Shown here: piece by piece, positions 1-64,000 of the stretch
How positions within the stretch are numbered: the first letter of the stretch is position 1
How the letters are laid out: each line of letters opens with the position of its first letter
Origin: Blastococcus sp. TBT05-19
GTDB lineage: Bacteria; Actinomycetota; Actinomycetes; Mycobacteriales; Geodermatophilaceae
Reading direction: 5' to 3'
NCBI RefSeq assembly: GCF_003319095.1
Contig: NZ_QOHI01000001.1
Span: forward strand, 62,001 to 126,000
DNA length: 64,000 nt
Notes under the pieces: generated by a model
Database searches by the model: none
What the model saw: only the letters and a program-made list of their open reading frames with translations
What the model was told of the DNA's origin: nothing
Translations under genes and position numbers: made by a program

Positions 1-2
1 GG

Positions 3-377
3 TTCGCCGAGGTGCACGGCCTGAACCGCACCGACGTCCGGGCGCTCGTGGCAATCATGGACGCCGCCCGGCGCGGGGAGGCGCTCACCGCCGGCCGGCT
101 GGGCGAGGCCGTGGACCTGCGCTCGGCCTCGGTCACCGCGCTGGTCGACCGGCTGGAGAAGGTCGGCCACGTGCGCCGGGTGCGCGACCCCGAGGACCGC
201 CGGCGGGTGGGCCTGGAGATGTCGGAGTCCGCGATGGTCGCCGGAGCGGAGCACTTCGGCGGCCTGGCGCGCGACCTCACCGCCGCGATGGACGGCTACA
301 CCGACGAGGAGCTGGCCGTCGTGCGCCGCTGGCTGGAGGACATGACCGCGGTGATCACCCGCCACAACCGCGCCTGA
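3..377 (+). CDS. MarR-family transcriptional regulator, 5'-truncated by window edge
   Basis: This is the C-terminal 124 residues of a MarR-type winged-helix regulator; the reading frame is open to the window edge, so the true start is outside. The fragment holds the recognition helix (SASVTALVDRLEKVGHV, about residues 40-57 of the fragment), the wing with its charged turn DPEDRRR, and a long C-terminal dimerisation helix ending RHNRA. MarR proteins bind palindromic operators as dimers and release DNA on ligand binding; the target here cannot be seen. The gene converges on the GroES-like gene. The gap between them holds an 8-bp inverted repeat (399-406 with 431-438) that could form a loose terminator. 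Confidence 0.85.
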   Translation, partial: FAEVHGLNRTDVRALVAIMDAARRGEALTAGRLGEAVDLRSASVTALVDRLEKVGHVRRVRDPEDRRRVGLEMSESAMVAGAEHFGGLARDLTAAMDGYTDEELAVVRRWLEDMTAVITRHNRA

Positions 378-460
378 TCGCCGTGCCCGGCGCGTGGGTG
401 TGCGCTGATCGGGGTGATGTGGGCGGGATGAGCGCACAGTCGCGGCAGGGCGCCTGCGCG

Positions 461-799
461 CTACAGGTAGAGGCCGGTCGATTCCTCGATGCGCTCGGCG
501 GCGACGGCGTGCACGTCGCGCTCGCGCAGGATGATCAGGTCCTCGCCGTGCACCTCGACCTCGTGCTGGTCCTCGGGGGAGAAGAGCACCTGGTCGCCGA
601 GCTTCACCTGACGCACGCTCGGGCCCACGCCCTTCGCCTCGCCCCACACCAGCCGCTTGGCCACCTGGGCGGTCGCGGGGATGAGGATGCCGCCGCTGGA
701 GCGCCGGTCGCCGTCCTCCTTGCGGAGCGCGACCAGGATGCGGTCGTGCAGCATCTTGATCGGCAGCCTGCCGGCGTTGTCCTCGGGCACGTCGGTCAA
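461..799 (-). CDS. GroES-like co-chaperonin (Cpn10 family)
   Basis: A 112-aa protein of the Cpn10 fold, close to the usual ~100 aa. The family signature is visible: an N-terminal PIKMLHDRILV strand, a mobile-loop region with SSGGILIPATAQ, then GVGPSVRQVKLGDQVLFS and an acidic C-terminal half. Cpn10 forms a heptameric lid on GroEL. No groEL is adjacent, so this is probably a secondary, divergent GroES rather than the main copy (inference). The listed start is TTG at 799; a GTG at 790 (VPEDNAG...) is equally possible and lies 8 bases after a TAGCGT box. Upstream is the rhodanese lipoprotein gene in the same orientation. Confidence 0.8.
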   Translation of the reverse strand: MTDVPEDNAGRLPIKMLHDRILVALRKEDGDRRSSGGILIPATAQVAKRLVWGEAKGVGPSVRQVKLGDQVLFSPEDQHEVEVHGEDLIILRERDVHAVAAERIEESTGLYL

Positions 800-822
800 C
801 GCTACCCGGGCCCGCTCGCCCC

Positions 823-1251
823 TCAGGCGCCCGGCGGCAGCAGCGGGCGACCGTCGGCCTCCCAGGCCACCATCCCGCCCTCGAGGTCCACGACGTCGGT
901 GTAGCCGAGCTCGGCGAGCGTGACCGCGGCGTCGGCGCTCATGTTCCCCGACCGGCAGTAGAGCGCCAGCGGCGTGCTGCGGTCGGCCGGCAGCTGCGCC
1001 TGCTGCTGCTCGATCCGGTCGAAGGGGATGGCGGCGTCGGTGCCCTCGATCGACCCCTCGTCGGGCACGTGCACGTTGACGACGAACGCCTCGTCGCCCG
1101 CGATGACGTCGGCGAACGCGGCCGGGTCCAGCAGGGTGGCGGGGCCCGCCGACGAGGGGGCCGCCTCGGTGCTCCGCGGGTCGCCTGCGCAGCCGCCGGC
1201 CAGCAGAGCCGTCGCGAGCAGGGCGAGGGTCGTGCGTCGCAACCGGGGCAT
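823..1251 (-). CDS. Rhodanese-like lipoprotein
   Basis: A 142-aa exported protein with one rhodanese domain. The first 20 residues form a lipoprotein signal peptide ending LLAGG-Cys21, so it is probably anchored outside the membrane. The active-site loop CRSGNMSA places the sulfur-carrying cysteine at residue 99, followed by the usual AAVTLAELGYTDVVDLEGGM helix-strand pair. Rhodaneses carry persulfide sulfur; the substrate is unknown. I chose ATG 1251 over the upstream GTG 1272 because TACGCT (1258-1263) lies six bases before 1251, the arrangement of a leaderless mRNA, and because the signal peptide then has a normal short N-region. A TRX-like or sulfur gene is not adjacent. Confidence 0.85.
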   Translation of the reverse strand: MPRLRRTTLALLATALLAGGCAGDPRSTEAAPSSAGPATLLDPAAFADVIAGDEAFVVNVHVPDEGSIEGTDAAIPFDRIEQQQAQLPADRSTPLALYCRSGNMSADAAVTLAELGYTDVVDLEGGMVAWEADGRPLLPPGA

Positions 1252-1257
1252 CCGCCG

Positions 1258-1263
1258 AGCGTA
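1258..1263 (-). promoter_or_regulatory. Leaderless-type -10 box for the rhodanese gene
   Basis: TACGCT on the minus strand, six bases before ATG 1251. This fits the TANNNT-N6/7-RTG pattern of leaderless actinobacterial transcripts and decides the start codon. Confidence 0.5.
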
Positions 1264-1274
1264 GGCGCGCACGG

Positions 1275-4035
<2,761 letters not shown>

Positions 4036-4049
<14 letters not shown>

Positions 4050-4389
4050 GCGCGCCCGGATCGGGGTCGCCGCGGCGCTGCTGGCGCTCGTCGCGGGCTG
4101 CGCCGGTCAGGCGGAGGCCGAGGCGCCTGCCGCGGCGAGCAGCAGCCCGGCGCGGGCCGCCGACGACACCACCCGGCGGATCGCCGAGGTGGAGTTCGTG
4201 CGCCAGTGCACGATCGCCTCGACCAGCTTCGTGGACGAGGCCGACATCACCACCGACCTCGACGCGCGCCTCGCGGCCGCCGGGTTCAGCCACCAGGAGT
4301 GGAAGGACTGGCACGACGCGCTGGTCGACTCCCCGGAGCTGGTGGAGCAGTTCGCCGAGATCAGCGCCCCGGGGTGCCCGGGGGCCTGA
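4036..4389 (+). CDS. Small lipoprotein of unknown function
   Basis: A 117-aa protein with a lipoprotein signal: basic start, hydrophobic GVAAALLALVAG and lipobox cysteine at residue 22, followed by a low-complexity Ala/Glu/Ser linker. The folded part (about residues 48-117) has two more cysteines (VRQCTIA and APGCPGA), probably a disulfide, and a helical segment LDARLAAAGFSHQEWKDWHDAL. The start must be TTG 4036, since no other in-frame start gives the signal peptide; it overlaps the preceding secreted gene by 14 bases. Function unknown. It converges on the glycosyltransferase gene, with only one base between the two stop codons. Confidence 0.7.
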
Positions 4390-4390
4390 C

Positions 4391-5836
4391 TCAGCCGGCG
4401 GCGAGCGCCGGCTGCTCGTCGGTCGTGAAGCCCACCCGCGGCATCACCGTCCAGCGCGGGGTGCGGCGGGCCAGCGCCGCGACCAGCCCGCGCAGCCGGA
4501 ACCAGGCGTGCACCTGCCGGTACCCGATGTTCTCCACCACCGCGGCCACGACGAGCGCGACCAGGTCCCGGCCCCGCCGGTAGCGCCGGTAGGTGAGCAC
4601 CTCGACCGCGATCGCCGTCGTCGACAGCAGCGTGCCGACGGCGAGGGCCAGCCCGATCATCACCGCGGCCACGCCGAGGTCCAGGATGCCGAGCCCGGCG
4701 GCCAGCGCGACCGACGCGAGGCCGAGCACCTCCACGACCGGGCCGAGCAGCTCGAACACGAGGAAGAACGGCAGCGCCATCGTGCCGACCGCGCCGTGCC
4801 GCGGGTTGCCGATCATCCGGCGGTGCTTCCACAGCAGCTGGGCCAGGCCGTGGGACCAGCGCCGGCGCTGACGGCCCAGCACGCCCAGGGTCTCGGGCAC
4901 CTCGGTCCAGCACACCGGCTCGGGCACGAAGACGACGCGGTGCGGCGCCCCGACCCGCTGCTGGTGGGCCAGCATGCTCACGACCAGGTCGGCGTCCTCG
5001 CCCAGCGACCGGTGGTCCAGGCCGCCGATCTCCACCACGAGGTCGCGGCGGAACAGCCCGAAGGCGCCGGAGATGATCAGCAGGGCGTTGGCATCGGCCC
5101 AGCCGGTGCGGCCGAGCAGGAACGAGCGCAGGTACTCGACGGCCTGGATCCGGACCAGCCACTTCTTCGACAGGCGGGGCTCCACCACGGTCCCGCGGTC
5201 GACGAGCGCACCGTTGGCGGCGCGGATCACGCCACCGGCGGCGATGACGTTGGCCGGGTCCTCCACGAACGGCCGGGCGACCCGCAGGAGGGCGTCCTCC
5301 TCCAGCAGTGAGTCGGCGTCGAGCATGCACACCAGCGGGTGGCGGGCGTGGTTGAGCGCGGCGTTCAGGGCGTCGGACTTCTTCCCGACGCTGGTCTTGC
5401 GGATGACCACGAGCGGATCGCCGGTGGTCGCCCGGTGGACCGACAGGATCTCGCCGTCCACCGGCAGGTCCGCCGTGCGCCGCGGGTTGATCGGGGCGAG
5501 CCGGTAGCGCTCGGCCACCAGCTCGAACGTCCGGTCGGTGGACCCGTCGTCGACGAGCACCACCTCGAGGGCCGGGTACCGCTGGCCGAGCGCGGCACGC
5601 AGGGTGTCGAGGATCCCGGCCTCCTCGTCGTGCGCGGGGATCAGCAGCGAGACGGCGGGGGTGATCGGGCTGGCGAAGATCTCGCCGTGCCCCTCGGCGC
5701 CCTTCCAGTGCCGCGCCTCGGCGACCCGGCGGGCGCCCAGCAGGACCAGGGTGAACATGACCGCGTCCAGCAGCAGCGTGTAGCCGAGCACGGTCCAGCT
5801 CGCGCCGAGCACGATGTCGGTGAAGAGCTCGTTCAC
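4391..5836 (-). CDS. Membrane family 2 glycosyltransferase (processive, polysaccharide synthase-like)
   Basis: A 481-aa GT2 enzyme. After an N-terminal helix (about residues 10-33) comes the GT-A domain with VDDGSTD, the metal-binding DADS, GEDAD, and the QxxRW motif as QRRRW, the set found in processive synthases of cellulose, hyaluronan and poly-GlcNAc. Several C-terminal helices (about 335-430) complete the membrane channel part. It likely polymerises or transfers a sugar from a nucleotide donor at the membrane; the product is unknown. GTG 5836 overlaps the stop of the HEAT-repeat gene by four bases (GTGA), making it the third gene of a response regulator-HEAT-GT2 operon, which points to signal-controlled exopolysaccharide synthesis. 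Confidence 0.85.
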   Translation of the reverse strand: MNELFTDIVLGASWTVLGYTLLLDAVMFTLVLLGARRVAEARHWKGAEGHGEIFASPITPAVSLLIPAHDEEAGILDTLRAALGQRYPALEVVLVDDGSTDRTFELVAERYRLAPINPRRTADLPVDGEILSVHRATTGDPLVVIRKTSVGKKSDALNAALNHARHPLVCMLDADSLLEEDALLRVARPFVEDPANVIAAGGVIRAANGALVDRGTVVEPRLSKKWLVRIQAVEYLRSFLLGRTGWADANALLIISGAFGLFRRDLVVEIGGLDHRSLGEDADLVVSMLAHQQRVGAPHRVVFVPEPVCWTEVPETLGVLGRQRRRWSHGLAQLLWKHRRMIGNPRHGAVGTMALPFFLVFELLGPVVEVLGLASVALAAGLGILDLGVAAVMIGLALAVGTLLSTTAIAVEVLTYRRYRRGRDLVALVVAAVVENIGYRQVHAWFRLRGLVAALARRTPRWTVMPRVGFTTDEQPALAAG

Positions 5837-6912
5837 GCGGCACCCACCGGCTCGGCGCGGCGCACGGCCGGGCCCAGCTCGTCGAGGGCCGCGCGGGCCA
5901 CGGGTGCGGCGGCGCCGGGACCGGTGGCCACCGCCTCCAGCGAGGCGCGCCCGTCGGCCCCCAGCGCGGCCAGGGCGTCGGCGCACGCCGCGCGGACGGC
6001 GATGTCCTCGGCGGCGAGGCCGGCGAGCAGCGGGATCGTGGCGAGCGGGTGGCCGATGCGGCCCAGGGCCTCGGCGCTGGTGCGCTGGAGTCCGGGGTCG
6101 GGGGAGTTGGAGAGCGCGTCGACCAGGGGCTCGGTCGACGTCGGCGAGCCGATGCGACCCAGCGCGGCGGCAGCGGACCGGCGCACGCCCAGGTCCTCGC
6201 CGGCATCGCGCACCAGGGCCTCCAGCAGCGGGGCGGCCGAGGGGTCGCCGTGCACGCCCAGCAGCTCGGCGACCAGCCCGCGGGCGACCTGGTTCCGGCC
6301 GGTCAGGGAGTCGCGGAGCACCGGCAGCGCGGTCGTGCCGAGGTCGAGCAGCGCCATGCCCAGGACGCCGGAGGGCAGGGCCCGCTCGCCGTGGGTGGCG
6401 CGCAGCAGGGGGCCGACGGCAGCGGGGTCGCCGGCCTTGCCCAGGGCGCGCGCGGCGGCGCAGCGCACCTCCAGCGACCGGTCGTCCAGGAGCTCGACCA
6501 TCGCGGCGATGTGGTCGGTGCCGGCGGCGGACCCGAGCAGGGCGACGGCCCGGCCGCGCCGCCAGGACTTGCGCGCCGTGAGGTCGGCCACCGCGCGGGA
6601 GACGACGCCGCGCTCGGCGAGCAGGTCGCGGAGCGTCTGGCGGTCGCTGCCGCGCAGCTGGGGCAGGAGCTCGAGCACGATCTCGTCGAGGTCGGCGGGG
6701 GCGCCGACGACGTCGGGCAGGGGGGCGCCGTCGACGGGGTCGTCGTCGAGGACGGCGTGCACCAGCGGCATGAGCTCGCGCTTGCGGCGGTCGTCGCGCG
6801 CCGACCGGCGACCGCGCAGCAGGTGGGCGGTGGCGACCATGAGCAGCAGCGCGATGATCAGGGCGGTCACCGCCGCTCCTGCGAGCAGCACGCCGCCGAC
6901 CGGCCCGGTCAT
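5833..6912 (-). CDS. HEAT-repeat membrane-anchored protein
   Basis: A 359-aa protein with one N-terminal membrane helix (about residues 6-28, GVLLAGAAVTALIIALLLMV) and then a solenoid of HEAT/PBS-lyase-like repeats. At least six repeats are visible, with recurring LGRIG, ARALGKAGD, SAEALGRIGHP and DALAALGADG turns. Such solenoids are usually protein-binding scaffolds. It overlaps the response regulator upstream (ATGA, 6909-6912) and the glycosyltransferase downstream (GTGA, 5833-5836), so all three are made together. I infer that it couples the regulator to the glycosyltransferase at the membrane; that role is not shown by sequence alone. Confidence 0.8.
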   Translation of the reverse strand: MTGPVGGVLLAGAAVTALIIALLLMVATAHLLRGRRSARDDRRKRELMPLVHAVLDDDPVDGAPLPDVVGAPADLDEIVLELLPQLRGSDRQTLRDLLAERGVVSRAVADLTARKSWRRGRAVALLGSAAGTDHIAAMVELLDDRSLEVRCAAARALGKAGDPAAVGPLLRATHGERALPSGVLGMALLDLGTTALPVLRDSLTGRNQVARGLVAELLGVHGDPSAAPLLEALVRDAGEDLGVRRSAAAALGRIGSPTSTEPLVDALSNSPDPGLQRTSAEALGRIGHPLATIPLLAGLAAEDIAVRAACADALAALGADGRASLEAVATGPGAAAPVARAALDELGPAVRRAEPVGAA

Positions 6913-7295
6913 CCGGAGACGCTGCCCGGCGGGAGGGCGGCGGTGACGCGGCTGACCAGCTCGCGGGTGCTGAAGGGCTTGGCGACGAAGTCGGTGGCCC
7001 CGGCGGCGAAACCGCGCTCGAGGTCGGGCTCCTGCGCCTTGGCGGTCAGCAGCAGGACCGGGGTCCGGGCGAGGTCGGCGTCGATGTCCTCGCGGAGCGC
7101 GCGGCACACCTCCAGGCCGTTCATCCGCGGCATCATCCAGTCCAGGACGACCAGGTCGGGGCGCAGCTGGCGGGCGGCGGCCAGACCGGCCTCGCCGTCG
7201 CGCTCGACCGACACCTCCAGGCCCAGGCGGCCGAGGCGGAACGCGACGAGGTCGGCGATGACGGGGTCGTCGTCGACGACGAGCACGTGGGTCAT
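6909..7295 (-). CDS. Single-domain response regulator
   Basis: A 128-aa stand-alone receiver (CheY-like) domain with no output domain. The acidic pair is in VVDDDP, the phospho-acceptor Asp in VVLDWMMPRMNG, the conserved Thr in LLLTAKA and the Lys in FVAKPFSTREL. It therefore acts through protein contacts rather than DNA binding. It is first in an operon with the HEAT protein and GT2, and is divergently transcribed from the hybrid kinase at 7441, which ends in an Hpt domain; the natural inference is a phosphorelay from that Hpt to this receiver. The start ATG 7295 was chosen over upstream codons because the beta-1 strand begins directly after it. Confidence 0.9.
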   Translation of the reverse strand: MTHVLVVDDDPVIADLVAFRLGRLGLEVSVERDGEAGLAAARQLRPDLVVLDWMMPRMNGLEVCRALREDIDADLARTPVLLLTAKAQEPDLERGFAAGATDFVAKPFSTRELVSRVTAALPPGSVSG

Positions 7296-7440
7296 GGGGC
7301 TCCGATCAGAGGGGTGGACCCTCCCGAGATCGGCATCGGACGCACACAACTGAAGTGCCGACCTGCGACGCGACTATCGCGGCCCCGATCCGACCGGAAT
7401 ACCCCTCAAGAGTGAGAGCTCCGGAGCCGACAACTCTGTC
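7296..7440. promoter_or_regulatory. Divergent promoter region of the kinase/regulator module
   Basis: A 145-bp spacer between the response-regulator operon (leftward) and the hybrid kinase (rightward). It must carry both promoters. I see no convincing consensus boxes or long palindrome in it. Confidence 0.4.
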
Positions 7441-10197
7441 GTGCCCCGCCTGTCGTCCCGTCCCGCAGCCCGCGACCCCCGCCCGCTGCGCGTGCTGCTG
7501 CGCCGCCCCCTGGTCGTGGGGATGGCGGCGCTCATCACCGTCGCGGTGACGACGTTCGGCCTGGCCATCGCCGTGGTCACCGTGCTGGGCGGTCGCGTCG
7601 ACCGGGCCAACGACATGATCGGTGCCCTGCAGGACGGGCACATCGCGATGATCAACCAGGAGACGTCGCTGCGCGGCTTCCTGGTGACCCGCGAGGCGCG
7701 CTTCCTCGAGCCCTACCGCAAGGGCGCCGCCGACCTCGCCGAGGCCGACGCGGTGCTGAGCCGGCTCATCGCCGGCGACCCGGAGCTCGAGGAGACGTTC
7801 GCCGCGCTGGAGGCGGCCGAGAACCGGTTCATCGACGAGTGGCTCCAGCCGGTGCTGGCCGAGCAGCCCGCCCTGGGCGACGTCGCCGCGCTGAGCGAGC
7901 TGCTCCGCCGGGACAAGGCGCTGTTCGACCGCTACCGCAGTCTCGAGGGCGAGATGAGCAGTCTGCTGGAGGAGCGCCGAGAGCGCGCCTACGACCAGCA
8001 GTACCTCGTGCTCCTCGGTGGGGCGTTCGGCGGCCTCGTGCTGACCGGTGTCGTGGCGTTCGCCGTCCGCCGGGCCAACCGCCGGCTGGCCGCGGAGATC
8101 CTGCCGCCGACCCAGCAGGTGCGCGAGACCCTGGCCGCGCTGTCCGCCGGCGACGTCGGTGCCCGGGCCACCGAGGCCGGCCCGGCCGAGCTGCGCGACA
8201 TCGCCGGCGACGTCAACGCCCTCGGCGAGGCGCTGCACGAGCGCGACGAGAAGGTCGCCGCCCGCGAGACCGAGCTGGTGGCCGCCCGCGACGAGGCCGA
8301 GCGCGCCGGGCAGGCCAAGACCGCCTTCCTCGCGACGATGAGCCACGAGATCAGGACGCCGCTCAACGCCGTCCTGGGCCTGACCGACCTGCTGCTGACC
8401 ACCGAGCTCACCGACGAGCAGCGCAGCCACCTGGACACCGTCTCCCGCAGCGGCGACAGCCTGCTGAGCCTGATCAACGACATCCTCGACTTCTCCAAGA
8501 TCGAGGCCGGCGAGCTCGACCTCGAGCGCGCGCCGTTCCAGCTCGACGACGTCGTCTACGACGTCGCCCAGCTGCTGGCCCCCCAGGCGGCCGGCAAGGG
8601 TCTGGACCTGCTGGTCGACATCGACGCCGAGCACCGCTGGGCCCTGATGGGCGATGGCTCCCGGCTCCGCCAGGTGCTGACCAACCTCGTCGGCAACGCG
8701 CTCAAGTTCACCGCCGTCGGCCAGGTCTTCGTCCAGGTCACCGGGCGCCTCGTGGACGGGCGCATGCACTGCACGCTGGCGGTCAGCGACACCGGCATCG
8801 GCATCTCGCAGGAGCAGCGCCGCCGGCTGTTCCGCTCCTTCAGCCAGGGCGACGCCTCGATCACGCGTTCCTACGGCGGCACCGGGCTGGGCCTGGCGAT
8901 CAGCCAGCGGATCGCGGCCGCCATGGGCGGGGACATCGAGGTCACCAGCGAGGCGGGCCTCGGCTCGACGTTCACCGTGCGCGTCGTGCTGGACCAGGCG
9001 CCGCTGGACGACGACGACCGCGGCCTGGCGGGGGCCCTCGCCGGGCGCCGGCTGCTGGTCGTGGACGACAACGAGACCAACCTGCGCATCCTGGAGCACC
9101 AGCTCAGCCGGGCCGGGGCGACCTGCGTGCTGGCCGCCGACGGCCCCGCGGCCCTGGTCGCGGCCGCGGACGGCGGGTTCGACGCCTGCCTCACCGACCT
9201 GCACATGCCGGGCATGGACGGCGAGGAGGTGGCGCGCCGGCTGCGCGAGCTGCCGGGCACCGCCGACGTCCCCCTCGTCCTGCTGAGCAGCTCGACCAGC
9301 CTGGCCGACGCCACCGCCGGCACCTTCGCCGCCCGGCTGCACAAGCCGGTGCGCCCGGAGCGGCTCGTGCAGACGCTGCGCTCGGTCCTGCAGCCCTCGG
9401 CCAAGGCGTCCGCGCCGCGCGCCGTCCCCGGGGCGGGCCCCGCCGGCACCGGGTTGCGCGTGCTGGTGGCCGAGGACCACGAGGTCAACGCCCACCTGAT
9501 CAAGCTCTACCTGCGCCAGCTCGGCCACGAGTGCGTGCACGTGCCCAACGGCCACGCCGCCGTCGAGGCCGTCCGGCAGGACCGCTACGACGTCGTGCTG
9601 ATGGACGCGCAGATGCCGGTCATGGGCGGGGTGGAGGCCACCACCGCCATCCGCGCCCTGGACATCGAGCAGCCGCGCATCTTCGCCGTCACCGCCAGCG
9701 TGCTGACCAGCGACCGCACCGCGTTCCTGGACGCCGGCGCCGACGAGTTCCTCACCAAGCCCGTCCGGCTGAACACGCTCGACACCGCCCTGTCCCGGGT
9801 GGTCGGGGGGCTCCCCGTGCCGCCGGCCCCCGCGGGAGAGGAGGCCCCCGCCACCGCGCCGCTGGACCCGGAGACCGTCGAGGAGCTGCGCGACCTGGGC
9901 GAGGACGCCTTCGCCCACCTCTACCGGCAGTACGTCGAGGGCCTGGAGACGACGGTCGCGGCGCTGCTGGCCGCCGACATCTCCGTGGACGTCGAGGACG
10001 AGAGCAGCCTGCCCAGGCTCGCGCACCGCCTCAAGGGCAGCAGCGCGGCCATGGGTGCCCTGCGGCTGGCCGACGTCTGCCGCCGTCTCGAGGACGCCGT
10101 GGAGCCCTCCGCGGACCGGGACGACGTGCTGTCGGCCCTGCGCGAGGAGAGCCGGTTGGTGCGCGCCGCCGTGGACAGCCTGCTCGACGCTCCCTGA
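7441..10197 (+). CDS. Hybrid sensor histidine kinase with CHASE3, HAMP, two receivers and Hpt
   Basis: A 918-aa membrane kinase of BarA-like layout. Order: membrane helix (about 25-50), CHASE3-type sensor (50-185; [14 protein letters not shown] is typical), second helix (188-208), HAMP (210-265), HisKA with SHEIRTPLN and phospho-His302, HATPase ([23 protein letters not shown]), receiver 1 (acceptor Asp586 in TDLHMPG), receiver 2 (acceptor Asp722 in LMDAQMP) and a C-terminal Hpt with His862 in AHRLKGSS. All catalytic motifs look intact, so a complete His-Asp-His relay is encoded in one protein. The partner is probably the divergent single-domain regulator at 6909. GTG start; no strong ribosome site is visible. 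Confidence 0.92.
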
Positions 10198-10227
10198 CGA
10201 GCCGGCGGGTGCCGGCGGGCGGCTCCG

Positions 10228-10233
10228 TACGAT
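10228..10233 (+). promoter_or_regulatory. Leaderless-type -10 box for serS
   Basis: TACGAT seven bases before GTG 10241. Transcription would begin at or next to the start codon, explaining the absent Shine-Dalgarno. Confidence 0.55.
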
Positions 10234-10240
10234 CGACGGC

Positions 10241-11536
10241 GTGATCGACCTCCGGCTCCTGCGCGAGAACCCCGACCTCGTCCGTGCCAGCCAGCGGGCC
10301 CGGGGAGCCGACGAGTCCCTGGTCGACTCCCTCCTCGCCGCCGACACCGCCCGCCGGGAGGCGGTCCGGCGGGCCGACGACCTGCGCGCCGAGCAGAAGA
10401 ACGCCTCGCAGGCGGTCAAGAAGGCCACCCCGGAGGAGCGGCCCGCCGTCCTCGAGCGGGCCAAGGCGCTGGCCGCCGAGGTCAAGGACGCCGAGGAGGC
10501 GCAGCGCGCCGCCGACGCCGCCCTGCGCGCCGCTCACACCAAGATCCCGAACGTCGTCGCCGACGAGGTGCCCCCGGGCGGTGAGGACGACGCCGTCACC
10601 ATCCGCACCGTCGGCGAGGTGCCCACCTACGACTTCGAGGTGCGCGACCACATCGAGATCGGCGAGCTGCTCGGTGCCATCGACATGGAGCGCGGCGCCA
10701 AGGTGTCGGGCTCGCGCTTCTACTTCCTCACCGGCCCGGGTGCGCTGCTGGAGTTCGCGCTCGCCCAGCTCGCCATCAGCCGCGCCGTGGCCGCCGGCTT
10801 CACCCCGGTCATCGCACCGGCGCTGGTCCGCCCCGAGGCCATGGAGGGCACCGGCTTCCTCGGTGAGCACGACGAGGAGGTGTACCGGATCGAGCGCGAC
10901 GACCTGTACCTCGTCGGCACCTCGGAGGTCGCGCTGGCCGGCATGCACTCCGGCGAGGTGCTGGACCTCTCGGCGGGGCCCAAGCGCTACGCCGGCTGGT
11001 CCTCCTGCTTCCGCCGCGAGGCGGGCTCCTACGGCAAGGACACCCGCGGCATCATCCGCGTGCACTGGTTCGACAAGGTCGAGATGTTCAGCTTCGCCCG
11101 TCCCCAGGACACCGAGGCCGAGCACCTGCGCCTGCTGGCGTGGGAGGAGGAGTTCCTCGCCGCCCTCGAGCTCCCTTACCGCGTCGTCGACATCGCCGCC
11201 GGCGACCTCGGCACCAGCGCCACCCGCAAGTACGACATCGAGGCCTGGTTCCCGACGCAGGGCACCTACCGCGAGCTCACCTCGACCTCGGACTGCACGA
11301 CCTTCCAGGCCCGCCGGCTCAACATCCGGTACCGCGACGAGGACGGGAAGACGCAGACGGCGGCCACGCTGAACGGCACGCTCTGCGCGATCGCCCGCAC
11401 CATCGCCTGCCTGCTCGAGGTCCACCAGCGCGCCGACGGCTCGGTGCACGTGCCGGTGGCCCTGCGCCCGTGGCTGGGCGGCGTCGAGGCCCTCACCCCC
11501 GGCATGACGCTGGCGGCGCCGGTGCCCCCCGCATGA
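10241..11536 (+). CDS. serS: Seryl-tRNA synthetase
   Basis: A 431-aa class II synthetase that charges tRNA-Ser with serine. The N-terminal coiled-coil arm (about residues 25-105, rich in [17 protein letters not shown]) and the catalytic domain are present. Motif 2 appears as [28 protein letters not shown] split over about 255-285 and motif 3 as [17 protein letters not shown]. Length is normal. The GTG start at 10241 gives the standard [15 protein letters not shown] beginning. The stop overlaps the following HAD gene by four bases (ATGA 11533-11536), so the two are co-translated. A tRNA-Ser gene is elsewhere in the window (47438) but is not linked. Confidence 0.97.
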
Positions 11537-12444
11537 GCCAGGAGCGGCCGCGCGCGCTCAAGGCCTACGGCGTCCTGCCCGATGCCGACCGGGTGATCGA
11601 ACTCGGGACCCTCGGCGGCTGGCGGCCCAAGCTCGTCGCCACCGACCTCGACGGCACGCTGCTGGACTCCGCGGGCGAGGTCTCACCGCGCACGCGCACG
11701 GCGCTGGGCGCCTGCTGGGACGCCGGCATCCCGGTGGTCGGTGTGACCGGCCGGGGACCGCGGCTGCTGGACAGCGTCCGCGACGCCCTCGGTGGTCGCG
11801 GGATCGCCGCCCTCTCCCAGGGCGGCTTCGTCGTCGACCTCGAGCGCGACGAGGTGCTCCGCGCCGTCGCCCTCCCGCGCGAGCAGGCCGAGCGGGTGAT
11901 CCGGCAGATCGAGGAGGTCGCCGGCGACCTGGTCCTCGCCGTCGAGGACGCCGCCGAGCAGGGCGAGGCGCACGACGCCCGGCTGCGGGTCCAGCACGGC
12001 TTCGGGTGGCCCTATCCCGAGCCGTCCTCCGTGCTGCCGCGGAACGAGGTGCTGCCCCCGGGCCCGGTGCTCAAGGCGTTCCTGCGGTCGTCGTCGCTGG
12101 GCCAGGACGAGCTGCTCGCCCGGGCGCGGAGCGTCGTCGACCCCGCGGACGCCGAGGTCACGCACGCGGGGCTGGGCTTCATCGAGGTCCTGCCGCCCGG
12201 CGTCACCAAGGAGACCGGGCTGGCCGTGGCGCTGGAGCGGTACGGCGTCGGGCTCGGCGACGTCCTCGCGTTCGGGGACATGCCGAACGACCTGCCGATG
12301 CTCACCGCGGTGGCCCGGGCCGGTGGCCGGGCGATCGCCGTCGCCAACGCCCACCCCGACGTGCACGCCGTCGTCCAGGGCGTCACGAGCGGCCACGAGG
12401 CCGATGGCGTCGCCCGGTACCTGGAGGCGGTCCTCGATGTCTGA
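11533..12444 (+). CDS. HAD-superfamily (Cof-type) phosphatase
   Basis: A 303-aa Cof/IIB-type HAD hydrolase. Motif I DLDGTLLD holds the nucleophile Asp, motif II is GVTGR, motif III the Lys in [10 protein letters not shown], and motif [13 protein letters not shown] cap domain lies between about residues 110 and 225. Such enzymes dephosphorylate sugar phosphates or flavin precursors; the substrate is not predictable. There is an N-terminal extension of about 30 residues before motif I. Translated from an ATG overlapping the serS stop, and followed by a paralogous HAD gene 11 bases later, suggesting tandem duplication. Confidence 0.85.
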
Positions 12445-12455
12445 CCGGGTGCGCG

Positions 12456-13265
12456 ATGTCTGACTGGAGGCCCCGGCTCATCGCCAGCGACATGGACGGC
12501 ACGCTGCTGCGCTCCGACGAGTCGGTCGGCCCGGCCACCGTCGAGGAGCTGGAGCGCTGGCACGCCGACGGCGTCCCGCTGGTCCTGGCCACCGGCCGGC
12601 CCCCGCGCTGGATGCACGGCATCCGCGAGGTGGTGCGGCACGGCACCGCCGTCTGCTGCAACGGCGCGGTGCTCCTGGACCTCGGGCCGATGGAGATCGT
12701 CGACGAGGACCCGCTGGAGCCCGACGCGCTGGAGGCGATCACCGCCGGGCTGCGCCGGCACGAGCCGACGATGTGGTTCGCCGTCGAGTACGGCTGGGAG
12801 TTCCGCCACGAGCCGGTGTACCGGCCGCGCTGGGACGTCGACGCGCCCGGTGTCGCCGCGGCGGGCCTGGACGAGCTGACCGCCGTGCCGGTGGCCAAGC
12901 TGCTCGCCCGTCACGAGTCGATGAGCCGGGACGCCTTCGTCCGGCTGGTCGAGGACGTCGTCGGGGACCGCGGGACGGTCACGAACTCCTCCACCGACGC
13001 GCTGGCCGAGATCTCCGCGCCCGGGGTCACCAAGGCCAGCGGCCTGGCCAAGGTCGCCGCCCGGCACGGGCTCGGGCCGGAGGACGTCGTCGTCTTCGGG
13101 GACATGCCGAACGACATCGCCGCCTTCGAGTGGGTCCGCGCCGGCGGGGGCCGTGCGGTGGCCATGGCGCACGCGCACCCCGACCTGCTCGCCGTCGCCA
13201 CGGACGTCACCGACGGCAACGACGAGGACGGCGTCGCGGCCTTCCTGAGCACACTCCGGAACTGA
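12456..13265 (+). CDS. HAD-superfamily (Cof-type) phosphatase, tandem paralogue
   Basis: A 269-aa Cof-type HAD hydrolase. Motif I is [12 protein letters not shown], motif [12 protein letters not shown], motif [16 protein letters not shown], and motif [14 protein letters not shown]. The cap domain (about 85-185) differs clearly from that of its upstream neighbour, so substrates probably differ. The start lies in the second copy of an 11-base direct repeat (12435-12445 and 12454-12464); the first copy covers the stop of the upstream gene. This looks like a small duplication that separated formerly overlapping genes. Co-transcribed with serS and the first HAD gene. Confidence 0.85.
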
Positions 13266-13271
13266 CCCGGG

Positions 13272-13299
13272 TCAAACTGCGACCGAGGACTGCCGAGAA
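13272..13299 (+). promoter_or_regulatory. Flagellar-sigma (FliA/WhiG-type) promoter candidate
   Basis: TCAA at 13272-13275, a 16-base spacer and GCCGAGAA at 13292-13299, close to the TCAA-N16-GCCGATAA consensus of FliA/WhiG sigma factors. It ends 40 bases before the chemoreceptor start, the class of gene such sigma factors control. Confidence 0.55.
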
Positions 13300-13339
13300 A
13301 CCGGGTGAACATCGGAACCGGTACAGGGAGACACAGTCC

Positions 13340-14977
13340 ATGGAGCACGTGCACGAGGCGGATGGCGAGCGCGCCACCACCGTTGAAGGGCGGTCGTCCG
13401 GCGTCGGTCTCCGCAGCCGGCTCCTCGGGGCCATCCTGGTCGTCGCGCTGAGCACCGTCGCCGTCGGCGCGTTCGGCATCAACCGGATGTCGACGCTCAG
13501 CGAGCAGGCGGAGAACGTCTACAACGAGGGCACCGTCCCCGTCGACGGCCTGCGGCAGCTGCAGTCGGACTGGTGGGCCTACTCGGCGTACTTCGCCCGG
13601 GCCAACGTGACGACCCTGCCGCCCGAGACCCGTCAGACCAACCAGAAGAAGGCGACCGAGACCGTCGGTCTGCTGAACGAGCACATCGCCGCGGTGAGCG
13701 AGATGGAGCTCTCGGCGGAGGCCGAGGCCGCCTTCGCGCAGTTCGCCACCAGCATCGAGACCTACCAGGGTCTGCTGGCGCAGCTGGTCACCATGACCGG
13801 CGGCGGCCCCGCGGCGATGGCCCAGATGGCGCCGCTGCTCAAGCAGATGACCGAGCTCGAGGCCGTGATCGGCGAGTCGCTGCTCACCGCCACGGCCGCC
13901 GCCACGGACGCCGCCCAGGCCACCGTGGCCGACGCGAAGGACGCCTACGAGTCCGCCCGCACGCTGGCGATCGTGATCATGGCGGTCGGCCTGGCCGTCG
14001 CCGTCGTGCTCGCCGTCGTCGTCGCCCGCGGCGTGACCGGCCCCGTGCAGCGCATCCGCGAGGTGCTGGGCCAGGTCGCCGCCGGTGACCTGAGCGTGCG
14101 CGCCGGCCGCACCGGCGGTGGCGAGCTGGACGACATGGCCGCCTCGCTGGACGAGACCCTGGACTCGATCGGCAACGTGCTGACCCTGGTCAGCGACTCC
14201 TCGACCCGCCTGGCCGCTGCCTCGCAGCAGCTCAACGGCGCGGCCGAGGGCATGCGGCAGAACGCGCGGATCGCCGCCGGTCAGGCCGACGAGGTCGTCG
14301 CGTCCGCGGGTGCCGTGGCCTCCAGCGTCGACACCGTCGCCACGGGCTCCGCGCAGATGGAGTCGGCGATCCGGGAGATCTCGCAGAACGCCTCGCAGGC
14401 CTCGCGCGTGGCCGGTCAGGCCGTCGACGTCGCCGAGGACACCACGCGCACCGTCGGCAAGCTGGGCGACTCGTCGGCCGAGATCGCCACGGTCATCAAG
14501 CTGATCAACGGCATCGCCGAGCAGACCAACCTGCTGGCGCTGAACGCCACGATCGAGGCGGCGCGGGCGGGCGAGGCCGGCAAGGGCTTCGCCGTCGTGG
14601 CCAGCGAGGTCAAGGAGCTGGCGCAGGAGACCGCCCGGGCGACCGAGGACATCTCGAAGCGGGTCGAGGCCATCCAGGCCGACACCGCCGGCGCGGTCGA
14701 CGCGATCAGCCGGATCAGCACCGTCATCGGCGAGATCAACGACTTCCAGGCGACCATCGCCGCGGCGGTCGAGGAGCAGACGGCGACCACGAACGAGATG
14801 AACCGCAACGTGGCCGAGGCCGCCAGCGGCTCGCAGGGGATCGCCGCGGCGATCACCGGCCTGGCCGCGGGCACGGCCGAGACCAACCAGCGGGTCGAGG
14901 AGGCGCAGCGCGCTGCGTCCGAGCTGGCCCGCATGAGCGGCGAGCTCCAGGACGCGGTCAGCCGCTTCCGCGTCTGA
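13340..14977 (+). CDS. Methyl-accepting chemotaxis protein
   Basis: A 545-aa chemoreceptor. A first helix (about 26-48), an extracytoplasmic four-helix-bundle-like sensor (50-208), a second helix (about 210-232), HAMP (233-285) and a long cytoplasmic coiled coil follow. The hairpin tip that binds CheA and CheW is intact at residues 391-424 ([21 protein letters not shown], then [11 protein letters not shown]). The ligand cannot be told. The sensor resembles the MCP_signal/4HB type with many Gln, Ala and Met. ATG 13340 has GGGAG eleven bases upstream, and a FliA-like promoter precedes it. No che or flagellar gene is nearby, so it is an orphan receptor feeding a remote array. Confidence 0.93.
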
Positions 14978-14985
14978 GAACGCAC

Positions 14986-15023
14986 GACGGCGCCGTCCCC
15001 CGGGTCCGGGGGGCGGCGCCGTC
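14986..15023. terminator. GC-rich hairpin terminator, bidirectional
   Basis: GACGGCGCCGTCCCC pairs with GGGGCGGCGCCGTC around a short loop. It sits between the convergent chemoreceptor and DUF4190 genes. The ACGGCGCCGT stem recurs in the terminator at 18312. Confidence 0.75.
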
Positions 15024-15037
15024 GGCGTTCGCGGGGA

Positions 15038-15307
15038 TCAGGTGAGCATGTTGTAGGCGATCACCATGTTCACGATCGAGCCGACGATCGCCACGACGCC
15101 GAGCACCAGGCCGGCGGTCGCCTGCCCGTTCTGCTTGCCGTTGCGGCGGGCCACCGCACCCAGCGCGACCGCCACGATGCCGAACGCGAGGCCGATGATC
15201 GCGAACAGGAAGGCGAAGACGACGCCCACGATGCCGGTGATGAGCGAGGCGATCGCCAGCCCGTTCTGGTTCTTCACGGACGGGGTGGTCGAGTGCTGAG
15301 TGGTCAC
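15038..15307 (-). CDS. DUF4190-type small membrane protein
   Basis: An 89-aa protein with two membrane helices (about residues 18-48 and 63-87) joined by the basic loop VARRNGKQNGQAT. The NGLAIASLITGIVG start and the ATAGLVLGVVAIV second helix are the hallmarks of DUF4190 domains, common in Actinobacteria and of unknown function. GTG start with GGGAGGA eight bases upstream. It is a single-gene unit converging on the chemoreceptor gene, with a shared hairpin between the two. Confidence 0.85.
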   Translation of the reverse strand: MTTQHSTTPSVKNQNGLAIASLITGIVGVVFAFLFAIIGLAFGIVAVALGAVARRNGKQNGQATAGLVLGVVAIVGSIVNMVIAYNMLT

Positions 15308-15430
15308 GGGGTCCTCCCGGGATAGGGCCAGGTGGTCCCGGCCTCAGGCCCCGGAGTTGCCCCGGCGGACGCCGAGTTGATCATGGTTCACCCGGTCAGG
15401 GGAACCGGTTGGTTCCGGTCTGATCGCGCC

Positions 15431-15982
15431 CTACAGGTACTGGCCCCCGCCGGGGCGGTAGTCCTGCGCGGGACCGGCCTGCTGCTGACCACTGGGCAGG
15501 GCCTTGCGGCGCATCTCCTCCAGCTGGGCTCGCGCCGCCATCTGCTGGGCGAACATCGCCGTCTGGATGCCGTGGAACACGCCCTCCAGCCAGCCCACCA
15601 GCTGGGCCTGGGCGATCCGGAGCTCGGCGTCCGACGGCGTCTCGCCCTCGGTGAAGGGCAGCGTGATGCGGGCCAGCTCCTCGCGCAGCTCCGGCGCGAG
15701 CCCCTGCTCCAGCTCCCGGATGGAGGAGGCGTGGATGTCGCGCAGCCGGTTGCGGCTGGCGTCGTCCAGCGGAGCGGCCCGGACCTCCTCGAGCAGCTGC
15801 TTGATCATGGTGCCGATCCGCATGACCTTCGCCGGCTGCTCCACCAGGTCGCCGACGTCCGTGGCGCCGTCGCCGTCCTGCTCGCCGTCCTGGGGCATGG
15901 GGACGGTGCCCATCGGGCGGCCGTCGGGCCCGACCACGACGACCTGGTGCGGGCGCTCGGTGCCGTTCTCCGGTGCTGTCAT
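15431..15982 (-). CDS. bpa: Bacterial proteasome activator (Bpa/PafE)
   Basis: A 183-aa ring-forming activator of the 20S proteasome that works without ATP. The conserved four-helix region spans about residues 45-160 (PAKVMRIGTMIKQLLEEVR, then SSIRELEQGL and QLVGWLEGVFHGIQTAMFAQQ) and the protein ends GGGQYL, the Gly-Gln-Tyr-Leu tail that docks into the proteasome alpha ring. Ends are variable and disordered. The organism must therefore own a proteasome, although prcAB is not in the window. The start is ATG 15982; a GTG at 15988 and an ATG at 15991 are alternatives. It is divergent from the next gene. Confidence 0.93.
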   Translation of the reverse strand: MTAPENGTERPHQVVVVGPDGRPMGTVPMPQDGEQDGDGATDVGDLVEQPAKVMRIGTMIKQLLEEVRAAPLDDASRNRLRDIHASSIRELEQGLAPELREELARITLPFTEGETPSDAELRIAQAQLVGWLEGVFHGIQTAMFAQQMAARAQLEEMRRKALPSGQQQAGPAQDYRPGGGQYL

Positions 15983-16079
15983 GCGCACCATCCTGCCCCG
16001 TGCCGGGGACAGGACCCGCCGGGGTGGGCGACCCTCGCGACGCGACCCGCCACCGCGCGTTCCGGGCAGGCGCAGGAAC

Positions 16080-16085
16080 TAGGGT
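16080..16085 (+). promoter_or_regulatory. Leaderless-type -10 box
   Basis: TAGGGT six bases before ATG 16092 of the cysteine-desulfurase-like gene. Confidence 0.5.
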
Positions 16086-16091
16086 GCGGCC

Positions 16092-17309
16092 ATGTCGAAC
16101 GGGGGGCTGGACGTCGCGCGCGTCCGCGGTCTCTTCCCGGCCCTCGCCGACGGGTACGTGCACGCCGACGGCCCGGCCGGCTCCCTCACCCCGGAGACCG
16201 TCGCGCACGCCGTCGGCACGGCCATGCGGATGCCGGTGGCGAACCGCGGCGGGGTCTTCCCCGCGTCGGGGCGCTCCGAGGCGCTGGTGACCGGCGCCCG
16301 CGCCGCCGTCGCCGACCTCGTGGGAGGCCGGCCCGGCGGGGTGGTCCTCGGCGCGAACATGACCACGCTGACCTACGCCTTCGCCCGGGCGCTCGCCCGC
16401 ACGTGGCGCCCCGGCGACGAGATCGTCGTCAGCCGCCTCGACCACGACGCGAACGTCCGGCCGTGGGTGCAGCTGGCCGCGACGGTGGGCGCCGAGGTGC
16501 GCTGGGCGGAGGTGGACATCGAGACCGGCGAGCTGCCCGCGTGGCAGTACGCCGACCTGATCACCCGCCGGACCCGGCTCGTGGCGGTCACCGCGGCCAG
16601 CAACGCCCTCGGCACCCGGCCCGACGTCGCGGGCATCGCGGCCCAGGCGCACGCCGTGGGGGCCCTGGTCTACGTCGACGCCGTCCACGCCGCCCCGCAC
16701 GTATTCCTGGACAAGCGCTCGCTGGGCGCGGACTTCGTGGCCGTCTCGGCCTACAAGTGGTGCGGCCCGCACGTCGGCGCGGTGGTCGCGGACCCGGAGC
16801 TGCTGGAGTACCTGCGCCCGGACAAGCTGGCGCCGTCCTCGGACAAGGTCCCCGAGCGGTTCGAGACCGGCACCCCGCCGTTCGAGCTGTTCGCGGGGGT
16901 GACCGCCGCCGTCGACCACCTGGCCACCCTGTGCGGCGAGGCGACCGGGTCGCGGCGGGAACGGCTGCGCACCTCGATGGCCGCGGTGGCCCGGCACGAG
17001 GGCGACCTGTTCGAGTGGCTGGACCAGGCGCTGCGCGTGATGCGGCACGTGCAGGTGCTGGGCAGCCCCGAGCGCGCCACCCCGACGCTGTCGTTCACCG
17101 TGGCCGGCATGCGCCCGCGCCAGGTGGCCGCCGAGCTCGCCCGGTCCGGGATCTGCGCCTGGGACGGCGACTTCTACGCCCGCGAGTTGTTCGACGCCCT
17201 CGGCGTGAACGAGACCGGGGGAGCGGTGCGGCTGGGCCTCATGCACTACAACACCGGCGACGAGGTGGGCCGCATCATCGACGCGGTGGCGGCGCTGCGC
17301 CCGCGCTAG
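16092..17309 (+). CDS. Cysteine desulfurase-like PLP enzyme (aminotransferase class V)
   Basis: A 405-aa fold-type I PLP enzyme. The cofactor lysine is Lys222 in VSAYKWCGPH; the upstream VDAVHAAPH supplies the Asp and His that hold the cofactor, and RFETGTPPFE is typical of this branch. It matches the VC1184-like class V subfamily rather than IscS or SufS, since no catalytic Cys loop like RxGxHC is evident. The true reaction may be a desulfurase, selenocysteine lyase or another lyase. A leaderless-type promoter box precedes the ATG. It converges on the quinone oxidoreductase gene with overlapping stops (17306-17309). Confidence 0.8.
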   Translation: MSNGGLDVARVRGLFPALADGYVHADGPAGSLTPETVAHAVGTAMRMPVANRGGVFPASGRSEALVTGARAAVADLVGGRPGGVVLGANMTTLTYAFARALARTWRPGDEIVVSRLDHDANVRPWVQLAATVGAEVRWAEVDIETGELPAWQYADLITRRTRLVAVTAASNALGTRPDVAGIAAQAHAVGALVYVDAVHAAPHVFLDKRSLGADFVAVSAYKWCGPHVGAVVADPELLEYLRPDKLAPSSDKVPERFETGTPPFELFAGVTAAVDHLATLCGEATGSRRERLRTSMAAVARHEGDLFEWLDQALRVMRHVQVLGSPERATPTLSFTVAGMRPRQVAAELARSGICAWDGDFYARELFDALGVNETGGAVRLGLMHYNTGDEVGRIIDAVAALRPR

Positions 17310-18292
17310 TCCGCCGGCAGCAGCAGGACCTTGCCGATGTGCTCGCTGGACTCGACGACGCGGTGCGCCTCGGCCGCGCGGGACATCGGCAGCCGCCGGT
17401 CCACGATCGGCCGCACCACGCCGCGCTCGACGTCGGGCCACACGTCGTGCAGGACCGCGGCGACGATCTCGGCCTTGCTGCCGCGGCCGGTGGCCGGACG
17501 GGAGCGCAGCGTCGTCGCGTGGACGGCGGCGCGCTTGCCCAGCAGCGTGCCGAGGTCCAGCTCGGCCCTGGTGCCGCCCTGCATGCCGATGACCACCAGC
17601 CGGCCGCCGACGGCGAGGGCGTCGACGTTGCGGGCCAGGTACTTGGCGCCCATGTTGTCCAGGACGACGTCGGCCCCGCCGGTCGCGGCCTTCACGCGCT
17701 CGACGAAGTCCTCGTCGCGGTAGTTGACCAGCACCTCGGCGCCCAGCTCGCGGCAGAAGTCGAGCTTGGCCTGCGTGCCGGCGGTGGTGGCGACGCGGGC
17801 GTCGGCGCGGGCGGCCAGCTGGATGGCCATGGTGCCGATGCCGCTGGAGCCGCCGTGCACGAGGAACGTCTCGCCGGAGCGCAGGCCCGCCAGCATGAAC
17901 ACGTTCGACCAGACGGTGCAGACCACCTCGGGCAGCGCCGCCGCGGTCGCCAGCTCGACGCCGGCCGGCTTGGGCAGCAGCTGCCCGGCGGGGACGGCGA
18001 CCCGCTCGGCGTACCCGCCGCCGGAGAGCAGCGCGCACACCTCGTCGCCGACCGACCAGCCGGTCACGCCCTCGCCGATCTCGCTGATGATCCCGCTGCA
18101 CTCCAGCCCGAGGATCTCGCTGGCGCCCTTCGGGGGCGGGTAGAAGCCCTGGCGCTGCAGCAGGTCGGCCCGGTTCACCGCGGTGGCGGCGACGTCGACG
18201 ACCACCTCGCCGGGACCGCAGACCGGGTCGGGCACCTCGGCCCAGGTCAGGACGTCGGGGCCGCCGGGCTCGCTGATCGTCACCGCACGCAT
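17306..18292 (-). CDS. NAD(P)H quinone oxidoreductase, zinc-free MDR (PIG3-like)
   Basis: A 328-aa medium-chain dehydrogenase/reductase without zinc ligands. The GroES-like domain (1-125) begins MRAVTISEPGGPDVL and includes NRADLLQRQGFYPPP, which is characteristic of the PIG3/TP53I3 quinone oxidoreductases. The Rossmann domain has HGGSSGIGTMAIQLA as the nucleotide loop. It likely reduces quinones or alpha,beta-unsaturated carbonyls with NADPH in the cytoplasm. The start ATG is preceded by TAAGGT at six bases, so it probably has its own leaderless promoter, independent of the ligase gene upstream, which ends in a hairpin. Confidence 0.88.
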   Translation of the reverse strand: MRAVTISEPGGPDVLTWAEVPDPVCGPGEVVVDVAATAVNRADLLQRQGFYPPPKGASEILGLECSGIISEIGEGVTGWSVGDEVCALLSGGGYAERVAVPAGQLLPKPAGVELATAAALPEVVCTVWSNVFMLAGLRSGETFLVHGGSSGIGTMAIQLAARADARVATTAGTQAKLDFCRELGAEVLVNYRDEDFVERVKAATGGADVVLDNMGAKYLARNVDALAVGGRLVVIGMQGGTRAELDLGTLLGKRAAVHATTLRSRPATGRGSKAEIVAAVLHDVWPDVERGVVRPIVDRRLPMSRAAEAHRVVESSEHIGKVLLLPAD

Positions 18293-18298
18293 GGGCCG

Positions 18299-18304
18299 AC
18301 CTTA
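18299..18304 (-). promoter_or_regulatory. Leaderless-type -10 box
   Basis: TAAGGT on the minus strand, six bases before ATG 18292 of the quinone oxidoreductase gene. Confidence 0.5.
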
Positions 18305-18311
18305 CGAACGC

Positions 18312-18353
18312 CGACGGCGCCGCGCCCCCGGGGTGGGGGGCACGGCGCCGTCG
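18312..18353 (-). terminator. Hairpin terminator of the acyl-CoA ligase gene
   Basis: An 11-bp perfect stem, CGACGGCGCCG with CGGCGCCGTCG, around a C/G-rich loop, 10 bases after the ligase stop. It shares its core with the hairpin at 14986. Confidence 0.75.
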
Positions 18354-18363
18354 GGGTGCGGCG

Positions 18364-19956
18364 TCAGCGGGCCTTGAGGTCCTTGCGCAGGATCTTGCCG
18401 GCCGCGGACTTCGGGACCTGCTCGATGAACTCCACGAAGCGGATCTTCTTGTGCGGGGCGACCTTCTCGGCCATGTAGGCCATGACGCCGTCCTCGGTGA
18501 GCTCGGAGCCGGCCGCCCGGACGACGAACGCCTTGGGCAGCTCCTCGCCGCTCTCCTTGTCCGGCACGCCGATGACGGCGGCGTCGGCGATCTCCGGGTG
18601 GTTGATCAGCACGGCCTCGAGCTCGGCCGGGGCCACCTGGTAGCCCTTGTACTTGATCAGCTCCTTGACGCGGTCCACGACCGTGTAGGCGCCGTTGTCG
18701 TCGACGATGGCGACGTCGCCGGTGTGCAGCCAGCCCTCGGCGTCGATCGTGCCCCGGGTGGCCTCCTCGTTGTTGAGGTAGCCCTTCATGACCTGCGGCC
18801 CGCGGACCCACAGCTCGCCGCGCTCGCCCGGGGCGGCGTCCTCACCGGTGGAGGGGTCGATCAGCCGGCACTCGGTGTTGGGCACCGCGTAGCCGACCGA
18901 GCCCTTGGGGGGCTGCCCGGCGCCACCGGGCTCCTGGCCGAGGTCCGGCGTGGTGTGCGAGACCGGCGACAGCTCGGTCATGCCGTAGCCCTGGCCCACG
19001 CTGACGCCGTCCGGGTTGCCCTTGCGCAGCCGCTCCTGGGCGGCGAGCGCCAGCTGCTCGTCCAGCGGGGCGGCGCCCGACAGGATCGAGGTCAGCGAGG
19101 AGAGGTCGTACTGGTCGACCAGCGGGTGCTTGGCCATCGCCAGCAGGATGGGGGGCGCCACGAACGCGCGGGTGATCTTGTGGTCCTGGATGGTGCGGAG
19201 GAAGTCCTCCAGGTCGAACCGCGGCAGGGTGACGACGGCGCCGCCCCAGGCCAGGCCCTGGTTCATCAGGACGGTCAGGCCGTAGATGTGGAAGAACGGC
19301 AGGACGGCGATGATCCGCTCGTCCTCGCCGAGGCTGATCAGCGGACGGCACTGCGCGACGTTGGCCACCAGGTTGCGGTGGGTGAGCATGACGCCCTTGG
19401 GCAGGCCGGTCGTGCCGCTGGAGTAGGGCAGGGTGACCAGGTCGTTGGCCGGGTCGATGTCCACCTGCACGCTCGGGGCGTCCTCGCCGAGCAGGTCGAA
19501 CAGGTTGGCCTTGCCCTCGAACCCGTCGAGGACGATCACCTCGTCGACCGGGGACTTCTCCACGGCGACCTGCGCGCGGTCCATGAACAGCGAGATGGTG
19601 ATCAGCATCTTCGCGCCCGAGTCCTTGAGCTGGAACGCGATCTCGTCGGGCGTGTAGAGCGAGTTGATCGGGCTCATCACGCAGCCGGCGGCGGCGATGC
19701 CGTGGAAGACCACCGGGAACCACGGGGTGTTCGGGCAGAAGACGGCGACGACGTCGCCCTTGCGCAGGCCGCGGGCGTGCAGGTTGGCGGCGACGCGGTC
19801 GACGTACTTCGCCAGCTGGCCGTGGGTGATCACGTCACCCTTGAGGCCGTCGATCAGGGCGGGGGCGTCGGGGCGGTCCTTGCCGGCGGCCAGGACGAAC
19901 TCCGGGACGGAGAGGTTCGGGATCTCGACGTCGGGATAAGGGCTGGCCAGCGCCAC
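18364..19956 (-). CDS. 4-coumarate-CoA ligase-like acyl-CoA synthetase
   Basis: A 530-aa adenylate-forming enzyme that joins a carboxylic acid to CoA through an acyl-AMP. The ATP loop is YSSGTTGLPKGVML, the core motif GYGMTELSPVSH, the hinge YTVVDRVKELIKYKG, and the catalytic lysine lies in KSAAGKILRKDL near the C-terminus. The sequence is closest in feel to plant-type 4-coumarate ligases and long-chain fatty acid ligases of Actinobacteria; the substrate is not certain. GTG start with GAGGAGG eight bases upstream. It is followed by a strong hairpin and flanked by a thioesterase gene, in keeping with CoA-ester metabolism. Confidence 0.9.
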   Translation of the reverse strand: MALASPYPDVEIPNLSVPEFVLAAGKDRPDAPALIDGLKGDVITHGQLAKYVDRVAANLHARGLRKGDVVAVFCPNTPWFPVVFHGIAAAGCVMSPINSLYTPDEIAFQLKDSGAKMLITISLFMDRAQVAVEKSPVDEVIVLDGFEGKANLFDLLGEDAPSVQVDIDPANDLVTLPYSSGTTGLPKGVMLTHRNLVANVAQCRPLISLGEDERIIAVLPFFHIYGLTVLMNQGLAWGGAVVTLPRFDLEDFLRTIQDHKITRAFVAPPILLAMAKHPLVDQYDLSSLTSILSGAAPLDEQLALAAQERLRKGNPDGVSVGQGYGMTELSPVSHTTPDLGQEPGGAGQPPKGSVGYAVPNTECRLIDPSTGEDAAPGERGELWVRGPQVMKGYLNNEEATRGTIDAEGWLHTGDVAIVDDNGAYTVVDRVKELIKYKGYQVAPAELEAVLINHPEIADAAVIGVPDKESGEELPKAFVVRAAGSELTEDGVMAYMAEKVAPHKKIRFVEFIEQVPKSAAGKILRKDLKAR

Positions 19957-20034
19957 GGTTGTGCCTCCTCGGAATGGGTCTGTGGCCGTAGTCTCACATC
20001 CGGCGTGTCCCCGCTCACAAGGGGGGATGGCTGA

Positions 20035-20460
20035 TCAGCGGGGCCAGAGCACCGACTGCGTGCAGCGGAACAGCGCGATCGTCTTCCCCGACCCCGCGTT
20101 CGTGACCACGGCGTCCCACACCTGGGTCGTGCGCCCGGCGTGCACGTTGGTGGCGGTGCAGGCGATGCGGCCCTCCCGCGCGGTGCCGAGGTGGTTGCTC
20201 TTCAGCTCGATGGTGGTGAAGCCGCTGGACCCCTCCGGCAGCAGCGCCCGGGTGGGCAGCCCGCAGCTGGTGTCGGCCAGCGTCACGACGGTGCCGGCGT
20301 GCAGGTAGCCGTTGGGCGCGAGCAGCTCGGGCCGGATGTCGAGGTGGGAGGTCAGCAGCCCGGGCTCGTGGCTGTCGACGACGATGCCGAGCAGCCCGGG
20401 GAAGGTGCCCGGCAGCAGGTCGTTGAGCTCGTCGGCGGTGTGGAACCCGGTGGCGGCCAT
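20035..20460 (-). CDS. PaaI-type hotdog thioesterase
   Basis: A 141-aa hotdog-fold protein. The motif NGYLHAGTVVTLADTSCG carries the His-Ala-Gly and Asp of the PaaI/4HBT family active site, and FTTIELKSNHLGTAREGRI is the central helix-strand part. It probably hydrolyses aryl- or acyl-CoA thioesters as a tetramer in the cytoplasm. It lies just upstream of the acyl-CoA ligase in the same direction (78 bp apart), a sensible pair for CoA recycling. A TAACGT box seven bases before ATG 20460 suggests a leaderless transcript. Confidence 0.85.
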   Translation of the reverse strand: MAATGFHTADELNDLLPGTFPGLLGIVVDSHEPGLLTSHLDIRPELLAPNGYLHAGTVVTLADTSCGLPTRALLPEGSSGFTTIELKSNHLGTAREGRIACTATNVHAGRTTQVWDAVVTNAGSGKTIALFRCTQSVLWPR

Positions 20461-20467
20461 GGCTCGG

Positions 20468-20473
20468 ACGTTA
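20468..20473 (-). promoter_or_regulatory. Leaderless-type -10 box
   Basis: TAACGT on the minus strand, seven bases before ATG 20460 of the thioesterase gene. Confidence 0.5.
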
Positions 20474-20500
20474 GCGGGGTGCCGGGCCCGCCTCCGCGAC

Positions 20501-20580
20501 GTCCTCCCTCACCGTTCCGGGTCCTCCCTCACGGTCGACCACGAGGGAGGACCCGTGATGATCAGGAGACCTGATCATCA
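20501..20580. repeat. Direct repeat plus two adjacent perfect hairpins after folP2
   Basis: GTCCTCCCTCAC occurs at 20501-20512 and 20521-20532. The second copy pairs with a reverse copy: GGGTCCTCCCTC (20519-20530) and GAGGGAGGACCC (20543-20554). A second hairpin has TGATGATCAGG (20556-20566) and CCTGATCATCA (20570-20580), whose last bases are the folP2 stop codon. Probably the folP2 terminator, but unusually elaborate. Confidence 0.7.
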
Positions 20581-21480
20581 GGCGAGGCCGCGGACGGTGC
20601 GGGCGGGCGGGCGGGTGCCCTGGATGGAGGCGACCATGTCCAGCGTCTGCCGGGTCGCCGCCACGTCGTGCACGCGGAACACCCGCGCGCCGAGCCAGGC
20701 GCTCACCGCCGTCGCCGCCAGCGTGCCGGTGAGCCGCTCCTCGAGGGGGACGTCGAGGGTCTCGCCGACGAAGTCCTTGTTCGACAGCGCCATCAGCACC
20801 GGCCAGCCGGTCGCCACCAGCTCGCCGAGGCGCCGGGTGGCCTCCAGCGAGTGCCGGGTGTTCTTCCCGAAGTCGTGGCCCGGGTCGACCATCACCCGCT
20901 CGCGGTCCACGCCCGCGGCGACGGCGGCCTCGGCCAGCGCCGTCGTGCGGGTGACGATGTCGGCGACGACGTCGTCGTAGGTGACCCGGTGCGGCCGGGT
21001 GCGCGGGGGCAGCCCGCCGGCGTGCGTGCACACGAGCCCCGCACCCGCCTCGGCGGCGACGGACGCCAGCTCCGGGTCCACCCCGCCCCAGGCGTCGTTC
21101 ACGATGTCGGCTCCGGCGGCCAGCACCTCGCGCGCGACGGAGGCCCGCCAGGTGTCGATCGAGATCGGCAGCGCGGGGTGCGCGGCGCGGATGGCGGCCA
21201 CCAGGTCGACGGTGCGGCGCACCTCCTCGGCGGGGGAGACCTCCTCGCCGGGCGCGGCCTTCACGCCGCCGACGTCGACCATGTCCGCGCCCTCGGCCAC
21301 CACCTGGTCCACCCGGTCGACGGCGGCGGCCAGCTCGAAGGTGGCGCCGCGGTCGTAGAACGAGTCGGGGGTGCGGTTGACGATCGCCATGACCACGAAC
21401 CGGCCGTCGGGCACGTCGAGGGCCCCCAGTCGCAGCAACCCGTTCCCCGTCCGATCGTGGTGTGTGGTGGAGTCAGCCAA
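20578..21480 (-). CDS. folP2: Dihydropteroate synthase paralogue, FolP2 type
   Basis: A 300-aa (from TTG 21480) TIM-barrel protein of the dihydropteroate synthase family. It keeps MAIVNRTPDSFYDRG and SIDTWRASVA, but the pterin loop reads VDVGGVKAAPGEEVS instead of the GGESTRPG of active enzymes, and it has GLVCTHAGGLPPRTRPHRV and ALSNKDFVGETL, as in mycobacterial FolP2. FolP2 proteins are known not to replace FolP1 in folate synthesis. The real function is unresolved. A TTG at 21438 with GGGGAACGGG before it is an alternative start. The divergent MaoC gene begins only 28 bases from 21480, so the shorter form leaves more promoter space. Confidence 0.85.
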   Translation of the reverse strand: MADSTTHHDRTGNGLLRLGALDVPDGRFVVMAIVNRTPDSFYDRGATFELAAAVDRVDQVVAEGADMVDVGGVKAAPGEEVSPAEEVRRTVDLVAAIRAAHPALPISIDTWRASVAREVLAAGADIVNDAWGGVDPELASVAAEAGAGLVCTHAGGLPPRTRPHRVTYDDVVADIVTRTTALAEAAVAAGVDRERVMVDPGHDFGKNTRHSLEATRRLGELVATGWPVLMALSNKDFVGETLDVPLEERLTGTLAATAVSAWLGARVFRVHDVAATRQTLDMVASIQGTRPPARTVRGLA

Positions 21481-21508
21481 CCAGACCGTGCACGAGGAGG
21501 CAGAGCTG

Positions 21509-21970
21509 ATGGCGCAGACGACGGCGGACGGCGTCGAGGGGGTCCAGGGCCTGGTCGGCCAGCACCTGGGCTACAGCGACTGGGTCGAGGTGACCCAGGA
21601 GCAGGTGGACCAGTTCGCCGAGGCGACCGGTGACCACCAGTGGATCCACGTGGACCCGGAGCGCGCGAAGAAGGAGAGCCCGTTCGGCGGCCCGATCGCC
21701 CACGGCTACCTGACGCTGTCGCTGCTGCCGTCGCTGGTGCCGCAGATCGTGGAGATCAGCGGGTTCCGGATGGGCGTCAACTACGGCACCGAGAAGGTGC
21801 GCTTCCCCTCGCCGGTGCCCGTGGGCGCCCGGGTGCGGGCCGGCGCCACGATGGAGGCCGCGACCCCGTTCGAGGGCGGCGTCCAGATGAGCCTGACGGT
21901 GACCGTGGAGATCGAGGGCGGCAGCAAGCCGGCGATGGTCGCCACCGTCGTCTACCGCCGCTACCTGTAG
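21509..21970 (+). CDS. MaoC-family enoyl-CoA hydratase
   Basis: A 153-aa single hotdog-domain hydratase. The hydratase 2 signature FAEATGDHQWIHVD provides the catalytic Asp and His, followed by SPFGGPIAHGYLTLSLL. Such proteins add water to R-specific enoyl-CoA, as homodimers. It is a close paralogue of the gene at 55127: the signature block and the MGVNYG..KVRFPSPVPVGARVR block are nearly identical. ATG 21509 was chosen because the preceding GAGGAGGCAGAGCTG gives a good ribosome site. It is divergent from folP2 and followed directly by a 36-base palindrome. Confidence 0.88.
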   Translation: MAQTTADGVEGVQGLVGQHLGYSDWVEVTQEQVDQFAEATGDHQWIHVDPERAKKESPFGGPIAHGYLTLSLLPSLVPQIVEISGFRMGVNYGTEKVRFPSPVPVGARVRAGATMEAATPFEGGVQMSLTVTVEIEGGSKPAMVATVVYRRYL

Positions 21971-21973
21971 CCA

Positions 21974-22009
21974 CCCGAGGGGCCAAAATGGCCATTTTGG
22001 CCCCTCGGG
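21974..22009. terminator. Perfect 36-base palindrome (ATGGCCAT-centred family), terminator-like
   Basis: CCCGAGGGGCCAAAATGG and its exact reverse complement, with no loop. Between the convergent MaoC and hydrolase genes, four bases after the MaoC stop. Related elements are at 34257, 57937 and 61007. Confidence 0.7.
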
Positions 22010-22016
22010 GGCGGGT

Positions 22017-23282
22017 TCAGGTGACGATGGCCTGGTTGACCAGCTGGCGCAGGTAGTTGCGCACCGGCAGCGTGCTCGAGGGCAGCAGCTGCGTGTAGAA
22101 GGTGACGGTCAGGTCTTCGACCGGGTCCACGTAGAACGCCGTCGACGCCGCCCCGCCCCAGCTGTAGTCGCCCACGTTCGTGACGACGCCGTAGCGCACC
22201 GGGTCGATGACCATCGAGAACCCCAGCCCGAAGCCCACACCGCGCAGCGGGGTCTCGGCGAACAGCGGCCGGCCCGAGGTCTCCAGGTCCTGGCCGCCGG
22301 GCAGGTGGTTGCGCAGCATGTGCGCCAGCGTGCGCGGGCCCAGCAGCCGGCCGCCGTCGTAGGAGCCGCCGCGGCGCAGCATCTCCACGAAGCGCAGGTA
22401 GTCCCCGGCGGTGGAGACCAGCCCGCCGCCGCCGGACAGGAACGCCGGCTTGCCGTGCGCGGCCTCGCCCATGGCGTCGAGCGGCGCGAAACCGGTCGCC
22501 GCGCCCCCGGGCTGCCCGGGCACGGCGGCGTAGAGCCGGGCGAGGGAGTCGACGTCGTCGTCGGGCCGGAGCCCGAAGGACGTGTCGGTCATGCCGAGCG
22601 GACCGAAGATCCGGTCGGCGAAGAACTCGTCCAGCGGCTGCCCGGAGACGACCTCGACCAGCCGGCCCAGGACGTCGGTGGAGACGCCGTAGTTCCACTC
22701 GCTGCCCGGCTGGAACAGCAGCGGCATCGAGGCCCACTGGCGGCAGACCTCGGCGGAGTCGGCGCCCGGGGGCGTGCCCCACTCGTGGCCACGTGCGCGG
22801 TAGATCGCGTCGGGCACGGTCGCCCGGTGGAAGCCGTAGGTCAGCCCCGACATGTGGCTGAGCAGGTGCCAGACCCGGATCGGCTCCATCAGCGGCTCGG
22901 TGATCGGCTTCTGGTCCGAGCCGGCCACGTAGACGCGGGTCTCGGCGAACTCCGGGAGCCAGCGGGAGATCGGGTCGGTGAGCTGGAAGGCGCCCTCCTC
23001 GTACAGCATCATCGCCGCGACCGAGGTGACCGGCTTGGTCATCGAGTAGATGCGCCAGCGGGTGTCGAGCTCGACCGGACGGCCGTTCTCGACGTCCCGG
23101 GAGCCACCGGAGCCGACGTGCACGAGCCGGCCTCGCCGGGCCACGGTGACCAGGAAACCGGGGAGCTGGCCGTCGTCGACGTAGCGGGTCAGCCGCCGGT
23201 CGATCCGGGCCAGCCGGCCGGCGTCCATGCCCACCTCGGCCGGGTCGGTGCTCACCTGCAGAACGCTGCCCACGTCCACCAC
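22017..23282 (-). CDS. Beta-lactamase-fold serine hydrolase (class C-like/esterase)
   Basis: A 421-aa enzyme of the serine beta-lactamase/DD-peptidase fold. The nucleophile motif SxxK is SMTK (IYSMTKPVTSVAAMM) and the YxN-type motif is in WNYGVSTDVLG; the third KTG-like box is replaced by a Gly/Trp segment near YSWGGAAS, as in EstB-type esterases. There is no signal peptide from this start, so it is probably a cytoplasmic esterase or transferase rather than a resistance enzyme. The GTG pair at 23279/23282 is preferred to an ATG at 23339, because the added 19 residues look unlike the family; the start is uncertain. Single-gene unit. Confidence 0.82.
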   Translation of the reverse strand: MVDVGSVLQVSTDPAEVGMDAGRLARIDRRLTRYVDDGQLPGFLVTVARRGRLVHVGSGGSRDVENGRPVELDTRWRIYSMTKPVTSVAAMMLYEEGAFQLTDPISRWLPEFAETRVYVAGSDQKPITEPLMEPIRVWHLLSHMSGLTYGFHRATVPDAIYRARGHEWGTPPGADSAEVCRQWASMPLLFQPGSEWNYGVSTDVLGRLVEVVSGQPLDEFFADRIFGPLGMTDTSFGLRPDDDVDSLARLYAAVPGQPGGAATGFAPLDAMGEAAHGKPAFLSGGGGLVSTAGDYLRFVEMLRRGGSYDGGRLLGPRTLAHMLRNHLPGGQDLETSGRPLFAETPLRGVGFGLGFSMVIDPVRYGVVTNVGDYSWGGAASTAFYVDPVEDLTVTFYTQLLPSSTLPVRNYLRQLVNQAIVT

Positions 23283-23382
23283 TCCGTCCGTTCGATGTCC
23301 CGGACGCCGTCCGCCGCCGGGCGACGCCTCGACCGGCATCCTGACTCACGCCGTTGTGAGCCCGGACACACGGGGTCGGGGC

Positions 23383-23400
23383 GTCCGCCCGGCGGCGGAC
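23383..23400 (-). terminator. Short hairpin downstream of the HU gene
   Basis: GTCCGCC pairs with GGCGGAC around CGGC. A second small inverted repeat, TGATCAG/CTGATCA, lies nearer the HU stop at 23412-23431. Together they probably end HU transcription. Confidence 0.5.
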
Positions 23401-23442
23401 GAGGTGGTGCGTGATCAGACGGTGCTGATCAGGTGCTGAAGA

Positions 23443-23727
23443 TCAGACCGGGACGGAGCTCGCGGCCTTCTTCAGGTTCGAGCCCGCGGTCACCTTGACG
23501 GTGTTGGCGGCCGGGATGTCGATCGACTCACCGGTCTGCGGGTTGCGGCCGGTCCGCGCCGAGCGCTGCGTGCGCTCGACGGTGAGGAGGCCGGAGACGG
23601 CGACCTTCTCGCCGCGGGTGATGGCGTCGACGAGCTCGTCCTGCAGCCCGGCGAGGACGGAGTCCACCGTCGAGGCGGGGACATCGGCGCGCTTGGCGAT
23701 GGCGGAGACCAGTTCGGCCTTGTTCAT
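23443..23727 (-). CDS. HU-family nucleoid protein
   Basis: A 94-aa histone-like DNA-bending protein. The start MNKAELVSAIAKRADV and the DNA-binding arm region GRNPQTGESIDIPAANTVKV are canonical; the arm proline is present in DIPA. It is the short HU form; it lacks the long Lys/Ala-rich tail of mycobacterial HupB and ends KKAASSVPV. It binds DNA as a dimer and compacts the chromosome. The ATG is preceded by GAGGAAGCAC, a strong ribosome site. The upstream 329 bp hold no gene. Confidence 0.95.
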   Translation of the reverse strand: MNKAELVSAIAKRADVPASTVDSVLAGLQDELVDAITRGEKVAVSGLLTVERTQRSARTGRNPQTGESIDIPAANTVKVTAGSNLKKAASSVPV

Positions 23728-24056
23728 GTGCTTCCTCTCGTAGGCGGTGGCGGTGCCAACGTTTCGGCACTCAGCCGGCTCGTTCCCCCCGGTGCGCGGA
23801 GCGCCGGTAGGGGCCCGGGTCGGCGCGCGGGGCGCGCCACGGGCCGGGCATCCAGCCCCCGCGAGGGGGCCGAATCGGGAGGAACGCTGCCATGTCGCCC
23901 GGTCATCTGGCCAGCGGGGGGTCTGCCAGGGGCCGCGGAACACCACGGAGGTCACACGCGTCTCACCCCGGGCGACGCCCGGCCCTGCTGCAGGGGCCCG
24001 CCGCGAGCGTGCGAGCGGAGGGGGGCAGCAGGGTCCTTTCACCTACGGTGGGCGGC
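23728..24056. other. 329-bp intergenic region between HU and aldo/keto reductase genes
   Basis: No credible gene. It should hold the HU promoter and the aldo/keto reductase promoter. Small inverted repeats are visible: CCGGGC-GAC-GCCCGG near 23966, CCCCCGCGAGGGGG near 23858, and a CCTGCTGC/GCAGCAGG pair spanning about 23984-24033 that could fold the leader. Confidence 0.5.
24044..24049 (+). promoter_or_regulatory. Leaderless-type -10 box
   Basis: TACGGT seven bases before ATG 24057 of the aldo/keto reductase gene. Confidence 0.5.
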
Positions 24057-24983
24057 ATGCCGCTGGTCCCTCGCACCGACCTCACCGTCAGCGAGCTCTG
24101 CCTGGGCGGCAACGTCTTCGGCTGGACGGCCGACGAGCCGACGTCCTTCGCGATCCTCGACCGCTACCTGGACGCGACCCCGAGCACGGGAGCGCCGTTC
24201 GTCGACACCGCCGAGATGTACGGCGACGGCCGGTCGGAGCAGATCCTCGGCGCCTGGATGGCCGAGCGCGGCGTCCGCGACCGGTTCGTGGTGGCGACCA
24301 AGGCCTCGCCAGGGGAGAAGGAGCACCCGCTGTCGGCGGCCGAGATCCGCACCGCCGCGGAGCGGTCGCTGCGGAACCTGCGCACCGACGTCATCGACCT
24401 CTACTACGCGCACTACGACGACGACTCGACGCCGCTGGAGGAGACCCTCACCGCGTTCGACGAGCTGGTGCAGGCCGGCAAGGTGCGGCACGTGGCGGCG
24501 TCGAACTACTCGGCGGCACGGCTGACCGAGGCGCTGGGGACGGCGGAGCGCGCGGGCGTCACGGGCTACGTGGCCCTGCAGACGCACTACAACCTGGTCG
24601 AGCGCCCGGCCTTCGAGGCGGAGCTGCGCGACGTCGTCACCACCGCGGGCATGGGCGTGCTGCCCTACTTCGCGCTCGCCAAGGGGTTCCTGACCGGCAA
24701 GTACCGGCGAGGAGAGCGGATCGACTCACCGCGGGCCCAGGGGGCGGCGGCCTACGTCGGGGAGCGCGGCGACCGGGTGCTGGCCGCGCTGGGGGAGGTG
24801 GCCGCCGACCTGGGCGTGCCGATGGCCGCCGTGGCGCTGCGCTGGCTGGCCGACCAGCCGGCCGTCGTCGCCCCGATCGCCAGCGGGCGCTCGGTGGAGC
24901 AGCTGGCCGACCTGCTGCCGATGCAGGACCTGGTGCTCACCGACGAGCAGCGCCGGCGCCTGGACGGGGCCAGCGACAGCTGA
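24057..24983 (+). CDS. Aldo/keto reductase
   Basis: A 308-aa NADPH-dependent TIM-barrel oxidoreductase. The catalytic tetrad is recognisable: Asp and Tyr in FVDTAEMYGDGRSE, Lys in VVATKASPG, and His in YYAHYDDD. The C-terminal cofactor segment VVAPIASGRSVEQLADL is also conserved. It is of the AKR11/AKR12 or YajO-like type, which reduce aldehydes and sugars, with broad and unpredictable substrates. Cytoplasmic, single-gene unit with a leaderless-type promoter, ending in a 13-bp hairpin shared with the DUF1059 gene. Confidence 0.9.
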   Translation: MPLVPRTDLTVSELCLGGNVFGWTADEPTSFAILDRYLDATPSTGAPFVDTAEMYGDGRSEQILGAWMAERGVRDRFVVATKASPGEKEHPLSAAEIRTAAERSLRNLRTDVIDLYYAHYDDDSTPLEETLTAFDELVQAGKVRHVAASNYSAARLTEALGTAERAGVTGYVALQTHYNLVERPAFEAELRDVVTTAGMGVLPYFALAKGFLTGKYRRGERIDSPRAQGAAAYVGERGDRVLAALGEVAADLGVPMAAVALRWLADQPAVVAPIASGRSVEQLADLLPMQDLVLTDEQRRRLDGASDS

Positions 24984-24986
24984 GAG

Positions 24987-25014
24987 CACCCCGGCCCCCG
25001 AGGGGGCCGGGGTG
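24987..25014. terminator. Bidirectional hairpin terminator
   Basis: CACCCCGGCCCCC (24987-24999) pairs with GGGGGCCGGGGTG (25002-25014), a 13-bp perfect stem between two convergent stop codons. Confidence 0.8.
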
Positions 25015-25017
25015 AGC

Positions 25018-25191
25018 TCACGCGGGGCGGATGAGGCTGCGGACGGCGGCCTGCAGCTCCGGGGTGACCTCGGTGACGCCGTGCGCGTGGGCGGCGTGCG
25101 GGCCGACCTGGGCGAAGATGCCGCCCTCGTCGGGGGCGGTGAAGGTGGCGTCGCAGCCGGGGATGACGTCGCCGCAGGCGAAGTGCTTCAT
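25018..25191 (-). CDS. DUF1059 small protein
   Basis: A 57-aa protein. The start MKHFACGDVIPGCDATF with two cysteines seven residues apart, followed by an acidic turn and AHAHGVTEVTPELQAAVRSLI, is the DUF1059 signature. The cysteines and histidines suggest metal or redox chemistry, but no function is established. ATG 25191 has GAGGAGAACCC upstream, a good ribosome site. It lies downstream of the EAL gene in the same direction, but a hairpin (25212-25233) separates them, so it probably has its own promoter or relies on read-through. Confidence 0.85.
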   Translation of the reverse strand: MKHFACGDVIPGCDATFTAPDEGGIFAQVGPHAAHAHGVTEVTPELQAAVRSLIRPA

Positions 25192-25211
25192 GGGTTCTCC
25201 TCGGGGAGTGG

Positions 25212-25233
25212 CCGGCGACCGGGCGGTCGCCGG
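25212..25233 (-). terminator. Hairpin after the EAL gene
   Basis: CCGGCGACC and GGTCGCCGG around a GGGC loop, 11 bases beyond the EAL stop codon; it may end transcription or attenuate the DUF1059 gene. Confidence 0.65.
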
Positions 25234-25243
25234 GGTCGGGGGG

Positions 25244-26344
25244 TCAGCGAGCGGCCCGGGCGGCCGTCGCCAGGTCCTCGATGCGCACCAGGCCCAGCAC
25301 GTGGCCGGTCGGGTCGGTGCAGAGGACGGGATCGAAGCGCTGCGCCGGCGGCCGGACGAGGGCCCGCTGCAGCGCGTCACCGATGTCGGTGGAGGGGTGG
25401 ACCCGCAGGGACACCGGCGCGGTGTAGACCTCGAGGGTCCGGGGGTCGGAGAGCAGCAGCGCCGTCGGCTCGCCCTGCGGACCGACCAGGACCGCGGGCG
25501 GCACGCCGGGGGCGTCGTGCTCGCCCACCACGCACTGGCGCACCGGGCGCAGCAGGCTGGCCACGCTGTCGGTCAGGCGGGCACGGGCCACCTGGGTCCG
25601 CACCAGCGTCTCGACCTCGGGGGCCAGCGGGAGGAAGTCGGGGGAGGGGCGGCCGAACAGCCAGCCCTGGGCCAGCGGGACGCCGAGACGGCTGAACGCG
25701 GCCAGCTCCGCGGGGGTCTCGATGCCCTCGGCCAGCAGCCAGGCGTCGATCTTGCCGGCGAACTCGCCGACCATCTCGGCGAGCGCCACCCGCACCGGGT
25801 CGCTGTCGACGTCGGCCACGAGGGCGCGGTCGAGCTTCACCAGCTGCGGGCGGACGAAGGCCATCTGCTGGAGCCCGGAGTAGCCGCTGCCGGTGTCGTC
25901 GAGCGCGATGAGCGCCCCCCGCGCGCGCAGCGCCTCGGTCTGCCGGCGCAGCGCGTGCAGGTCGTCGACCGGCGTGTGCTCGGTCAGCTCGACGACGACG
26001 CGGCGCAGGTCCTGGCGGCTGGCCAGGGCCTGCTGGACGACGTCGGCACCCAGCAGGTGGGGGCTGACGTTGACGGTCAGGAACGTGTTGCGGGGGAGCC
26101 GGTCGACGACGGCCAGCGCCTTGTGGATGGCGAGGGCCTCGAGCTCCGGGGCGATGCCGGCGTCGGCGGCGGCGGCGAACCAGACGTCAGGGCCGGCGGC
26201 ACCGGGGAAGCGCGCCAGCGCCTCGTACCCGGCGATGCTGGCGTTGGCGAGGTCGACGATCGGCTGGAAGACCAGGGTGAGGTCGTCGGCGTCGGCGAGC
26301 AGGGGTCGGCAGTCGGGGAGCCGGGCCGTCCGCGTGCCGATCAT
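25244..26344 (-). CDS. EAL-domain protein with C-terminal CBS-like pair
   Basis: A 366-aa cytoplasmic protein. The EAL domain (about residues 15-245) has the name motif Glu41-Ala-Leu, NVSP, VVVELTEH, VKLD and LAEGIET, so most metal and substrate residues of a c-di-GMP phosphodiesterase remain. The loop 6 motif is DDTGSGYSG rather than DDFGTGYSS, which may lower activity. The last ~110 residues (VLVGPQGEPTALLLSDP, DPTGHVLGLVRIEDLA) resemble two CBS-like ligand-binding halves. It is divergent from the SpoIIE phosphatase gene (170-bp spacer). Either a working phosphodiesterase or a c-di-GMP receptor. Confidence 0.85.
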   Translation of the reverse strand: MIGTRTARLPDCRPLLADADDLTLVFQPIVDLANASIAGYEALARFPGAAGPDVWFAAAADAGIAPELEALAIHKALAVVDRLPRNTFLTVNVSPHLLGADVVQQALASRQDLRRVVVELTEHTPVDDLHALRRQTEALRARGALIALDDTGSGYSGLQQMAFVRPQLVKLDRALVADVDSDPVRVALAEMVGEFAGKIDAWLLAEGIETPAELAAFSRLGVPLAQGWLFGRPSPDFLPLAPEVETLVRTQVARARLTDSVASLLRPVRQCVVGEHDAPGVPPAVLVGPQGEPTALLLSDPRTLEVYTAPVSLRVHPSTDIGDALQRALVRPPAQRFDPVLCTDPTGHVLGLVRIEDLATAARAAR

Positions 26345-26515
26345 GGGGAAGGCATCGGCCGGCTCCGCCAGGTCCTTGAACCCCCACTTCCGGGCTCCCC
26401 CGGCGGGGTGGGCCCGCCGTGCCGCGCCCGCCGTTCGGGGAGGCGGCCGGTCTCGTGCCAGCATGGAGGCCGACCGCGCCCACCCCGGGAGCGCGAGCCG
26501 GTGGAGGGAGCGTCC

Positions 26516-29266
26516 GTGTCCGCAGCCGATCGCCCCGCCCAGCCGGCGGCCGATCCGCTCACCGACGCGCTGCGCATCGCCGCCGCACGACGGCTGCTGC
26601 TGGAGGTGCCGGGGCCCGCGGCGTTCGACCGGCTGTCCGCGCTGACCGCCCGCGTGCTGGGGGTCGGGCACGCGAAGGTCACGCTCTTCACCGACCACGA
26701 CGTCGTCGTCGGCGGCCACGGGCTGCCCGCGGGCGTCGTGGGCGGACCGGCGCTGCTGACCGGCGCGCTGTCGGCCATCATCGTGCGCCAGGGCGCGCCC
26801 CTGGTGATCCCGGCGGCCGCCGAGGACGAGCGGGTCCACGAGCTGCCCGCGGTCACCTCGGGTCAGGTGCTGTCCTACCTCGGTGCGCCGCTGGTCGCGG
26901 CGTCCGGCCAGGTCGTCGGCGCGCTGGCGGTCTACGACCCCGAGCCGCGCGACTGGTCGGCCGACGCCGCGCAGCTGCTGGAGCAGCTGGCCGCGTCGGT
27001 GGTGGCGGAGCTCGAGCTGTCCGCCGCGCAGTCGGCGGTCGGCACCTCCCGCACCTGGCTGGAGGTGGCCCTCGAGGCCAGCTCCGTCGGCATCTGGGAG
27101 CGCGACCTGCGCACCGAGGTCATCCACTGGGACGACCGGTGCGCCGCCATCTTCGGCCTCGCCTCGGCCGTCGAGCTCAACTCGCTGGACGACGTGCTCG
27201 CCACGCACGTGCACCCCGACGACCACGCCGCGATCGCCGAGGCGATGCGCGTCGCGGTCGAGGAGCGCGGGGACTACACCGTCGAGTTCCGGGCCCTCCG
27301 GGAGGACGGCGCCGTGCGCTGGGTGCTGGGCCGCGGGCGCGTGGTGGCCGACGCGACCGGTGCGCCGGCGCGGGTGCTGGGCACGGCCCTCGACATCACC
27401 GAGGCCCGCGGGAACGCCGAGCAGCGGCTCACCGCCGTCCAGCGCGCCGCCGCCGTCGCCGAGGTGGCCGCGGAGCTGGCGAACGCCGCCCGCATGGGAG
27501 ACCTGGCCGAGGTCGTGCTGCGCGGGGCCCAGGTGCTCGGTGCGCAGTCCAGCGCCCTGTCCATCTTCGACGCCCCCGGCGGCCCGCTGCGCCTGCACAT
27601 GACCCTCAACCTCCTCGCGGCGGTGCGGGAGGAGGACCCGGACCGGCAGGACCTGGCCGACGGCGTCGTCCTCCCGCTGGACGACGCCCTGCCCGCCCAG
27701 CACGTGGCGCGGCACGGCCGCCGGCTGCTGCTCAGCGACATGGCCGCGGCGACCGTGCGCTTCCCCGCGCTGGAGCCGATCGTGGCGCTGCTCGGCCTGC
27801 GCGCCATGGCGGCCATGCCGCTGCGCGTCGAGGGGCGGGTGCTCGGCACCTTCCTCGCCGTGTGGACCGAGGAGCACGAGTTCGTCGGTGACGACATCGA
27901 GGTGCTGGAGGCCCTGGCCGCGCAGATCGCGCTGACCGTCTCGCGGCTGCAGGCCGACGCCGAGCGCGACGCCGCCGTCTCGGCCATGGCCGAGGCCAAC
28001 CAGCGGCTGCGGCTGCTGGCCGAGGCCGGCCGCGTGCTCTCCGGCACGCTGGAGATCGACCAGCAGATCGAGGAGCTCGCCTCGCTCGTCGTCCCCGACC
28101 TCGGGGACTGGTGCTGGATCGTCGTCACCGACGAGGCGGGCCGGCTGCGCGACGTCGCCACCGGCCACCGCGACCCCGCCCGCCGAGCCGAGGTGGAGGA
28201 GTACGTGCGGGCCATGGTCGCGGGGATGACCGAGGACGCCGCCGCCCGCACCGTCACGGCGACCGGCCGGCCGGTGCTCATGCCGGAGATCGACTGGGAC
28301 CACGTGACCAGGGCGCTGCCGGACCCCGCCGTCCGCGAGCGGTTCGCCCGGCTGGGCGCCGGCTCCAGCGTGGTGGTGCCGCTGGTCGCCCGCGGGCAGG
28401 CGCTCGGGGCCATGGGCCTGTTCGCCCGGGAGGATCGCGGCCCGCTCGGCGCGGCCGAGATCGACACCGCCGTCGAGATCGGCCGCCGCGCCGGGTTGGC
28501 GCTGCACCAGGCCCGCCTCTACAGCCAGCAGCGCGACCTCGCCGACGCGCTGCAGCGCAGCATGCTCACCGACCCGCCGCAGCCGGAGCACAGCGAGATC
28601 GTCGTCCGCTACGTGCCGGCCGCGGAGGGCGCCGAGATCGGCGGCGACTGGTACGACGCGTTCCTGCAGCGCGGCGGGACGACCGTCCTGGCGATCGGCG
28701 ACGTGGTCGGGCACGACACCCGCGCCGCCGCGGCCATGGGCCAGGTGCGCGGGCTGCTCCGGGGCATCAGCTACTCCAGCGGCGGCTCACCGGCCGAGGT
28801 GCTCGCCGAGCTCGACCGCGCCGTCCAGGGCCTGGCCCTGAACACGATGGCGACGGCGCTGGTGGCGCAGCTGGAACCCGACCCCGACGACGAGGCGGGC
28901 CGGATGCGGCTGCGCTGGGCGAACGCCGGCCACCCGCCACCGGTCCTGCTGGCCTCCGACGGCAGCGTGGTGCTGCTCGACGGCAAGCAGGCCGACCTGC
29001 TGCTGGGCGTGGCCCCGGAGACCGTCCGCGAGGACCACGTGGCCGTGCTGGCACCCGGGTCGACGGTGCTGCTGCACACCGACGGGCTGGTGGAGCGGCG
29101 CGACCGCGACATCGACGCCGGCACCGAGCAGCTGCTGCAGGTGCTGGGCCAGTGCGCCGGCCTGCCGCTCGGCGAGCTGTGCGACCGCGTGCTGGACCAG
29201 ATGTTCCTGCCCGGCGCGGAGGACGACGTCGCGATCCTCGCCGTCCGCCTCCACCCGGAGGGCTGA
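26516..29266 (+). CDS. GAF/PAS-sensing SpoIIE-type (PP2C) serine phosphatase
   Basis: A 916-aa soluble multi-domain protein. Order: GAF (about 20-160), PAS/PAC (175-300; ASSVGIWERDL, VHPDDHAAI), GAF (305-478), GAF (495-675) and the PP2C-like SpoIIE phosphatase (690-915) with GGDWYDAF (Asp711), GDVVGHD, NAGHPPPVLL, TDGLVERR and DDVAILAVR. All metal-binding aspartates are present. Such proteins dephosphorylate anti-sigma antagonists in partner-switching control of alternative sigma factors. No RsbW- or RsbV-like gene is adjacent. The start is GTG 26516, preceded by GGAGGGAG at five bases; GTG 26501 is an alternative. It is divergent from the EAL gene. Confidence 0.9.
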   Translation: MSAADRPAQPAADPLTDALRIAAARRLLLEVPGPAAFDRLSALTARVLGVGHAKVTLFTDHDVVVGGHGLPAGVVGGPALLTGALSAIIVRQGAPLVIPAAAEDERVHELPAVTSGQVLSYLGAPLVAASGQVVGALAVYDPEPRDWSADAAQLLEQLAASVVAELELSAAQSAVGTSRTWLEVALEASSVGIWERDLRTEVIHWDDRCAAIFGLASAVELNSLDDVLATHVHPDDHAAIAEAMRVAVEERGDYTVEFRALREDGAVRWVLGRGRVVADATGAPARVLGTALDITEARGNAEQRLTAVQRAAAVAEVAAELANAARMGDLAEVVLRGAQVLGAQSSALSIFDAPGGPLRLHMTLNLLAAVREEDPDRQDLADGVVLPLDDALPAQHVARHGRRLLLSDMAAATVRFPALEPIVALLGLRAMAAMPLRVEGRVLGTFLAVWTEEHEFVGDDIEVLEALAAQIALTVSRLQADAERDAAVSAMAEANQRLRLLAEAGRVLSGTLEIDQQIEELASLVVPDLGDWCWIVVTDEAGRLRDVATGHRDPARRAEVEEYVRAMVAGMTEDAAARTVTATGRPVLMPEIDWDHVTRALPDPAVRERFARLGAGSSVVVPLVARGQALGAMGLFAREDRGPLGAAEIDTAVEIGRRAGLALHQARLYSQQRDLADALQRSMLTDPPQPEHSEIVVRYVPAAEGAEIGGDWYDAFLQRGGTTVLAIGDVVGHDTRAAAAMGQVRGLLRGISYSSGGSPAEVLAELDRAVQGLALNTMATALVAQLEPDPDDEAGRMRLRWANAGHPPPVLLASDGSVVLLDGKQADLLLGVAPETVREDHVAVLAPGSTVLLHTDGLVERRDRDIDAGTEQLLQVLGQCAGLPLGELCDRVLDQMFLPGAEDDVAILAVRLHPEG

Positions 29267-29277
29267 GGGCTCAGCCC
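29260..29277. terminator. Compact hairpin overlapping two convergent stop codons
   Basis: GGGCTGA-GGGC-TCAGCCC. Its left arm contains the phosphatase stop and its right arm the TRIC stop (minus strand). Confidence 0.5.
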
Positions 29278-30002
29278 CGGCGGCGGAACAGCGCCGATCC
29301 CGGGCGGCGCCGGGGCGTGCCGTGCTCCCGACGGCGGACGAGGCGCCCGCGGGCCCGCTGCGGGAGGTCGACCGCGACCGGCGCCTCCCAGCCGCGCCAC
29401 ACCGAGAGCACCCGCAGCGTCGCCACCAGCACGATGACGGCGGCGGCCACGGGCAGCGGGGCCAGCCCGACCGGCCCGGCGAGCACCGCCAGCAGCGAGG
29501 CGCCGATCATCGCGGCGACGGCGTTGTACGGGCCCGGCTGGACGATGTCGGCCCGCTGCGCGAGGAGCACGTCGCGGATGACCGCCCCGCCGACCGCCGT
29601 CGCCGTCCCGATGAACACGACCGACGCGGCGGGCAGGCCGGCGATCTGCGCCTTCTGGGCGCCGATGACGGTGAAGAAGCCCAGCGTGACGGCGTCGAGG
29701 ACGACCAGCAGCCCGGTGAGCCGGGACAGCCAGCCGGAGAAGAAGAACGTGACCGCGGCGGCGATGGAGACCGTCGGCAGGTAGGCCGGGTTGGTCATGG
29801 CCACGGGCGGGAGGTCGCCGAGCAGGACGTCGCGGATCAGCCCGCCGCCGAGGCCGCCGCTGACCGCCAGCAGCAGCACCCCGGAGACGGCGAACCCCTC
29901 ACGGGCGGCCAGGAGACCGCCGGTGAGGGCGCCGATGACGATCGCCGTGAGGTCGACGGCGGCCGGTACGCGCAGCGCTTCGGCCGCCGCCAGGATCTCC
30001 AC
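29271..30002 (-). CDS. TRIC-family cation channel (UPF0126)
   Basis: A 243-aa membrane protein with seven predicted helices in two related halves. Each half carries the family's Gly-rich motif: GGLGGGLIRDVLLGDLPP and AVGGAVIRDVLLAQRADI. Bacterial TRIC proteins are homotrimeric monovalent-cation channels. The C-terminal ~45 residues are strongly Arg-rich and would lie in the cytoplasm. GTG start with GGGAGGATG upstream. It is downstream of the acyl-CoA oxidase-like gene's direction of travel but 54 bp away; no shared function is evident. Confidence 0.9.
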   Translation of the reverse strand: MEILAAAEALRVPAAVDLTAIVIGALTGGLLAAREGFAVSGVLLLAVSGGLGGGLIRDVLLGDLPPVAMTNPAYLPTVSIAAAVTFFFSGWLSRLTGLLVVLDAVTLGFFTVIGAQKAQIAGLPAASVVFIGTATAVGGAVIRDVLLAQRADIVQPGPYNAVAAMIGASLLAVLAGPVGLAPLPVAAAVIVLVATLRVLSVWRGWEAPVAVDLPQRARGRLVRRREHGTPRRRPGSALFRRRG

Positions 30003-30056
30003 GACGGGTCATCCTCCCAGGCGAGGCCCTCGTCGCCGCCCCTCGCCGCCGCGCGG

Positions 30057-32120
30057 CTACTGGCCCGGCGGGACGTCCACGGCGGTCGCGGTGCCCTCGA
30101 CGTTGCCCGCCCGCCCGTCCTCGCCGTTGATGCGGCGCAGCTCGGCGTCGCGCGCGGCCATCGCCTCCTGGCGGTCGGCCTCCTCGAGGAGGATCTCCGC
30201 GGCCTTCCAGTCCTCCGGGATGGCGAAGCCGTCGACCAGCGTGATCATGTGCGGCCGCAGCTCGGCGAGCAGCTGGTTCACCGTCGAGGTGAGCGTCTTG
30301 GCGCGGGCCGGGGTGAGCTGGCCGTGCTCCATGAACCACGCCTTGTCGGCCTCGAGGGTCGAGAGCGCGTACAGGTCGCAGAGCTTGTCGAGCAGCTCCT
30401 TGCCCGCCGCGTCCTCGGTGCGGTCGACGCCGGCGATGAACGCCTCGAGCACGATCCGCTCGATGTGCGTCTGCGCCGACTTCAGCACGTGGTCCTGGAC
30501 CGAGTTGAACATGTCGAACGGCGCCATGCCCTCGGTCGTCGAGTTCTTCCGCAGCCGGCGGATCGCGCCCTCGAGGCTGTGCTTCTCGCGGAACTCGAAC
30601 ATCTTGATCTGCCAGCCGCGCTCCAGCATCGGCGTCTCGTCGTCCCGGCCGGGGACGGCGTCGACGAGCCGCTGGATGAGGGCGCGCGCCGCCGTCCGCT
30701 CCAGGACGGTCTCCCGGACCATGTCGGCGACGAAGCCGACCCGGCCCCAGCCGTCCAGGGAGCCGAAGTTGTCCCGGTAGCCGGTCAGCAGGCCCTTGGC
30801 CACGAGCTGCAGCAGGACGGTGTTGTCGCCCTCGAACGTGGTGAACACGTCGGTGTCGGCCTTGAGGTGCGGCAGGCGGTTCTCCTGCAGGTAGCCGGCA
30901 CCTCCGCACGCCTCGCGGCACATCTGGATGGTGGCCGTGGCGTGCGCCGTCTGGGCCACCTTGAGCCCGGCGGCGCGGGACTCCAGCTCCCGCTGCGCCT
31001 GCTCGTCGATCTCCTGGCCGTGCACGTGCACCGCCGTCTGGACGTCGTGCATGGTCGAGACCAGCTCGCCCTGCGCGAAGTGCAGCGCGTAGGTCTTCGC
31101 GAGGGCGGGGAGCAGCTTGCGCTGGTGCACGAGGTAGTCGTTGATGACGATCTCGCGGTCCTCGCCCGGGGCGGCGAACTGGCGGCGCACGTCGCCGTAC
31201 CGGACGGCGATGTCGAGGGCCATCTTGGTGGCCGAGGCCGCCGAGCCACCGACGCTCACCCGGCCGCGCACCAGCGTGCCCAGCGTGGTGAAGAAGCGGC
31301 GGGTCTCGTTGTCGATGCTCGAGGTGTAGGTGCCGTCCTCGGCGACCTGGCCGTAGCGGTCCAGCAGCATGTCGAGGGGGACCTGCACGTGGTCGAAGGA
31401 CAGCCGGCCGTTGTCCACGCCGGGCAGCCCCGCCTTCGGTCCGTCGTCGCCGATTGTGACGCCGGGCATGGGGTTGCCCTGCTCGTCGCGGATCGGGACC
31501 AGCCAGGCGTGCACGCCGTGGTTCTTCCCCTGCGTGATCAGCTGCGCGAAGACGACGGCCATGCGGCCGTCCTTGGCCGCGTTGCCGATGTAGTCCTTGC
31601 GGGCGGCCTGGTGCGGGGTGTTCAGGTCGAAGCACTGCGTCTCGGGGTCGTACGTGCACGTCGTGCGCAGCTGCTGGACGTCGGACCCGTGGCCGGTCTC
31701 GGTCATCGCGAAGCAGCCGGGCAGGTCGAAGGTCATCGCGTCGCGCAGGTACCTGTCGTGCTGCCGCTGGGTGCCCAGCAGCTGCATGGCCCCGCCGAAC
31801 AGACCCCACTGGACGCCGGCCTTCACCATGAGCGAGAGGTCGACGAAGGCGAGCATCTCGATCGAGGTGACCGAGGCGCCCATGTCGTCCTCGCCGCCGT
31901 ACTGCTTGGGGAAGCCGTAGCCCACGCGGCCGGAGTCGGCCAGCGTCTTGGCGGCGCGGGTGACCCGCTCGCGGGCCTCCTGCATGGTCTCGCCGTAGGT
32001 CGGGAGGAAGTCGGGGTCGTGCAGGTTCTCGCGGGCGTCGCGCCGGATGTGCGCCCATCGGCCGTCCAGGGTCTCCTGGAGCACCTTCGGGTCGACCGAC
32101 GCGGGCAGGGTGCTGGTCAC
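30057..32120 (-). CDS. Acyl-CoA oxidase/large acyl-CoA dehydrogenase family protein
   Basis: A 687-aa flavoprotein of the acyl-CoA oxidase-like class, much longer than ordinary acyl-CoA dehydrogenases (~400 aa). FAMTETGHGSDVQQL is the flavin-binding segment, EACGGAGYLQENRLP and TTFEGDNTVLLQLVAKGLL carry the oxidase-type motifs, with the Glu of FEGDN in the catalytic-base position. It introduces the first double bond of a fatty acyl-CoA. Whether oxygen or an electron-transfer flavoprotein accepts electrons is not decided by the sequence. GTG 32120 has AGGAGGAAC before it and overlaps the TetR stop by four bases (GTGA), so it is regulated together with that repressor. Confidence 0.88.
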   Translation of the reverse strand: MTSTLPASVDPKVLQETLDGRWAHIRRDARENLHDPDFLPTYGETMQEARERVTRAAKTLADSGRVGYGFPKQYGGEDDMGASVTSIEMLAFVDLSLMVKAGVQWGLFGGAMQLLGTQRQHDRYLRDAMTFDLPGCFAMTETGHGSDVQQLRTTCTYDPETQCFDLNTPHQAARKDYIGNAAKDGRMAVVFAQLITQGKNHGVHAWLVPIRDEQGNPMPGVTIGDDGPKAGLPGVDNGRLSFDHVQVPLDMLLDRYGQVAEDGTYTSSIDNETRRFFTTLGTLVRGRVSVGGSAASATKMALDIAVRYGDVRRQFAAPGEDREIVINDYLVHQRKLLPALAKTYALHFAQGELVSTMHDVQTAVHVHGQEIDEQAQRELESRAAGLKVAQTAHATATIQMCREACGGAGYLQENRLPHLKADTDVFTTFEGDNTVLLQLVAKGLLTGYRDNFGSLDGWGRVGFVADMVRETVLERTAARALIQRLVDAVPGRDDETPMLERGWQIKMFEFREKHSLEGAIRRLRKNSTTEGMAPFDMFNSVQDHVLKSAQTHIERIVLEAFIAGVDRTEDAAGKELLDKLCDLYALSTLEADKAWFMEHGQLTPARAKTLTSTVNQLLAELRPHMITLVDGFAIPEDWKAAEILLEEADRQEAMAARDAELRRINGEDGRAGNVEGTATAVDVPPGQ

Positions 32121-32881
32121 TGTTCCTCCTTGGTGCGGCTGCGGGGAGTCCCGGTTGAGGGGTGCTGGTTCTCGGGGTGCTGGGTGACGACGCCGGACAC
32201 TCCGGCCCAGGCGAGATCGGTCAGGTGTGCGGCGAGCTCGGTGCGGAGCATGGAGCGCCCGGAGCGAAGCCACCAGTCGGCGGCCGAGCGGACCAGGCCG
32301 ACGACGCCGTGTCCCCACGCCCCCGCGGCGGCCGGGTCGCGGCCGGCCCGCTCCAGGGCGACGGCCATGAGCCGCGCCGCCTGGTCGCCGACGAGGTCGG
32401 CGAGGGTGCCGGCCGGATCGACGTCGTCGCCCCCGGGCTGGGGGGTGACGACGAAGCGGTAGACCTCCGGGTCGGCCTCGAGGAAGGCCAGGTAGGTCTC
32501 GATCGCCGCAGCGGTCCTCTCGCGCGGTTGGTCGCTGCTGTCCATCGCCTCGCGCAGGCGCGGGAGGAGCTGGGCGGCGACCCGGCCGCAGACGGCCACG
32601 TGCAGGTCCGACCGGTCGGTGAAGTGCCGGTAGACGACGGTCTTGCTGGTGCCGGCCTCGGCCGCGATCTCCTCCATGCCCACGCCCGAGCCGTGCCGGC
32701 TGACCGCGGACAGGGCCGCCTCGACCAGCTGCTCGCGGCGGGCGCGACGGTGCTCGTCCCAGCGTGAGTTCCGCCGATCGCGGGTACCGGCGGCCCTCGA
32801 GTCGCGCCGGTCGTCGACCTGCGCGATCTTGTCGTGCGGGGCACCGACCTGCGACGTACGTCTCACCGCCTCGGCTTTCAT
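32117..32881 (-). CDS. TetR-family regulator of the fatty-acid locus
   Basis: A 254-aa TetR regulator. The helix-turn-helix is at about 55-95 (LVEAALSAVSRHG, then EEIAAEAGTSKTVVYRHFTDRSDL). An N-terminal extension of about 45 mainly basic residues precedes it, longer than usual. The C-terminal domain (WGHGVVGLVRSAADWWLRSG) resembles the TetR_C_33-like acyl-CoA sensor group. It is co-transcribed with the acyl-CoA oxidase gene and divergent from the thiolase; the 60-bp spacer holds palindromes suited to be its operator, so it probably represses both directions until an acyl-CoA binds (inference). Confidence 0.87.
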   Translation of the reverse strand: MKAEAVRRTSQVGAPHDKIAQVDDRRDSRAAGTRDRRNSRWDEHRRARREQLVEAALSAVSRHGSGVGMEEIAAEAGTSKTVVYRHFTDRSDLHVAVCGRVAAQLLPRLREAMDSSDQPRERTAAAIETYLAFLEADPEVYRFVVTPQPGGDDVDPAGTLADLVGDQAARLMAVALERAGRDPAAAGAWGHGVVGLVRSAADWWLRSGRSMLRTELAAHLTDLAWAGVSGVVTQHPENQHPSTGTPRSRTKEEQ

Positions 32882-32890
32882 GTGACCCAC

Positions 32891-32911
32891 AGTACCGCGT
32901 ACTCTCGGTAC
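32891..32911. promoter_or_regulatory. Candidate TetR operator between divergent fatty-acid genes
   Basis: AGTAC-CGC-GTACT (32891-32903) is a perfect 13-bp palindrome. It overlaps a second one, GTACCG-N8-CGGTAC (32892-32911). Both lie in the 60-bp spacer between the TetR and thiolase start codons. Confidence 0.6.
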
Positions 32912-32941
32912 CGGCCAACCCCACCGAACTCGGAGGACCTC

Positions 32942-34249
32942 ATGGCGAGCAACTCGAAGCCGGCGACCCGCAAGGCCGCGATCGTCGGCGGGAACCGGAT
33001 CCCGTTCGCGCGGTCCAACTCCACGTACGCGCAGGCGTCCAACCAGGACATGCTGACCGCGACCATCGACGGGCTCGTCGCCCGCTTCGGTCTGCAGGGC
33101 GCGCAGGTGGGCGAGGTCGTCGCCGGCGCCGTGCTCAAGCACGCCCGCGACTTCAACCTCACCCGCGAGGCGGTGCTGGGCTCCAAGCTCGACGCGAGCA
33201 CCCCGGCCTACGACGTCCAGCAGGCGTGCGGGACCGGCCTGGAGGCCGCGATCCTGGTCGCCAACAAGATCGCCCTCGGGCAGATCGAGTCCGGCATCGC
33301 CGGTGGTGTGGACACCACGTCCGACGCCCCGCTCGCCGTCGGCGACGACCTGCGCCGCATCCTCATCTCGCTCAACAGCGCCAAGACGATGCAGGACCGG
33401 CTCAAGGCGATCGCGAAGATCCGCCCGGGCATGATCGCCCCGGAGATCCCGCGCAACGCCGAGCCCCGCACCGGCCTGGCCATGGGCGAGCACGCCCAGC
33501 TCACCGCCCACGAGTGGGAGATCGGCCGCGAGGAGCAGGACGAGCTCACCGTCCGCTCGCACCAGAACATGGCCGCCGCCTACGACGCAGGCTTCTTCGA
33601 CGACCTGGTGACGCCGTTCCTCGGCCTGACCCGGGACCAGAACCTGCGCCCGGACTCCTCGCTGGAGAAGCTGGCCAAGCTCAAGCCGGTCTTCGACAAG
33701 GCCCTCCCCGAGGGTGCCGAGGGCACGATGACCGCCGGCAACTCCACGCCCCTGACCGACGGCGCCTCGGCGGTGCTGCTGGCCTCCGACGAGTGGGCCG
33801 CCGAGCAGGGCCTGCCGGTGCTCGCCCACCTCGTCGACGCGCAGACCGCCGCCGTCGACTACGTGCACGGCGGCGAGGGCCTGCTCATGGCGCCGGTGTA
33901 CGCGGTGCCGCGGATGCTGGCGCGCAACGGCCTGACCCTGCAGGACTTCGACTTCTACGAGATCCACGAGGCGTTCGCCTCCACGGTGCTCGCGACGATG
34001 AAGGCCTGGGAGGACCCGGCGTACTGCAAGGAGAAGCTGGGCCTCGACGCCCCGCTCGGCTCGATCGACCGGTCGAAGCTCAACGTGCACGGCTCGTCGC
34101 TCGCCGCCGGGCACCCGTTCGCCGCGACCGGTGGCCGGATCGTGGCCTCGCTGGCCAAGACCCTGCACGCCGCGGGCCCGGGCAAGCGCGGCCTCATCTC
34201 CATCTGCGCCGCCGGCGGCCAGGGCGTCGTCGCCATCCTCGAGTCCTGA
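32942..34249 (+). CDS. Acetyl-CoA C-acyltransferase (thiolase, FadA2/FadI-like)
   Basis: A 435-aa thiolase. The nucleophilic cysteine is in VQQACGTGLEAA, the catalytic His in EIHEAFAST, and the second Cys/His region in LNVHGSSLAAGHPFAATGGR and SICAAGGQG. It cleaves 3-ketoacyl-CoA with CoA in beta-oxidation. The start ATG 32942 follows CGGAGGACCTC, a good ribosome site. It heads a rightward run with the FabG4-like reductase, HtdX-like hydratase and acyl-CoA dehydrogenase. The set of fadA2, fabG4 and htdX homologues also lies together in M. tuberculosis (Rv0241c-Rv0243). A palindrome follows the stop. Confidence 0.92.
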   Translation: MASNSKPATRKAAIVGGNRIPFARSNSTYAQASNQDMLTATIDGLVARFGLQGAQVGEVVAGAVLKHARDFNLTREAVLGSKLDASTPAYDVQQACGTGLEAAILVANKIALGQIESGIAGGVDTTSDAPLAVGDDLRRILISLNSAKTMQDRLKAIAKIRPGMIAPEIPRNAEPRTGLAMGEHAQLTAHEWEIGREEQDELTVRSHQNMAAAYDAGFFDDLVTPFLGLTRDQNLRPDSSLEKLAKLKPVFDKALPEGAEGTMTAGNSTPLTDGASAVLLASDEWAAEQGLPVLAHLVDAQTAAVDYVHGGEGLLMAPVYAVPRMLARNGLTLQDFDFYEIHEAFASTVLATMKAWEDPAYCKEKLGLDAPLGSIDRSKLNVHGSSLAAGHPFAATGGRIVASLAKTLHAAGPGKRGLISICAAGGQGVVAILES

Positions 34250-34256
34250 TCCGCCC

Positions 34257-34290
34257 CCGAGGGGCCAAAATGGCCATTTCGGCCCCTCGG
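34257..34290. terminator. 34-base palindrome (ATGGCCAT-centred family)
   Basis: CCGAGGGGCCAAAATGG and a reverse copy with one mismatch, eight bases after the thiolase stop and 31 before the next start. Transcription probably partly continues into the reductase gene. Confidence 0.65.
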
Positions 34291-34321
34291 ACGGCACCCC
34301 GATCGAAGGGAACAGCTCCCC

Positions 34322-35677
34322 GTGGCTGACTGGTACACGAACTTCGCGAACTCCGGCTTCGGCACCACGCTCGTCAAGCAGCTGGGCCTCCCGCGCCCGG
34401 CCGTGCTGCGCCGCTACGAGCCCGGTGAGCCGCTGCTCCCGGGCCCGGTGGTCATCGGCTCGGCCGGCGCCGGCCGCCTGCGCGACACCGTCGCCGCCGT
34501 CCTCAAGGACGCCGGTGCGACCGTCGTGTCGCCGGTGGCGGCCGACGGCTCGACCGACGGCGAGAAGCTCGGCGCCGTCGTCCTCGACGCCACGGGCCTC
34601 ACCTCGCCCGGTGACCTGGCCAGCGCGCACGACTTCCTGGCCCCGGCGATCAAGCGGCTGCGCCCCAGCGGCCGGGTGCTGATCCTGGCCGACCCGCCGC
34701 AGGCCACCGACTCCCCGGCCGAGGCCGCGGCGCGCCAGGCCATCGACGGACTGGTCCGTTCCATCGGCAAGGAGCTGCTCAACGGCTCCACGGCCAACGC
34801 CGTGTACGTGCCCGAGGGCGCCGAGACCTCCGTCGCGAGCCCGCTGAAGTTCTTCCTGTCCGGCCGCTCGGCCTACGTCGACGGGCAGCTGCTCACGCTG
34901 TCGCCGGCCGACGTGCCCACCGGTGAGGACGCCGAGAAGCCACTGGCCGGCAAGGTCGCGGTCGTGACCGGCGCCGCGCGCGGCATCGGTGCCTCCATCG
35001 CGAAGGTCATGGCCCGCGACGGCGCCCACGTCGTCGCCGTCGACATCCCGGCCGCCGGTGACAGCCTGGCGCAGGTCGCCAACGAGATCGGCGGGACCGC
35101 GCTCCAGCTCGACATCACCGCCGCGGACGCCCCGCAGCGGCTGGTCGAGCACCTGCGCGAGCGGCACGGCGGCGTGGACGTCGTCGTGCACAACGCCGGC
35201 ATCACCCGCGACAAGCTGCTGGTCAACATGGACGCCGCCCGCTGGAACACGGTCATGGCGGTCAACCTGCAGGCTCAGCTCGACATCACCCAGGCCCTGC
35301 TCGACGACGGCGACGTGCTCAAGGACGGCGCCCGCATCGTCTGCGTCTCCTCGCAGTCGGGCATCGCCGGCAACCGCGGTCAGACCAACTACGCGGCGTC
35401 CAAGGCCGGCGTCATCGGCATGGTGCGCGCCTGGGCGCCGCAGTTCGCCGAGCGCAAGGCGACGATCAACGCCGTCGCGCCGGGCTTCATCATCACCGAG
35501 ATGACGGCGAAGATGCCGGTGGGCACCCGCGAGATCGGCTCGCGCATCAACTCGCTGCAGCAGGGCGGTCTGCCGGTCGACGTCGCCGAGACGATCGCCT
35601 GGCTGTCGCAGCCCGGCAGCGCCGGCGTGAACGGCCAGACCGTGCGGGTGTGCGGCCAGTCGATGCTGGGCGCCTGA
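34322..35677 (+). CDS. 3-oxoacyl reductase, high-molecular-weight FabG4 type
   Basis: A 451-aa two-domain reductase. The N-terminal ~200 residues form a degenerate flavodoxin/Rossmann-like domain, and the C-terminal part is a complete short-chain dehydrogenase: GAARGIG cofactor loop, NAG, Ser in CVSSQSG and the YxxK pair in YAASKAG. This layout is the mycobacterial FabG4 (HMwFabG), an NADH-linked 3-ketoacyl-CoA/ACP reductase. GTG start; start MADWYTNFANSGFG matches the family. It stands between the thiolase and the hydratase gene (one base separates it from the next start), so it works in the same acyl-CoA cycle. Confidence 0.92.
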   Translation: MADWYTNFANSGFGTTLVKQLGLPRPAVLRRYEPGEPLLPGPVVIGSAGAGRLRDTVAAVLKDAGATVVSPVAADGSTDGEKLGAVVLDATGLTSPGDLASAHDFLAPAIKRLRPSGRVLILADPPQATDSPAEAAARQAIDGLVRSIGKELLNGSTANAVYVPEGAETSVASPLKFFLSGRSAYVDGQLLTLSPADVPTGEDAEKPLAGKVAVVTGAARGIGASIAKVMARDGAHVVAVDIPAAGDSLAQVANEIGGTALQLDITAADAPQRLVEHLRERHGGVDVVVHNAGITRDKLLVNMDAARWNTVMAVNLQAQLDITQALLDDGDVLKDGARIVCVSSQSGIAGNRGQTNYAASKAGVIGMVRAWAPQFAERKATINAVAPGFIITEMTAKMPVGTREIGSRINSLQQGGLPVDVAETIAWLSQPGSAGVNGQTVRVCGQSMLGA

Positions 35678-35678
35678 C

Positions 35679-36533
35679 GTGGCGACGACGGTCCTGGACG
35701 CGCCGCCGAACATGGCGGCGCTGTTCGCGAAGGCCGCGCTCACCGCGCGCGGCCGCGGCGGCGACCTGCCGGACACCCGGCTGGCCCGCACCGGCGTGAC
35801 CGTGGACCCGGCGAACCTGGCCGGCTACGCCCGGGTGTGCCGGTTCCCGCTGGGGAACGCGCTGCCGGCGACGTACCCGCACATGCTCACGTTCCCGCTG
35901 CAGATGGCGCTGATGAGCGACCGCGCGTTCCCGCTGGCCCTCCCCGGGCTGGTGCACGTGCGCAACCGCATCGACGTCGTCCGGCCGGTCGCCGCGACCG
36001 AGAGCCTCGACCTCGAGGTGTGGGCGGAGCGGTTCGCCACCCACCGCAGCGGCGCGACCGTCGACCTCTGCGCCTCGGTCTCGGCCGGGGGAGGCGAGGT
36101 GTGGCGGAGTCGGTCCACCTACCTGGCGCGTAGCGCGAAGGCGCCGGCGGGCGCACCGGATTCCGATGTGACGGTGGAGGTCGGCGAGCTGGGCTCCCCG
36201 GTGGCCACTTGGCGGATCCCCGACGACGCCGGTCGCCGCTACGCCGCGGTCTCCGGTGACGTGAACCCGATCCACCTGTCCGGCCTCACGGCGAAGGCGT
36301 TCGGCTTCAAGCGGGCGATCGCGCACGGCATGTGGGTCAAGGCCCGCGTGCTCGCGGCGGTGGGCAACCGGCTGCCGGAGGCGTTCACCGTCGACGTCGG
36401 GTTCCGCAAGCCGCTGTTCCTGCCCTCGACCGTGACCCTGTCGACGGCGGCGACCGGCGGCGGGTGGGACGCTGCTGTGCGCAACGCGAAGAGCGGCACC
36501 GAGCACGTCGTCGCCACCGTCCGCCCCAGCTGA
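35679..36533 (+). CDS. MaoC-type (3R)-hydroxyacyl dehydratase, HtdX-like
   Basis: A 284-aa double-hotdog hydratase. The N-terminal hotdog (about 35-155) has lost its active site, while the C-terminal one has the hydratase 2 signature [24 protein letters not shown] with Asp and His, then [13 protein letters not shown]. It reversibly dehydrates 3R-hydroxyacyl-CoA. Its partners upstream (FabG4-like reductase and FadA2-like thiolase) occur together with an HtdX protein in mycobacteria. GTG start, one base after the reductase stop. The following acyl-CoA dehydrogenase begins 14 bases downstream with GGAG in the gap. Confidence 0.9.
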
Positions 36534-36546
36534 CCGGAGAACCCGC

Positions 36547-37761
36547 ATGCCCGTCTCGTTCGACCTCACCGAGGACCAGCTGGAGCTGCAGAAGTGGGTG
36601 CACGAGTTCGCGGCGAACGTCGTCCGCCCGGCCGCGCACGAGTACGACGAGCGGGAGGACTTCCCGTGGCCGGTGCTGCAGGAGGCCGCCAAGATCGGGC
36701 TCTACTCGCTGGACTTCTTCGCCACCCAGTGGTTCGACGAGTCCGGGCTCGGCATCCCGATCACCATGGAGGAGCTCTTCTGGGGTGACGCCGGGATCGG
36801 CCTGGCGATCGTCGGCACCACGCTGGCCGCGGCGAGCGTGCGCGCCAACGGCACCGACGAGCAGGTCGGTCAGTGGATCCCGGCGATGTTCGGCACCGAG
36901 TCCGAGCCCAAGGTCGCCGCGTTCTGCTCGTCCGAGCCCGACGCCGGCTCCGACGTCGGTGCGATGCGCACCCGCGCGGTCTACGACGAGAAGACCGACG
37001 AGTGGGTGCTCAACGGCGCCAAGACCTGGGCCACCAACGGCGGCATCGCCGACATCCACGTGGTCAACGCCGTCGTCGACCCGGAGCTCAAGGCCCGCGG
37101 GCACGCCAGCTTCGTGATCCCGCCGGGCACGAAGGGCATCGCGCAGGGGCAGAAGTTCCTCAAGCACGGCATCCGCGCCTCGCACACGGCCGAGGTCGTG
37201 CTCGAGGACTGCCGCATCCCCGGCGATTGCCTGCTCGGCGGCAAGGAGAAGCTCGAGCAGCGGCTGGCGCGCGCCCGCGAGGGGCAGAAGAGCGGCCGCA
37301 CCCAGCCGTCGATGGCCACCTTCGAGCGCACGCGTCCGGCGGTCGGCGCCCAGGCGGTCGGCGTCGCCCGGGCCGCCTACGACTACGCGCTGGAGTACGC
37401 GAAGACCCGCGTCCAGTTCGGCCGCCCGATCATCGAGAACCAGTCGATCGCGTTCATGCTCGCCGACATGAAGACGTCGATCGACGCCGCCCGGCTGCTG
37501 GTGTGGCGCGCGGCGTGGATGGCGCGGGTCGGCCAGCAGTTCACCGCCGCCGAGGGTTCGATGTCCAAGCTGGTCGCTGGCGAGACCGCGGTGCGGGTCA
37601 CCGAGAAGGCCATGCAGATCCTGGGCGGGAACGGCTACACCCGCGAGTACCCGGTCGAGCGCATGGCGCGCGACGCGAAGATCTACACGATCTTCGAGGG
37701 GACGTCGGAGATCCAGCGGCTGGTCATCGCGCGCACGATCTCCGGCGTGCACGTCCGCTGA
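36547..37761 (+). CDS. Acyl-CoA dehydrogenase
   Basis: A 404-aa FAD enzyme of normal length. The flavin-binding strands [17 protein letters not shown] and [14 protein letters not shown] are present, as are the dimer segment RVQFGRPI and the C-terminal [34 protein letters not shown] segment split by the catalytic Glu in IFEGTSEIQ. It oxidises an acyl-CoA to a 2-enoyl-CoA and passes electrons to ETF. It closes the rightward fatty-acid operon that begins at the thiolase. ATG start preceded by CCGGAGAACCCGC. Confidence 0.93.
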
Positions 37762-37866
37762 TCCGCGACCGCGCAACGACGCTGTCGCCCACCGGGCGCC
37801 GCCTCGCCTAGCATCGGGCCCGGCCGGATCCGACCTGGCCGCCAGGAGACGACCCGGGGGAGCGGC

Positions 37867-38760
37867 ATGGGGGACCCGGACGGGTATCCGGACCAGGACC
37901 GGACGGAGCACCGGGAACGCGTACCCGAGCTGGTCGGGGCGTCGCGGCCGGCGGTGGCCCCGCGCCCCACGGGCGCGCACCGCGCGCCCGACGAGCCCGA
38001 CGAGGAGCCGGCCGCGGCGCCGCCCGCCCGCGAGCCGTTGTGGCGCGGCGTCGTCCGCGGGACCGGCGAGCTGCTGATCACCGCCGGCCTCGTGCTGCTG
38101 CTGTTCGTCGTCTACGAGCTGTACGTCACCGACTACCTCACCGGTCAGCGGCAGGACGAGCTCACCCAGGAGCTGCGCGAGGAGTGGGCGCAGCCGCCGG
38201 CCCCCGGTGAGGCCCCGCAGCTGCGCCAGGTCGAGATCGGCGACGCGTTCGGCGTGCTGCGGATCCCCCGGCTCGGCGAGGACTACGCGCGGGTGATCCT
38301 CGAGGGGACCAGCGAGACCGAGCTGTCGCAGGGCCCCGGCCACTACGAGGGGACGGCGATGCCCGGCGAGCCCGGGAACGTGGCGCTGGCCGGCCACCGC
38401 GTCGGCAAGGGCTCGCCCTTCCTGGAGCTCGACGCGATGCAGCCCGGCGACCCGATCGTCGTGGAGACCGCCGACAGCTGGTTCGTCTACCGGGTGCTCG
38501 GCGACCCGGCCACCGGCGACCTGGACGCCGACCCCAGCGGCATCCCCGGGCTGCAGATCGTCCGGCCCACCGACATCGACGTCATCGCGCCGACCCCGAA
38601 CCAGGCGGCCTCCGCGCCGACCGGGTCCTACCTGACCCTGACCACCTGCCACCCGCGGTTCTCCGCCCGGGAGCGGCTGATCATCCACGCCCGGCTCGAG
38701 GGCACGGCGCTGGCCAAGGCCGAGCTGCCCGACGGCCCGCCGGCGCTGTTCGAGGGCTGA
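37867..38760 (+). CDS. Class E sortase
   Basis: A 297-aa membrane transpeptidase. A Pro/Glu-rich cytoplasmic N-terminus (1-57) is followed by one helix (about 66-88) and the sortase barrel. The catalytic triad is His177 (LAGHRVGKGSPF), Cys261 (TLTTCHPRFS) and Arg268 or Arg270 (SARERLI). The LAGHR and TTCHP motifs place it in class E, the housekeeping type in high-GC Gram-positives, which recognises LAxTG sorting signals. No LAxTG protein is encoded in the window. ATG start after GGGGGAGCGGC. It is followed 12 bases later by a 51-aa membrane protein gene that often accompanies such sortases. Confidence 0.93.
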   Translation: MGDPDGYPDQDRTEHRERVPELVGASRPAVAPRPTGAHRAPDEPDEEPAAAPPAREPLWRGVVRGTGELLITAGLVLLLFVVYELYVTDYLTGQRQDELTQELREEWAQPPAPGEAPQLRQVEIGDAFGVLRIPRLGEDYARVILEGTSETELSQGPGHYEGTAMPGEPGNVALAGHRVGKGSPFLELDAMQPGDPIVVETADSWFVYRVLGDPATGDLDADPSGIPGLQIVRPTDIDVIAPTPNQAASAPTGSYLTLTTCHPRFSARERLIIHARLEGTALAKAELPDGPPALFEG

Positions 38761-38771
38761 GAGGAGCACAC

Positions 38772-38927
38772 GTGTACGGCTGGATCTGGCGGCACCTGCC
38801 CGGGTCGACCGGGCTCAAGGCGCTGCAGGCGCTGGTGCTGGTCGCGGCGGTCTGCGCGCTGCTGCTCTTCGTCGTGTTCCCGTGGGTGGAGCCGCACCTG
38901 CCCTTCAACGACGTCACCGTCGACTGA
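38772..38927 (+). CDS. 51-aa single-helix membrane protein beside class E sortase
   Basis: A very short gene (GTG start, GAGGAG seven bases upstream). Residues 1-12 (VYGWIWRHLPGS) are amphipathic, residues about 16-37 form one membrane helix (ALQALVLVAAVCALLLFVVF), and the tail VEPHLPFNDVTVD is short and acidic. Proteins starting YGWIWRHLPG and ending near LPF.D occur next to sortases in Actinobacteria. Its role is unknown; a small sortase partner or regulator is a guess. The codon use matches the neighbours and the reading frame lacks any overlapping alternative, so I consider it real. Confidence 0.75.
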   Translation: MYGWIWRHLPGSTGLKALQALVLVAAVCALLLFVVFPWVEPHLPFNDVTVD

Positions 38928-38937
38928 GCCGACCCCG

Positions 38938-40164
38938 TCAGACGGCGGGGCCCACCAGGCGGGGCCGGGCCGCGGCGAGGCCCACGACCAGCTGCGCGGC
39001 GACGACGACCAGCAGCAGCACCAGGCCGGGTTCCCAGCCGCCGGTCGCCTCGTGCAGCAGTCCCACGCCCAGCGGCCCGGTCGCGGCCAGCAGGTAGCCG
39101 ACGCTCTGCGCCGACGCCGAGAGCCGCCCGGTCTGCCCGACGTCCCGGGTGCGCTTCAGGATCATGGTCATCGCCAGCGGGAACGACACCCCGGTGCCCA
39201 GCCCGTAGAGGAACGCCCACAGCAGCGGTGCCGCCGCCGGGGCGAGCAGCAGGCCCGCGAGCCCGACGAGCACCGGCAGCGTGCCCACCAGCACCCAGGC
39301 GCGCTGGCCGGGGCGGCGGGCCGCCAGCGGGGGGACGACGAGCGACGCCGGCAGCCCCAGCGCGGTGGCCAGCGCCAGGATCCCGCCGGCCGCCACCGCC
39401 GAGGTGCCGGACTGCGCCTCGAGGATCTCGGCCAGCCAGGTCAGCATCGCGTAGAACGCCAGCGACTGGAACCCGAAGAACAGCGTGACCGCCAGCGCCA
39501 CGCGGTCGCGGAGCACGGCGGTGCGGGCGCCGCTGGGCGCGGCCGGCGGGCGGGGGACGTCGCGTCGCGCCCGGGCCAGCGCGGCCATGGCGACCAGGGC
39601 GGCGACCACGAGCACTCCCCACAGGACCAGGCCGGCGACGGCGCTGCCCGCGACGTCGGCCAGCGGCTGGGCGAGGCCGGCGCCGATGCTCGCCGAGGCG
39701 GCCATCGAGGCGACGACCATGCCCAGCACGAGGGCGCTGCGGTCGCCGTAGTCCGCGCGGGCGGCGGCGGGCAGCAGCACGTTGGCGATGGCGATCCCGC
39801 TGGTGAGCAGCACCGTGCCCGCGTAGAGCCCGGGCGCCCCGGCCAGGCGCAGCAGCACGCCCACTGCGATCACGACGACGCCGACGAGCACCGCCCGGTG
39901 CACCCCCAGCCGGCTGGCCAGCGCCGGCGCGAACGGCGACACCAGACCGAAGCAGACCAGCGGCAGCGCGGTGACGACGGCCAGCGCACCGGTGGACAGC
40001 GACAGCTCGTCGCCCAGCTCGCCGAGCAGCGGACCGACGGCGGCGAACGGCGCGCGCAGGCAGAGCGCGACCAGCACCAGGACGACGGCGGGCAGGACGA
40101 GGAACCGGCTCCGGCGACGGCGATCGGTGGCGGCGTCCTCGTGCTGTGTCCCGGCCCCCGTCAT
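38938..40164 (-). CDS. MFS transporter (CynX/NimT-like)
   Basis: A 408-aa major-facilitator protein with twelve predicted helices in two sixes. Motif-like loops include LASRLGVHRAVLVG after helix 2 and a central loop ARARRDVPRPPAAPSGA. The CynX/NimT-type features are the RAPFAAVGPLLGELGDEL start and LFYGLGTGVSFPLAMTMILKRTRD-like segment in the second half (split here). Family members export or import small anions and nitroimidazole-like compounds; the substrate is unknown. The cytoplasmic N-terminus is short. It is a single-gene unit converging on the sortase pair. Confidence 0.85.
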   Translation of the reverse strand: MTGAGTQHEDAATDRRRRSRFLVLPAVVLVLVALCLRAPFAAVGPLLGELGDELSLSTGALAVVTALPLVCFGLVSPFAPALASRLGVHRAVLVGVVVIAVGVLLRLAGAPGLYAGTVLLTSGIAIANVLLPAAARADYGDRSALVLGMVVASMAASASIGAGLAQPLADVAGSAVAGLVLWGVLVVAALVAMAALARARRDVPRPPAAPSGARTAVLRDRVALAVTLFFGFQSLAFYAMLTWLAEILEAQSGTSAVAAGGILALATALGLPASLVVPPLAARRPGQRAWVLVGTLPVLVGLAGLLLAPAAAPLLWAFLYGLGTGVSFPLAMTMILKRTRDVGQTGRLSASAQSVGYLLAATGPLGVGLLHEATGGWEPGLVLLLVVVAAQLVVGLAAARPRLVGPAV

Positions 40165-40237
40165 GGCTCCATGCTCACCCCCGGCCCGGGATGCGGCACC
40201 GGCGGGTCGGCAACAGAGCGTTCGCGCAGATGGAGAG

Positions 40238-40310
40238 GAAGTTCGCACTTCAGGACTGCGCCCTACGTGTCGATCATCCGGTCGAGTGAGGAACCGGGCG
40301 GTCCGCCCGG
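40238..40310 (+). promoter_or_regulatory. Inverted repeats upstream of the exosortase operon
   Basis: GAAGT-TCGC-ACTTC (40238-40251) and CCGGGCGG-T-CCGCCCGG (40294-40310) lie in the 171-bp leader before ATG 40336. They are candidate operators or leader hairpins for the six-gene operon. Confidence 0.4.
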
Positions 40311-40335
40311 GGCATCTGGTCGACAGGAAGAGACC

Positions 40336-41031
40336 ATGGCAGGGAAGTCCGTTGTGGCCGTCGGGGCCCACCCCGACGACATCGAGCTGGGGTGCGGCGC
40401 GACGCTGCTCGCGCACGCCGCCGCCGGTGACCGCGTCACCATGCTGGTGATGACCGGCGGGGAGAGCGGCCCCGGTACGGCCAACCGGCACCTCGAGCAG
40501 CGCTCCGCCGCCGCCGTGCTCGGCGCGGGCCTGCGCTGGGGCGGGCTGGTCGACTGCCGGATGACCGCCGACAGCGGCACGGTGCAGGTCATCGAGCAGG
40601 TCCTCGCCGAGACCTCGGCCGACCTGGTCTACGTGCACGCTCCCGAGGACAGCCACCAGGACCACCGGGCCGCCGCCGCGGCCACCCTCTCCGCGGCCCG
40701 CCGGCTCGCCCGCGTCCTGCACTACCAGAGCCCCTCCACCCTCACCTTCACCCCGACCGTGTTCGTCGACGTCACCGCCCACCTGTCGGGCAAGCTCGCG
40801 GCGCTGGCGGCCCACTCCTCGCAGGTCGAGAACTCGCCGATGGTCGAGCCCGACGCGGTGCAGGCCTCCGCCCGCCACTGGGGCGCCCAGGCCCGGATCG
40901 GCTACGCCGAGGCCTTCCAGCCCACCCGCATGGTCCTCGACCTCGCCCCGGCGGCTCCGGTCGCCGACCGCCGGCGCTCGTCCACCCGCATCGTCCCGGC
41001 GCCCCACCGCACGGCGGCTGCCGCGCGATGA
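40336..41031 (+). CDS. PIG-L (LmbE-like) deacetylase
   Basis: A 231-aa zinc deacetylase of the PIG-L/LmbE fold. The metal motif AHPDDIELGCG supplies His and Asp-Asp, and PEDSHQDHRAA the third His. These enzymes remove acetyl groups from GlcNAc-containing molecules in the cytoplasm, e.g. in GPI or mycothiol synthesis. The last ~25 residues are a basic, unstructured tail. It opens an operon and overlaps the glycosyltransferase start by four bases (ATGA 41028-41031). Next to a processive GT2 and a 2-epimerase, it probably acts on an N-acetyl sugar donor or lipid intermediate of a surface glycan (inference). Confidence 0.9.
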   Translation: MAGKSVVAVGAHPDDIELGCGATLLAHAAAGDRVTMLVMTGGESGPGTANRHLEQRSAAAVLGAGLRWGGLVDCRMTADSGTVQVIEQVLAETSADLVYVHAPEDSHQDHRAAAAATLSAARRLARVLHYQSPSTLTFTPTVFVDVTAHLSGKLAALAAHSSQVENSPMVEPDAVQASARHWGAQARIGYAEAFQPTRMVLDLAPAAPVADRRRSSTRIVPAPHRTAAAAR

Positions 41032-42458
41032 GCCCCGTCCCGGCGGTCGTCCCCGACGGCCGTGCCCCCGCTGCCCCGCTCGCCGGCTCCGTGCCGGCGA
41101 GCGGGTCGGCGCACGGTGCACGGCCCGACGGGCGACGGCTGGTGCTGGTCGGCTACGTCGTCGCGCTCGTCGCGGCGATCGTCGCCTTCGGGACCGACCC
41201 GGTGTTCGGCGTCATCGCCGGCGCCCTGAACGTCGTCTTCGCCGTCTTCTTCTTCCGGCACCTGGCGTTCGCCGTCGCGGCCGCGCGCTGGGCCGAGGCC
41301 GACCTGCTGGCCCCCGACGTGGACCTGGACGGGTACACGCCCGAGGTCGCGGTCTTCGTCGGCTGCAAGAACGAGGAACTCGTCGTCGACGGGATGATCA
41401 CCGCCCTCCTCGGGCTCGAGTACCCGCCGGACAAGCTGACCCTCGTCGTCGTCAACGACGGATCCGACGACGGCACCGGGGCGCGGCTGGACGCCCGGGC
41501 CGCCCTCGAGCCGCGGCTCCGCGTGCTGCACCGGGCCCCGAACTCCGGCGGCGGCAAGTCCGGCGCGCTCAACGACGCCCTGGCCACCGTCGACGCCGAG
41601 ATCGTCCTCGTCTTCGACGCCGACCACGAGCCCGACCCCAACGCGCTGCGCCGCCTGGTCCGGCACTTCCGCGACCCCTCGGTGGGCGCCGTCATGGGCC
41701 GCTGCGTGATCCGCAACGGCCAGGAGTCGACGATGGCCACCACGGTCTTCGTCGACTTCCTGTCCGGTTACCTGGTCAACGAGTACGGCCGGCAGGCGCT
41801 GTTCGAGCTGCCCGCCTACGGCGGCGCCAACTGCGCCGTCCGGATGACGACGCTGCGGGCGCTGGGCGGCTGGAACACCGAGACGGTCACCGAGGACACC
41901 GACCTCACGCTGCGGGTGCTGCTCTCCGGGCAGCGGGTCCGCTACGACGTCTCGGCGATCGACTACGAGGAGGCGGTGGTCACCGCCCAGCGCTTCTGGA
42001 CGCAGCGCTACCGCTGGGCCCGCGGCCACCAGAAGTGCTTCCGCGACTACACGTGGTCCATGCTCCGCTCGCCCCACCTCACGGTGGTGGAGAAGGCGGA
42101 GTCGCTGCTGTTCCTGCTCGGCTACCACGTGCCGGTGCTCAGCGGGATCGGCGTGCTGCTCACCGTCCTGCGGGCGTTCGGCGTCGGCGACGAGCCGATC
42201 ATCGGCCTGCTGCCGCTGTCGATGCTGCTGTTCGTCGGTCCGCTGGCCGAACTCACCGTCGGCCTGCTCGTGGGCCGGGTCGAGCGGCGGGCCGCCTGGT
42301 CGCTGCTGGGCTTCATCCCGGCGTTCGCGCTGTCCATCTGGATCACCACCCGCGCCTACCTCGACGGCATGCTCGGGCGGCAGTACACCTGGGTGAAGAC
42401 GACCCGGTCCGGCGGCACCTCCACGGTGGCGCCGTCCCCGGCGGGTGGGCAGGCATGA
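41028..42458 (+). CDS. Processive family 2 glycosyltransferase of the exosortase operon
   Basis: A 476-aa membrane GT2. Two helices (about 40-85) precede the GT-A domain with VVNDGSDDGT, the DxD in VFDADHEPD, the acid in TEDTDL, and the QxxRW motif QRYRWARGHQ. Four more helices (about 355-460) follow. This is the architecture of cellulose-, hyaluronan- and PNAG-type synthases. The product is unknown but, given the PIG-L deacetylase and UDP-GlcNAc 2-epimerase genes in the same operon, an amino-sugar polymer or lipid-linked glycan is likely. Overlaps both neighbours by four bases. The motif set matches the GT2 at 4391, though the two differ in overall sequence. Confidence 0.9.
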   Translation: MSPVPAVVPDGRAPAAPLAGSVPASGSAHGARPDGRRLVLVGYVVALVAAIVAFGTDPVFGVIAGALNVVFAVFFFRHLAFAVAAARWAEADLLAPDVDLDGYTPEVAVFVGCKNEELVVDGMITALLGLEYPPDKLTLVVVNDGSDDGTGARLDARAALEPRLRVLHRAPNSGGGKSGALNDALATVDAEIVLVFDADHEPDPNALRRLVRHFRDPSVGAVMGRCVIRNGQESTMATTVFVDFLSGYLVNEYGRQALFELPAYGGANCAVRMTTLRALGGWNTETVTEDTDLTLRVLLSGQRVRYDVSAIDYEEAVVTAQRFWTQRYRWARGHQKCFRDYTWSMLRSPHLTVVEKAESLLFLLGYHVPVLSGIGVLLTVLRAFGVGDEPIIGLLPLSMLLFVGPLAELTVGLLVGRVERRAAWSLLGFIPAFALSIWITTRAYLDGMLGRQYTWVKTTRSGGTSTVAPSPAGGQA

Positions 42459-43744
42459 GCGCCTCCTCGTCGCTGCCCCGCTCGATCCGCGGCCGCGTCG
42501 TCGTGCGCGGTGGCGCCCGGCGCCGCGTGACCGTGCTGGTCGAGCTGTGCATCACCGTCGCCATCTGCCTGCTGGGCTACACCTTCGGCGCGACCTGGTT
42601 CAAGGAGCACGAGGCCCGCTGGACCGTCGCGATCCTGCACTTCTTCGGCGAGGACCGGGTCTCCGACGTCTTCCCGGGCCACATCCTGATGTTCCGGGAC
42701 GGCGAGGTGCTCGACGGCGAGGTGACGACGTCCTGCTCGTCGATCCTCACCGTCATCGGCCTCACCGCGCTGACCTTCGCGGTGCTGCGCCGGCGGCGCT
42801 GGCACGCGGTGCTCGGGCTGGCCATCGGCCTGGTCTCCGTGGTGGTCGCCAACGACCTCCGGCTGGTCGCCTCGGCGCTGGCCGGCGTGCACTGGGGCCA
42901 GCCGGCCATGGTGCTGTTCCACGACTGGGTCGGCACGGTGTGGACTCTCGCCGCCACCCTGGGCGGCTTCCTCGTGATGGTCCACTTCACGCTGCCGATC
43001 GCCGAGCGCGCGGAGCAGGACGTCGCCGGGCGGCACACCGCCGGGCGGCCGACGACCTGGGCGCGCCCGGGCCTGGGCTACCGCGTCGAGGACGTCGAGC
43101 CGTCGACCGGCGGCCGGCGGGCCTCGCTGACCGGCTACCTGCACCGCTACGTGCTGCCCCGGTGGGTGTCCCGCCGCCTGGCCGCCCGCCGCGAGGCCGG
43201 CCGGATCGACTACCGCATCGGGCACCAGCCGCCGCAGCAGCGGATCGAGACCGTGCGCGCGCTGGTGGCCGACGGCCTCGGCGCGCACATCGCGTCGCTG
43301 CTGGCGATCGCCACGTACGAGGAGGACCTCGACGTGCTGGACGCCCTCGCCGACGCGATCGCCGCGCGCCAGTGGGAACCGGTGACGAACGACCGCATCG
43401 CCGCCGTGCGGCTGTGGGCCCGTGGCTGGCTGTCCGCCCGCCGGACCGGTGCCCCGACCCCGACCCCGATCCCGGTCCCGAAGCCGGCCCTGGTCCCGGT
43501 GCCGGCCCCCGTTCCGGTCCCTGCTCCGGTCCCGGTGCCGATCGACGACGTGTTCGACGACCTGATCGACGACGAGTTCGACGACGTGATCGACGTGGTC
43601 GACGACGACATCGTCTTCCGGGCCGCCGGCCCCCCGCCGCCGGTGCCGGCCCCGGCGCGCTCTCCGGAGCCCGCCCCGCCGGCCCGGCTCCCGCACCCCC
43701 GAAGCTTCGCCCGACCCCCGCTCCACCCGGAGGACCCCCGATGA
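42455..43744 (+). CDS. Exosortase/archaeosortase-like membrane protein with Pro-rich and acidic tail
   Basis: A 429-aa protein. The first ~190 residues hold four helices with three invariant-type residues of the exosortase/archaeosortase family: Cys94 (TTSCSSILT), Arg136 (ANDLRLV, with Asn133) and His156 (LFHDWVG). These form the proposed thiol transpeptidase triad that cuts C-terminal sorting signals. The unit is compact, with fewer helices than classic EpsH. The rest (190-429) is cytoplasmic or extracytoplasmic: a helical segment, then Pro/Val repeats (about 333-365), an Asp-rich FDDLIDDEFDDVID block (366-388) and another Pro-rich stretch. Overlaps its neighbours by ATGA on both sides. Its likely substrate is the secreted protein at 46819. 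Confidence 0.78.
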   Translation: MSASSSLPRSIRGRVVVRGGARRRVTVLVELCITVAICLLGYTFGATWFKEHEARWTVAILHFFGEDRVSDVFPGHILMFRDGEVLDGEVTTSCSSILTVIGLTALTFAVLRRRRWHAVLGLAIGLVSVVVANDLRLVASALAGVHWGQPAMVLFHDWVGTVWTLAATLGGFLVMVHFTLPIAERAEQDVAGRHTAGRPTTWARPGLGYRVEDVEPSTGGRRASLTGYLHRYVLPRWVSRRLAARREAGRIDYRIGHQPPQQRIETVRALVADGLGAHIASLLAIATYEEDLDVLDALADAIAARQWEPVTNDRIAAVRLWARGWLSARRTGAPTPTPIPVPKPALVPVPAPVPVPAPVPVPIDDVFDDLIDDEFDDVIDVVDDDIVFRAAGPPPPVPAPARSPEPAPPARLPHPRSFARPPLHPEDPR

Positions 43745-44859
43745 CCCGCCCGCCGCTCCCCTCGCCGCGCAACCCGCTCGACGTGCAGCTGTCCTCGCCC
43801 GACCTGTGGGCCGAGGTCCCCGCTCCCGCTCCCGCCCCGGCTCCTCTGCCGGCCCGGGCGACGGTGCTGGTCACCGGAGCCGGTGGGCCGGCCGGGATCT
43901 CCGTCGTCCGCCGGCTGGTGGCCCTCGGGCACCGGGTCGTGGCCGCCGACGCCGATCCGACCGCCGCGGGCGGCGCGCTCGCCTCGGTGGCCGTGACCCT
44001 GCCGCCGGGCGACCACCCCCGCTTCCTCGACGCGCTGCTCGGTGCCGTCGCGGTCTACGGCGTGGACGCGCTCATCGGCACCGTCGCCGAGGAGCTGCCC
44101 ACGCTCACCGCCGGCGTCGACCGGCTGACCGCGGCCGGGGTGGCCACCTGGCTGCCCGACCTCGCCGCGGTCGACCTGTGCTGCGACAAGGGCGCCTTCG
44201 CCGAGCGCATGGACCAGGCCGGGGTGCCCTCCCCGCCGACGGCGACGACCGCCGAGGGCGCCGGCTCCCTGCCCGGGCCGTGGATCGTCAAGCCCAACTC
44301 GGGGCGCGGCAGCCGCGGGCTGCAGCTGCTCGACGACCGCGACGCCGTCGTCGCCGCCCTGTCGGCCGATCCGGGGCTCATCGCCCAGACGCGGCTGAGC
44401 GGGCGCGAGTTCACCGCCGACGCGCTCGTGGACCGCGACGGCCGCCTGCTCACCGTCGTCCCCCGCTGGCGGGACGAGACCAAGGCCGGCATCTCGGTCA
44501 AGGGCACCACCTTCGCCTCCCCGGCCGTCACCGACCTGGTGTCCGACGCGCTGGCCGCGGTGGGCCTGACCGGCCCGGCCAACGTGCAGGGCTTCGTCGC
44601 CGACGACGGGACCGCCACGGTCGTGGAGATCAACCCGCGGTTCTCCGGTGGCCTGCCGCTCACGCTGGCGGCCGGCGCCGACGTCGTCTCGGCCTACCTG
44701 TCCGGCATCCGCGACCCGCAGGCGGAGCTGCCGTTCCTCTGGTTCACCCCGGGTGTGCGGATGAGCCGCTACTTCGCCGAGACGTACACGGCCGCCGACG
44801 GAACGCCCGTCGCCGACCCGTGCGCGCCCGCCGCGGTCCAGGTCGAGGTGCCGGCATGA
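43741..44859 (+). CDS. ATP-grasp ligase of the exosortase operon
   Basis: A 372-aa ATP-grasp enzyme related to carbamoyl-phosphate synthase-like and PylC-like ligases. The N-terminal Rossmann-like part begins at about residue 40 (ATVLVTGAGGPAGISVV), after a disordered Pro/Ala linker. The ATP-grasp core shows WIVKPNSGRGSRGLQL, and the metal-binding VVEINPRFSGG. Such enzymes join a carboxylate to an amine or thiol, or act on sugar and peptide substrates in polysaccharide clusters. The exact reaction is unknown. It is bound in the operon by ATGA overlaps at both ends (43741-43744 and 44856-44859). Confidence 0.85.
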   Translation: MTRPPLPSPRNPLDVQLSSPDLWAEVPAPAPAPAPLPARATVLVTGAGGPAGISVVRRLVALGHRVVAADADPTAAGGALASVAVTLPPGDHPRFLDALLGAVAVYGVDALIGTVAEELPTLTAGVDRLTAAGVATWLPDLAAVDLCCDKGAFAERMDQAGVPSPPTATTAEGAGSLPGPWIVKPNSGRGSRGLQLLDDRDAVVAALSADPGLIAQTRLSGREFTADALVDRDGRLLTVVPRWRDETKAGISVKGTTFASPAVTDLVSDALAAVGLTGPANVQGFVADDGTATVVEINPRFSGGLPLTLAAGADVVSAYLSGIRDPQAELPFLWFTPGVRMSRYFAETYTAADGTPVADPCAPAAVQVEVPA

Positions 44860-46004
44860 CCCGCCGCCGGCACGTGCTGGTGCCCTTCGGCACCCGCCCC
44901 GAGGTCGTGAAGCTCGCCCCGGTCGTCCATGCCCTGACCGCCGCCGGTCACGAGGTGGCCGTCGTCGACACCGGGCAGCACACCGACCCCGCCCTGAGCT
45001 CGGAGCTCCAGGACGCCCTCGGGCTCGCCCCCACCCTGCGGTTCTCGCTGCCGACCGAGCAGCCCGCCCGCACCGGCGCCCTGCACGCCGACGCGGCCGC
45101 CGCGGTGGCGAAGTTCTCCCCCGACCTCGTGCTCGCCCTCGGCGACACCAACACCGTGCCCGCCTACGCGCTGGCCGCCCGCGGGGCGGGGGTGCCGTTC
45201 GGTCACGTCGAGGCCGGGCTGCGCAGCCTCAACCAGCGCAGCATCGAGGAGGTCAACCGCAAGGTGGCCGCCGCCTCGGCGCAGGTGCACTTCGCGCCCA
45301 CCGCCCGCGCCGCGGCCTTCCTCGCCGCGGAGGGCGTTCCCCAGGAACGCATCTTCGTCGTCGGCAACCCGGTGATCGACACGCTCGTGGCGCGCGGCGT
45401 CGCGCCCCGTCCGGTCGCCGACCGCGCCGGCGTCCTGGTCACCGCGCACCGGCCCACCAACGTCGACGACCCGGCCCGCCTGGCCCGGCTGGTCACCGTC
45501 GTCCGCGGCCTGGCCGACACGATCGGCCCGGTCACCTTCCCGGTGCACCCGCGCACCGCCCGGCGGCTGGAGGAGACCGGGCTGGCCGCCGACCTGGCGC
45601 ACCCGGGCGTCACGCTGACGGCGCCGCTGGACTACGACACGCTGCTGGCGACGCTCGCCTCCTCACGGCTGGCGGTCACCGACTCCGGTGGCATCCAGGA
45701 GGAGGCCGCCTACCTCGGTGTCCCCGTGGTGGTGCTGCGGGCCTCGACCCCCCGCTGGGAGGGCGTGGAGGCCGGGACGACGACGCTGGCCGGCCTGGCC
45801 GACGACGACGCCGCGGCCCGCGTGATGGCCGCCGCGACGGCGCACAGCTCCGCCGCCGGGCAGGAGCGCGCCGCCACGCTGCCGTGCCCCTACGGCGACG
45901 GCACGACCGGCGTGCGCATCGCCCAGATCCTGGCCGACGAGCGCACCGACGCCCTGCTCGCGCTCACCGAGCCGGACTTCACCGACGGGCACCTGCCGTG
46001 GTGA
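44856..46004 (+). CDS. UDP-GlcNAc 2-epimerase-like enzyme (non-hydrolysing, WecB-like)
   Basis: A 382-aa GT-B-fold enzyme. The start FGTRPEVVKLAPVVHAL, the acid in LALGDTNT, VEAGLRS, NPVIDT, HRPTNVDD and SGGIQEEAAYLGVPV with RWEGVEAGT all match the UDP-N-acetylglucosamine 2-epimerase family (WecB). It would interconvert UDP-GlcNAc and UDP-ManNAc. The start ATG overlaps the ATP-grasp stop, and the GTG of the HAD gene overlaps its own stop. It supplies the donor sugar and thus marks the operon as glycan-building. The N-terminus lacks the conserved Gly loop changes seen in hydrolysing forms, so the simple epimerase is the best call. Confidence 0.9.
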   Translation: MTRRRHVLVPFGTRPEVVKLAPVVHALTAAGHEVAVVDTGQHTDPALSSELQDALGLAPTLRFSLPTEQPARTGALHADAAAAVAKFSPDLVLALGDTNTVPAYALAARGAGVPFGHVEAGLRSLNQRSIEEVNRKVAAASAQVHFAPTARAAAFLAAEGVPQERIFVVGNPVIDTLVARGVAPRPVADRAGVLVTAHRPTNVDDPARLARLVTVVRGLADTIGPVTFPVHPRTARRLEETGLAADLAHPGVTLTAPLDYDTLLATLASSRLAVTDSGGIQEEAAYLGVPVVVLRASTPRWEGVEAGTTTLAGLADDDAAARVMAAATAHSSAAGQERAATLPCPYGDGTTGVRIAQILADERTDALLALTEPDFTDGHLPW

Positions 46005-46729
46005 CCCCGGGCTGGGACGGCCCTCCGCCGCTGGGCGTCGTCGTGGACCTCGACGACACGCTCTACCCGCAGGCCGACTACCTCGCCGGGGCCGCGGTCT
46101 CGGTGGGCCGGGCCGCCGGCGACCTGGGCCTGGACGGGGACGCCGTCACGAGGGCGCTGGCCGCCTGCCTGGCCACCGGCTCCGACACCGGCGGCACCAT
46201 CGACCGGGCGCTGCTCGCCGTCGGCGTGCCCGAGGCGGCGCTGCCCGGCCTCGTGCCGCCGCTGGTCGCCGCGTTCACCGGGCACACCCCCGACCGGCTG
46301 GACCCGTACCCGGGTGCCGAGGACGCGCTTCGGTCGCTGCTCGCCCACGTGCCGGTCGGCTGCATCACCGACGGCCACCCCACCATCCAGGCGGCCAAGC
46401 TCGCCGCGACCGGTCTCTCGCCGCTGCTGCCCGCCGTCGTCATCACCGACGACCTCGGCGGCCGCGCCATGCGCAAGCCGCACCCGGCCGGGCTGACCGT
46501 GCTGGCGGAGCGGATGGACGTGCCCGCCGACCGGCTGCTCGTCATCGGCGACCGGCCCGGCAAGGACGTCGCCGTCGCCGCCGCCGTCGGTGCCCGCGCC
46601 ATCCGGATCCGGCAGGGGGAGTACGCCTCCGCGCCGGACACCCCGCCGGCCTGGGCCGTCGTCGACTCGTTCCCCGAGGCGGCCGAGCTGGCGCTGCGCG
46701 TGCTCGCGCCCGCTCACTCCTTCGGGTGA
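46001..46729 (+). CDS. HAD-superfamily phosphatase of the exosortase operon
   Basis: A 242-aa subfamily I HAD hydrolase. Motif I is VDLDDTLYP, motif II GCITDGHP, motif III the Lys in RKPHPAGL, and motif IV VIGDRPGKDVAVA. The alpha-helical cap between about 25 and 100 indicates type C1, as in sugar-phosphate and sialic-acid 9-phosphatases. Its substrate is probably a phosphorylated sugar precursor of the same glycan. GTG 46001 overlaps the epimerase stop by four bases (GTGA) and it is the last gene of the operon; a 7-bp hairpin follows at 46743. Confidence 0.85.
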   Translation: MTPGWDGPPPLGVVVDLDDTLYPQADYLAGAAVSVGRAAGDLGLDGDAVTRALAACLATGSDTGGTIDRALLAVGVPEAALPGLVPPLVAAFTGHTPDRLDPYPGAEDALRSLLAHVPVGCITDGHPTIQAAKLAATGLSPLLPAVVITDDLGGRAMRKPHPAGLTVLAERMDVPADRLLVIGDRPGKDVAVAAAVGARAIRIRQGEYASAPDTPPAWAVVDSFPEAAELALRVLAPAHSFG

Positions 46730-46742
46730 GGTCGGCCGCCGA

Positions 46743-46800
46743 GGGCTCCAGTCAGGAGCCCAGGGAGCCGATGGCGGTCTCATGGGTGGGTCAGCCACCC
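46743..46800 (+). promoter_or_regulatory. Tandem small hairpins between the HAD and secreted-substrate genes
   Basis: GGGCTCC-AGTCA-GGAGCCC (46743-46761) and GGGTGG-GTCAG-CCACCC (46784-46800). The first may weaken or end transcription after the operon; the second sits 19 bases before ATG 46819, in the leader of the secreted protein gene. Confidence 0.45.
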
Positions 46801-46818
46801 CCGATCCGAGGTGTGTGC

Positions 46819-47337
46819 ATGAGGACCAAGACGACCGGCCGCTCCCGAATGCTCGGCGTCCTCGTGGCCGTCTGCGTCGCCGTCGGGCTGTCTGCCGTCC
46901 CCGGCGTGGCCGCGGCGGCGCCTGCCCAGGTCGCCCCGTTCGTCGACTGCTACCGGGAGAACACCGACGGGACCTACACCGTCGTCTTCGGCTACTCGAA
47001 CACGTACAAGGCGTCGACGACGATCCGGTACGGGGTGGACAACCGGATCTCCCCTACGGCCTACCAGGGCGCGCAGCCGCAGTCGTTCTCGGTCGGCACG
47101 CACCGGGGCGTGTTCTCGCTGACCGTGAAGGCGGCGGACGTGAGCACGTTCCGGTGGGAGCTGGACCGGACCACGCTGACGTACTGGTCGGCGTCCTCGG
47201 CGCCGCAGTGCGCGCCGTCGACCCCGCTGCCCCTGCTGGGCAACGGGACCGGGCTGGCGATCGCGCTCGTGGCCGGAGGAGTGTTCGGCGTGCTCTTCGT
47301 GCGCCGCATGATCCGCCGGGCCGCCGTCCGCGCCTGA
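46819..47337 (+). CDS. Secreted protein with exosortase-type C-terminal sorting signal
   Basis: A 172-aa exported protein. A Sec signal peptide (RMLGVLVAVCVAVGLSAVPGVAAAA) ends near residue 31. The mature beta-rich part has two cysteines (VDCYREN and PQCAPS) likely in a disulfide. The C-terminus is tripartite: Pro/Gly segment STPLPLLGNGTG, a helix (about LAIALVAGGVFGVLFV), and a basic tail RRMIRRAAVRA. That is the layout of exosortase, archaeosortase or sortase sorting signals, without an LPxTG. It lies directly after the operon containing the exosortase-like enzyme, so I infer it is a cargo. ATG start after GAGGTG; a GTG six bases upstream is possible. Confidence 0.75.
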   Translation: MRTKTTGRSRMLGVLVAVCVAVGLSAVPGVAAAAPAQVAPFVDCYRENTDGTYTVVFGYSNTYKASTTIRYGVDNRISPTAYQGAQPQSFSVGTHRGVFSLTVKAADVSTFRWELDRTTLTYWSASSAPQCAPSTPLPLLGNGTGLAIALVAGGVFGVLFVRRMIRRAAVRA

Positions 47338-47344
47338 TCCCGCC

Positions 47345-47386
47345 CGACCGAGAGCCCCTCCCCGACCGGGGCGGGGCTCTCGGTCG
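47345..47386 (+). terminator. Strong hairpin terminator
   Basis: CGACCGAGAGCCCC pairs with GGGGCTCTCGGTCG, a 14-bp stem with a GC-rich loop, between the secreted gene and the tRNA. Confidence 0.85.
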
Positions 47387-47437
47387 TCCTCGTGCCCGCC
47401 CCGGTCCGAGCGGCGCCGTAGCATGCGCGCAGTGCTG

Positions 47438-47525
47438 GGAGGGCTCGCATAGCGGCCTAGTGCGGCGGTCTTGAAAACCGCTAAGAGGTGATCCCTCTTC
47501 GTGGGTTCGAATCCCACGCCCTCCG
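47438..47525 (+). tRNA. tRNA-Ser (anticodon UGA)
   Basis: 88 bases. Acceptor stem GGAGGGC with GCCCTCC, anticodon stem GCGGT/ACCGC around the loop CTTGAAA with anticodon TGA at its centre, a long variable arm (TAAGAGGTGATCCCTCTTC) and a T arm GTGGGTTCGAATCCCAC. The long variable arm confirms serine. No CCA is encoded. Confidence 0.95.
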
Positions 47526-47604
47526 CTCCTCGTCCGGGGAGGAGACCGTCCGTCGACGACCCCTCCGCGGGAGCGACGGCGCGCGCGGCCGGGACCGAGC
47601 TGCC

Positions 47605-47610
47605 TACGAT
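47605..47610 (+). promoter_or_regulatory. -10-like box of the 47647 gene
   Basis: TACGAT about 37 bases before the GTG start; no clear -35. The gene itself has a GGGAGGA ribosome site, so it would be a leadered transcript. Confidence 0.35.
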
Positions 47611-47646
47611 CTGTGCGCACGGGGGAGCGGGCTGGGAGGAGCGCCT

Positions 47647-48588
47647 GTGATCCGGTCCGGCGGCGGCCCGCGCCACGCCGCGCCCGGCGACCGCGGAGAC
47701 GCGCCGCGGCCGCCCACGACGTCAGGCGGCGCTCGTCGAGCCGCCCACCGTCGCGCCGGGGGCACGCGCCGGCGGACCGTGGCACGGGCCCGCGGCCGGT
47801 GGCTGCTCCTCGTCGCCGCCCTGGCCGCGGTCGCCGCCGTCGTCGTGGTCGTGGTCGTGCGGCGCGACGCCGCTCCCGGCGCCGACGGCCCTCCGGACGT
47901 CGAGGTCGCCGTCCCCGAGACGCTGATCGCCTGGCTGGACGCCGGTCTGCCCGAGGGCGCGTCCGTCGCGGCCCCTCCCGGACTGCGGGACGACCTCCTC
48001 GGGGCGGGAGCCGATGCCGCCCTGCTGCGGGACCCGGTGCCGGAGGCCGCAGGGAACTCCGCCACCCCCGCCCTGGTCCTGGCGGAGACCGCGCCCGAGG
48101 GCAGCCGGCTGCTCGCGCGCTTCGAGCGGGAGGGGGACGCCCCCCTGCTCCTGGTCGACCCCGCGCCCGTCGAGCCGACGCCGGACCAGCGACGGCAGCG
48201 GGAGACCCTCGCCGCCGCGATCCTGACCAACCCGGGCACGCGCACCGGGGGGAACGCCCGCGAGGTGCTGTCCGCGGCCGACGTCGACGCCCGCCTGCTG
48301 GCGCTCATCGGCGCGGCGACCGCGCAGCAGGGTCTCGGGCTGGCGGCCTTCCCCCGTCTGCCCGGCGAGGAACCGGGCACCGCGCCCGCCCGCCGGGTCC
48401 TCGTGGACGCGTACGGCGGACGCCCAGTGCCGGACGACGACGCCGCGACGCGCCGACTGGTCTCGTGGCTGGACGCGCAGCTGCCTCCCTTCGCCCCCGC
48501 AACGGTCGAGGTCAGCGACGAGGGCGTGCTGATCGCGTTCGACTACGCGCCCGGACCCGACGCCGTCGTCGGCGAGGCCACCCGCTGA
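47647..48588 (+). CDS. Membrane-anchored protein of unknown function
   Basis: A 313-aa protein: a basic, disordered N-terminus (1-52) followed by one helix (about 53-73, LLLVAALAAVAAVVVVVVV) and an outer domain. The outer part has about 240 residues with recurring helices and strands such as ETLIAWLDAGLPEG and RRLVSWLDAQLPPF, which are repeated near the start and end and hint at an internal duplication. No cysteine, metal or catalytic motif was found. Start GTG 47647 follows GGGAGGAGC. Followed by the DUF4397-sortase F pair on the same strand, which suggests a cell-envelope role. Not assigned to a family. Confidence 0.7.
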   Translation: MIRSGGGPRHAAPGDRGDAPRPPTTSGGARRAAHRRAGGTRRRTVARARGRWLLLVAALAAVAAVVVVVVVRRDAAPGADGPPDVEVAVPETLIAWLDAGLPEGASVAAPPGLRDDLLGAGADAALLRDPVPEAAGNSATPALVLAETAPEGSRLLARFEREGDAPLLLVDPAPVEPTPDQRRQRETLAAAILTNPGTRTGGNAREVLSAADVDARLLALIGAATAQQGLGLAAFPRLPGEEPGTAPARRVLVDAYGGRPVPDDDAATRRLVSWLDAQLPPFAPATVEVSDEGVLIAFDYAPGPDAVVGEATR

Positions 48589-48626
48589 CGGAGCCGTCCT
48601 GGACGTGCGGAACCGCCGTTCGACGG

Positions 48627-48639
48627 GTACTCGTAGTAC
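48627..48639 (+). promoter_or_regulatory. 13-bp palindrome upstream of the DUF4397-sortase operon
   Basis: GTACT-CGT-AGTAC, 68 bases before GTG 48707, in the 118-bp gap after the preceding gene. Candidate operator. Confidence 0.4.
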
Positions 48640-48706
48640 TCGGTAGCGCACGTCGCGTGCGGCACCGTCGGTTCGCGGGGGTCGGAGAACTCTGGGGGAA
48701 CACATC

Positions 48707-49555
48707 GTGCGGACCATCTGTGCCGTCCTCGTCGCGCTGCTCGTGACGCTGACGACGGCGTTGCTCTCCCCGGCGCAGGCCGCGGAGACCGGGCTGCTGC
48801 GCCTGGCTCACCTGTCGCCGGACACCCCCGCGGTCGACGTGTACGTCGACTCGGTCGCCGATCCGGGGAACGGGACCGCGCTGCTGACCGTGCCGGGCGT
48901 CAACTACGGCACGATCTCCGACTACCAGGCCGTGCCGCCGGGCGTCTACGCGATCAGCATGCGCGAGGCGGGAGCCGCTCCGGACAGCCCGCCGGCGCTG
49001 TCGACGACGGTCGAGATCGCCGCCGGCAGCGCGCGCACGGTCGCCGGCGTCGGACCCGCGGCGGACCTCGGCCTGGAGGTCCTGCAGGACGACCTCACCC
49101 CGCCGGCCGGCGGACAGGCGCGCGTGCGGGTCGTCGCCGCCGCGGCCACGGCACCGAACCTGGACGCCGTGGCCGGCGACGCGTCACTGGCCACCGACCT
49201 GGCTTTCGCCCGGACCGGCGAGTACGCCGCCCTCCCCGCCGGCACCGACCGCTTGACGCTCACCGCGCAGGGCACGTCCACGGAGGTGCCCATCGAGGTG
49301 GCCGCCGGCTCGGTGTACAGCCTGTTCGTCCTCGACCGTCCCGGAGGCGGGCTCACCGTCCGCACGGTGCTCGACGCCGCGGGCGCGGGTGCGGTTCCGG
49401 TCGGCGGCGTGGAGGCCGGCGCCGGCGGGGCGGCCGGCGGCTCGTCGCCGTCCGGGCTCCCGGTCGCCGCCGCGCTCGGCGCCGGTCTCGTCGGCCTCGT
49501 CGCCGTCGGAGTCGGCCGGCGGTCGACGGCCGGCCGGCACAGCCCGTCCGCCTGA
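48707..49555 (+). CDS. DUF4397-domain surface protein with C-terminal anchor
   Basis: A 282-aa exported protein. A Sec signal peptide (residues 1-25, ending SPAQAAE) precedes two DUF4397 beta units (LLRLAHLSPDTPAVDVYVD and RVRVVAAAATAPNLDAV, each followed by PPGVYAISM or LPAGTDRLTL type strands). The C-terminus has a Gly-rich VPVGGVEAGAGGAAGG linker, a helix LPVAAALGAGLVGLVAVGV and a basic end RRSTAGRH: a sorting-signal layout. A class F sortase gene follows four bases later, and DUF4397 proteins are regularly paired with it, so it is the likely substrate. GTG start with GGGGGAA seven bases upstream. Confidence 0.88.
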   Translation: MRTICAVLVALLVTLTTALLSPAQAAETGLLRLAHLSPDTPAVDVYVDSVADPGNGTALLTVPGVNYGTISDYQAVPPGVYAISMREAGAAPDSPPALSTTVEIAAGSARTVAGVGPAADLGLEVLQDDLTPPAGGQARVRVVAAAATAPNLDAVAGDASLATDLAFARTGEYAALPAGTDRLTLTAQGTSTEVPIEVAAGSVYSLFVLDRPGGGLTVRTVLDAAGAGAVPVGGVEAGAGGAAGGSSPSGLPVAAALGAGLVGLVAVGVGRRSTAGRHSPSA

Positions 49556-49559
49556 TCCG

Positions 49560-50201
49560 GTGCGCCACCGCGCCGGGCGCCGCCGGGCGCCGAGGGGACA
49601 CGGTCCGCCGAGCCGGCTGCTCGGCGGGCGGGTCGTGCTCGCCGGCGTCGTGGGAGCTGTGCTCGTCCTCGGCCCCGCGGCCCCTCCTCCTCCGTCCCCC
49701 GCCGGCCCGGCGGCCGACCAGGGCTCCTCGGTCGTCGCCGAGGCCGGCGCCCTGCGGGCGACCCCGGAACCGGTGCGGGTGCGTGTGCCGCGGATCGACG
49801 TCGACAGCACGCTGGACCGGCTGGGGCTGCTGGCCGACGGGTCGTTGGAGACGCCGGCCGACTTCGGGCAGGCCGGCTGGTACGGCGGCGGGCCGGCACC
49901 GGGGGACGTCGGCCCGGCGGTGCTGGCCGGACACGTGGACTCCACCGCGGGCCCGGCCGTCTTCTGGCGGCTGCGCGAGGTCGTCGCCGGCGACGAGGTG
50001 CTGGTCGACCGCGCGGACGGGTCGACGGCCCGGTTCACGGTGACCCGGGTCGCGCGCCACCCCAAGGACGCGTTCCCCACGGACGAGGTCTACGGCCCGA
50101 CACCCGACGCGCAACTGCGGCTGATCACCTGCGGTGGTGAGTTCGACAGCTCGCGGCGCAGCTACGAGGACAACGTCGTCGTCTTCGCGCGCTCGGCGTG
50201 A
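49560..50201 (+). CDS. Class F sortase
   Basis: A 213-aa sortase. A basic N-terminus and helix (about 22-40) are followed by the catalytic barrel: His125 in LAGHVDSTAGP, Cys191 in LITCGGEFD, and Arg199/Arg200 in SRRSYEDNVVVFA. The TCGG and SYxDN motifs identify class F, an actinobacterial type often next to DUF4397 proteins. It would join the DUF4397 protein, or others with a similar Gly-rich signal, to the cell wall. GTG start four bases after the substrate stop; the two are one operon. Confidence 0.9.
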   Translation: MRHRAGRRRAPRGHGPPSRLLGGRVVLAGVVGAVLVLGPAAPPPPSPAGPAADQGSSVVAEAGALRATPEPVRVRVPRIDVDSTLDRLGLLADGSLETPADFGQAGWYGGGPAPGDVGPAVLAGHVDSTAGPAVFWRLREVVAGDEVLVDRADGSTARFTVTRVARHPKDAFPTDEVYGPTPDAQLRLITCGGEFDSSRRSYEDNVVVFARSA

Positions 50202-50273
50202 GCCCTGACACGCAGCCGGGTCGCGACGACCGGTGGTGTCCTGCAGCCCTGAGGGGCGCGTTTCCGCAGGTCA

Positions 50274-50300
50274 GCGCCGCCGATGTCGACATGGCGGCGC
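50274..50300 (+). terminator. Near-perfect palindromic hairpin after sortase F
   Basis: GCGCCGCC (50274-50281), a bulged G, the palindrome ATGTCGACAT, and GGCGGCGC (50293-50300). Confidence 0.65.
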
Positions 50301-50465
50301 CCCGGGCGAGGGGTCACCACCGGATCGGGGAGCCCGTCGCAACGATCCGGTGACGGGGCGGTCCGGGGTGGTCCGGAACCGGTCGGTCGGGGCCCCGGGG
50401 AGCCGTAACTTCTGCACCACACCGCGGTACTTCCCGCCGCGGTCAGGGCGTCGAGGAGTCTCCCC

Positions 50466-51299
50466 GTGAGCATGGGCACGTTGCTGTTGTGGCCGACCAC
50501 CGCACTGCTGGGTTTTCTCCTGTCCACAGCGGTGGTGGTGCTCCTCGGTTCCAGCTCGACCGCCCGGTACGAGTTCGAGCGCAACGGTGCCCGCACCGCC
50601 GAGGCCGCGATCGCCCGCAGCATGAGCAACCACCCCGCGGGTCGTCGGGTCGCCGGTGGCACCCCCGCCGGCGGCGGCGCCGAGGCGCAGGCGCGACCGC
50701 AGGCGGTCGCCGTGGCCGAGCGCCCGGAGCCCGCTCCGGCCCCGGCCGCCCCGACCTGGTGGCTGGTCGGCGAGAACGCGGAGGTGCTCAGCGGTCCGTT
50801 CGACGACCGGCTCGACGCCGACTGGGCGCTGCTGGACTCCGACGTCCCCGCCGTGGCCGTGTTCGGTGCCCGCCGCGCGGACGGGACCGTCGCGCCCCGC
50901 CCCACGCCCGAGGACCGGGCCTGGCTGACCGAGCTGGGCGACCAGCTGGACCGGCTGCCCGAGGACTGGGACGCCCTGCTGTCGGACACCGACCCGCTGA
51001 CGACGCTGGTCGTGGAGATCGCCTCCGCGCTCCTCGAGGCCGGCCTGCCGCTCTACGACGCCGCGCAGGAGACGCCGTCCGGCGGGGTCTGGCTGGCTCC
51101 CGACACCAGCAACTGCAGCGTCCTGGTCAGCTGGCGCACGCACTCCCGGATGAGCGCCCAGGGGTCCCGCGGGCCGGAGGCGGAGAGCGCCGTCCTGGAG
51201 CTGATGAACGCCACGGTCGCCGACGTGCTCGCCCAGCTCGGCTTCGTGGTGCAGGTGACGGGGCCCGTCGGCTGCTCGATGGTGACGGCGCTGCGCTGA
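50466..51299 (+). CDS. Hypothetical protein with N-terminal membrane helix
   Basis: A 277-aa protein: one helix at about 6-28 (LLLWPTTALLGFLLSTAVVVLL), a long low-complexity Pro/Ala/Glu linker (65-95), and a soluble domain from about 96 (TWWLVGENAEVLSGPFDDRLDADWALLDSD) to the end. It has two cysteines (TSNCSVLV and VGCSMVTAL) and no recognised motif. GTG start; ATG two codons later is equally possible. It lies 75 bp upstream of the diguanylate cyclase, and the soluble domain could be a signal-sensing partner, but that is a guess. Real coding sequence is supported by its length and low-GC-free codon pattern. Confidence 0.6.
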   Translation: MSMGTLLLWPTTALLGFLLSTAVVVLLGSSSTARYEFERNGARTAEAAIARSMSNHPAGRRVAGGTPAGGGAEAQARPQAVAVAERPEPAPAPAAPTWWLVGENAEVLSGPFDDRLDADWALLDSDVPAVAVFGARRADGTVAPRPTPEDRAWLTELGDQLDRLPEDWDALLSDTDPLTTLVVEIASALLEAGLPLYDAAQETPSGGVWLAPDTSNCSVLVSWRTHSRMSAQGSRGPEAESAVLELMNATVADVLAQLGFVVQVTGPVGCSMVTALR

Positions 51300-51374
51300 C
51301 CCGATCGGTCACGACTCGGTCGTGATCTGCGCCGGACCGCTGTTCCGACGTCCGATCCGTGCCGATGGGAGGGG

Positions 51375-52418
51375 GTGAGGACCATGCACCCGTCGCTGCG
51401 AGCGCGCGAGCCGCGCGCCGCCGCGCGCACCGCAGTGATCGTGCTGCTCGTCTGCAGCGCGATGATGGCGCTCGTCGGTGTGCTCGGGCCCAGCGCCGAG
51501 GGCGACGCGAGCCGGCCGGTGGTGTGGGCGTGCGTGGTCGGCCTCCTCGTCGTCGCCGGGATCTACTCCCGGGTCCCGCCGCAGCGGCTCGACCGCGCCG
51601 GGGGCTTCCTCGGGCTGGCCCTCGTCGGGGTGACGGTGCTCTGCGCGCTGGCCGTGTCGGCGGGCGGCACCTCGACCCGCTCCCAGGCGTTCCTCGTCTT
51701 CGTCGTCCTCTACGCGGGGTTCCACCTGCGCACGGCCGGCGCGCTGCTGGTCACGGCCCAGACGGTGGTGGCCGGCGGGATCATGCTGTTCACCAGCTCG
51801 AAGGTGGACTCCGCGCTCACCGACTTCGTCTTCTTCGGCACCATGCTGGGCGTCACCGGGATGCTGCTGGCCCGCTCGGCGAACTCCCAGGAGCGGCTCG
51901 TCGCGGCGCTCCAGCGGCAGGCCGACGTCGACGCGCTGACCGGGCTGGTCACCCGGCGGGTGCTCGACCAGGCGCTCAGCACGGCCCTGGCCCGCGCCGG
52001 CTCCGAGGACGGAACGGCGCTGCTGCTCATGGACGTCGACGAGTTCAAGTCCATCAACGACGTGCACGGGCACCTCGCCGGTGACGACGCCCTGGTCCAC
52101 CTGGCCCGGATCATCCGGCAGCAGACCCGCGCGGGTGACGCCGTCGTCAGCCGCATGGGCGGGGACGAGATCGCGGTCCTGCTGCAGAGCTGCTCGCGGG
52201 AGGACGCCGTGCGCCGCGCCGAGCAGCTCCTGGACGCCGTCCGCGGCGAGCCGCTGGTGCTGCCCGACGGCACGCTCTACGGCCTCTCCATCAGCCTCGG
52301 CGTCGCGCACGCCGCGCGCGGGACCGAGGAGCTGCGCACCCTGTACGCCGCGGCCGACGACGCCCTCTACGCCGCCAAGCGCGGGGGGCGCGGCCGGGTC
52401 GAGGCCGCGTTCGGCTGA
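51375..52418 (+). CDS. Membrane diguanylate cyclase (GGDEF)
   Basis: A 347-aa protein. Five or six helices (residues about 20-165) form a MASE-like membrane sensor, followed by the GGDEF domain (180-345). It has ALTGLVTRR, MDVDEFKSIND for magnesium, and the active site Gly262-Gly-Asp-Glu-Ile (GGDEI). It would make c-di-GMP. The inhibitory RxxD site (RAGD) is six instead of five residues before GGDEI, so product inhibition may be lost. GTG start after GGGAGGGGGTGAGGACC. The EAL protein at 25244 would be the opposing activity in the window. Confidence 0.9.
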   Translation: MRTMHPSLRAREPRAAARTAVIVLLVCSAMMALVGVLGPSAEGDASRPVVWACVVGLLVVAGIYSRVPPQRLDRAGGFLGLALVGVTVLCALAVSAGGTSTRSQAFLVFVVLYAGFHLRTAGALLVTAQTVVAGGIMLFTSSKVDSALTDFVFFGTMLGVTGMLLARSANSQERLVAALQRQADVDALTGLVTRRVLDQALSTALARAGSEDGTALLLMDVDEFKSINDVHGHLAGDDALVHLARIIRQQTRAGDAVVSRMGGDEIAVLLQSCSREDAVRRAEQLLDAVRGEPLVLPDGTLYGLSISLGVAHAARGTEELRTLYAAADDALYAAKRGGRGRVEAAFG

Positions 52419-52419
52419 G

Positions 52420-53562
52420 CTACCGCAGCCGGCGCACCGCCGCGGCCAGCGTGCGCTGGGTGAGCCGGCCGTCGGCCAGCCCCAGCGCGACGACGTCGTC
52501 GAACACCCGCTGGTCCTGCCCGGCCCCGCGGACGACGGCGTCCATGAGCACCGGCCACCGGCTCAGCCGCGACGCCGTCGACGAGGAGCGCAGGTGCCGG
52601 CCGAGCCGCCGGGCCAGCGCGCGGCGGTAGGCGGCCCCGGCTCCTCCGCCGAGCAGCGCCGCCTGCCCGGCCAGGGCGCCGGAGAGCACCGCGTAGAAGA
52701 TCCCCTCGCCGGTGAGGGGGTTGATCAGCGACGCCGCATCACCGGCCAGCAGCACCCGCCCGTCGGGCTGACGGGGGACCCCGGTGCTGAGCGGCAGCCG
52801 GTGCGCCCGCAGTTCGGCCGGCTCGACCCCGGGCAGCAGCCGGGTCAGGCCCTGGAGCAGGCCGGCGCGGGTGGCGCCGCCCGAGACCAGCTCGCCGTAG
52901 CCGACGTTGGCCCGCCCGTCGCCGATCGGGAACGACCACGCGTAGGCCGGCCAGCGCTGCTCGGTGGTGGTGATGACCTGCACGCCCGCCTGGCCCGGCG
53001 GCTCGGGCGCGTACCCGCGGATCGCCACCGCGAGCTGGTCGTCCCGGTTGCGCGGCACGCCGAGCGCGCGGCGGACCACCGACTCGGCGCCGTCCGCGCC
53101 CACCAGCACCCCTGCGGTGAGGGCGCCGTCGATCTCGACGGCGTCGGGCCGGAAGGTCACGGCACGCACGGTGCGCCGGCGCAGCTCGGCGCCGGCGTCC
53201 TGCGCCGCCGTGATCAGCCGGGCATCGAGGACGGCGCGCGGCACGACGTACGAGGGGCGTTCGGTGGCCCGCTCCACGGTGCTCCCGCGGGGCGAGCGCA
53301 GCCGCAGCCGCGGAACGGCGGGGTACCCGGCGGTGACGTCGGCGGGATCCACGCCGAGGCCCGCCAGCACGTCGAGCGCGTCGGGCGCGATGCCGTCGCC
53401 GCAGACCTTGTCGCGGGGGAAGTCCGCGCGGTCGAGCACCAGCACGCGGGCGCCGGGAGCGGCCTGCCGCACCGCCAGGGCGCACGCCGCCCCGGCCGGC
53501 CCACCTCCGACGACGACGACGTCCCAGTGCTCCACGACGGGAACGCTAGGCAGCCGGAGCAC
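52420..53562 (-). CDS. Geranylgeranyl reductase-family FAD oxidoreductase
   Basis: A 380-aa flavoprotein. GxGxxG is VVVVGGGPAGAACAL, the DRADFPRDKVCGDGIAPDAL motif with Cys, and LLAGDAASLINPLTGEGI are typical of the geranylgeranyl reductase/menaquinone reductase (MenJ-like) family. It likely saturates isoprenoid double bonds, e.g. in menaquinone or phospholipid-ether precursors. GTG 53562 (MLRLP...); a second GTG at 53535 (VEHWDVVVV) is the more usual family start. Downstream of the alpha/beta hydrolase gene with no gap, on the same strand. Confidence 0.85.
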   Translation of the reverse strand: MLRLPSVPVVEHWDVVVVGGGPAGAACALAVRQAAPGARVLVLDRADFPRDKVCGDGIAPDALDVLAGLGVDPADVTAGYPAVPRLRLRSPRGSTVERATERPSYVVPRAVLDARLITAAQDAGAELRRRTVRAVTFRPDAVEIDGALTAGVLVGADGAESVVRRALGVPRNRDDQLAVAIRGYAPEPPGQAGVQVITTTEQRWPAYAWSFPIGDGRANVGYGELVSGGATRAGLLQGLTRLLPGVEPAELRAHRLPLSTGVPRQPDGRVLLAGDAASLINPLTGEGIFYAVLSGALAGQAALLGGGAGAAYRRALARRLGRHLRSSSTASRLSRWPVLMDAVVRGAGQDQRVFDDVVALGLADGRLTQRTLAAAVRRLR

Positions 53563-54498
53563 TCACTGCCCGACGGGGCGCGGGACGCCGTCCCAGTTCT
53601 GGGCCAGCAGGCGCCGCCAGCTGTCCAGGTCGTGCGCCGCGGGCTCGGTCGAGGCGATGAAGTCCAGCAGCACGTCGCAGAAGCGCTCGGGCTCGTCGAG
53701 GTGCGGCCAGTGGCCGGCCTCCTCGAACACCTCGACCCGGGCGCTGGGCACCAGCGAGCGCACGGACTCGGCGTGCTGCGAGGGCACGATCGGGTCGCGG
53801 GCGCCCCAGACGACGAGCATCGGCACCGAGTCGGCGAGGTAGAGCCGGTCCAGCGCGGTCACCGCCTGGCCGCGCGCGTCCACGACACCTCGCAGGGTGC
53901 GCAGGAAGGCGCGCCGGGCCTCGATGTCCTTGAGCGCCAGCAGTGCGTCCACCGCCTGGGCCAGGTCACCGACCCGCCGCCAGCCGGTCACCCGGCCCAC
54001 CTTCTCCACCGCCTGCAGCCCGGTGCGGAGCGGCCCGGACACCTGGGCGAGCGCGGTGACGACGACCTCGGCGCCGGGCAGCGTCGCGGCGCGCAGACCG
54101 GCGGACAGTTCCGGGCCCAGGCCACCGCTGCCGACCAGCGCCAGCCGCTGGCAGCGCTCCGGGAACTGGTAGGCGAACTGCAGGGCGATGCCCCCGCCGA
54201 GCGAGTGGCCGACGACCGTCGCGTGCTCGATGTCGAGCACCGAGAGCAGGTCGCGCATGCCGTTGGCGTAGGCGGCCAGGGAGTAGTCGCCGCGGGGCTT
54301 GTCCGAGTTGCCGTGGCCGAGCAGGTCCGGCGCGATGACCGTGTGGGTCTCGGCGAGCCGGTCGATCACCTTCGACCAGGTCTGGCAGTTGTTCCCGATG
54401 CCGTGCAGCAGCAGCAGCGGTGGGCCCTCGCCCGCCCGGACGAAGGCGCGCTTGTGCCCGTGGACGACTCGGGTCTCGGCGACCTGCGGCGACGGCAT
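53563..54498 (-). CDS. Alpha/beta hydrolase
   Basis: A 311-aa alpha/beta hydrolase. The oxyanion motif is LLLHGIGNN, the nucleophile Ser99 in VVGHSLGGG, the acid in LVVWGARDPIVP, and the base His in AGHWPHLDEP. The PDLLGHGNSDKPRGDYSL segment recalls hydrolases of the haloalkane dehalogenase/esterase and C-C hydrolase group. The substrate is unknown. ATG start. Its stop abuts the start of the FAD gene, so it is the first gene of a two-gene operon. Confidence 0.85.
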   Translation of the reverse strand: MPSPQVAETRVVHGHKRAFVRAGEGPPLLLLHGIGNNCQTWSKVIDRLAETHTVIAPDLLGHGNSDKPRGDYSLAAYANGMRDLLSVLDIEHATVVGHSLGGGIALQFAYQFPERCQRLALVGSGGLGPELSAGLRAATLPGAEVVVTALAQVSGPLRTGLQAVEKVGRVTGWRRVGDLAQAVDALLALKDIEARRAFLRTLRGVVDARGQAVTALDRLYLADSVPMLVVWGARDPIVPSQHAESVRSLVPSARVEVFEEAGHWPHLDEPERFCDVLLDFIASTEPAAHDLDSWRRLLAQNWDGVPRPVGQ

Positions 54499-54550
54499 CG
54501 CCCCAGTCCACCACGTTTCGTGTTGCCGTGGGGTTACATCTACTCCGTCG

Positions 54551-55123
54551 TCAGGACGACGACGGCGCCTGCCACTTGCGCGGCGGGTGCTCGTAGCCCT
54601 CCACGAAGGCCAGCAGACCCGCGGCGTCCGGCACCACGCCGAGGGCGTCGAGCCGGCCCGCGTCGAGGTAGCCGTCGTCGACCATCCGGCGCAGCTGGTC
54701 GAGCAGCGGCTGCCAGAACCCGTCGACGTCGAGCAGCACGGTGGGCTTGGCGTGCAGGCCGAGCATCCCCCAGGTCCAGGCCTCGAAGAGCTCCTCGAGC
54801 GTGCCGGCGGCCCCGGGCAGGGCGATGAAGACGTCGGCGAGGTCGGCCATCCGCGCCTTGCGCTCGTGCATGGTCTGCACGACGTCCAGGCGGGGCAGCC
54901 CCGGGTGCGCGACCTCGTCGTCGACCAGGTGCTGGGGCATGACCCCGATGACCTCGCCGCCGGCCGCGAGCGCGGCGTCGGCGACGACGCCCATCATCCC
55001 GACCTTGCCGCCGCCGTAGACGATGCCGACGCCGGCCTCCGCCAGCGCCGTGGCGAAGGCCGCGGCGGCCGCGGCGTGGTCGGGAGGGCCGGCGTGCGAC
55101 CCGGTGAAGACGGCGACCCGCAC
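54551..55123 (-). CDS. LOG-family (TIGR00730) nucleoside 5'-monophosphate phosphoribohydrolase-like protein
   Basis: A 190-aa Rossmann-like protein of the LOG family, which releases free bases from nucleoside monophosphates (cytokinin activation in plants and some bacteria). GGGKVGMMG and the active-site PGGxGTxxE motif are present, but the latter reads PGAAGTLEE, with Ala in place of the second Gly. The catalytic Glu and Thr remain. GTG or ATG start; MRVAVFTGSHAG. It lies three bases after the MaoC stop and is probably co-transcribed with it. Confidence 0.85.
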   Translation of the reverse strand: MRVAVFTGSHAGPPDHAAAAAAFATALAEAGVGIVYGGGKVGMMGVVADAALAAGGEVIGVMPQHLVDDEVAHPGLPRLDVVQTMHERKARMADLADVFIALPGAAGTLEELFEAWTWGMLGLHAKPTVLLDVDGFWQPLLDQLRRMVDDGYLDAGRLDALGVVPDAAGLLAFVEGYEHPPRKWQAPSSS

Positions 55124-55126
55124 GCG

Positions 55127-55585
55127 TCAGCCGCCGTAGAAGCGGTAGACCGGCGCGGCGATGCAGACCGGCTTGTCGCCGCCCTCGCGCTCGATGACGC
55201 AGGAGAAGGTCAGCTGCTTGCCGCCCGTGATCTCCTCGACGGCGGCCAGGCTCGCGGTGAGCCGCACCCGGGCGCCCACCGGCACGGGGGAGGGGAAGCG
55301 CACCTTGTTCAGGCCGTAGTTCACGCCCATGACGGCGTCGGTGACCGTGAGCACCTGCGCGAAGAGCGGGACGAGCAGCGACAGGGTCAGGTAGCCGTGG
55401 GCGATGGGACCGCCGAAGGGGCTCTCCTTCGTCGCCCGCTCGACGTCGACGTGGATCCACTGGTGGTCGCCGGTGGCGTCGGCGAACAGGTTCACGTGCT
55501 CCTGGGCGACGTCGTACCAGTCGCTGGTGCCGAGCTCGGAGCCGATCAGCCCGTCCAGCTCGGCCATGGTCGTCGTGGTGCTCAC
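55127..55585 (-). CDS. MaoC-family enoyl-CoA hydratase, second copy
   Basis: A 152-aa single hotdog hydratase with the signature FADATGDHQWIHVDVERATKESPFGG (Asp/His) followed by IAHGYLTLSLL. It is a close paralogue of the gene at 21509. Start GTG 55585 has GGGAGGG a few bases upstream, better than the 57-base longer form. Operon with LOG downstream. The 138-bp upstream region shared with the divergent Nudix gene contains a 12-bp inverted repeat (55629-55660). Confidence 0.87.
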   Translation of the reverse strand: MSTTTTMAELDGLIGSELGTSDWYDVAQEHVNLFADATGDHQWIHVDVERATKESPFGGPIAHGYLTLSLLVPLFAQVLTVTDAVMGVNYGLNKVRFPSPVPVGARVRLTASLAAVEEITGGKQLTFSCVIEREGGDKPVCIAAPVYRFYGG

Positions 55586-55628
55586 GTCGTGTCCCTCCCA
55601 GGAGCCTGCGATGTGGTCCGCGGACGCT

Positions 55629-55660
55629 CGGTCTCTGCCCACACACGGGGGCAGAGACCG
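55629..55660. promoter_or_regulatory. 12-bp inverted repeat between divergent MaoC and Nudix genes
   Basis: CGGTCTCTGCCC (55629-55640) and its exact reverse complement (55649-55660) around an 8-base loop. Not a terminator position, since both genes point away; likely an operator or leader hairpin. Confidence 0.5.
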
Positions 55661-55723
55661 ACTCCGCCGGGAACACCTTGCCGCGCTGGCTGGAACGGCG
55701 CGCGACCGGGTTCACTGGGCGGC

Positions 55724-56206
55724 GTGCTGAGCTCGACCGACGGCTGGACCGTGTGCGCCGCCGGACACCGTCACTGGGGCCGTGCGGGCGCGGCCGGCCT
55801 GCTGATCCACCGCGACGGCGTGGACGGCCCCGAGCTGCTCCTGCAGCACCGGGCGCGGTGGTCCCACCACGGCGGCACCTGGGGCACGCCGGGTGGGGCG
55901 CTGCACGCGGGGGAGGCGGCGACGGCGGGCGCGCTGCGGGAGGCCGGTGAGGAGCTGGGGCTGACGGCGGCCGATCTGGTGCTGGGCGCGCAGTCGGTCG
56001 ACGACCACGGCGGCTGGGCCTACACGACGGTGCTGGCGACCCCGGCCCGCCCGTTCGAGGCCGCCGACCTGCGGCTGGACGGCGAGAGCGACGGCGTCGC
56101 CTGGGTGCCGAAGGCCCGGCTGGCCGAGGTCGAGCTGCACCCGGGGCTCGCCGCGACGCTGGGACGCCTGTGGCTCCTGATGCGACGCGCCGGATCCGAG
56201 GCATGA
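55724..56206 (+). CDS. Nudix hydrolase
   Basis: A 160-aa protein with a full Nudix box, GALHAGEAATAGALREAGEELGL (GX5EX7REX2EEXGX), placed after GLLIHRDGVDGPELLLQHRARWSHHGG. It hydrolyses a nucleoside diphosphate linked to another group; the substrate cannot be told. The C-terminal strand carries WVPKARLAEVELHPG. GTG start at 55724 gives a short N-terminus beginning LSSTDGWTVCAAGH, with His/Cys that could bind metal. Confidence 0.87.
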   Translation: MLSSTDGWTVCAAGHRHWGRAGAAGLLIHRDGVDGPELLLQHRARWSHHGGTWGTPGGALHAGEAATAGALREAGEELGLTAADLVLGAQSVDDHGGWAYTTVLATPARPFEAADLRLDGESDGVAWVPKARLAEVELHPGLAATLGRLWLLMRRAGSEA

Positions 56207-56283
56207 ACGGGCGGTGACCGGGGCACGGCACTCCTGATCTGTCCGTCGGTCTCCGACGGCGCACCACCACGAAGGAGCCGGTC

Positions 56284-57003
56284 CTGTCCCGCCACGCCGC
56301 CACCCCCGCCGGACGCCACGGTTCGACCGTCACCGGCAAGGGACGCCACGAGCGCCGCACCAGCCGCAAAGGGCTGTGGCTGGCGTTCGCCCTGATCTGC
56401 GCGGGCCTGCTCGTCGCCGTGCCGGTGGCCCTGATGCTCATCGGCGGCGGCACCGACAGCGCGGACAGCGGCTCCTCGCGGGACTCCGACGGGGTCTTCG
56501 CCGGCAACGGCCCGGGCAGCACGCCGCCGAGTGGCCCCGCGGGGCTCACCACGGAGGCGTCGCGCACGCCGGCCCCCGGTGAGACGCCGGTAGACCCGGC
56601 CGGCGACGCGCAGCCCGGTTCCGCCGGCGCCGCGGGTGCTGCCGGTGGCGGCGCCGCGGGCGGGGGTGCCGCCGGGGGCGGCACGTCGGGCAACGGCGGC
56701 CCGGGGTCGACCGGCGGCGCCGCTCCGGCGAACCCGGGTGGCTCGGGCTGGACCGCCGGTGGCTCCCAGGCCCCCGCGCCCGCCCCGGCCCCTGCCCCCG
56801 CTCCGGCCCAGCAGCCGCCGGCGCAGCAGCCGCCTGCCCAGCAGCCCCAGCAGCCGCCGGCGCAGCAGCCGCCCGCCCAGCAGCCACCGCCGAGGACCTG
56901 CGGCTGCGACAAGGACCAGGACGGGATCGACGACCTGCTCGACCCGGTCGTCGAGGTCATCCCGAAGGTCACCGAGCCGCTCGGCGGCCTGCTCGGTAAG
57001 TGA
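56284..57003 (+). CDS. Pro/Gln-rich membrane protein with Ca-binding-like C-terminus; CTG start
   Basis: A 239-aa protein. A basic N-terminus with RHERRTSRKG is followed by one helix (about 33-55, LWLAFALICAGLLVAVPVALMLI), a Gly/Ala-rich stretch, a Pro-Ala and QQPPAQ repeat region (about 160-205), and a short C-terminal domain CGCDKDQDGIDDLLDP, resembling a thrombospondin type 3/dockerin-like calcium loop. No ATG, GTG or TTG lies in frame between the upstream stop (56215) and a GTG inside the helix (56419); CTG 56284 is preceded by AAGGAG at six bases, so I take CTG as the start. Function unknown; a surface or spacer protein is likely. Confidence 0.65.
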   Translation: MSRHAATPAGRHGSTVTGKGRHERRTSRKGLWLAFALICAGLLVAVPVALMLIGGGTDSADSGSSRDSDGVFAGNGPGSTPPSGPAGLTTEASRTPAPGETPVDPAGDAQPGSAGAAGAAGGGAAGGGAAGGGTSGNGGPGSTGGAAPANPGGSGWTAGGSQAPAPAPAPAPAPAQQPPAQQPPAQQPQQPPAQQPPAQQPPPRTCGCDKDQDGIDDLLDPVVEVIPKVTEPLGGLLGK

Positions 57004-57034
57004 CGCGCCCGCCCGGACCCGCGAGAGCCCGGGC

Positions 57035-57040
57035 TAGGTT
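57035..57040 (+). promoter_or_regulatory. Leaderless-type -10 box for menB
   Basis: TAGGTT six bases before ATG 57047. Confidence 0.5.
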
Positions 57041-57046
57041 CGGCGC

Positions 57047-57937
57047 ATGACCGCGCGCGACGACGTCTCCGAGATCTTCGACAGCTCCGCCTGGGCGGAG
57101 GTCGAGGGCTTCGACTTCGAGGACATCACGTACCACCGCGCCGTCGACGCCGGCGTCGTGCGGATCGCCTTCGACCGCCCGGAGGTGCGCAACGCCTTCC
57201 GGCCGCAGACCGTCGACGAGCTGATCACCGCGCTCGAGCACGCCCGCCTGGCCACCGACGTCGGCTGCGTGATCCTCACCGGCAACGGCCCGAGCCCCAG
57301 GGACGGCGGCTGGGCGTTCTGCTCCGGCGGCGACCAGCGGGTGCGCGGCAAGTACGGCTACGAGCACGACAAGGGCCGGTCCAGCGGGCGGCTGCACATC
57401 CTCGAGGCGCAGCGCCTGATCCGGTTCATGCCCAAGGTCGTGCTCTGCGTCGTCCCCGGCTGGGCCGCCGGCGGCGGGCACAGCCTGCACGTCGTCGCCG
57501 ATCTCACGCTCGCCAGCGCCGAGCACGCCCGGTTCAAGCAGACCGACGCCGACGTCGGCAGCTTCGACGGCGGCTTCGGCTCGGCCTACCTCGCCCGCCA
57601 GGTGGGCCAGAAGTTCGCCCGCGAGATCTTCTTCCTGGGCGACGAGTACACCGCCGCCGACGCGCACGCGATGGGCATGGTGAACCGCGTCGTCCCGCAC
57701 GCGGACCTCGAGGCGACCGCGCTCGAGTGGGGGAAGAAGATCGTGGCCAAGAGCCCGACCGCCCAGCGGATGCTCAAGTACTCGTTCAACCTGATCGACG
57801 ACGGCCTGGTGGGCCAGCAGCTGTTCGCCGGCGAGACGACGCGGCTGGCGTACATGGCCGAGGAGGCCGTCGAGGGCCGCGACGCGTTCCTGGAGAAGCG
57901 CGATCCCGACTTCTCCCAGTTCCCGTGGCATGTCTGA
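57047..57937 (+). CDS. menB: 1,4-dihydroxy-2-naphthoyl-CoA synthase
   Basis: A 296-aa crotonase-fold enzyme of menaquinone synthesis. It closes the second ring of o-succinylbenzoyl-CoA. The MenB-specific features GWAFCSGGDQRVRG, GYEHDKG..., PGWAAGGGHSLHVVADLTLAS and FKQTDADVGSFDGGFGSAYL are present, and the C-terminus FSQFPWHV matches. No other men gene lies in the window. ATG start with a leaderless-type box. A palindrome of the ATGGCCAT family begins in its stop codon (57937). Confidence 0.95.
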   Translation: MTARDDVSEIFDSSAWAEVEGFDFEDITYHRAVDAGVVRIAFDRPEVRNAFRPQTVDELITALEHARLATDVGCVILTGNGPSPRDGGWAFCSGGDQRVRGKYGYEHDKGRSSGRLHILEAQRLIRFMPKVVLCVVPGWAAGGGHSLHVVADLTLASAEHARFKQTDADVGSFDGGFGSAYLARQVGQKFAREIFFLGDEYTAADAHAMGMVNRVVPHADLEATALEWGKKIVAKSPTAQRMLKYSFNLIDDGLVGQQLFAGETTRLAYMAEEAVEGRDAFLEKRDPDFSQFPWHV

Positions 57938-57962
57938 GGGCCGAAATGGCCATTAAGGCCCT
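57937..57962 (+). terminator. 26-base imperfect palindrome (ATGGCCAT-centred family)
   Basis: AGGGCC-GAA-ATGGCCAT-TAA-GGCCCT; two mismatched positions. Begins at the last base of the menB stop. Confidence 0.6.
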
Positions 57963-57979
57963 ATGACGAGGAGGACGAG

Positions 57980-58312
57980 ATGATCGTCGAGGTGGTGACC
58001 GGCGCCGACGAGCGCCCCGAGGCGCGGGTGGTCGACGTCGACGACCTCGGTCGGCTGCACCTGGCGCTGGGCGTGGTCACCGACGAGGAGGCCGCGCAGG
58101 CCCTGGAGCGGGCAGGCCTGGGCCGCCTCCAGGACGCCGACACCGCGTTCCTGGACGTCGCCGCGCTGCGGGCCGCCGCCGAGCCCCGCGCGACCGCGCC
58201 GGACTGGGTCACGCGGTGGGACGCGATGGTCGCCGCGGCGCGTGCGAAGGGCTGGCTGTCGGCGGACGGATCAGCGCTGCAGGTGCACGTCGAGAGCGCT
58301 GCCGGAGCCTGA
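57980..58312 (+). CDS. Conserved actinobacterial hypothetical protein
   Basis: A 110-aa soluble protein, MIVEVVTGADERPEARVVDVDDLGRLHLALG..., with a short helical C-terminus DWVTRWDAMVAAARAKGWLSADGSALQVHVE. The mix of charged strands and helices and its place after menB suggest a real gene; I recognise no domain. Its ATG follows GAGGAGGACGAG. It may share the menB transcript if the palindrome only partly stops it. Confidence 0.75.
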   Translation: MIVEVVTGADERPEARVVDVDDLGRLHLALGVVTDEEAAQALERAGLGRLQDADTAFLDVAALRAAAEPRATAPDWVTRWDAMVAAARAKGWLSADGSALQVHVESAAGA

Positions 58313-58413
58313 CCGGGGCACGTCGCCGACACGAGTACGACGAAGATCATTGTGGTCACTCCACCGAGCGGCCACTATGTGCGGGTGCAGATGATCCTTG
58401 GCGGAGCCGCGTC

Positions 58414-59004
58414 GTGACCGGGGCCCCCGGCCGGCCGCTGAGCTCCGAGCTGTCGGAGCAGTTGCTCACCGTCGCCGTCGACATCCTGGCCGACGAGGGG
58501 TGGGGTCGGCTCAACAGCGACCGGATCGCCGCCCGCGCCCGCGCGGGCAAGGCGGGCATCTACCGCCGCTGGCCCACGATGGCCGCCCTCGCCCGGGCCG
58601 CCGTCGGCAGGTTCCGGCTCGTCGTCGTCCCCGAGGACCGCGGTTCCCTGCGGGAGGACCTGCTGGGCCTGCTGGAGCGGTGGACCCTGCCGCTGGACCG
58701 CGAGGAGCGGGCGGTCGCCAGCCTCGCGGGGGCGGCCTGCCACGACGAGGAGCTGCGCGCAGGGCTGGACGAGGCCGTGGTGCGCCCGCTCGGGGAGGCC
58801 GTGCGCGAGCTGGCCGCCCGGGCCGATGCCCGCGGCGAGGCGCTGCGCCCCGACCGCGAGCGACTGCTGGCCACGGTGCTCGAGGCGTTCTGGTGGCAGC
58901 GCTACCGGCTCGCCGAGCCGCTGACGCCGGAGAACCTGGCGCTGGTGGTGGACGAGCTGCTCATGCCGATGGTGCGCGGCGTCGGGGAGCCGGTCGCCGC
59001 CTGA
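58414..59004 (+). CDS. TetR-family transcriptional regulator
   Basis: A 196-aa TetR regulator with the helix-turn-helix at about 12-58 (LLTVAVDILADEGWGRLNSDRIAARARAGKAGIYRRWP split). The C-terminal domain (ATVLEAFWWQRYRLAEPLTPEN) is of the common TetR_C_16-like type. GTG 58414 with GGCGGAG upstream. It converges on the second TetR gene (stops 10 bases apart). The target is unknown; no clear operator was found in its upstream 100 bp. Confidence 0.8.
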   Translation: MTGAPGRPLSSELSEQLLTVAVDILADEGWGRLNSDRIAARARAGKAGIYRRWPTMAALARAAVGRFRLVVVPEDRGSLREDLLGLLERWTLPLDREERAVASLAGAACHDEELRAGLDEAVVRPLGEAVRELAARADARGEALRPDRERLLATVLEAFWWQRYRLAEPLTPENLALVVDELLMPMVRGVGEPVAA

Positions 59005-59013
59005 CCGTGCCGG

Positions 59014-59730
59014 TCAGCTGGCGCGAGGGGTGCGCCGGTCCGCGGGAGGCAGCGTCACGTCGCCGATCCGGGCCTCGAGCTCGGGGATGGCCGCCACCAT
59101 GGCGTCGAACAGCCGCTCGGCCAGCTGGCCCAGCGCCTCGCCGATCTCCCGCGGGCAGGCGCCCTGGTGGATGCGGCTCCGCTGGCCGACGATCAGCGAG
59201 CGCACGGCCGCCAGCCAGGTCGCGGCGGTGAGCGTCGCGGCGGTCGCGGGGTCGTGCGGAGCGGGAGCGGCGTCGGAGCGGTCGGCGGCGGTCCACGCCT
59301 CGTGCAGGGCGGAGGCGAGCAGCCGCTCGCTCTCGTGGACCAGTTCGCGCTCCCGCACCAGCAGCGCCCCCGACGTCTCGATGGTGCCGAGGTAGGTCTG
59401 CGCGTCGCTGCCCGCGAGCTCGACGAACCGGCGGCGGACCAGGCCGACGAGGTAGTCGCGCAGCGCGGTCAACGGGGGGACGCCCGGTTCGCGGGATCGG
59501 ACGGCGTCCGCCGGCCCGTGCACCCACGGCACGCGGCCGTCGAAGAAGAGCTCCTCCTTGGTGGAGAAGTGGTTGAACACCGTCTGGGCGGCGACGTCGG
59601 CCCGCCGGGCGATGTCGGTGATCGTGACGGCGTCGAAGCCCTGCTCGGCGAACATCTGCTGCGCCACGCTGCGGACGTGCGCACGCGTCTGCGCCTTCTT
59701 CTGCGCTCGCCGGTCCTTCAGGTCACCCAC
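59014..59730 (-). CDS. TetR-family regulator, divergent from alcohol dehydrogenase
   Basis: A 238-aa TetR regulator: helix-turn-helix at about 12-58 (AQTRAHVRSVAQQMFAEQGFD, then TITDIARRADVAAQTVFNHFSTKEELF split). The start GTG 59730 was chosen over ATG 59760 because a palindromic operator candidate (59738-59758) would otherwise fall inside the gene. It is divergent from the NDMA-type alcohol dehydrogenase (159-bp spacer), so it probably regulates both. The C-terminal domain holds EAWTAADRSDAAPAPHDP, an acidic low-complexity insert. Confidence 0.82.
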   Translation of the reverse strand: MGDLKDRRAQKKAQTRAHVRSVAQQMFAEQGFDAVTITDIARRADVAAQTVFNHFSTKEELFFDGRVPWVHGPADAVRSREPGVPPLTALRDYLVGLVRRRFVELAGSDAQTYLGTIETSGALLVRERELVHESERLLASALHEAWTAADRSDAAPAPHDPATAATLTAATWLAAVRSLIVGQRSRIHQGACPREIGEALGQLAERLFDAMVAAIPELEARIGDVTLPPADRRTPRAS

Positions 59731-59737
59731 GGTGCCA

Positions 59738-59758
59738 GCATAACCACGCTGGGTATGC
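59738..59758. promoter_or_regulatory. Candidate TetR operator
   Basis: GCATAACCA-CGC-TGGGTATGC: two 9-bp half-sites with one mismatch. Seven bases before the preferred regulator start and 131 before the dehydrogenase gene. Confidence 0.6.
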
Positions 59759-59889
59759 ATCTGCGACCTGACCGGCCGGTCGGTACGCCCGTCTGCGGCC
59801 CGCGTCCGGGGGCTGCCCGGTCACCAGGCAGCATGTCGTCCCGGTGCGGTGACCGTCGCACCTCCGACCAGCCCTCAGGAGGACCCCCG

Positions 59890-61005
59890 GTGCTCACCAG
59901 AGCCGCCGTGCTGCGCGAGCCGGAGACCGAGTACGAGATCGTCGAGCTCGAGGTCCGCGATCCCGGCCCGGGCGAGGTGCTGGTCGAGATGGCGTACTCC
60001 GGCCTGTGCCACTCGGACGAGCACCTGCGGCACTCGAACCCGGGCGGCCGGTACCCGATCGTCGGCGGCCACGAGGGCTCCGGCGTGGTCCAGGCCGTCG
60101 GCCCGGGTGTGACCGGCGTGGCGCCGGGCGACCACATCGTCACGAGCTTCCTCCCCGCGTGCGGGCACTGCCGCTTCTGCGCCTCCGGTCGCTCCAACAT
60201 CTGCGACAAGGGCGCGACGATCGCCACCGGCCTCCTCCCGGGCGGCCGGTACCCGTACCGGCTGGACGGCGAGGAGCTGGGCGGGTTCTGCATGGTCGGG
60301 GCGTTCGCCCGCCACACCCTGCTCAGCGAGTTCTCCTGCGTGAAGATCGACCCCTGGCTGCCGCTGGACACCGCCGCCCTAACCGCCTGCAGCGTGCCCA
60401 CCGGCTGGGGCTCGGCCGTCTACGCCGGCGGCACGCGGCCCGGCGACGTCGTCGTCGTGGTCGGGCTCGGCGGGGTCGGCGTGAACGCGGTGCAGGGCGC
60501 GGTGCACGCCGGCGCGATGCACGTGATCGGCGTGGACCCGGTTGCGATGAAGCGGGAGTTCGCCGAGTCGGTGGGCGCCACCCGCACCGTGGTGAGCACC
60601 GACGAGGCCGTCGGCCTGGCCCGCGAGCTGTCCCGCGGTACGGGCGCCGACGTCGTCGTCGTGACCGTGGGGAAGATGTCGGCCGAGGTGTACCAGGGCG
60701 CGGCGGCCTGCCTGGGCAAGGGCGGCACGCTGGTGCTCACCGCGCTGGGCGACCGGCCCTCGGACGGGTCCGTCACGGTCAACGGCCAGCTCGCCACGGT
60801 GTTCGAGCACCGCATCCAGGGCTCGATGTTCGGCTCGTGCAACCCGTTCACCGACATCCCGCGGCTGCTGCGCATGCACGAGGAGGGCCGGCTCGAGCTG
60901 GACCGGCTGATCACCCGCCGCTACTCGCTCGACGAGGTCAACCAGGGCTACCGCGACCAGGCGGCCGGCGAGACCGTGCGAGGGCTCCTGGTCCACGCCG
61001 ACTGA
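59890..61005 (+). CDS. NDMA-dependent-type zinc alcohol dehydrogenase
   Basis: A 371-aa medium-chain alcohol dehydrogenase. Catalytic zinc ligands are Cys40 (SGLCHSDEH) and His61-Glu62 (GGHEGSG); the structural zinc is held by Cys91, Cys94, Cys97 and Cys105 (CGHCRFC ... NIC). The NAD motif is VGLGGVG. RYPIVGGHEGSGVVQAVG and the GLCHSDEHL sequence match the nicotinoprotein (NDMA-dependent) alcohol dehydrogenases often tied to mycofactocin, which keep their cofactor bound. No mycofactocin gene is in the window. GTG start after AGGAGGACCCCCG. Divergent from a TetR gene; palindrome after the stop. Confidence 0.9.
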   Translation: MLTRAAVLREPETEYEIVELEVRDPGPGEVLVEMAYSGLCHSDEHLRHSNPGGRYPIVGGHEGSGVVQAVGPGVTGVAPGDHIVTSFLPACGHCRFCASGRSNICDKGATIATGLLPGGRYPYRLDGEELGGFCMVGAFARHTLLSEFSCVKIDPWLPLDTAALTACSVPTGWGSAVYAGGTRPGDVVVVVGLGGVGVNAVQGAVHAGAMHVIGVDPVAMKREFAESVGATRTVVSTDEAVGLARELSRGTGADVVVVTVGKMSAEVYQGAAACLGKGGTLVLTALGDRPSDGSVTVNGQLATVFEHRIQGSMFGSCNPFTDIPRLLRMHEEGRLELDRLITRRYSLDEVNQGYRDQAAGETVRGLLVHAD

Positions 61006-61006
61006 G

Positions 61007-61030
61007 GGGCCAATATGGCCATATTGGCCC
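61007..61030. terminator. 24-base perfect palindrome (ATGGCCAT-centred family)
   Basis: GGGCCAATATGG with its exact reverse complement, two bases after the dehydrogenase stop. Confidence 0.7.
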
Positions 61031-61073
61031 GGGGTGGGGTTGGTGACCGCGTAGCGCGGGGAGTAGGCGGCCC

Positions 61074-61742
61074 ATGAGCTCTCCGCGCATCGCCGTCCTC
61101 GACGTCGACGGCACCCTCGTCGACACCAACTACCAGCACGCCCTGGCCTGGTACCGGGCGTTCCGGTCGCTGGGGGAGACCTTCCCGGTGTGGCGGATCC
61201 ACCGGCTGATCGGCATGGGCGGCGACCAGCTCGTGGCCGCCCTCGGTGGCGACGACGTCGAGGAGCGCATCGGGGAGGAGGCGCGCGAGCGCTGGGTGAC
61301 CGAGGCCGACCCGCTGATGGAGGAGGTCGCGGTGCTGCCCGGCGCGCGCGAGCTGCTGCTGGCGTTCAAGGAGCGCGGGCACCGGGTCGTGCTGGCCAGC
61401 TCCGGCAAGCCGCACCACGTCGACCACGCCCTCGACCTGCTCGACGCCCGCGACATCGCCGAGGCGTGGACCACCAGCGAGGACGTCGAGTCCACCAAGC
61501 CGGCGCCGGACCTGCTGCAGGTGGCGCTGAAGAAGCTCGGCGAGCCGATCGACGCGCCGAGCATCCTCGTCGGTGACTCGGTCTACGACGTCGAGGCGGG
61601 CAAGAACGCCGGGATGCCGTCGATCGTCGTCCGCTCCGGCGGGTTCGGCGACGACGAGCTGCGCGACGCCGGCGCCCTGGAGATCTTCGACACCCCCGCC
61701 GACATCGCCGCCGCGCTGGACCGCCTCGACCTCACCGCCTGA
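61074..61742 (+). CDS. HAD-superfamily phosphatase (beta-phosphoglucomutase/PGP-like)
   Basis: A 222-aa subfamily I HAD with motif I LDVDGTLVDTNYQHA, motif II LASSGK, motif III TKPAPDLL and motif IV LVGDSVYDVEAGKNAG. The alpha-helical cap is of the C1 type. The family covers phosphoglycolate phosphatase, haloacid dehalogenase and sugar-phosphate phosphatases; the NYQHALAWYRAFRS cap suggests a phosphatase rather than a mutase. ATG start with GGGGAGTAGG. Convergent with the GDPD gene, four bases between stops. Confidence 0.88.
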   Translation: MSSPRIAVLDVDGTLVDTNYQHALAWYRAFRSLGETFPVWRIHRLIGMGGDQLVAALGGDDVEERIGEEARERWVTEADPLMEEVAVLPGARELLLAFKERGHRVVLASSGKPHHVDHALDLLDARDIAEAWTTSEDVESTKPAPDLLQVALKKLGEPIDAPSILVGDSVYDVEAGKNAGMPSIVVRSGGFGDDELRDAGALEIFDTPADIAAALDRLDLTA

Positions 61743-61746
61743 GCCG

Positions 61747-62571
61747 TCAGCGCCGCCCGAGCCGGCGGAGCACCGCGTCGGGGCGGTCGGTGATGAGCGC
61801 GTCGACACCGAGGTCGAGCAGGAAGTCGATGTCCTCGGGCTCGTTCGCCGTCCAGACGTGCATCTCCTTGCCCGCCGCGTGGGTCTGGGCCACGTAGTCG
61901 GGGTCGGCGCGCAGCAGCGCCAGCCCCGGGCCGACGGCGCTCATGGATCCGGTCAGCAGCTCGCTGCGGACCGGCCGCAGCCGCTTGCCGATCAGCTGCA
62001 CGGTCGGCACCCCGGGGGCGAGCGTGCGGGCCCGGCGCACGGCCAGCTGGGAGAAGCTCATGACCCGGAACGCGGGCTTGCCGCCCCACTCGACCGGGGC
62101 GTCGCCGTCGAGCAGGCCGTAGCGGCGCAGGCAGCGCACCAGCTCCTGCTCCACCCGGCGGGCGTGCCGGGTCGGGTGCTTGGTCTCGATCGCCAGCCGC
62201 ACGGTCCCCGGCGTCGCGGTGGCGTACTCGAGCAGCCGCTCGAGGGTGAGCACCTGCCCGTCCTCCACGTCCGGCTCGTCGGCGACGGCGAGGATCTCGT
62301 CGTCCTTCCACCTGCTGAACCGGCTGCGGCGGGCGCCGAACTGGAGCTGCTCGAGCTCGGCGAGGCGCAGGGTGGAGACGACGCCGCGGCCGTTGGAGGT
62401 GCGGTGCACCTTGCGGTCGTGGACGCAGACGAGCACGCCGTCGCGCGTCATCCGGACGTCGCACTCGACGGCGTCGGCGCCGATGTCGACGGCGTGCCGG
62501 TAGGCGGCCAGGGTGTGCTCGGGCGCCTCGGCGGTGGCGCCGCGGTGGGCGACGACCTCGGGGCCGCTCAC
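61747..62571 (-). CDS. Glycerophosphodiester phosphodiesterase
   Basis: A 274-aa TIM-barrel phosphodiesterase. VVAHRGATAEAPEHTLAAY, AVECDVRMTRDGVLVCVHD provide His, Glu, Asp and the second His of the catalytic pair; the C-terminal GKEMHVWTANEPEDIDFLLDLGVDALITDRP is typical. It splits glycerophosphodiesters into glycerol-3-phosphate and an alcohol. No signal peptide, so it works in the cytoplasm. GTG start. Downstream of gpgS on the same strand, 70 bp apart. Confidence 0.92.
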   Translation of the reverse strand: MSGPEVVAHRGATAEAPEHTLAAYRHAVDIGADAVECDVRMTRDGVLVCVHDRKVHRTSNGRGVVSTLRLAELEQLQFGARRSRFSRWKDDEILAVADEPDVEDGQVLTLERLLEYATATPGTVRLAIETKHPTRHARRVEQELVRCLRRYGLLDGDAPVEWGGKPAFRVMSFSQLAVRRARTLAPGVPTVQLIGKRLRPVRSELLTGSMSAVGPGLALLRADPDYVAQTHAAGKEMHVWTANEPEDIDFLLDLGVDALITDRPDAVLRRLGRR

Positions 62572-62641
62572 CGGAGGGCGGGGCGCGGACGGGGGAGCGG
62601 CACGGGAGAGATCTTCCCCGCCCCGCTCGGTGAGCGCGCGG

Positions 62642-63664
62642 CTACCCCGCGAGGCGGGCGCGGTACTCCGGGACGGTGACCATCGGCGGCCGCTCGTCGA
62701 CGGCGACGTCGCTGGTCCGGGGCACGAAGCCGGTGCCGTCGTGCCGGAACTGGGTGAGCGCGCCGCTGCGCGGGTGCGCGGCGGCCGCCCGTGACAGCAC
62801 GGTGGCCACGACCTGCCCGGCCATCTCGCCGAGGGCCTCGACGCCCTGCGAGGTGTGCCGGCGGCTGCCGAGGTCGACCTGGGCCAGCGAGGAGAGCCCG
62901 CCGGCGCGCAGCAGGTCGATGAGCAGGCCGACCTCCACGCCGTAGGCGGAGACGAACGGCACCCGCTCCAGCGCGGAGCGGCGGCCCGCGTACTCGCCGC
63001 CCAGGGGCTGGACGACGCCGGCGAGCTCGGGCCACAGCGCGTTGAGCAGCGGCCGGGCGGTCAGCTCGGTCACCCGGCCACCGCCGGCGGGGACGACCGC
63101 GCCGTCGACCTCCAGCGGCCGGGTGTAGCAGCCCTTCACGTACCGCACCTGCGGATCGGTGAGCAGCGGGCGCAGCAGCGCGGGCACGTAGTGGGCCACG
63201 TCGCCGAGCAGGTCGGCGTCCAGGAAGACGACGAGGTCGCCGGTGGTGGCGGCCAGCGACTTCCACAGCGCCTCGCCCTTGCCGGGACGGGTGCCGTGCG
63301 CGGGCAGCACGTCGGTGGTGGCGACGACGTCGGCACCGGCCGCCCGGGCCACCGCGGCGGTGGCGTCGGTGGAGTCCGAGTCCACGACCACCAGCTCGTC
63401 GACGAGCGGCACGCGGTGGACCCAGTGCTCGCGCAGGTCCGCGACGAGCCGGCCGACGGTGGCCTCCTCGTTGCGCGCGGGCAGCACCACGCTCACTCGG
63501 TGCCCGCCCCGGCGCTTCGCGCGCAGCAGGGCGCCGGGATCCAGGTCGGCCAGGGAGGTCGCGGTGGTGGTGCGCTCGGCGAACCAGGCTCGGGCGTCGG
63601 GTCTCACGGCTCCACTGTCGTCCACCGCGCGGGGAGGCCACCAGTCACCTCCCCCGCTGTTCAC
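62642..63664 (-). CDS. gpgS: Glucosyl-3-phosphoglycerate synthase
   Basis: A 340-aa GT81-type glycosyltransferase that makes glucosyl-3-phosphoglycerate, the precursor of glucosylglycerate and of methylglucose lipopolysaccharides. SVVLPARNEEATVGRL, VVDSDSTDAT, RPGKGEALWKSLAATTGDLVVFLDADL (metal-binding Asp-Ala-Asp), GGGRVTELTARPLLNALWPELAGVVQPLGGEYAGRR and YGVEVGLLIDLLR match the family. The N-terminus from GTG 63664 is rich in Gly/Trp; GTG starts 14 to 20 codons downstream are also possible. The compatible-solute role fits a desiccation-tolerant actinobacterium (inference). Confidence 0.92.
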   Translation of the reverse strand: MNSGGGDWWPPRAVDDSGAVRPDARAWFAERTTTATSLADLDPGALLRAKRRGGHRVSVVLPARNEEATVGRLVADLREHWVHRVPLVDELVVVDSDSTDATAAVARAAGADVVATTDVLPAHGTRPGKGEALWKSLAATTGDLVVFLDADLLGDVAHYVPALLRPLLTDPQVRYVKGCYTRPLEVDGAVVPAGGGRVTELTARPLLNALWPELAGVVQPLGGEYAGRRSALERVPFVSAYGVEVGLLIDLLRAGGLSSLAQVDLGSRRHTSQGVEALGEMAGQVVATVLSRAAAAHPRSGALTQFRHDGTGFVPRTSDVAVDERPPMVTVPEYRARLAG

Positions 63665-63691
63665 CGGTTCGTCACGGCGACGACCCCGGGG

Positions 63692-64000
63692 TCAGCGCGA
63701 GACGGTCGCCCGTCCGGCGGCCAGCTGGACGGCCAGGTCCTCGATGCCGAGGTTGTGGGGGAGCGCGCGGCCGTGCAGGAGATCGATGCCGGCGGCGACG
63801 GCGCCGTCGCGCTGCTCGTCGGTGGCGATGCCGCCGGCGACGGAGACCAGGCCCACCGCGGCGCTGGTGCGGGCGATGGACGCCAGCACGGTCAGCGCCC
63901 GGCCGGTGTCGTCGCGGGTGGCCAGGGTCGCCAGCTCCACCCGGAGCATGTCCAGCGGCACGCGCGCCAGCAGCGCCCAGATGCTGTGGCCCATGCCGTA
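63692..64000 (-). CDS. Degenerate EAL-domain protein, 5'-truncated by window edge
   Basis: The last 102 codons of a gene whose start lies beyond base 64000; the frame is open to the edge (codons for Tyr-Gly precede the Met at 63994). VPLDMLRVELATL, AVGLVSVAGGIATDEQRDGAVAAGIDLLHGRAL resemble the end of an EAL domain (Kxx-ID, AEGVET, QGYLFGRP), but the key Glu of AEGVET is replaced by Gly and the Gln-Gly-Tyr by His-Gly-Arg. It is probably a c-di-GMP-binding or sensor domain without hydrolysis, rather than an active phosphodiesterase. Confidence 0.65.
   Translation of the reverse strand, partial: YGMGHSIWALLARVPLDMLRVELATLATRDDTGRALTVLASIARTSAAVGLVSVAGGIATDEQRDGAVAAGIDLLHGRALPHNLGIEDLAVQLAAGRATVSR

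Follow-up and report, generated by a model that had tools for sequence, protein, structure and literature searches.

The 64-kb window (the whole stretch of DNA that was analysed) contains, on its + strand, an operon of six open reading frames followed by a gene for a secreted protein that bears a signal at its C-terminus, hereafter the cargo. The first-pass annotation had described six genes joined by five four-base overlaps, and the ORF coordinates and the shared bases bear this out, with ATGA at 41028, 42455, 43741 and 44856 and GTGA at 46001. The cargo ORF overlaps none of these genes, its most likely start being the ATG at 46819, 89 bp past the stop of the last gene of the operon, which encodes a HAD-family protein. 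Two sortase genes flank the operon within 3 kb, one of class E (37867-38760) and one of class F (an ORF ending at 50201).

Five of the six genes encode the following enzymes. The first (40336..41031, +) encodes a BshB1-like deacetylase of the PIG-L family, a predicted amino-sugar N-deacetylase, which matches PF02585 with 79.2 bits (cut-off 28.2) and TIGR04001 with 95.2 bits, under the cut-off of 182.5; the motifs [AG]xHPDD and HxxH are present in all 37 PIG-L homologues. The second (41028..42458, +) encodes a membrane glycosyltransferase of family GT2 (PF13641, 86.2 bits, cut-off 27), PgaC/NodC-like and of the processive type as judged from its motifs (D[AG]D, [TE]ED and QxxRW in 34/34) and from hydrophobic segments at both ends; its score with the PgaC-type model TIGR03937, 127.8 bits, is under the equivalog cut-off of 422.3. 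The fourth (43741..44859, +) encodes a PRK12767-like ATP-grasp enzyme, probably a ligase (PF15632, 60.5 bits, cut-off 29.1; PF02655, 54.7 bits, cut-off 23.2), which scores 165.9 bits with the subfamily model NF009405, under its curated cut-off of 390. Only one PDB relative of this protein was found at E<=0.001 (2pn1, E 2.8e-22), and the family and PDB searches yielded no close relative of characterised function. The fifth gene (44856..46004, +) encodes a non-hydrolysing UDP-GlcNAc 2-epimerase, with a TIGR00236 score (246.8 bits) over the equivalog cut-off for WecB (210.15), and the sixth (46001..46729, +) a HAD-family hydrolase, probably a phosphatase (PF00702, 59.8 bits, cut-off 26.4; DDT motif in 33/33).

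The third gene (42455..43744, +) encodes the exosortase, which passes the curated cut-offs of both PF09721 (29.1 bits, cut-off 25.7) and TIGR04178 (35.8 bits, cut-off 23). Its core (residues 1-180, 42455..42994) carries Cys94, Arg136 and His156, which are invariant and in that order in our alignment of 29 exosortases of Geodermatophilaceae, and are also invariant in 33 sequences that include those of two loci from outside families (L074 and L075); homologues lacking these residues, named in the first-pass annotation as what would speak against it, were found in neither set. Four hydrophobic regions (about 25-49, 90-111, 119-137 and 158-183) agree with a membrane protein in which several helices carry the triad. 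The predicted model is of moderate confidence (pLDDT 78, pTM 0.53), and no solved relative was found in the PDB by profile or by fold (best E 1.0). The protein remains below the subfamily cut-offs of XrtS (44.2 versus 145) and XrtR (23.6 versus 150) and XrtP is not among its listed matches; the exosortases of L074, L075, L134 and L135 are likewise below the XrtS, XrtR and XrtP cut-offs wherever these are listed. The best reading of these scores is that the window protein is an exosortase outside the curated subfamilies.

Beyond its core the exosortase has a helical, HEAT-like extension that is predicted to be cytoplasmic (residues 181-329, 42995..43441), then a variable Pro/Asp-rich tail (43442..43744) that runs into the ATP-grasp gene. 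The extension contains a block that is nearly invariant in the family alignment (RAEQD...GRHTA...RPGLGYR), and helices are predicted at residues 225-327. A Pfam scan of the window extension gave no match, but residues 251-325 match within the ATP-grasp genes of two other families, where Pfam HEAT_2 also matches. In Geodermatophilaceae the HEAT-like domain is carried by the exosortase, whereas three other families have it on the ATP-grasp enzyme, and the cargo tail follows this placement, reading LPxxGNG when the domain is on the exosortase and PV[SP][VL][VS]G[SN] when it is on the ATP-grasp enzyme. The accompanying tree has its root set by choice on L074/L075. In addition, exosortase and ATP-grasp enzyme form a single protein in three genomes (L042 and L051, plus L135 from another family). 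Comparison across loci shows a physical coupling of the exosortase and the ATP-grasp enzyme, through fusions and through a common HEAT-like domain.

The cargo (46819..47337, +) has hydrophobic segments at both ends, the first a probable N-terminal signal, and a beta-rich domain; its AlphaFold model, with a pLDDT of 80, comprises six strands plus a helix at the C-terminus. The sorting signal predicted from alignments and a motif census (47203..47334) consists of C..STPLPLLGNG, a membrane helix and an Arg-rich end. The tripartite C-terminal signal ascribed to this neighbouring protein in the first-pass annotation is confirmed, as 48 of the 50 cargo copies of the family carry C-x(4-6)-[LM]Pxx[GA]NG, a membrane helix and Arg, and the other two are pieces of one broken copy. 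The tail columns have a mean identity of 50%, versus 27% for the whole cargo. No PEP motif precedes the membrane helix, the place being taken by [LM]Pxx[GA]NG, so that the protein does not belong with PEP-CTERM substrates, and LPxTG occurs in only one of the 48 motif-bearing copies (LPATGNG). The window cargo matched no family in Pfam or NCBIfam, and 35 cargo proteins compared with NCBIfam gave weak matches to six families at E 0.1 or better, the strongest at 0.0048, none of the families matching more than two proteins; the cargo of L074 bears a weak likeness to a choice-of-anchor S protein (17 bits, cut-off 70). Searches of the PDB gave two matches by sequence, at E 0.28 and 0.78 only, and none by fold (best E 0.076). 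A tail-only profile run on ten genomes, with 150 candidates scored per genome, gave eight full-tail hits, all at known cargo copies in carrier genomes; at that depth, hits in five non-carrier genomes were at E 0.001 or worse and nearly all covered the membrane helix alone. One non-carrier hit (G020:C3, E 0.06) begins at position 8 of the profile.

The exosortase is present in 32 of 96 Geodermatophilaceae genomes and the cargo in 31, every one among those 32, the single carrier without cargo being a fragmentary genome. With 35 candidates scored per genome, the depth at which absences are valid, cargo is found in 31/32 carriers versus 0/64 non-carriers (Fisher p 2e-24, relatedness ignored), and five genera contain both carriers and non-carriers. 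The count of carriers excludes five further genomes of the family, which passed E 0.001 only through residues 253-414 of the exosortase query, a helical and Pro-rich stretch; for two weak class-level hits the gene caller gave no genes (L077) or no operon gene (L078). Carriers have one to three cargo copies, and nine copies unlinked to the operon, fetched from eight carrier genomes, all bear the same tail. The pairing proposed in the first-pass annotation, and the survey of related genomes that it called for, thus came out in its favour: a cargo family with a common C-terminal signal accompanies the operon, and the pairing of cargo with exosortase is well supported by this co-occurrence.

The other genes follow the same distribution. 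ATP-grasp orthologues of at least 66% identity occur only in the 32 carriers (as two pieces in G058 and a fragment in G080), and all seven genes are present in 27 of the 31 relatives' loci as fetched. Two loci (L035 and L050) are cut off by the end of a contig, their lacking genes being on other contigs of the same genomes (L079, L080), while the carrier G004 (L057) has no adjacent cargo and encodes it elsewhere (L081). The GT2 and exosortase genes are neighbours in 31/31 loci; the exosortase and ATP-grasp genes are separate neighbours in 28, sharing exactly four bases in 27, and the remaining three comprise two fusions and one locus that ends at a contig end after the exosortase. The cargo and PIG-L genes overlap by eight bases in 12 loci. 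Gene calls outside the window were made with a crude codon-usage script, so that starts and small overlaps there are approximate. The conservation of these two adjacencies among relatives indicates a grouping beyond chance, and comparison shows that the genes for exosortase, GT2, ATP-grasp enzyme, epimerase, HAD protein, PIG-L protein and cargo stay together in the loci compared.

The closest known kind of system is that of XrtP (NF012139), with its glycosyltransferase (NF053846) and the choice-of-anchor protein CoaP (NF053845). Like the XrtP locus L137, the window locus combines a short exosortase next to a GT2 enzyme, an epimerase resembling WecB and a secreted protein that is dedicated to the system and has a tail signal of its own; unlike it, the window locus has an exosortase under the XrtP, XrtR and XrtS cut-offs and a cargo that matches no CoaP model, with PIG-L, ATP-grasp and HAD proteins and the HEAT-like domain in addition. 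The suggestion in the first-pass annotation that such sets are little described is borne out for this gene set, as far as papers were searchable, but not for the actinobacterial exosortase with a glycosyltransferase and a cargo tail, which NCBIfam curates as exosortase P. The PEP-CTERM/EpsH systems of Gram-negatives share with the window locus, according to the available text of their description, a Cys/Arg/His membrane protein, a tripartite C-terminal signal and a link to exopolysaccharide genes (PMC1569441), and differ from it in that the window host is actinobacterial, the motif is LPxxGNG and not PEP, and one cargo family replaces many diverse proteins.

Other systems provide precedents for an amine acceptor. 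The sortase of the type IX system is PorU and not an exosortase, and the mycothiol and bacillithiol pathways use ligases that are not known to be ATP-grasp enzymes and make soluble small molecules, with no exosortase. In the available text on the type IX system, an amide bond joins cargo to an amino sugar that bears a 2-N-seryl or 2-N-glycyl group and whose synthesis involves a putative deacetylase together with a proposed amino-acid transferase, and the linking-sugar pathway of T. forsythia includes a predicted epimerase (PMC7468200). The window set resembles this Wbp/Vim pathway in logic, with a deacetylated, aminoacylated amino sugar on the C-terminus of a sorted protein; this is analogy and not homology, as VimE is placed there in carbohydrate esterase family 4 and VimA among the N-acetyltransferases (PMC7468200), while the window enzymes are of the PIG-L and ATP-grasp families. 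In mycothiol and bacillithiol synthesis (MshB-MshC, BshB-BshC), as far as the available text goes, a GlcNAc conjugate is deacetylated and Cys is then ligated to the amine (PMC4360819), and the window PIG-L protein is related to the MshB/BshB-type deacetylase. An archaeal counterpart is archaeosortase ArtA, for which an amine nucleophile has been proposed and whose gene lies in Methanosarcina beside pssA/pssD, that is, beside enzymes for the proposed amine acceptor; unlike in the window set, this acceptor is lipid ethanolamine, and no glycan enzymes are named in the available text (PMC7157517). For exosortases, the available texts leave the attachment partner open at the family's proposal in 2006 (PMC1569441) and mention, in a 2025 study, linking to polysaccharide 'or some other molecule' (PMC12188702).

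Our main reading, to which we give a probability of about 0.5, is that the locus is a self-contained protein-anchoring module, in which the exosortase attaches a single family of cargo to a glycan of amino sugars whose amine is free and may be aminoacylated. Processing of the cargo is well supported by sequence comparison; that the glycan is its acceptor is plausible. The cargo is probably exported and held by its C-terminal helix, and Cys94 probably cuts it near LPxxGNG with formation of a thioester. The epimerase might supply UDP-ManNAc, together with UDP-GlcNAc, for a membrane-bound amino-sugar glycan that GT2 might make; PIG-L might bare an amine on the glycan or on its precursor, and the ATP-grasp enzyme might, by analogy with the ligation of Cys to GlcN in mycothiol and bacillithiol, join an amine to a carboxylic acid, for which an amino acid is one candidate. 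The resulting amine might then resolve the thioester, leaving the cargo joined to the glycan. The HEAT-like domain would keep the ATP-grasp enzyme close to the exosortase on its inner side. Only tentatively do we go further and propose that the acceptor is built on the spot, as a deacetylated glycan modified by an ATP-grasp enzyme tethered or fused to the exosortase, the cargo being received on the free amine.

A less probable alternative is that the exosortase, having cut the cargo, hands it on either to water or to an amine common in lipids or the cell wall, and that the glycan only binds or surrounds the protein, the genes forming a matrix operon for glycan and protein and not an acceptor pathway. 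PIG-L and ATP-grasp genes occur together with neither exosortase nor cargo in all nine paralogous loci examined, with GT2 in eight, so that this set need not make an exosortase acceptor; a camelysin-like secreted protein is encoded near one of these sets (L142). In seven more distant exosortase loci, including the true XrtP locus L137, no PIG-L, ATP-grasp or HAD gene was seen near the exosortase, which indicates that such exosortases do not all depend on an amine of this origin. Finally, one of the cargo copies contains an F5/8 type C (discoidin) domain, and sugar binding is frequent in this fold. The fusion of ATP-grasp enzyme and exosortase in three genomes and their common domain nevertheless represent a coupling tighter than expected of independent processes.

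The same fusions, and the position of the exosortase gene between those of GT2 and the ATP-grasp enzyme, could also be explained if the exosortase homologue assisted in polymerising or exporting the glycan instead of sorting protein, the cargo being an accessory of the glycan synthase or a matrix protein. This we regard as improbable, because the catalytic triad is invariant, the cargo tail is tripartite like known sorting signals and better conserved than the rest of the protein, and cargo copies away from the operon are confined to genomes with the exosortase. The idea that the cargo is an ordinary substrate of a class E or F sortase beside a plain exopolysaccharide operon draws on the two flanking sortase genes, on the LPATGNG tail and on the resemblance of LPxxG to LPXTG. 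It is very improbable and was rejected on co-occurrence, in a survey confined to class E sortases: 57 of the 64 genomes without exosortase have a class E sortase and none has cargo, whereas three genomes (G030, G062, G078) carry cargo and exosortase with no class E sortase at E<=1e-10.

Within about 7 kb the set brings together an exosortase, six candidate enzymes and a single cargo family in one to three copies, in a bacterial family, Geodermatophilaceae, that includes named isolates, and the exosortase-ATP-grasp fusions single out a specific enzyme. LPxxGNG is an addition to the known tail signals, no NCBIfam model having convincingly recognised the tail-bearing cargo among the 35 proteins scanned. 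We know of no earlier case in bacteria of an exosortase that shares a short operon with the pathway for its acceptor; if the acceptor is indeed built on the spot, this would be the first, and would represent an independent route to aminoacyl-sugar anchoring as in the type IX system.

In the window, six genes (40336–46729) are joined by five overlaps, exactly as the first-pass annotation had claimed, and family searches bore out the identities that it had assigned: PIG-L deacetylase, GT2 glycosyltransferase, exosortase, ATP-grasp enzyme, WecB epimerase and HAD-family hydrolase. Of these six products, the epimerase alone scores above an NCBIfam equivalog cut-off. The exosortase passes family-wide models only, its best subfamily being XrtS (44.2 bits, cut-off 145), and its nearest named relatives are those of Blastococcus atacamensis, B. 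haudaquaticus and an uncultured Blastococcus. For the secreted cargo protein (46819–47337) the most probable start is 46819, 89 bp past the HAD gene, and the set therefore consists of six overlapping genes and one close neighbour. G+C is 73–76% across the whole window of this 3.9 Mb genome, and by composition the operon therefore does not stand out as foreign. A tRNA-Ser (TGA) gene (47438–47526) lies some 100 bp past the end of the cargo gene; tRNA genes are frequent integration spots. The segment 37867–38927 contains a class E sortase gene (259.6 bits, cut-off 160) and, after it, a hydrophobic ORF of 51 residues. At 48707–50201, a secreted DUF4397 protein, whose GVDTG-type tail is weak (18.1 bits, cut-off 29), and a class F sortase after it (192.6 bits, cut-off 166) are likely to form a second sorting pair near the exosortase operon.

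The exosortase is present (E 3.4e-69 or better) in 32 of 96 genomes sampled from the Geodermatophilaceae. By hand count, carriers are 2/19, 3/3, 2/9, 17/20, 4/17, 1/1 and 3/16 in genera g1, g2, g4, g5, g7, g10 and g12, and 0 in the 11 genomes of the remaining five genera. The first-pass annotation had called for a search for a cargo family co-occurring with the operon, and one was found: the cargo profile matches 31 genomes, all within the 32 carriers, vs none of the 64 genomes without exosortase (E 0.001). The sole carrier without a match, G080, is 84% complete in about 240 contigs, and its cluster stops at a contig end. Carriers and non-carriers are both found inside five genera, in each of which cargo tracks exosortase, G080 excepted. 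ATP-grasp orthologues of at least 66% identity are confined to the same 32 genomes, a count in which G058 is represented by two pieces and G080 by a fragment. We conclude, with a probability of about 0.9, that cargo and exosortase form a pair.

All seven genes are present as fetched in 27 of 31 relatives' loci. Two loci (L035 and L050) are interrupted by contig ends, the absent genes being on other contigs (L079 and L080), L065 stops at the end of its contig, and L057 has no adjacent cargo gene, the cargo being elsewhere in the same genome (L081). The cargo gene is directly followed by PIG-L in 25/31 loci, with an 8-base overlap in 12; PIG-L precedes instead in the window, L035, L036, L037 and L065. 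Two cargo genes are present in each of eight loci, and eight carrier genomes yielded nine copies that lie outside the cluster. In L058 an intact cargo gene lies beside pieces of one broken extra copy, which suggests turnover of extra cargo copies. Of the 50 family cargo copies, 48 carry the motif C-x(4-6)-[LM]-P-x-x-[GA]-N-G with a hydrophobic helix and then arginines behind it, the two motif-negative ones being the pieces of the broken L058 copy. Mean column identity is 50% in the tail alignment vs 27% in the whole cargo. In ten genomes, a tail-only profile found the full signal on no protein other than the cargo, which therefore looks dedicated. In one cargo copy (L048:14703–15647), the typical cargo domain and tail are preceded at the N-terminus by an F5/8 type C (discoidin) domain (70 bits).

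Whether exosortase homologues keep the Cys/Arg/His residues singled out in the first reading was checked, and all three (Cys94, Arg136 and His156, near the ends of hydrophobic segments) proved invariant; Cys/Arg/His is the triad of the original exosortase proposal, as presented in PMC1569441. The last hydrophobic segment is followed by a conserved region of some 145 residues, for which Pfam gave no match in the window protein. When 296 genomes from the class and 298 from the order were searched (the latter including family genomes already counted), the six enzymes were found outside the family in four genomes, G128 (locus L074), G135 (L075), G447 (L134) and G439 (L135). In L074, L075 and L134 the exosortase has only 177–178 residues and the ATP-grasp protein 481–501, its N-terminal part being made up of a hydrophobic stretch, seen by eye, and of the domain that in other loci constitutes the exosortase extension. 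The window extension matches within the ATP-grasp genes of L074 (E 6.8e-8) and L075 (E 8.1e-7), the L134 domain being compared by eye only, and Pfam HEAT repeats in this domain score 35.1 bits in L075, above the cut-off of 27.7, and 23.6 in L074, below it. In L042, L051 and L135 exosortase and ATP-grasp are one continuous protein of 693–727 residues. In the tree L051 is not the sister of L042, which clusters with L044 and L047 at a support of 0.94; the L135 fusion belongs to another family. The tail tracks the position of the domain: LPAEGNG in L135, and TPVSVVGS, KPVSLVGS, KPVPVSGN and KPVPVVGS in G128, G135 and G447, where the domain is on ATP-grasp. The cargo adjoins the operon in L074, L134 and L135, and G135 has two copies on other contigs.

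The first-pass annotation had considered such a set little described. This does not hold for the general kind, as NCBIfam already curates an actinobacterial exosortase whose partners are a GT2 and a dedicated cargo; the distant locus L137 encodes a true XrtP (267.2, cut-off 200), its associated glycosyltransferase (721.1 vs 520) and a CoaP cargo (64.8 vs 35). It does hold for the present gene set, since neither this exosortase subfamily and its tail signal, nor the deacetylase/ATP-grasp/HAD addition and the HEAT-like domain, were found in open-licence literature. The XrtP locus (L137:8346–12790) also encodes a WecB-like epimerase and a small LAXTG protein of 59 residues, the locus combining an exosortase cargo with a small protein of the sortase type.

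Several systems offer precedents for the acceptor. In mycothiol synthesis a deacetylase followed by a ligase adding an amino acid to an amino sugar is established, and the same order is proposed for bacillithiol, as described in PMC4360819. Type IX cargo, according to PMC7468200, is attached through an amide bond to an amino sugar bearing a 2-N-seryl or 2-N-glycyl group, with a putative deacetylase, a proposed amino-acid transferase and, in T. forsythia, a predicted epimerase for the linking sugar; for archaeosortase ArtA, PMC7157517 reports the amine of a lipid ethanolamine as the proposed nucleophile. By analogy, all would point to an amine acceptor, which the epimerase, deacetylase, ATP-grasp and GT2 are of the types able to make, and the ATP-grasp/exosortase coupling would fit an amine acceptor made by the operon. 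Alternatively, what the exosortase has in common with the product of the PIG-L, ATP-grasp and GT2 enzymes may be no more than a matrix. An ATP-grasp search revealed a second set, 38–41% identical, in 13 genomes that belong to the same genus as the window, 12 of them without exosortase and one (G058) with both. In the nine loci fetched, PIG-L and ATP-grasp are present in 9/9 and GT2 in 8/9 at the threshold used, with no exosortase or cargo homologue labelled in these stretches; in the four listed gene by gene, PIG-L adjoins ATP-grasp, followed by a PHP-type protein. L142:7437–11707 comprises a response-regulator/PIG-L fusion, ATP-grasp, PHP-type protein and GT2, and L143–L150 have similar stretches. 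Near the fusion is a camelysin-like (PF12389) secreted protein, and a membrane protein near the module, without Pfam match, may be a SipW-like peptidase. PIG-L and ATP-grasp, mostly with GT2, thus occur as an exosortase-free set, and these enzymes therefore work without an exosortase. The same alternative is favoured by seven distant loci (L136–L141, from the order, and L076), where exosortase and GT2 are found in 7/7 and a WecB-like epimerase in 6/7, the listed neighbours of the exosortase including no PIG-L, ATP-grasp or HAD gene.

An amino-sugar glycan made by the operon is a tentative candidate for the acceptor, and its aminoacylated form a rather doubtful one. By virtue of family membership, the cargo would be exported, anchored by its tail and cut by Cys94, and it is highly probable that the tail is cleaved by the window exosortase.
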